A stretch of DNA of 20,975 bases from a virus, in IMG/VR virus record IMGVR_UViG_3300050821_009688, positions 1 to 20,975 of that record; one strand, given 5' to 3'. Shown here piece by piece: positions 1-20,975 of the stretch (position 1 is its first letter; each line of letters begins with the position of its first letter). The notes under the pieces were generated by a model, which saw nothing but the letters and a program-made list of their open reading frames with translations, searched no databases and was not told where the DNA came from. The translations under genes and the position numbers were made by a program.

Positions 1-1
1 C

Positions 2-1633
2 TCTCAGGGGAGCTGGACCTTTGTTCAAGGAGCTAGCTGTACTTTCAGCTCAGGAGCTCCCTCTACCACATGCACTCTGACAGTGGGAAGTGATCTTACG
101 TCAGGTAATCTCTATACAGTTATGGCTGAGACTGAGGTTGCTGCTCTTGTAAATATCACCAGCATAGCTGCGGGCACCCACACCTATACACTAGGAACTG
201 ACCTCTTATATGCCGGGAGTTGCAGCACTGGTGTGCTAGACTTCATTCCCATATGTGAATATGTCCTACCCAAGAACGCGGTAGGAAGCACGACCACTTC
301 CCTGACTGTAACTCTCTCGAGGAGTAGCGGAACCAACGGCAATGCTTATGTCTACTTGCAGGAGTGGCATCCTAGCGCGGGGGGATCTAATGTCGGATTA
401 GATAATGACTTGGCTTCCTATGATGCCACAGCTTCTACCTCTCTAGCTGGTCCTTCTTTCACAGCAAGTGGAACTAATCCTCTCTCAATTCAGGGTATGC
501 AGGCCTCATTCTTTGATGTAGCTACAGCAGTGAGTTCTCCCTACTCAACTCATGACTTTATAAGTGGGACTTGCTGCGGTAACTTTGCAGGAGCAACAGG
601 TACGTCTATTCCCACTTGGACTATGTCTGCTAGTATTAATGGTCTTGGAAATGGGATGGTCTTCTCGTGGAATCCTCAACCCTTTACGGAAGGAGCATTC
701 ATAGACTTCGAGGGAGGAACCACAGGCACCGCTTTGAGCGTGTCGAAATTGCAGGCTTCTACCCATGGCTATCAAGGATTCAACTGGAGTGATGGAGGAG
801 ACGGGAGTCTTCAATTCAACACCGCTGGGAATCAGCCTATCATCAACTCTATGGGGAGACTTGGAGATGGTTCCTCAGCTACAGCGGGAGCAGGTTCTCT
901 TGGCTGGCAGTTTACCTCTACAGGATCCAACAATGACGATTGGATATTCACCACGGCACTGAATTACACGGTGAATGTCACTGAATTCACCAACGTTAGT
1001 CTAGGTCAATGGTTCAAGACAGATCTTCCCTGCACACAGACTTTCAATTTTGACGAGAGCTCTCTCTTCGGTCCTTCTTCTACAGACTTCATCAATGTGC
1101 AGGTCCACGGGAACGGATCTACCTGCTGGTTTGAGATAGAGAACCCCGGAGGACCGAACACTGGAACCATTGCTTACCTTAGTGGAGAGTGGTACTGGAT
1201 AGACATGCGGTATGTGTTTTCTGGGAACCACTCTATCAAGGTTTATAACTCTTCCACGATAACCGGGATAACCTGCACAGGAGGAATAGCCACTGCTACA
1301 ATTAGCAGTGTTCCAGCAGATGGTAACTTAGTTGCCCCAGCCTCTATCTATATAGAGGGCGTAACTCCCACAGCTTGGAATGGGTCATTTGGTATTACTG
1401 GAGTGAGTGGTTCTAACATATCCTACCAGATGCAGAACTGTCCCTCGTCTTCCTATTCCACAGGTGGGTATATGTTGGCTCAGGTGGGAGCTACTATGAC
1501 AGGTACTGCCGAGGGAGATTACTGGGTAGATGGAACCTTCGGAGTGGCTTCCCACACTGTTCCTTCCACTTATCATGCTTGGGGAGATAGCCTAAAGTTA
1601 GATCTTACTGGGACAGATCCGCTCCTTCCCTAG
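2..1633 (+). CDS. Fibre/lectin-like virion protein, 5' end outside window
   Basis: The reading frame is open from the first bases of the window, so the true start lies upstream and about 543 residues are visible. The N-terminal part (to about nt 690) is rich in Ser, Thr and Gly and looks like a beta-structured adhesin domain. From about nt 690 to 1258 there is a jelly-roll (LamG/concanavalin-like) pattern with regularly spaced Trp and Tyr. It resumes at about 1487 and ends in a typical closing strand with the residues WGDSLKLDLTG near the stop. A separate module containing a Trp-Asn-Gly motif (about 1259-1486) interrupts it. I infer a surface-binding tail fibre or virion decoration, because it precedes a glycosyltransferase gene and tail genes. 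No enzyme motif was recognised. The structural class is moderately supported; the exact role is inference. Confidence 0.6.
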   Translation, partial: SQGSWTFVQGASCTFSSGAPSTTCTLTVGSDLTSGNLYTVMAETEVAALVNITSIAAGTHTYTLGTDLLYAGSCSTGVLDFIPICEYVLPKNAVGSTTTSLTVTLSRSSGTNGNAYVYLQEWHPSAGGSNVGLDNDLASYDATASTSLAGPSFTASGTNPLSIQGMQASFFDVATAVSSPYSTHDFISGTCCGNFAGATGTSIPTWTMSASINGLGNGMVFSWNPQPFTEGAFIDFEGGTTGTALSVSKLQASTHGYQGFNWSDGGDGSLQFNTAGNQPIINSMGRLGDGSSATAGAGSLGWQFTSTGSNNDDWIFTTALNYTVNVTEFTNVSLGQWFKTDLPCTQTFNFDESSLFGPSSTDFINVQVHGNGSTCWFEIENPGGPNTGTIAYLSGEWYWIDMRYVFSGNHSIKVYNSSTITGITCTGGIATATISSVPADGNLVAPASIYIEGVTPTAWNGSFGITGVSGSNISYQMQNCPSSSYSTGGYMLAQVGATMTGTAEGDYWVDGTFGVASHTVPSTYHAWGDSLKLDLTGTDPLLP

Positions 1634-1647
1634 TATTGATAACTCAA

Positions 1648-3471
1648 ATGAAGATTGCAGTCATAACTCCCTCTCTTCCAGAGCGTGCTCAACTATTGGA
1701 AGAATGTAAAGCATCAGTTATAAACCAAACTCGTCCTGCTGACTTGCACTTAGTGTCAGTAGACAAGAATAGAGTGGGTCTTGTCACCATGCGCAACAAC
1801 ATGGTAGCTTCCCTCCCCCTAGAGTACGACTGGTTGGCTTTCCTCGATGATGACGACATATTTCTTCCTCGTCACCTAGAAATTCTAGCAGCTGTTGCGG
1901 AGGAAACGCAAGCGGATATTATCTACCCTGATTGTGACGTGGAAGGCTTTGTAAAGAATTTCCAACCCAGAAGATTTGATCATAGTGCTCTCCTTCAAGA
2001 CAACTATATCCCGGTCACGGTCCTCATGCGACGTTCTCTCTTTGATAATCTAGGAGGGTTTCGCCACACGGGATTCGTGGAGGATTGGGATCTTTGGAAG
2101 AGAGCTGCTGAACAGAAAGCGAAGTTCGTCTTCGCGCCAGCTACAACCTGGGTCTATCGTCGCCAGCCAGATGGTTTGGTAAACAAGATCTATGAAAAGA
2201 AGGTTAGAGCAGGAGGACCCTTGAGGGTCTCCATCTTCACTCCCACAAACAACACAAGATGGCTTCCGGATCTATATAAATCCATTAAGGATCAGTCATT
2301 TCATGAATGGGTAATTCTCTATAACAATGGTGCTCATCCTCTGGCGATGTTCTCTAGTGACCCCCGCGTCAAGCAGATAGAGGTGGATATAGACAAGGAC
2401 TGGATTGGCCCTCTCAAGGGACAGGCCTGTGATAGGTGCACAGGAGATATTCTTCTAGAAATCGATCATGACGACATGCTCATGCCCAACGCTATAGAAG
2501 AGGTTGTTAAAGCATTCTCTGACCCACAGGTGGGATTCGTTTATTCCAACACAGTACACCTTGGACATGATGTGGAGAAGGGTGTCAAGGGGAAGGTGGC
2601 AAGATTCGATGAGTGTTTCGGCTGGCAATACAGAGAGGTGAAGTTCGAAGATCTAGTTCTCGACGAACACATCTCCTTTGCGCCCACACCAGACTCTATT
2701 TCTAGGATCTGGTATGCTCCGAATCATCTGCGAGCCTTTCGTAAATCTGTCTACAATATGGTTGGTGGCTACAGTAAAGAGATGCGGGTGCTGGATGATC
2801 TGGATCTCATGTGTCGGATGTACATGGTCACTAGGTTTCAGCATATTGACAAGGGTCTCTATGTGTATCGCATCCATGGAGGGAATACTTGGCAGAAACC
2901 GGATGTAAACAGTGAGATCCAGAACAATGTCTATCGCATTTATGACATGTACATAGAAAGTCTTGTGGAAAGATGGGCTGATCTTGAGGGTCTGAGGAAG
3001 ATAGAACTAGGTGGAAGAATGGCGGCCAAGCCCGGTTACGAGACGGCGGATCTCTTGGATGCGGATATCATAACCAATTTGAACGATCCCTGGCCCTTCC
3101 CTGATAGCTCGGTTGGAGTGTTCAGATCATTTGACGTCTTTGAACACCTTATAGATCCAAAGTTTACCATGAAGGAACTCTCCCGCTGCCTGGCACCCGG
3201 AGGTTGGGTGATTTGTCAGGTTCCCAGCACCGACGGAAGAGGAGCGTTCCAGGATCCCACGCATGTTTCATTTTGGAATGAGAATAGTTTTCATTACTAC
3301 ACAAAAGCTGCGAAGGCCAAATACATCGCTCCATATTTTAAGACTCCCGTCAGGTTTCAGGCTCCTCGACTCTATACAACAGAGAAGAATTTTGAGCAGG
3401 TGTGTTGGGTGACGGCTCATCTCATCAACCTGAAGCATGGCTATCGTCCTAGCGGATTGATAGAGATCTGA
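1648..3471 (+). CDS. Two-glycosyltransferase plus methyltransferase fusion protein
   Basis: The protein has 607 residues in three domains. Residues 1-185 form a GT-A family 2 glycosyltransferase with the nucleotide-sugar/metal acidic run DDDD at 67-70 and a late ED motif near 145-147. Residues 191-420 form a second GT2 domain with DHDD at 273-276 and DDLD at 383-386. Residues 450-607 resemble a class I SAM methyltransferase, with a FDVFEHL segment near 495-501, a LAPGG turn at 515-519, and a conserved stretch GRGAFQDPTHVSFWNENSF around 530-548. The usual glycine-rich SAM loop is replaced by LGGR (454-457). A TTG at 1636 would add four residues, but neither start has a clear ribosome site; I prefer ATG 1648 because the beta strand MKIAVITPS begins there. 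The gene follows the fibre stop by 14 nt. The substrate is unknown: a virion protein or host surface glycan is plausible. Confidence 0.85.
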   Translation: MKIAVITPSLPERAQLLEECKASVINQTRPADLHLVSVDKNRVGLVTMRNNMVASLPLEYDWLAFLDDDDIFLPRHLEILAAVAEETQADIIYPDCDVEGFVKNFQPRRFDHSALLQDNYIPVTVLMRRSLFDNLGGFRHTGFVEDWDLWKRAAEQKAKFVFAPATTWVYRRQPDGLVNKIYEKKVRAGGPLRVSIFTPTNNTRWLPDLYKSIKDQSFHEWVILYNNGAHPLAMFSSDPRVKQIEVDIDKDWIGPLKGQACDRCTGDILLEIDHDDMLMPNAIEEVVKAFSDPQVGFVYSNTVHLGHDVEKGVKGKVARFDECFGWQYREVKFEDLVLDEHISFAPTPDSISRIWYAPNHLRAFRKSVYNMVGGYSKEMRVLDDLDLMCRMYMVTRFQHIDKGLYVYRIHGGNTWQKPDVNSEIQNNVYRIYDMYIESLVERWADLEGLRKIELGGRMAAKPGYETADLLDADIITNLNDPWPFPDSSVGVFRSFDVFEHLIDPKFTMKELSRCLAPGGWVICQVPSTDGRGAFQDPTHVSFWNENSFHYYTKAAKAKYIAPYFKTPVRFQAPRLYTTEKNFEQVCWVTAHLINLKHGYRPSGLIEI

Positions 3472-3477
3472 GGATAG

Positions 3478-3876
3478 ATGCGTTACGAATTCGAGTGTAC
3501 GGACTGCAAGGCGATACAAGAAGTAGTCGTTCCTATGTCACAGGCTAAGTTTGATGATAGACCGTGTCCCTATTGCAAAGGGACCGCCAAGTATAAGTTG
3601 GGGGCACCTGGACTGATGACTTCGAGTATGACTCATCAGACTGTAGATGTGCTAGTGGGGAAAGACGCTGAAGCTAGATGGTCCGATATCTATAGGAGAC
3701 AAGAACTCAGGGAGAAGGTCAGAAAGGAGTCTAATCAGACCGGTATCTCTATGACCGGTAGAAATGAATTCAAGCCCCTATCTAAGAATAAGAATACAGT
3801 TAGGACTGAAGCAAGTCGTCAGGCTGAAAAGGCTGGTGAATATAGTAAGGAAAGACAGCAAGAATTATCACACTAA
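3478..3876 (+). CDS. FmdB-like zinc-ribbon protein
   Basis: This is a 132-residue protein. The first 40 residues form a zinc ribbon with CX2C pairs at 7/10 and 30/33, beginning with the MRYEFEC start typical of the FmdB/CxxC regulatory family often found in phages and bacteria. The rest (about 60-132) is polar, rich in Lys, Arg and Glu, and probably helical or disordered. A GAGG ribosome site at 3470-3473 overlaps the stop of the preceding gene, so the two genes are likely co-translated. The family is often annotated as a regulator, but its function in phages is not established. I see no evidence for more than a small zinc-binding adaptor. Confidence 0.75.
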   Translation: MRYEFECTDCKAIQEVVVPMSQAKFDDRPCPYCKGTAKYKLGAPGLMTSSMTHQTVDVLVGKDAEARWSDIYRRQELREKVRKESNQTGISMTGRNEFKPLSKNKNTVRTEASRQAEKAGEYSKERQQELSH

Positions 3877-4039
3877 ATAAAAAGCAATTTTGAGATCCTC
3901 TTATGAAGTTCACCTCTGGTGTGGCATTTAAGTGTGCCTAGAAGATACTTTTTGTAAAAGCTAACTTTCTAAAACTACATTGGATGACTATCAAAGCAGA
4001 AAAAGACTTTGATACTCAAAATTAAGAGGAGATTTCTCC
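3877..4039 (+). promoter_or_regulatory. AT-rich leader before the tail sheath gene
   Basis: This 163-nt stretch has no credible ORF. It ends in a strong ribosome site, AAGAGGAGA at 4024-4032, seven bases before the sheath ATG. GGAGATTTCTCC at 4028-4039 is a small inverted repeat abutting the start codon. A weak sigma70-like pair can be drawn (GTGGCA at 3921-3926, 17-nt spacer, GATACT at 3944-3949; four of six matches each), but this could be chance. I see no terminator after the zinc-ribbon gene. Confidence 0.3.
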
Positions 4040-7000
4040 ATGGCTCTATTCGACCAGTACACAAAGCCGGGTGTATACACAGATGTCACTATTGTAAATC
4101 CTGGCATCCCGCTCTTCAATACTGCCCGCATTCCAGTTATCATTGGAGAAGGTCAGCAGTCATTCACCTATTCCAATGTGGAGTTGCATCGCGGTTCTGC
4201 AGCGGACTCGGATGAAACTGTGGTGGGTGAGAATCTTTCATCCCAGGCTAATGGAGAGGCTACGGTATTCCAGGTCTCCTACTATCCCATCGTAACTGGT
4301 GACGGAACCGACACCCTAGCCACTGATCCTTCACAGATCACAGTTACTGCTAATGGTATTCAGGTGGCAGTTGCTTCTATCAATGGAGCTGCTGGACAGT
4401 TCACTTCCTACGATGTTCCTGCTGGTTCTGATCTAGTGGTGAACTACGCTTTCAAGCGCACCGACACCCTTATCACTAATCAGAATCTGAGCTACGAAGT
4501 TCCGACCTTTGCTACTCTGACTCTTCAGGGTCTAGCACTAACGCTCTCCATCCCCGGTGCTGTAGGCAACGGTGTAACTGTAGCCTTCACTCTAGCAGCC
4601 GAGCCTTCAACTGCCACAACGTTCTCCATCACTTCCAATGTGGTGTCTGTGGTTGCTACGAACGACTTCGTAGCTGGACAGGAAGTTGTTCTCTCCGGTT
4701 GGACAGTAGGTACTTATCTCAATGGTCAGACTGTGACCATTCTGAGCAGTGGACTCTCTTCTTCTGGTTACAGCTTCGACTTCACACACGGAAACGTAAC
4801 CAGCACTTCAGATACCGGTGTAGCCACTCCTGTAAACGGTGGTGTTCCGGATGTATCTGCAGTGACTGTGACCGGAAATGCAGTGAGCATCGAGCTTCGC
4901 AATAGCGATGGTACAACAATTCGCACCATGGCGAAGGTTGCTTCTCTGATCAATGTCCTGACACTTTCTGCAGGGTACATCACGGTGGTTTCAAACGCAA
5001 CTCCCTCGGCTTCGGGAGCTGCGGTTGCAGCAACAGCTTTTTCGGGTGGCAGCGGTCAGAACACAAACACCACCTTCACTGTGCAGAACGTTCCTATCAC
5101 GGACGGAACCAACTCTGGACAGGCAACCACAAATCCCGCCGATGTAACGGTGTTGGTGAACGGTGTGGCTGCTACAGTGGTTTCTGTAGACGGTGCAGAA
5201 GGACAGTTCACTCTGGCAAACGGGGTGACTGCTGGTGCAACTCTAGAAGCAACCTTCTACACAAACACCTGGCAGAACACGTTCGACGTTATCCCAGCGT
5301 CAACTGTAACCTCCATCACAGAGGTTGGTCTCTCTCCCAACAGAGCAGACTTCATCCAGGGAATCGACTATGTGCTAACCAATGGCAACCAGATCTCTTG
5401 GGGAGCGGCTGTAAATACTGCTCAAGGATCAGTGGCTAGTGGCAATCCCTTCAATGGTCTCTACATTCTGACCACACTGAAGGACAGCCATGCCTTCCTC
5501 AGACAGACCACAGGCGGGGTAAGCAACAGTGTCAACCAGACATTCACTCTGGCTGATGTCCCTGTGGACGGATCTGGTCTGGGCAACCCGACCTTCAATC
5601 CTAGCCTCATCAAGGTCTATGTTGGAACCACACCCATCGCGGCTTTCAATGCCGGACCGGTAACTGTGGTCAGCCTGAATGGAGATTCTGCTACCATCAT
5701 TCTCAAGAATCCTCCTCCAAACGGCTCCAATGTATATGCTTCTTACTATCGCTCACTCTTGAAGGATCACACCTTCACCCTGACAGCGACTGACCCGGCA
5801 TCTAACGAGTACACCATCACGGATGAGAACAGTATTGTGGTTCCCGTAACCACGGTCACTTCAATCCTTGGTGCCGGTGGCATCACGTCTGAGAACATCG
5901 ATTCCACAATCGTATGGCCTTACTCCTTCTCGGATCTTAAGGCTGCGATTGAGGGACCGAATGAGACTGTCACAGTTACCTTCCAGAATGACGGTTTGGG
6001 AACTGTGGTACCCGGAACTCAGGCTAGTGTCACGCTGGCTCAGACTGGCCCTGACTCCCTGATCTTCCAATCCACCAACGTAGGTACTGCACCAAACGGT
6101 GTCGTTTCTGTGGCCATGGTTGCAGGCTCTGCAGTAGCTGATGGATCAGCAGTCACGGTAACTGGAAACGCTATCAGCATCAACATCACGGGTCTGTCTG
6201 CAACTCGTACCATTGCAGACGTCATCAGTCTCTTCGCAGGTGGAGTGATCACCACACCTCTGGCAGGTGCTATCATCTGCACAGCGGGTGTAGGAACAAC
6301 AACATCTGACACGGCTATAGTACATGCCTTGGCGACTATGTCTGGTGGTACTGCTTCTTCCATCACCAACCCATATGCCAACCGTTTCAAGGTGACTTCT
6401 TCACTCTCCAACGGATCTGGATCTGGAACATCTGGGGGTCAGGTTGGGTATCTAGACCAGACCTACGTAGACTCTGTAACTGGATTGACCTTCACTCTGG
6501 TAAATCCTGCGGATGCTCTGAGCTATGGATATGTCTCTCTGCCCGGTGGTTATGTCTGGCAGCCTGGAGACATCATCACGATCTCAGTGAGCAACACAGC
6601 CACGCGTGTAGCTTCTCAGATCCCAACCATCGATATCCCTGGTGTTTGGACTGAGGTTGAACAGTTCTTCAACGTAGGAACTGGCAACACGGCGGTTGTA
6701 TCCACATTCAACACTTCTGGAAACGGTCCCACGGTGGGAGAGTACTACTACATCACATACACCGTAGCCAAGCAGCCTTCCGACTACGCACTGCAGATCT
6801 TCACCACGGCTCAGGATGCGTATGCGGCCTATGGACAGCCTTCGGCAACGAACCGTCTGTCTTTGGGAATCTACCTGATGACCCTTAATGGTGCTCAGAC
6901 CTTCGGTGCCATTCAGGTTCCTCAGCAGCCCAATTCTAACTATGCATCTGACGCAGAGTTCATTGCGGCTCTGGGAACCCTGACCACTTCGCTTCCGGGA

Positions 7001-7795
7001 GTAGATCAGAAGGCTGGTGTGATTGTTCCAATGAGCACTTCTTCCACGGTACAGCAGGCTCTGTCTCGTCAGTTGACGACTCAGGCTACTGTCCGCAACA
7101 GAGGTGAGGCAATCGGATTCATCGGATTCAATCAGTTCGCTACACCAACAACCGCTCGTCAGACAGCTTCTGCGATTGCCAATCAGCGTGTAATTGCTGT
7201 GGCACCGTTCTATGCTGCCTGCCAGCTACCCACTCAGGACCTCAATGGAAACTACGAGGTTATCGGTGTGACGGGTGAGTTCCTTGCAGCTGCTCTGGCT
7301 GGATTGAACCTCAATGCTGCGAACGATGTAGCCACAACTCTGACTCTACAGAAGCTGGTTGGATTCACTCAGCTGCTGCAACGCTTTGATGATCCAACAA
7401 ACGACTTGATGGCTGGAACTGGCATCACTGTTCTATACGAGGATAACGGAGCCTTGGTGGTACGTGATTACCTGACCACTGACCCTTCTAATCCTCTCAC
7501 CAGTGAGCCCACTTCCACCACCATCGTGGATTATGTCCGTCAGAACTTCCGCTCTGGATTGAAGCAGTTCATCGCTCGCAAGTTCACTTCGGCACTCCTG
7601 AACGACATCCAGATTACCTGCACTGCGATGTTGACTCAGTGTGTGGCGAACGAGATCTTGGGCAACTGGGCTAATCTCACTGTAGTTGCAAGCCCCACAG
7701 ATCCTACAGTGTGCTTGGTCACAGTGTCCATCCTGCCGATCTTCTCGCTGAAGTATATCCAGATCACTTTCGCTGTAACAACACAGTTGTCGTAA
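4040..7795 (+). CDS. Contractile tail sheath protein, unusually large
   Basis: The product has 1251 residues, against roughly 400-700 for most sheath proteins. The N-terminus carries the sheath-like segment YTKPGVY (residues 7-13). The C-terminal part (about 916-1251) is a clear sheath core: a LMAGTGITVLYED segment, then VRDYLTTDPSNP, a RSGLKQFIARKFTS helix region, and a final FSLKYIQITF strand, as in the T4 gp18 family. Between these lie about 850 residues of beta-rich, Thr/Val/Gly-rich domains, including three copies of one repeat and two of another. Sheath subunits polymerise around the tail tube and contract on infection. A good ribosome site supports ATG 4040, a strong terminator follows, and the tail tube gene is two genes downstream. 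The identity is firm; the role of the inserted domains, probably on the outer surface of the tail, is inference. Confidence 0.93.
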   Translation: MALFDQYTKPGVYTDVTIVNPGIPLFNTARIPVIIGEGQQSFTYSNVELHRGSAADSDETVVGENLSSQANGEATVFQVSYYPIVTGDGTDTLATDPSQITVTANGIQVAVASINGAAGQFTSYDVPAGSDLVVNYAFKRTDTLITNQNLSYEVPTFATLTLQGLALTLSIPGAVGNGVTVAFTLAAEPSTATTFSITSNVVSVVATNDFVAGQEVVLSGWTVGTYLNGQTVTILSSGLSSSGYSFDFTHGNVTSTSDTGVATPVNGGVPDVSAVTVTGNAVSIELRNSDGTTIRTMAKVASLINVLTLSAGYITVVSNATPSASGAAVAATAFSGGSGQNTNTTFTVQNVPITDGTNSGQATTNPADVTVLVNGVAATVVSVDGAEGQFTLANGVTAGATLEATFYTNTWQNTFDVIPASTVTSITEVGLSPNRADFIQGIDYVLTNGNQISWGAAVNTAQGSVASGNPFNGLYILTTLKDSHAFLRQTTGGVSNSVNQTFTLADVPVDGSGLGNPTFNPSLIKVYVGTTPIAAFNAGPVTVVSLNGDSATIILKNPPPNGSNVYASYYRSLLKDHTFTLTATDPASNEYTITDENSIVVPVTTVTSILGAGGITSENIDSTIVWPYSFSDLKAAIEGPNETVTVTFQNDGLGTVVPGTQASVTLAQTGPDSLIFQSTNVGTAPNGVVSVAMVAGSAVADGSAVTVTGNAISINITGLSATRTIADVISLFAGGVITTPLAGAIICTAGVGTTTSDTAIVHALATMSGGTASSITNPYANRFKVTSSLSNGSGSGTSGGQVGYLDQTYVDSVTGLTFTLVNPADALSYGYVSLPGGYVWQPGDIITISVSNTATRVASQIPTIDIPGVWTEVEQFFNVGTGNTAVVSTFNTSGNGPTVGEYYYITYTVAKQPSDYALQIFTTAQDAYAAYGQPSATNRLSLGIYLMTLNGAQTFGAIQVPQQPNSNYASDAEFIAALGTLTTSLPGVDQKAGVIVPMSTSSTVQQALSRQLTTQATVRNRGEAIGFIGFNQFATPTTARQTASAIANQRVIAVAPFYAACQLPTQDLNGNYEVIGVTGEFLAAALAGLNLNAANDVATTLTLQKLVGFTQLLQRFDDPTNDLMAGTGITVLYEDNGALVVRDYLTTDPSNPLTSEPTSTTIVDYVRQNFRSGLKQFIARKFTSALLNDIQITCTAMLTQCVANEILGNWANLTVVASPTDPTVCLVTVSILPIFSLKYIQITFAVTTQLS
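4262..5793 (+). repeat. Three diverged copies of a ~75-85-residue domain in the sheath
   Basis: The copies lie at about 4262-4502, 5072-5297 and 5540-5793 (residues 75, 345 and 501 onward). Each starts with a [TV]F.V/L strand, has a P(I/V)..DG turn, then an Asn-Pro or Asp-Pro step, a short I/V.V.V strand, a V.S(I/V/L)(N/D)G motif and an N/A-rich closing strand followed by a Y or F pair. Copies 1 and 2 share the GA.GQFT block. The DNA has diverged, so the duplications are old. Confidence 0.7.
4856..6380 (+). repeat. Second duplicated domain in the sheath (VTVTGNA motif)
   Basis: SAVTVTGNAVSIELRN begins at 4856 (residue 273) and SAVTVTGNAISINITG at 6146 (residue 703). Each is followed by a TIR or RTI step and a short V.SL(I/F) helix, then a Val/Ala-rich strand region and a SGG(S/T) turn. 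The two copies are separated by the other repeat family, so the insertions are interleaved rather than tandem. Confidence 0.65.
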
Positions 7796-7799
7796 CCAA

Positions 7800-7830
7800 G
7801 GGGGAGGAAATTCTCCTCCCCTAAATTTTT
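7800..7830 (+). terminator. Rho-independent terminator after the sheath gene
   Basis: GGGGAGGA (7801-7808) pairs with TCCTCCCC (7814-7821) around a five-base loop, followed by TAAATTTTT. It sits five bases after the sheath stop. The next start codon is only 17 nt beyond, leaving no room for a separate promoter. Confidence 0.85.
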
Positions 7831-7846
7831 GTCTGGGTGAAGATAC

Positions 7847-8620
7847 ATGAGATCACGAATGATAGCACGCCGCAAACAAGCTGAAGTTCCTGCAGTGCCG
7901 CCAGCTGCACCCACTCCAGCCGCTGCTGCCCCGGCTCCTGCTCCTGAAGCTGCTCCTGTCGTGCCTGCTGCTCCAGTTACCTACTCATCTGTTGATGAGG
8001 CTATGAGAGCTGTCAGCACCGATGTTCTAGCTTCCATGGTGAAGGCTCTTGTGGGTGGAAAAGAGTTTGCTAACGACAAGGCGGCTCAGTTCTTGATCGA
8101 ATCCCTGACCTCGGAACTCAAGACTCGTCCAGTAGCCACAGAAGATGGAGCTGCACTACCGAGAGCTGCCTCTAAGAAAGAAGCTGCTTGGCCGCCGATG
8201 AACGACAAGACTGGAGATCCCGAAGAGGGTGCCAGCGGTGTTCCGGAAGTAGCAGAAGCCCATGGAAAGCTGGAAGATCATACCGGAATTGTGAAGACTC
8301 AAGTGGTTCTTCCCGAGAAGTTCGCTGGTGAGATCTCTACGGCAGCTGCCGTCAAGAAAGCCGAGAGTCTTACGGATGAATTGAAGAAGACCTATCTAGA
8401 GTCCAAGGTTCTTACCACTGTCAATAGCACTCGTGCAGTACGCAATGGTGTGGAAGCTATCTATGCGGCTTCGCTTCACATGGGAGAAGCCACTAAGGTT
8501 CTTTCAAACCAACTGAATCAGGAAGAGCAAGAAGAAGAGGCAGCGAAGAAGACACTAGAAAACAAGAAGTCCAGCGCCAAATACAAGCTGGGTGGATTGA
8601 TGATTGCCGCTTCTGAATAA
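7847..8620 (+). CDS. Ala/Pro-rich protein between sheath and tube, unknown function
   Basis: The protein has 257 residues. A short basic N-terminus (residues 1-11) is followed by an Ala/Pro/Val linker (12-44), a helical segment (48-92), a second linker with RAASKK at 106-111, and a long charged helical region (about 165-245) that could form a coiled coil. It ends in KLGGLMIAASE. The ribosome site is weak (GGTGAAG at about 7836-7842), so ATG 7847 or ATG 7859 could be used. It reaches translation mainly by readthrough of the terminator just upstream. I recognise no family. Position suggests a tail-assembly or virion-associated protein, but nothing in the sequence proves it. Confidence 0.7.
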   Translation: MRSRMIARRKQAEVPAVPPAAPTPAAAAPAPAPEAAPVVPAAPVTYSSVDEAMRAVSTDVLASMVKALVGGKEFANDKAAQFLIESLTSELKTRPVATEDGAALPRAASKKEAAWPPMNDKTGDPEEGASGVPEVAEAHGKLEDHTGIVKTQVVLPEKFAGEISTAAAVKKAESLTDELKKTYLESKVLTTVNSTRAVRNGVEAIYAASLHMGEATKVLSNQLNQEEQEEEAAKKTLENKKSSAKYKLGGLMIAASE

Positions 8621-8623
8621 CGA

Positions 8624-8661
8624 CTTCTAATAATCTCACTACCGGTTTCAAGGATTAGAAG
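8624..8661 (+). promoter_or_regulatory. Hairpin in the leader of the tail tube gene
   Basis: CTTCTAAT (8624-8631) is complementary to ATTAGAAG (8654-8661), with a 22-nt loop containing ACCGGT. There is no T-tract, so it is not a terminator. The right arm ends three bases before the tube ribosome site TAAGGAGA (8665-8672). It may stabilise or process the tube mRNA; this is inference. Confidence 0.4.
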
Positions 8662-8678
8662 CAATAAGGAGAGTCTAA

Positions 8679-9374
8679 ATGGGCAGCACTACAACCGCTG
8701 GAGCAGGATATCTTTACAGACCGGGTGCTAGTCCCCAGACTAACGCGGTCTTAAGCACTCGCTTCCGTGTATTTACCCATGCTGTTGATAATGGTAAGTT
8801 CACGAAGCTTGGAGTGACTTCAGCTTTCAATATTCAGGAACAGCGCAATGTTGAAGCTGTCCGTGGCCTTGGCTTTGGTGATATCGTGGCAGAGCTTGTG
8901 CCCGGTGTTACCACTCCGATGACACTCACCATTAACCGCACTGCTCTCTATCTTGCCAATATCATGCAGATGTTGGGTTACAAGGCAGGAGTTAGCGGTC
9001 TGGTCCGTTCATTGAAGCATCAGAAGTGGCCGTTCGATATCAAGACTGAGATTGCATTCTCTGAGTTGGTGTCCTCTTTCGCTTCTAATGATGTCGATGC
9101 AACCGTGGCAACTTATACCAACAATGAGGGTGGTCTCAATAACTACGGTAATAACATTCCAATCTACGCAGTAGCTACAGTGTATGAAGGATGTTGGATG
9201 GAGTCATATGCATCTAACTTCCAGGTTGAACAGGCGGCTGTAACTGAGGACGCCAGCGTCATTGTAACCGACGTGTTCGATTGCTCTGGTTCGGTGTATG
9301 GAGAGTTCATTGACTCAGGCTTGAACAGCGGGGATGTAACTGGCAGGAGCTTGCTGTTCTCACTGAATAGTTAA
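8679..9374 (+). CDS. Tail tube protein
   Basis: The protein has 231 residues and follows the sheath region, as expected for the inner tube subunit of a contractile tail (T4 gp19 position). It is a beta-rich protein with a long disordered Gly/Ser/Thr start, a V.AVRG/GFGDIVAE region near residues 58-73, a helix around 87-110, and a late strand series CWMESYASNF followed by AAVTEDASVIVTDVF, the kind of closing strand pair seen in tube proteins of large myoviruses. ATG 8679 has a TAAGGAGA ribosome site six bases upstream. A strong terminator lies 27 nt after the stop. Family assignment rests on context plus the C-terminal strand pattern. Confidence 0.75.
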   Translation: MGSTTTAGAGYLYRPGASPQTNAVLSTRFRVFTHAVDNGKFTKLGVTSAFNIQEQRNVEAVRGLGFGDIVAELVPGVTTPMTLTINRTALYLANIMQMLGYKAGVSGLVRSLKHQKWPFDIKTEIAFSELVSSFASNDVDATVATYTNNEGGLNNYGNNIPIYAVATVYEGCWMESYASNFQVEQAAVTEDASVIVTDVFDCSGSVYGEFIDSGLNSGDVTGRSLLFSLNS

Positions 9375-9399
9375 ATTACATTATAATGAGGGGGATGAG

Positions 9400-9439
9400 A
9401 AGCGAGGAAGAAACTTGATACCTTCCTCGCTTTTCTTTT
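9400..9439 (+). terminator. Rho-independent terminator after the tail tube gene
   Basis: AGCGAGGAAG (9401-9410) pairs with CTTCCTCGCT (9422-9431) around an 11-base loop, followed by TTTTCTTTT. An A-T pair outside the stem extends it. It isolates the tube transcript from the island to its right. Confidence 0.85.
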
Positions 9440-9440
9440 G

Positions 9441-9623
9441 ATGATAAGATATCAGGCCCAGACTACCAACCACGAGCGGCAAGTACAGTTAGACATTATT
9501 TCTAGAGAACATTATTGGGCGTATCTTGTATGGAAGTCCATCGTAGAGGACCTGACCAACTGTGAGCACACCCTCAAAGATGCACTAGAAGAGATAAAGA
9601 CCCTGAGATCTAAACTTTCCTGA
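9441..9623 (+). CDS. Small helical protein, hypothetical
   Basis: This is a 60-residue frame starting at ATG 9441. The product is polar with a helical C-terminal half (EDLTNCEHTLKDALEEIKTL) that could form a coiled coil, and an aromatic patch WAYLVW near the middle. No ribosome site is present; the start lies at the T-tract of the preceding terminator. A promoter inside or before the terminator, or a leaderless start, would be needed. Its last 14 nt overlap the 3' end of the convergent minus-strand gene. The amino-acid composition looks protein-like, but expression is doubtful. Confidence 0.4.
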   Translation: MIRYQAQTTNHERQVQLDIISREHYWAYLVWKSIVEDLTNCEHTLKDALEEIKTLRSKLS

Positions 9624-9825
9624 GTTCATCTTTTCCCAGTTGGGTGATGCTGTAAACACCAAAACTAATCTTCTCTACGAAACCCTTTGCCAACATCCGA
9701 GGCATAGGTCCTCGCCTATCGAAGGCTTTGTATATTTCTTCGTCGATTTCCGAAGCATGCGCCTCTGTTTTTGTACTCAGGAAGATTAACAACTTGTGAC
9801 TCGAAGAATCTCGCCGAATGCTCAT
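9610..9825 (-). CDS. Winged-helix DNA-binding protein (candidate regulator)
   Basis: The product has 71 residues. The pattern matches a minimal winged helix: helix 1 (HKLLIFLSTK, 10-19), helix 2 (ASEIDEEIYKAF, 24-35), a Pro-containing turn into a recognition helix (PMPRMLAKGFVEKI, 40-53), then the wing GVYSITQLGKDELRK (56-70). This last part resembles the 'Y.IT..G...L' ending of MarR/PadR-type domains. It is the only convincing minus-strand gene here. Its ATG (complement of 9823-9825) lies inside the left arm of a perfect 9-bp dyad, suggesting autoregulation. No ribosome site is obvious, so the start is uncertain. It runs towards the small gene ending at 9623. Confidence 0.6.
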   Translation of the reverse strand: MSIRRDSSSHKLLIFLSTKTEAHASEIDEEIYKAFDRRGPMPRMLAKGFVEKISFGVYSITQLGKDELRKV

Positions 9826-9851
9826 ATCATGTTCTACGCAACTGATATGAG
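9821..9851. promoter_or_regulatory. Perfect 9-bp dyad, candidate operator
   Basis: CTCATATCA (9821-9829) and TGATATGAG (9843-9851) are exact reverse complements separated by 13 bp. The arm centres are 22 bp apart, about two helical turns, which suits a dimeric repressor. The dyad covers the start codon of the minus-strand winged-helix gene and lies 35 bp before the start of the secreted-protein gene at 9887. No T-tract follows on either side, which argues against a terminator. Confidence 0.55.
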
Positions 9852-9886
9852 AAACGACTACAGATTTCCATAAATAGGAGGAGAAA

Positions 9887-10300
9887 ATGCGTAAATTTAT
9901 CTTGCTGTGCTCATTGTTGTTCTCTGCGGCCTTTGCCCAAGCACAGACTCAGGCTCTCTGGGGGTACGACTGGTCTAGACTTTCGACGACGGGTCAGGAT
10001 GGTCCCTATCTGAATTTATTTTTTGAAGGTAATCTACCTCCAGTCGCCTACGATATTTCTTGGACCGTTTCTGGTACTGCTCCTTCTGTATGCACGTTCC
10101 GCATTGAAGGTTCGGATGATGCCACCAATTGGACAGGTTTAGATGCCACTGCCCCCGCTGTGGACTCTGAAACCTGCACCACGTCCAATATCCAATTTGT
10201 TGTCAATAAACCAACCAGATACATCCGTGTAAATATTGTTACTTACACCGCAGGAGACTCCACAACTTCAGTTATCTTCCATTACACAAGAGGGCTGTAA
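9887..10300 (+). CDS. Secreted beta-sandwich protein with Sec signal peptide
   Basis: The protein has 137 residues. The start MRKFILLCSLLFSAAFAQAQ is a textbook signal peptide: basic n-region, hydrophobic core, and an Ala-rich cleavage zone with likely cleavage after AFA (17) or AQA (19). Cys8 is not in a proper lipobox, so lipidation is unlikely. The mature part has about 115 residues with F.IEGSDDATNW and RYIRVNIV segments like discoidin-type beta-sandwiches, and two cysteines (69 and 97) that could form a disulfide in the periplasm. A very strong ribosome site (AGGAGGAG at 9876-9883) precedes ATG 9887. A signal peptide is odd for a virion protein. Exclusion of other phages or modification of the envelope are possible roles, but none is shown. 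Confidence 0.75.
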   Translation: MRKFILLCSLLFSAAFAQAQTQALWGYDWSRLSTTGQDGPYLNLFFEGNLPPVAYDISWTVSGTAPSVCTFRIEGSDDATNWTGLDATAPAVDSETCTTSNIQFVVNKPTRYIRVNIVTYTAGDSTTSVIFHYTRGL

Positions 10301-10695
10301 TGAAGCATCGTCTTCTACGTCCTAAGTCAGCACTTCGTTCGTACGGACCTCTCCCTCGTGGAGTAGGTGGTGCTCCTTTGGGTGTGGAGGACACTTCACC
10401 TTTAGTCAACGACTCCCCTGAGTATCCGGGAGAAGCTGGAAAGGGTTATGACAATCCCCTAGCAGCGAAGGGAACTGAGTCTCCTTTGAATGAAAACTTT
10501 GAGGAGGGTATCCCAAGTTCAAAGTTGAGTGCTGTAGAAATACATGAGACTCCTACCATGCTTCCTCCTAGGAATGATTTACGCAGACATATAGATGAGG
10601 ATGAAGTGGAAGAGGTTGAAGAAGGGCCTGTAATGATGAGGAGACTCTCTCGTCTTATGGCTGGACTATCTGTAGCCCGGATAGAAACCAACTAA
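10300..10695 (+). CDS. Small disordered protein upstream of the protease, possible prohead-core component
   Basis: The protein has 131 residues. The start overlaps the preceding stop as TAATG, so translation is coupled to the secreted-protein gene. The N-terminal 20 residues are basic (KHRLLRPKSALR), the middle is Pro/Gly/Ser-rich, and the tail holds an acidic run DEDEVEEVEEGP followed by a basic amphipathic end (MMRRLSRLMAGLSVARIE). The bipolar charge and the position directly before the protease recall T4 gp67/gp68, small core proteins that are processed during head maturation. That parallel is positional only. I recognise no domain. Confidence 0.65.
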   Translation: MKHRLLRPKSALRSYGPLPRGVGGAPLGVEDTSPLVNDSPEYPGEAGKGYDNPLAAKGTESPLNENFEEGIPSSKLSAVEIHETPTMLPPRNDLRRHIDEDEVEEVEEGPVMMRRLSRLMAGLSVARIETN

Positions 10696-10717
10696 GAGAC
10701 CCTCTATAGGAACAAAA

Positions 10718-11614
10718 ATGTCTATCATAAAGAACGCGACAGCTACACTGGCTCACCCGACAGTCTCCATAGATGACTGGGGGAAGATGTATGCTCATCG
10801 TGCGTTTGGTCACAAGTCAGCTTCCATGGGAAAGTCTGCTGCTATCAAGAAGGTTGCGGACTCATCTCAGTATCTCCTATCTCACTGCACTATTATGAGC
10901 AGTGTAATGACTGAGGAAGACCCCTTTGACTATCTCATCAAGCCAGAGTGCAGTCATCTTGTAAATAACAACGACGACGCGTGGAGCAACGAAGTCCTTA
11001 AGATTTCCCATAAGTCATTTGTAGGTGCTTTCAATTTTCTAGAGCATTTTCAAAACTCCAAGGCAGCCAAGGGACATATTCTAGATGCTATCTTGCGCAA
11101 GGTGTCCATAGCTCCTCCTGATGTGTGGGTTTACTTCTGCGATATCTTGGTAGCTACGGAGATGGTGCACGAGAAGTTGATCAGTGATATCCGTACTGAG
11201 AAAGTCAAGTACATGTCAATGGGATGTGTGACAGATCTAGTTATCTGTTCCTTCTGTGGAGCACGTGTAACTGACGCCAATACTTATTGTCAACATCTGA
11301 ATTTCCAGAAGGGTATGTTCATGCCAGACGAGGATGGTATTCCTCGTCGTATCGCAGAGCTATGTGGACATCAATCTCTTCCTGGCGCTGGCGTCAAGTT
11401 TATTGAAGCCAGTTGGGTAGAGACCCCGGCCTTTCCCGGTGCAGAGATGCGTGGGATCGTGGCTGAGAATTGGGTGGGACCAAAAACTAAGTTTACCCAC
11501 TCAGTAGCTGCAGGATACAAGAAAGTCGCTTCTGAACAAAATAGCGACTCTCTAACTCTTAATACGAACGCGGCATTAGAAGCGAACATACACTGGAGAT
11601 TACGCAATGCGTAA
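10718..11614 (+). CDS. Prohead maturation protease with Cys-rich insert
   Basis: The protein has 298 residues. Candidate catalytic residues of the herpes/HK97/T4 gp21-type protease fold are visible: His110 in the NFLEHFQ segment and Ser167 in KYMSMGC, with the DILVATEMVH helix (142-151) between. The closing signature GVKFIEASWVETPAFPGA (225-242) is typical of prohead proteases of large myoviruses. Between them, Cys170, Cys177, Cys180 and Cys191, plus His193, form a probable zinc site. The enzyme should cut scaffold and capsid N-termini during head maturation. ATG 10718 has an ATAGGAAC site. The gene overlaps the scaffold start by eight bases, consistent with coupled expression. The C-terminal tail (from about 262) is polar and may be a self-cleavage segment. 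Confidence 0.88.
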   Translation: MSIIKNATATLAHPTVSIDDWGKMYAHRAFGHKSASMGKSAAIKKVADSSQYLLSHCTIMSSVMTEEDPFDYLIKPECSHLVNNNDDAWSNEVLKISHKSFVGAFNFLEHFQNSKAAKGHILDAILRKVSIAPPDVWVYFCDILVATEMVHEKLISDIRTEKVKYMSMGCVTDLVICSFCGARVTDANTYCQHLNFQKGMFMPDEDGIPRRIAELCGHQSLPGAGVKFIEASWVETPAFPGAEMRGIVAENWVGPKTKFTHSVAAGYKKVASEQNSDSLTLNTNAALEANIHWRLRNA

Positions 11615-13625
11615 AATTTCTCAACTTAAACTGGCTCTCACGAAGAAGGAAGCTGATCTAGACCAACTAGATAATCAGATATTGGATCTGCCTCCTGCTT
11701 CTCCTAAGTTCGACTCTTTGGCACAGAAGCGCGAAGACATGGAAGTTGAAATTCGCAAACTGCGCGAAGGTATCGAAGTCCTGAATGCTTGGGATACTCT
11801 TAAGGGTGGAGAGTGGTCGGATGAAATGCGTTCCAAGCTCAATGCTATTGATCCTGAAGTCGTTGAAATGGCTACGGACGAAGCAAAGGAGATGGACGAA
11901 CAGATGTTGGGACTTGATGGTGGTCTGGGTGGCGATCCTCTTGGTGCCGCACCACTTCCTCCTCTCTCAACTCCCCCAACGGCTCCTCCCCTAGATGCTG
12001 CTCCTCTTCCCCCAGTTGAAGAGCCAGCGCCTGCCCCGGTTGAGGAAGCGCCAGTTGAAGCTCCTATTGAAGAATCTCCTGCCCCTCCGGTAGAAGATGA
12101 GCCAATTACGGCATCAAAAAAGAATTCTAACTTCCAGACCCAGAATAAGAAAGACACTTATGTGTCTAACACCTCTTCTATGAAGAAAGGTAACAACACC
12201 ATGGCGACCGAAACAACAACTAGCAAGCCTTCTATCAAGGACAGAATCGCTGCGATTAAGCAAAAGAGGGCAGAGGCGATCAATAAGGAAGCTCAGACTA
12301 GAGTTGCTTCCGCTTGGACTGTTGCTAAGACCCTTCTTCCCACAGCCCCGGCCAGCGTTCAAAAGAAGCTAGCGGAATCCCTTCTTGCGAACAGTACCAA
12401 GGCACTGAAGGTGATTTGCTGCCAGACGGCAAAGAATGCAGCCTATCAGAAGACTTGCGAAGCTATTGCGGAGCACCACAAGGTCACCATGAATGCTCTA
12501 ATGGAGAATCCTAGTGTTCTCTCCAAGGAGAAGAGCGCGGTAGAGTCAGAACTGAAGGGCTCTCCCGTCAATGCCTCGGTTGACAAGAAGGCGGATGACA
12601 CCAAGGACGCGGGTCCTCAGCCTCCAACCTATCCTGCCGATAAGCGTAGTGAGCCAGCAGGTATGGAAGCGGGCAATGCCGCCAAGCGTGAAGAGCAGAC
12701 CATTGACAAGACCATGGACGACCAGAAGGTGTCTGTGGGCAAGGAAGCGGCTGCCAAGAAGGCTTGTGCAACCTGTGGGGAAGATCATCTTGAGGGCGAG
12801 TGCAAGATGGCCTCCAAGAAGACGGCAGCTCCCCCTTTCGAAGATCCAGCAGCTGCGGCAGCCCCACCTCCAGTGGATGCGGCTCCTCCAGTAGAGGGTG
12901 GCGAAGGAGAACTTCCACCTCCTGGCGACCTACCTCCCGACACAGAAGATAACGGTGCAACAGAAGAGGTTGTTGCTGACGAAGAGAAGCTTGAGGTTGT
13001 TGAGCAGATCGACGAAGTCATCCAGGACATCGAGCACATCAAGGATGAAATCGAAGATAACTCTGAAGAGCTCAACCTTGAGACCATCTTTGACAATGAG
13101 AATCTGGAAGAGAAGGAAGCTTCTCTTGCCAACAATAACGTAACAGCCGGTGAAGGCGATAGTGAGGAAGGTTTCTTCCCCTCTAGCGCCCAGAGCATGG
13201 AAGCTAGTGTAGAAGGTAACTACATTGGAGACATGTTTGACGTAACTGCTTCAGACGCCGATCCTATGGCTCGTCTGATGGGTAGCTACAACAAGCAGGC
13301 TGATGGTGAGTTCGATGGTGCTCTGTCTCTTTCGGAAGTTATCAAGCCGGGTGATGCAGCCAAGACCTTCGAGACTGATGCAGTGGGAGCAGAGACACGT
13401 GACAATACCACCGATCACGATGACTCGATTCTCTCTGACATTCTCAAGAGTCTTGATCAGGAAGAGTATGACACCACTCGTGATCAGACCTCTCACCAGA
13501 AGGAACCACCTGCGGGTAAGGAAGCAGCCAAGAAGTCTATCACGAAGTTGAAGACCGTGGCAGCCTCTGCTCCTCCCACTCCTGCTAACCTCGCATCACT
13601 GCTCTTTGGTGATGACGATTTCTAA
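11607..13625 (+). CDS. Scaffold / prohead core protein, large and composite
   Basis: The product has 672 residues and starts inside the protease gene with its own TGGAGA site (11594-11599). Residues 1-65 form a charged coiled coil. Residues 100-170 are a Pro/Ala/Glu linker. Residues 199-330 form a helical Lys/Ala-rich domain that begins with a second Met. Residues 387-399 contain a zinc-knuckle-like CX2CX3HX4C. Residues 445-505 are a strongly acidic coiled coil (EQIDEVIQDIEHIKDEIED). The C-terminal part is acidic, with a last basic segment and the ending LLFGDDDF. Position between protease and capsid genes, acidity and helices match phage scaffolds (T4 gp22 role), though this protein is much longer. 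It should guide capsid assembly and then be cut by the protease. Confidence 0.78.
   Translation: MRKISQLKLALTKKEADLDQLDNQILDLPPASPKFDSLAQKREDMEVEIRKLREGIEVLNAWDTLKGGEWSDEMRSKLNAIDPEVVEMATDEAKEMDEQMLGLDGGLGGDPLGAAPLPPLSTPPTAPPLDAAPLPPVEEPAPAPVEEAPVEAPIEESPAPPVEDEPITASKKNSNFQTQNKKDTYVSNTSSMKKGNNTMATETTTSKPSIKDRIAAIKQKRAEAINKEAQTRVASAWTVAKTLLPTAPASVQKKLAESLLANSTKALKVICCQTAKNAAYQKTCEAIAEHHKVTMNALMENPSVLSKEKSAVESELKGSPVNASVDKKADDTKDAGPQPPTYPADKRSEPAGMEAGNAAKREEQTIDKTMDDQKVSVGKEAAAKKACATCGEDHLEGECKMASKKTAAPPFEDPAAAAAPPPVDAAPPVEGGEGELPPPGDLPPDTEDNGATEEVVADEEKLEVVEQIDEVIQDIEHIKDEIEDNSEELNLETIFDNENLEEKEASLANNNVTAGEGDSEEGFFPSSAQSMEASVEGNYIGDMFDVTASDADPMARLMGSYNKQADGEFDGALSLSEVIKPGDAAKTFETDAVGAETRDNTTDHDDSILSDILKSLDQEEYDTTRDQTSHQKEPPAGKEAAKKSITKLKTVAASAPPTPANLASLLFGDDDF
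12185..12203 (+). promoter_or_regulatory. Internal ribosome site and in-frame ATG within the scaffold gene
   Basis: GAAAGG (12185-12190) stands ten bases before ATG 12201, which is codon 199 of the scaffold frame. The residues just before it (NSNFQTQNKKDTYVSNTSS) look like translated leader sequence, while MATETTTSKPSIKDRIAAIK after it looks like a natural protein start. An internally initiated 474-residue product is possible. Confidence 0.4.
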
Positions 13626-13651
13626 ACGTTGTTACAGAGGACACCAACTAG

Positions 13652-13682
13652 CGGCTCGGACCTATCAAGGTTCGAGCCGTTT
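13652..13682 (+). terminator. Probable terminator after the scaffold gene
   Basis: CGGCTCG (13652-13658) pairs with CGAGCCG (13673-13679); a G-T pair and ACC/GGT continue the stem around a six-base loop. Only three Ts follow, then CC, so termination may be incomplete. Confidence 0.6.
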
Positions 13683-14240
13683 CCTCATAGGGAGACAATA
13701 TGAAATACGAGGATCTTAGAAGCACTATCCGCACTGGGGACTTACTTGCCTGTCATGGTAGGGAGTGGACTTCAGATATCATTGAGTTCTTTACAGGAAA
13801 GAGTGACAAGACTAGCTGGAGTCATATGGCCCTATTTTACTGGAGTGGGGATGGACTTTGGATTGCTCAGGAGTATGAGGGAGTGGGTTTCGGTTGTTAT
13901 CCCGCTTCACAACTTATAGCTTCCTTCATTAAGGAAAAGAGCACATGCTATCTAGCTGCAGCTCCCGCACAGATAACTGATAACTCTCCCAAGATACTAA
14001 ACTTCATTCAGACCTATAGAGTCACTCCTCATTTGAAGCCCTACGGGTATGGTTCACTTATAAGAATTCTCCTAGATGACAAGACCGACCCTGATAGTGT
14101 ACAAGCAGTCTGCAGTATCTTTGACCAACAATCTTGGGAAGCTTGCGGCTATAAATTCAATAGGTTATTTGCCCCGGAAGACTTCAAGTCTGTAGTTACC
14201 AATATAGTAGAGATTGATTGAAATCTCCTCATAGGGATAC
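13682..14240 (+). repeat. Short direct repeat flanking the hydrolase gene
   Basis: TCCTCATAGGGAGAC at 13682-13696 and TCCTCATAGGGATAC at 14226-14240 differ at one base. The left copy includes the hydrolase ribosome site; the right copy starts five bases after its stop. The gene is thus bracketed by a 15-bp repeat, which may be a scar of insertion or chance reuse of a leader sequence. Confidence 0.5.
13700..14221 (+). CDS. Permuted NlpC/P60 (YiiX-type) papain-like hydrolase
   Basis: The protein has 173 residues. The order of motifs is the permuted papain fold: a GDLLACHG start (13-20), then a catalytic-type His42 in the SHMALF strand, an acidic Glu58 or Glu60 in QEYEG, and a late Cys149 in WEACGYKF that would be the nucleophile. 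The family hydrolyses amide or ester bonds in cell-wall peptides or lipids. There is no signal peptide, so it would act in the cytoplasm, in the virion, or after lysis begins. The ribosome site AGGGAGAC lies just upstream, after the scaffold terminator. It separates scaffold from capsid genes, an unusual place for a hydrolase, and its A+T-rich codons differ from those of the capsid gene. Peptidase versus acyl-transferase activity cannot be told from sequence alone. Confidence 0.7.
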   Translation: MKYEDLRSTIRTGDLLACHGREWTSDIIEFFTGKSDKTSWSHMALFYWSGDGLWIAQEYEGVGFGCYPASQLIASFIKEKSTCYLAAAPAQITDNSPKILNFIQTYRVTPHLKPYGYGSLIRILLDDKTDPDSVQAVCSIFDQQSWEACGYKFNRLFAPEDFKSVVTNIVEID

Positions 14241-14388
14241 TGTAACATAACATAATTCGCTAATTAGTTACAAAATAAATATCCTTCCCCTTAACTGTAA
14301 CAGTACAGGGTTGCTATAGACTTCGTCTTCGCTAGACTGGTCTGGTTATCTTGTAAACCAAGCTGTTACAGAAAGCTGGGAACCTAAT
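14222..14388 (+). promoter_or_regulatory. Leader before the decoration and capsid genes
   Basis: No credible ORF is present in these 167 nt. CTGTAACAG (14295-14303) and CTGTTACAG (14363-14371) are complementary and enclose 59 nt; CTGTAACA also occurs at 14240-14247. Inside, TGGTT and AACCA can form a small hairpin near 14343-14360. A weak sigma70-like pair can be drawn, TTGCTA (14311-14316), 16-nt spacer, TAGACT (14333-14338). The ribosome site for ATG 14389 is weak (GGGA at 14378-14381). Confidence 0.3.
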
Positions 14389-14898
14389 ATGTTGAAGCTT
14401 GACTATTATGGTCAGAACGATGGAACTACGGTTCCAAACGTCACTCTCACCGGTGACCCCGGCACTGACCAGTTAACGCTTACAAATGCAGGGTACCTCG
14501 GTGGAAAGATCATGGCGGTTGTTGGCACTTATGCTGACGGCTCAGCCCTGGTTGCTCCTTGCGACGGTGCTACCATGCAGCCATATGGGGCTCTTCTGAA
14601 TGGACCCGGTGAATTTGCCGGAGCCATCGGACCTTCGGGTTCAAAGAAGGCACCTGTCGTTCGTGCCCTGTTCAAGGGTTCGGTCGATACACAGGCTTAC
14701 GTTGCGACAGACGTCTTCGTGATTGGTCACGAAGTCTTCTGCAGCGCCGCAGGCTCTGCTTCTGGCTCTGGTTTCTACACCATCACAGTGCCTTCATGGA
14801 CCGGAACCTCTGGACAGGGTCCAAAGCCGGTTGCTATCTGCACAGCGGTCCCAAGTCAACAGAACAACTTCACCTTGGGCATCGCGTCACTGATCTAA
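14389..14898 (+). CDS. Putative capsid decoration protein
   Basis: The protein has 169 residues and lies directly before the major capsid gene. It is nearly all beta-strand and turn: repeated Gly/Thr/Val stretches, PYGALLNGPGEF (76-87), then VRALFKGSVDTQAY and a closing NNFTLGIASLI. This size, composition and position suit head-decoration or capsid-stabilising proteins of the gpD kind, often encoded beside the capsid gene. There is no signal peptide and no catalytic motif. Only two cysteines are present. Codons favour common forms, as in the capsid gene, suggesting high expression. The assignment is by context and fold pattern, not by a distinctive motif. Confidence 0.5.
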   Translation: MLKLDYYGQNDGTTVPNVTLTGDPGTDQLTLTNAGYLGGKIMAVVGTYADGSALVAPCDGATMQPYGALLNGPGEFAGAIGPSGSKKAPVVRALFKGSVDTQAYVATDVFVIGHEVFCSAAGSASGSGFYTITVPSWTGTSGQGPKPVAICTAVPSQQNNFTLGIASLI

Positions 14899-14942
14899 CC
14901 TCGCTGCTCTGATGAGAGAGACGAAAAAGGAGATTGAAGACA

Positions 14943-16109
14943 ATGGCTACTCTTTCTAGAACTCAGCAGCAGACAGCGCAGTTGGGTCAGTTGCTGAAGA
15001 CCGCAGGTGGTCGCCAGAAGCTCGCTGCTTCTCTTGGACCTTCCCTGAGACGCCGTCGTGACTATATGAGCATTGCTCGTAAGGCACTGATGGTGGAAAC
15101 ATTACCCGATGGCGCTCTGCCCATCTACGATAAGGAATTCGATTCGACTGGTCAGTCGTTTGTCGAAGCCTTCGTGGTAGGTGAGGAAGGCGGTGACATC
15201 GTCCGTGTGACGAAGCCTATCCGTGTAACGGTTCCGACGTTTGAAATCGTTGCCAATCCCATGATTCCCATCACCCAGATCAAGGAGCGTCGCTTCGACC
15301 TCGTTGCCCGTTCATTGAATCTGGCTAAGGCAGAAGTAGGTGCCACAGAAGACGGCTATGTATTCGGCCTGTTTGATGCGGTTGCCACGGCTGCTACTGC
15401 TGCTGTCGGTCCCGCTGCTTACGGCGGTTCTGGCACGGGTTCTGCGGATTATGTCTTCAACGAAGACATCAACATCATGGTTGCAGGATCGGGTTCAACA
15501 CCAGCTTGGGCCTCTGGTACTTACGCGGCAGGTGCCTATGTGGTAGGTTCTGATGGTAATGTTTACATTGCCCTCCAGAACGCGACTACACAGAACCCTG
15601 TGGGCGACAGTCCTAGTGGTTACTGGCAGCCGGTAGGTGTGGAAACGTTCGCTTCAACAGGAATTGACATCAACTCCATGGCCGATGCGTTTGGTCAGGT
15701 GCAGCGTCATGACCTGTCTGTCTCGTACGTCTTCTTCAACCCCCGCGACTACGTGGATCTGTTGAAGTGGACAGACGCGAACATCGACCGTGAGACGCAG
15801 CGCAAGTTGCTCAAGACCGGTGTGATGGGCTACCTCTGGGGCGCAACGTTGCTCCAGTCCAGAAAGATCAACTACGGTGAAGTGTATGTTCTGGCCGATG
15901 CCGAGTTCCTTGGCGTCATCCCCGAGCGTATCCCGCTGACAGTGATGTCTGCGGATCGTCCGGACATCCGCCAGATCGGTTTCTCGATCTTCGAGAACCT
16001 CGGCTTCCTGGTGTTCAACCCTTCTGGTGTGCAGCGCATCAACGTTGTTCGTACTTCCGGCTTCTCGACCTTCGGTATCGGTCAGAACCTGGAAACCTAC
16101 GGTGGATAA
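14943..16109 (+). CDS. Major capsid protein (HK97-type fold) with carbohydrate-binding-like insert
   Basis: The protein has 388 residues. An N-terminal segment rich in Gln, Leu and Lys (1-35) is followed by LRRRRDYMSIARKALMVETLPDGALPIYDK (35-64), a pattern common to major capsid proteins of large myoviruses; the segment before it is the expected target of the prohead protease. A spine-helix-like region (about 118-150) and C-terminal P/A-domain strands with FENLGFLVFNPSGVQRINVV complete the fold. Residues 186-233 (about nt 15498-15641) form an insert with W189, an AY-V-V-GNVYIAL core and W228-QPVG, matching the CBM5/12 chitin-binding pattern. I choose ATG 14943 because AAGGAG at 14927-14932 is ten bases upstream; the in-frame TTG at 14934 is one base from it. 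A UUCG terminator follows. Confidence 0.88.
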   Translation: MATLSRTQQQTAQLGQLLKTAGGRQKLAASLGPSLRRRRDYMSIARKALMVETLPDGALPIYDKEFDSTGQSFVEAFVVGEEGGDIVRVTKPIRVTVPTFEIVANPMIPITQIKERRFDLVARSLNLAKAEVGATEDGYVFGLFDAVATAATAAVGPAAYGGSGTGSADYVFNEDINIMVAGSGSTPAWASGTYAAGAYVVGSDGNVYIALQNATTQNPVGDSPSGYWQPVGVETFASTGIDINSMADAFGQVQRHDLSVSYVFFNPRDYVDLLKWTDANIDRETQRKLLKTGVMGYLWGATLLQSRKINYGEVYVLADAEFLGVIPERIPLTVMSADRPDIRQIGFSIFENLGFLVFNPSGVQRINVVRTSGFSTFGIGQNLETYGG

Positions 16110-16128
16110 CTGCTTCACGGGAACTAAC

Positions 16129-16160
16129 ACAACCCCCTCTTCGGAGGGGGTTGTTATTTT
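16129..16160 (+). terminator. Strong UUCG-loop terminator after the capsid gene
   Basis: ACAACCCCCTC (16129-16139) pairs perfectly with GAGGGGGTTGT (16144-16154) around a TTCG tetraloop, followed by TATTTT. It is the most stable terminator in the window. Confidence 0.93.
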
Positions 16161-16210
16161 AACCTCAAGTTACAGCACAGACAGTATTTGAATGTTGGGA
16201 GGAAGTTTAA

Positions 16211-16831
16211 ATGTCTCAGAGATCTTATCTTGTAAAGCGTCAAATCTATTTCTCAAACGGAACCACTTATGTTCGTCCCGGGGATATACTAACTCATGAT
16301 GAAGCAAACGCGGGAAAGGTAGCTATCTATCGTGGCGGTAATCTGATTGGTGCAGTGCACCAGACTACCATGGGAATCAGGAGTCTTCTCGCTCAGAGAG
16401 TACCTTTGATTCAGGAGATATTTCCCGATCCTAAGCCAGAGCCGGGTGCTAAGAGTTTCCCCAAGCAGGGAGTGAAGCCTACTACTCTTCCCCCACCTGC
16501 TAAGGTTGTAACTCCTAAGACAGAAGTTCCTAAGCCAGTGGTCGCCGCAGTTGTTACTCCAGAAATCAAAAAGGTAGTTGCTCCTATTGAAGAAACCAGT
16601 ACTTTGGTTGCTCCGGTAGAAGATACTCCTCAGGAGAAGGTAGATTCTCTGGCTGAAGTTAAGTTAGCCGAACTCACCAAGGCACAGATAGCTGAGCACG
16701 CTCAGAGTCTAGGATTGAAGTTAGATCCTAACAACCTGAATAAGCCAGCCATGATTGCAGCCGTGGAGAAGCATCTAGGTACCGAGCCAGCAGACGCTAA
16801 CCCAAAGGATGTAACTCCGACAACCGAATAA
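16211..16831 (+). CDS. Virion-associated protein with C-terminal SAP/LEM-like motif
   Basis: The protein has 206 residues. The first 70 form a compact beta-rich domain (SYLVKRQIYFSNGTTYVRPGD start). Then comes a long Pro/Lys/Val/Glu linker (about 72-150) and a short two-helix motif at about 154-190 (LAELTKAQIAEHAQSLGLKL then PAMIAAVEKHL) that resembles SAP/HeH/LEM or Rho-N domains, which bind nucleic acid. The end is polar. The strong GGGAGGAAG ribosome site is at 16197-16205. Position after the capsid gene is where head completion or head-tail connector proteins often lie. The linker resembles the Pro/Glu linkers of the scaffold. The DNA-binding suggestion rests on the helix pattern only. 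Confidence 0.65.
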   Translation: MSQRSYLVKRQIYFSNGTTYVRPGDILTHDEANAGKVAIYRGGNLIGAVHQTTMGIRSLLAQRVPLIQEIFPDPKPEPGAKSFPKQGVKPTTLPPPAKVVTPKTEVPKPVVAAVVTPEIKKVVAPIEETSTLVAPVEDTPQEKVDSLAEVKLAELTKAQIAEHAQSLGLKLDPNNLNKPAMIAAVEKHLGTEPADANPKDVTPTTE

Positions 16832-16875
16832 ATAGACTCCAGAATCCTTAAGAGAGGGCACATTGGTGCTAATCT

Positions 16876-19755
16876 ATGGGATCTGTAAGCATTGACACAA
16901 ATTTAAGCACTGCTGTATTCACAGGCAATTCCCAATTTGTGATCAGTGGAAGCTCTATCTATGTGGTAGCCAATACCACACAGAGCGGGCAGCTATCTGT
17001 CTACGAATCGACGAATTCTGGAGTCAGCTTCAGTCTTGTCGGAACGTTGAATAACGTGACAGAGTCTGCCCACGGTTTTGATCCAGCGGTGGCTATTGAT
17101 GCTTCAGGTAATCTCTGGATTCTAGGAACTGTCTATTCTGGACTGAGTGCCTCGCTAGCAGTGTTCCTGTTCAATACCACCAACAATACCTTTGTAAGTT
17201 CCTCGCCTTTCTTTATCACTAGCAACTCTCAGATAGGTAGAGACTATGATATTGCTATCCTATCTGACGGGACCGCTCTGGTTGCAGCCTCTCTTCTAAA
17301 TGCTTCGGGAATACCCACCAATCTCCTCCCAGCTAATTTCTACGGAGAAGCGATACTTGCTCTCCATATCAATTCTCTCTTTGTCATTGATACCTTCCTC
17401 CTAGACTCTAGTCCCTTCCGTACAGGGAACACTTATGGGACTGTTTCCGTTCTGGCGAATAGTACAGGAGCAGAGGTCTATGTGGGAGCACATCCTAAAG
17501 TGGTCTCGTTTGCCAATGTGGCAGCCACGATATCTCTATTTCAGTACAATCTAGAGTCCAACCTTTTCTCGTCTTCCGTCATCAACACTATCCAGGCTCG
17601 CTATATGGATGACAGAATGACTATCATTGGGAACGGGACAGATCGTTATCTAAGTCAATGCTTCTTTACTCAGAGTAGGACTGCACTGATTGGAAATGCT
17701 CTTCTAGGCTACAGTGCAAACAGCGGGTCCACTTGGTCATGGTTCACCTTCCCGGGATCTAATACAGCAAGTATAACGGATCCAGTTATAAGTGTCACAC
17801 CTGAAAATCAACTAGCGTTTTCCTATGTTCAGAAGAACTTCTCGAGCAGCGTAGGAACGATGTCTGGTCAGCTTGTGGTGACTTACTTGAGTGTTTCTCC
17901 TTGGGCTATATCCGAGGATCCCACGTTTTACAACACCATTATTACCTCGAGGATTCGAGGCACTAAGAATGAACTTCTCTCAGGGATGGGTTATGCTCTC
18001 ATGGGAGAGTCTGTGGATGGAATAGGAACCTTCTACACCGGTCTCCAGGTTCCCCCAGTCGCTGTCATCATACCTCCCACAGTGACTCTCAATAGGGGGG
18101 AGACCTTCACTCTGAGTGCGGCAGACAGCTACTCAGCTAATGGCGACCCTATGACCATGACTTGGTCTTCCAGTAGCGTTGTTGTGCAGGTCACCCCGTT
18201 GGCAAATGCTGAAGGAGTAGAGACACAAGCCGATATCTACACTCCCCCAAACACGGGTCCGGCAGAGCAAACTGTAACGATTAGCGTGATCGTGGAGACT
18301 CTAGACTTGGAAGGGAATCCTATCTTTGTCTACGATCCTAGCTCCATGAACCCCGCGATTCTAGCTATGCAAGCCACCTGCATAGTTACAATCCCCTTTG
18401 ATCCTCCTCCTGTGATAGGACCCTTTGGCCCCGTGACTGTGGATAGAGGAACCATTGTAACTCTATCGCCTGTAGTTACAGATAGTGCTCCTAATGCTCT
18501 GGTGTATTCTTGGGCACAGACGGCGGGAACGATAGTAGATATCGGAGAGACAGACGGACCATCTCTTCAGGTCAACACCAATGGTGCTCTATTTGTGGGA
18601 GAAACTCTAGTCTTCACTCTCACTGTAGATGATGGCGTCAATACTCCAGTCTCTAGGGACTTCGACATCATCGTAGTAACCTACACTCTTAGTGAACCAA
18701 ATACGTTCATTAACAGAGGAACCTGGAGCGGGAGCATTGCTTCTAGGAACACGGCGGGTGTCTACTCGACTGATGAGAGCTGCATCGTCTCTTCTCTGAA
18801 CGATTGGAAGAAATTCACCATGATAGATAGCGAGAACAGAACAGTAGTTGTGACTCCTACGGATGTCATGGTCTTCAGCTACACAGGTGTGAGCGCACCC
18901 ATCGATACTCGGACAGTCGTTCTCAGGAGATTCTTCCCACCTGTGGGAGTAACTGTTCTGGACGGTTTGCAGACGGAAGATGACTACACTCTCATGCTCG
19001 GGAGCGACCAGAATCTCTACAAGTACACCACAGCTCCTGCGATAAATTCTGACAGTTGGGATGCGGTCATTGCTTTAGACACTCTTACTTCTATGCAGTT
19101 CAACAAGATCTTCACGACCTACAGTTATGCCAATGTCCGTGTGCTGGCTCTGATAGGTCCAGACGGCTGCTTCCTGCTTCAGTTGAATAACGAAGAGTTC
19201 ACTCCCATCACTGGGATGGAAATATCCCCTGCCTCAAAGCTTCTCTTCGGAGGAGCCGATGTTCTTTGGGTGCGCATGAACAACGTGGAGTCCGTCCAGA
19301 CGGGTAAAATCTATCTAGGAACACTTCAGAATGGGAACACCTATGAGACTCTAGTAGACTTATCTACTCACAGGATCCTTGGAACTTGGAGCGCATCCAA
19401 CCTCCACAACAAGATCGTGCAATCAGGAGAGATCCTCTTTGAGGCAGAGTCAACCTACATGGGATTTCCCTCCCCTCCAGTCATCACTGGTTTCCAGATC
19501 CAAGCAGCTTCCAACTTCATCGTTCCAGTGACCATTTCTTGGACAGTCAATCGTCCTGATCTAGTCACAGAGTTCCAGATTCAGACCTCCAACAATGGAG
19601 GGACAAACTGGGTACAGCAACCTTCGGTCACGAAGGGAGAGCAGACCACGGTCACTCTGAGCCTAGGTCAGGGGTACACCTACCTCATTGAGATGAATGC
19701 CATAAATCCAGATGGTACAAGTAGTTGGTCAATTCCTGTTTCAGTGAGTATCTAA
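16876..19755 (+). CDS. Large multi-domain tail fibre/spike protein
   Basis: The protein has 959 residues. The first part (about 1-390) looks like a beta-propeller: repeated strands with Asp-box-like motifs, for example TNSGVSF and NSGSTWSWF, and G.LWILG/DGTALV blades. Two PKD/Ig-like domains follow (about 395-490, PPVAVIIPPTVTLNRGETF, and about 510-605, PPPVIGPFGPVTVDRGTIV). A second beta-rich region (about 610-855) resembles another propeller, and a fibronectin-III-like domain (about 868-959) ends the protein. An in-frame stop is directly upstream of ATG 16876, so this is the first possible start, with only a weak GGTG site. Host-surface binding or glycan cleavage is plausible; no catalytic residues were identified. 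Confidence 0.7.
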   Translation: MGSVSIDTNLSTAVFTGNSQFVISGSSIYVVANTTQSGQLSVYESTNSGVSFSLVGTLNNVTESAHGFDPAVAIDASGNLWILGTVYSGLSASLAVFLFNTTNNTFVSSSPFFITSNSQIGRDYDIAILSDGTALVAASLLNASGIPTNLLPANFYGEAILALHINSLFVIDTFLLDSSPFRTGNTYGTVSVLANSTGAEVYVGAHPKVVSFANVAATISLFQYNLESNLFSSSVINTIQARYMDDRMTIIGNGTDRYLSQCFFTQSRTALIGNALLGYSANSGSTWSWFTFPGSNTASITDPVISVTPENQLAFSYVQKNFSSSVGTMSGQLVVTYLSVSPWAISEDPTFYNTIITSRIRGTKNELLSGMGYALMGESVDGIGTFYTGLQVPPVAVIIPPTVTLNRGETFTLSAADSYSANGDPMTMTWSSSSVVVQVTPLANAEGVETQADIYTPPNTGPAEQTVTISVIVETLDLEGNPIFVYDPSSMNPAILAMQATCIVTIPFDPPPVIGPFGPVTVDRGTIVTLSPVVTDSAPNALVYSWAQTAGTIVDIGETDGPSLQVNTNGALFVGETLVFTLTVDDGVNTPVSRDFDIIVVTYTLSEPNTFINRGTWSGSIASRNTAGVYSTDESCIVSSLNDWKKFTMIDSENRTVVVTPTDVMVFSYTGVSAPIDTRTVVLRRFFPPVGVTVLDGLQTEDDYTLMLGSDQNLYKYTTAPAINSDSWDAVIALDTLTSMQFNKIFTTYSYANVRVLALIGPDGCFLLQLNNEEFTPITGMEISPASKLLFGGADVLWVRMNNVESVQTGKIYLGTLQNGNTYETLVDLSTHRILGTWSASNLHNKIVQSGEILFEAESTYMGFPSPPVITGFQIQAASNFIVPVTISWTVNRPDLVTEFQIQTSNNGGTNWVQQPSVTKGEQTTVTLSLGQGYTYLIEMNAINPDGTSSWSIPVSVSI

Positions 19756-19776
19756 CCTCCAGTAAGTCTAGGAGGG
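19756..19776 (+). promoter_or_regulatory. Hairpin sequestering the ribosome site of the 70-residue gene
   Basis: CCTCC (19756-19760), directly after the fibre stop codon, is complementary to GGAGG (19771-19775), which is the ribosome site of ATG 19781. An AG/CT pair extends the stem past a bulged A. Ribosomes finishing the fibre would open it, which suggests translational coupling. Confidence 0.45.
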
Positions 19777-19780
19777 AAAT

Positions 19781-19993
19781 ATGCGTGGAGAAGAAGCAAA
19801 AGCAGCAGTAAAGGAAATCGCGAAGCACAGTTACTATGCAACCACTCATTCTGCTTGTGACAAAGCTCTTCAGAGAGATACCCCAGAAGCGTATATATCC
19901 GCTCTCGAAAGCATCGTCACAAGTCCCAATCGCGGTGGAGAATACGCTGTAAACATCATTCGTGCAGAATCTGCCCTGAAAACTGAGAAATAA
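19781..19993 (+). CDS. Small helical protein, hypothetical
   Basis: The protein has 70 residues, nearly all predicted helix: a Lys/Ala/Glu helix (MRGEEAKAAVKEIAKHS), an aromatic turn, then ALESIVTSPNRGGEYAVNIIRAESAL. The ribosome site AGGAGGG (19770-19776) is very strong but can be hidden in a hairpin. It lies between the fibre gene and the next ORF, which begins five bases after its stop, so the three are probably one operon. I recognise no family; an assembly chaperone or small regulator would both fit. Confidence 0.65.
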   Translation: MRGEEAKAAVKEIAKHSYYATTHSACDKALQRDTPEAYISALESIVTSPNRGGEYAVNIIRAESALKTEK

Positions 19994-19998
19994 TAACG

Positions 19999-20975
19999 AT
20001 GGGTCTCCTGAACAAGAGCGAGCTGCTGAAGACTCTTCGTGCCCTCTTAAGTTTTGATGTGAATGCTTCTCCGTATGCTGCCTTGGAGTTGACTACAGAG
20101 GGTCCGAATTTCTATCGCAGTAGCCAAACTGGTTTCATTCAGTCGAAGGATCTAGGCACCGGACCACAGTCTCATATTCTCTTATCACATCTGAAAGACT
20201 CTCTACAGGTCCTCAAAGATGAGACAGTTGAAATGACTCTGGACGGTGCTGGGATCCTGAAACTGACCAGCACTGATAGCACCTACGAGTCGGAGATCCG
20301 CGTTCACACCACAAGAGCAGAGAACGCTGGAATGAAGTATCACGACATCGGGGACATCGCTCTCCGTCTGCCAGCCGTACTGTTCCAAGATTTCGATGCT
20401 CGTCCTTTCACTTGTGCTGCTCAGCCCACACTCGTGAAGGGCAGACTCATGATCCCTACACAGGGAGGGATCGTGATATGGACAGGGCCGAAGGAGCTCT
20501 CTACCATTGAACTCTTCCCAAGAGAGTCTTTCCTGAAGCTCATTTCAAATTCTTCTCTTCTAGAAAAAGTTGTTATCTCATCCAAGGGGTATTGGGGAGC
20601 AGCCGTCAGTAATCTCATCTCTTTCAATTTTGGCCACACAACTGGAGGAGGACTCTACACCACTTATAGTGTAGCGTCCAAACCTCTGGGATCGCTTCCT
20701 GCGGAACGGTTCATCGTGGCCTTAGAAGCAGCAAGTGGAATCTGTGGTGATAATAAGATAGAGATTTGTCCTCTACAGGGAATAACCACTAGAGATGCGG
20801 CAGCTAAGAACCACTGTAAGTTCGCAATAGGGACTCATCAGGGATGGGATAAGTTTGCCATAACTGGGAAGACGGCCAAAGTTATCACGGATGCTCTCAA
20901 GCAGGCTTCAGAGACAGAAGCCCGGATCTCGATGATCCCTAATCAGTCCATGAGACTATCGAGGGGTAACTGGGA
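19999..20975 (+). CDS. Possible DNA sliding clamp, 3' end outside window
   Basis: The frame is open from ATG 19999 to the window end, so 325 complete residues are visible. The sequence shows an alternating helix and strand-pair architecture: LLSHLKDSLQVLKDETVEMTLDGAGILKLTS near residues 62-92, then PRESFLKLI followed by strands, and then PAERFIVALEAASGICGDNKIEI, ending near FAITGKTAKVITDAL and SMRLSRGNWE. This recalls beta-clamp/PCNA-type processivity factors, which ring DNA and tether polymerases. The ribosome site is weak, but the start is five bases after the preceding stop. The assignment is by fold pattern; there is no single diagnostic motif. It could also be an unrelated structural protein. 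Confidence 0.45.
   Translation, partial: MGLLNKSELLKTLRALLSFDVNASPYAALELTTEGPNFYRSSQTGFIQSKDLGTGPQSHILLSHLKDSLQVLKDETVEMTLDGAGILKLTSTDSTYESEIRVHTTRAENAGMKYHDIGDIALRLPAVLFQDFDARPFTCAAQPTLVKGRLMIPTQGGIVIWTGPKELSTIELFPRESFLKLISNSSLLEKVVISSKGYWGAAVSNLISFNFGHTTGGGLYTTYSVASKPLGSLPAERFIVALEAASGICGDNKIEICPLQGITTRDAAAKNHCKFAIGTHQGWDKFAITGKTAKVITDALKQASETEARISMIPNQSMRLSRGNW

Follow-up and report, generated by a model that had tools for sequence, protein, structure and literature searches.

Genes and features at the locus

The window analysed here is an entire viral record of 20,975 bases, in which the following features were located between the tail-tube gene and the first of the head genes:

8679-9374, plus strand: tube-like virion protein, the left border of a variable junction, with homologues in 63 viral loci and in Tunturi_5
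9400-9432, plus strand: terminator-like hairpin 3' of the tube gene, with an 11-bp perfect stem (fold z -3.8), followed by a T-rich tract
9438-9623, plus strand: 61-aa ORF, doubtful as a gene, with a TTG or ATG start, no Shine-Dalgarno sequence, codon z 1.3 and no homologue in relatives
9610-9825, minus strand: 71-aa ORF, putative winged-helix DNA-binding protein (Pfam Mrr_N, residues 47-69, E 0.0027, below the gathering cutoff)
9821-9851, no strand assigned: perfect 9-bp dyad, CTCATATCA-13 bp-TGATATGAG, with 22 bp between the centres of its arms, lying over the minus-strand start codon
9887-10300, plus strand: 137-aa beta-rich protein, likely exported, with a signal peptide, codon z 4.0 and the Shine-Dalgarno sequence AGGAGG
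10300-10695, plus strand: 131-aa gene that opens the head block, with homologues in 35 loci; its start and the stop of the exported-protein gene overlap by 1 nt

The genes of the window have their matches in the structural block carried by Tunturiibacter phage Tunturi_5 (PP885688), a 309-kb myovirus of Acidobacteriota (PMC11924767). Both share the gene order sheath, tube-like protein, head maturation protease and major head protein, with 62% identity for the tube and 59% for the protease. We take the window to come from a soil phage related to this large virus of Acidobacteriota, and infer its host likewise. Since it is the structural block of Tunturi_5 that the window genes match, phages of this group were the proper comparison. 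With the tube protein as query, 63 viral loci were retrieved (61-79% identity), and Tunturi_5 was compared as well.

An earlier, sequence-only reading of this DNA had described a regulatory island between a tube terminator and the head genes, made up of a short ORF, a minus-strand winged-helix protein, a divergent secreted protein and a dyad, and this layout held up in part. At the proposed terminator there is indeed a strong terminator-like hairpin; by a loose criterion, 27 of the 34 distinct sequences have a comparable one 3' of the tube gene, versus 28% of random pieces. The head genes downstream were recognised by PHROG matches to a head maturation protease (7e-13) and a major head protein (2e-43). 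The dyad is perfect as described, with its 9-bp arms at the stated spacing, over the regulator start and 5' of the divergent gene. The short ORF, which begins at the foot of the terminator hairpin, exists as a frame, but its codon usage and the missing Shine-Dalgarno sequence make it weak as a gene.

The tube-head junction is a site of accessory insertions

From the tube stop codon to the next head-block gene, the interval measures 925 nt in the window, versus 87 nt in the closest relatives (L003 and L004), -1 to about 90 nt across many relatives, and 45 nt in Tunturi_5, which lacks an insertion. None of the three island ORFs (the 61-aa ORF, the 71-aa ORF and the exported protein) was found at the junction in the 63 related loci or in Tunturi_5, where the tube gene is conserved. 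Other relatives carry extras of their own at this place: (i) 560-1019 nt in L005, L007, L009 and L010, holding an ORF like a GIY-YIG nuclease or a remnant of one (1018-1019 nt in L005 and L007), the GIY-YIG call for the L005 ORF being a sequence pattern and its sole Pfam match DUF7487, (ii) 1702 nt with a DUF723 protein in L028, (iii) 326 nt with a tRNA-Gln in L037, (iv) 747 nt with a tRNA-Pro in L042 and near-copies among L041-L047, and (v) 1.2-3.5 kb with minus-strand cassettes encoding DUF932-type proteins in L056-L060 and L064, the L057 protein being the member that was tested and matched DUF932. In L058, a lipoprotein-like ORF also sits 3' of the tube terminator. No direct repeats of at least 8 bp were detected at the edges of the insertion.

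Because unrelated extras occupy the same junction across the relatives, we regard it as an accessory site, at which minus-strand genes are not unusual. As judged by this comparison, the island region is a lineage-specific accessory insertion at a variable tube-head junction, real and ordinary in kind. Absence of the minus-strand frame and the dyad from related phages had been named in advance as grounds for rejecting the island; both are literally absent, yet an accessory insertion of recent date would be expected to be missing there, and this finding therefore settles nothing.

Within the subgroup of relatives with minus-strand junction cassettes, these lie at 8892-10946 in L056, 8743-10707 in L057, 5604-7574 in L058, 9389-10955 in L060 and 796-1542 in L064.

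The minus-strand frame

The Mrr_N match of the 71-aa frame was compared with Pfam controls, in which the best value among ten spurious antisense ORFs was 0.22, while three hand-scrambled sequences of the same length gave no match. Weaker matches to regulators were also seen (PHROG, 0.29; NCBIfam ArnR, 0.15), and a single-sequence structure model was of low confidence, with a pLDDT of 60 and no fold match. No Shine-Dalgarno sequence precedes the frame, whereas at least four matching bases precede 11 of the 15 other genes. Its codon z is 0.3, by statistics for which the late structural genes were the training set and whose power is low over a length of 71 codons, and an ORF of at least 71 aa would arise by chance within the 447-bp stretch with P = 0.16. 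No homologue of the protein was found in IMG/VR, GTDB genomes, phages or plasmids, and none appeared in the 29 related records searched whole, which, as a search lacking a positive control, is weak evidence.

Taken alone, the codon usage, the lack of a Shine-Dalgarno sequence and of homologues, and the chance expectation for such an ORF would fit a frame that is not a gene, with the dyad as a chance palindrome and the exported-protein gene as the only functional addition. The expectation of 1.8 perfect dyads by chance in the window (see below) points the same way. Against it stand the winged-helix match with its clean controls and the position of the dyad exactly within the divergent gap (P about 0.01), and we consider this explanation somewhat unlikely. 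We retain the reading that the frame probably encodes a small winged-helix protein, its fold and expression being predicted from sequence, and regard the gene itself as moderately supported. The winged-helix assignment made earlier thus survives in its features, while the sub-cutoff match and the gene statistics leave it short of secure.

The dyad in the divergent gap

The start codon of the minus-strand ORF (9823-9825) falls within the left arm of the dyad, and 35 nt separate the end of the dyad from the ATG of the divergent ORF (9887). Four perfect dyads (arms of at least 9 bp, spacer 3-30) occur in the window, versus 1.8 expected under a first-order Markov model; of the remaining three, those at 9400-9432 and 16129-16154 are terminator-like hairpins. 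For the divergent gap alone, the chance of such a perfect dyad is 0.6-1.4%, a local P that is suggestive and not conclusive, since the site had been noticed before being tested. The dyad is unique in the window, with no second copy of an arm outside it there, and the exact full dyad was found nowhere else in IMG/VR. A spacing of 22 bp between arm centres is wide for one small winged-helix dimer. Among the divergent spacers of the relatives' minus-strand cassettes, an inverted repeat is present in L056, and none in L057 and L064, so that no general rule holds for such cassettes.

The dyad might alternatively act as RNA. The RNA of the minus strand forms a stem that takes in the ATG, in its 3' arm (-13.2 kcal/mol; z -3.2, versus -1.3 for the plus strand), and such a hairpin would bury the start codon of the 71-aa frame on minus-strand transcripts started upstream; translation of the frame would then require a transcript whose own start lies within the hairpin. 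T4 soc, e and I-TevI, whose ribosome-binding sites are hidden by hairpins, provide precedents (PMC2988022), but the T4 hairpins hide a Shine-Dalgarno sequence, which is missing here, and no internal promoter was recognised; we hold this explanation to be unlikely.

The exported-protein gene and its link to the head block

The divergent ORF has AGGAGG five bases 5' of its ATG and a codon usage resembling that of the other genes, and the N-terminus of its product is hydrophobic and signal-peptide-like, ending in AQA-Q, all in agreement with the secreted protein first proposed. On these grounds, 9887-10300 is a well-supported gene whose product is likely exported. Its similarity to Pfam F5_F8_type_C (galactose-binding-like) is weak (E 2.7e-5; 24.7 bits, below the curated cutoff of 28.2). 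A match to tfb1 among PDB sequences (E 1.5e-4) was given no weight, and a single-sequence structure model was all beta at low confidence, its fold matches not being used. Searches for relatives of the protein yielded none that was convincing, with two very weak matches among 29 related records.

The stop codon of this gene and the ATG of the 131-aa head-block gene share 1 nt (TAATG, 10298-10302), and no terminator-like site lies 3' of the exported-protein gene by the predictor's criterion. In many related phages, relatives of the 131-aa gene occupy the place between tube and protease. Since the TAATG overlap is with a head-block gene conserved in relatives, the exported protein and the head block are probably translated together, and the exported-protein gene is probably a late, head-linked gene and not an independent unit.

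The head-block gene 3' of the tube varies in length among relatives, from 131 to about 2000 aa. In the window, positions 10691-10720, where the 131-aa gene ends and the protease gene has yet to begin, are 87% conserved with L005, L007 and L009 and may contain a regulatory element. HNH-like ORFs, called by pattern with no Pfam match, lie just before the start of the head protease gene or are fused to it in L005 (12045-13034), L007 (10144-11133) and L073 (3412-4146).

As for promoters, (i) no sigma-70-like site was recognised in the divergent gap, (ii) motif discovery in a 187-kb relative plus the window found none, the candidate words CAGTATT and CTGACA giving no consistent promoter, and (iii) the T4-type late promoter TATAAATA is absent upstream of the genes. 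With no promoter recognised in the gap and no family-wide motif, expression of the island independently or in a lysogen is unsupported. Ten related records, most of them fragments, were also searched for a tyrosine integrase, and none was found, so that lysogenic expression is again without support. The sequence-only reading, of a moron that represses itself and is expressed independently of the late genes, would suit the divergent layout, the dyad over the start codon and the upstream terminator, but is very improbable given the overlap with the head block, the failure to recognise a promoter and the negative integrase search in those ten records. What stands of the moron is the lineage-specific insertion, with ORFs missing in relatives and other extras at the junction; its self-contained character was not confirmed, and its independent expression is unsupported.

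A proposed explanation

The dyad, the variable junction, the absence of the island from relatives and the stop/start overlap are observed directly, and the explanation that we favour, with moderate confidence, is that 9440-10300 is an accessory cassette in a Tunturi_5-like myovirus, consisting of a late exported-protein gene, a winged-helix frame and a dyad serving as control site. The cassette would have been inserted where the tail-tube gene gives way to the head genes, at the variable junction. Its exported protein, joined to the head block by the stop/start overlap, would most likely be made late, and the dyad, placed in the divergent gap over the minus-strand start codon, would most likely be the control site for the 71-aa frame. 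That the 71-aa protein itself binds the dyad as its operator, and so regulates its own gene, is possible, and we propose it only tentatively; control by the RNA hairpin described above would be the other, somewhat less likely, form. Considerably more would be asked of a self-controlled accessory switch in a jumbo-phage lineage, in which the putative 71-aa regulator, acting via the single dyad, would set its own expression and that of the exported protein and tune late head-gene expression; this we regard as quite improbable.

Known systems resemble the cassette in part. Like phage morons, it comprises lineage-specific genes 3' of a terminator, between conserved virion genes and missing in relatives; a classical moron, however, has its own promoter and terminator, whereas neither was recognised for the cassette and the exported-protein gene overlaps a head-block gene. 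T4 segD is a minus-strand gene between head genes 23 and 24 in the late region (PMC2988022). With segD and the insertions of free-standing homing endonucleases the cassette shares minus-strand placement in a late region, and relatives carry nuclease-like ORFs at the same junction, but the 71-aa frame is not a nuclease. The structural block of Tunturi_5 has the same gene order and differs in having no insertion between tube and next gene. Small autoregulated winged-helix repressors with divergent targets likewise show divergent genes and a dyad at the regulator start, and membership of that family would here be putative.

In Tunturi_5-like phages, the junction is insertion-prone, with exported proteins, minus-strand cassettes, tRNAs and nuclease-like genes replacing one another, and variation of this sort, by a small accessory cassette lodged between tail and head genes, is familiar among phages. 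If the regulator does work on the dyad, the cassette would show on a very small scale how accessory DNA can carry its own control with it into a late operon.

Two further genes of the window may be mentioned. At 1636-3471 lies the gene of a 611-aa protein that combines a glycosyltransferase family 2 and a methyltransferase domain, with no match in the related loci. At 13700-14221, between a scaffold-like gene and the next head gene, a 173-aa ORF gave no match by tblastn in the related loci or in Pfam and is likely, by this pattern of occurrence, another accessory insertion; its N-terminal pattern is similar to that of NlpC/YiiX-type peptidases.
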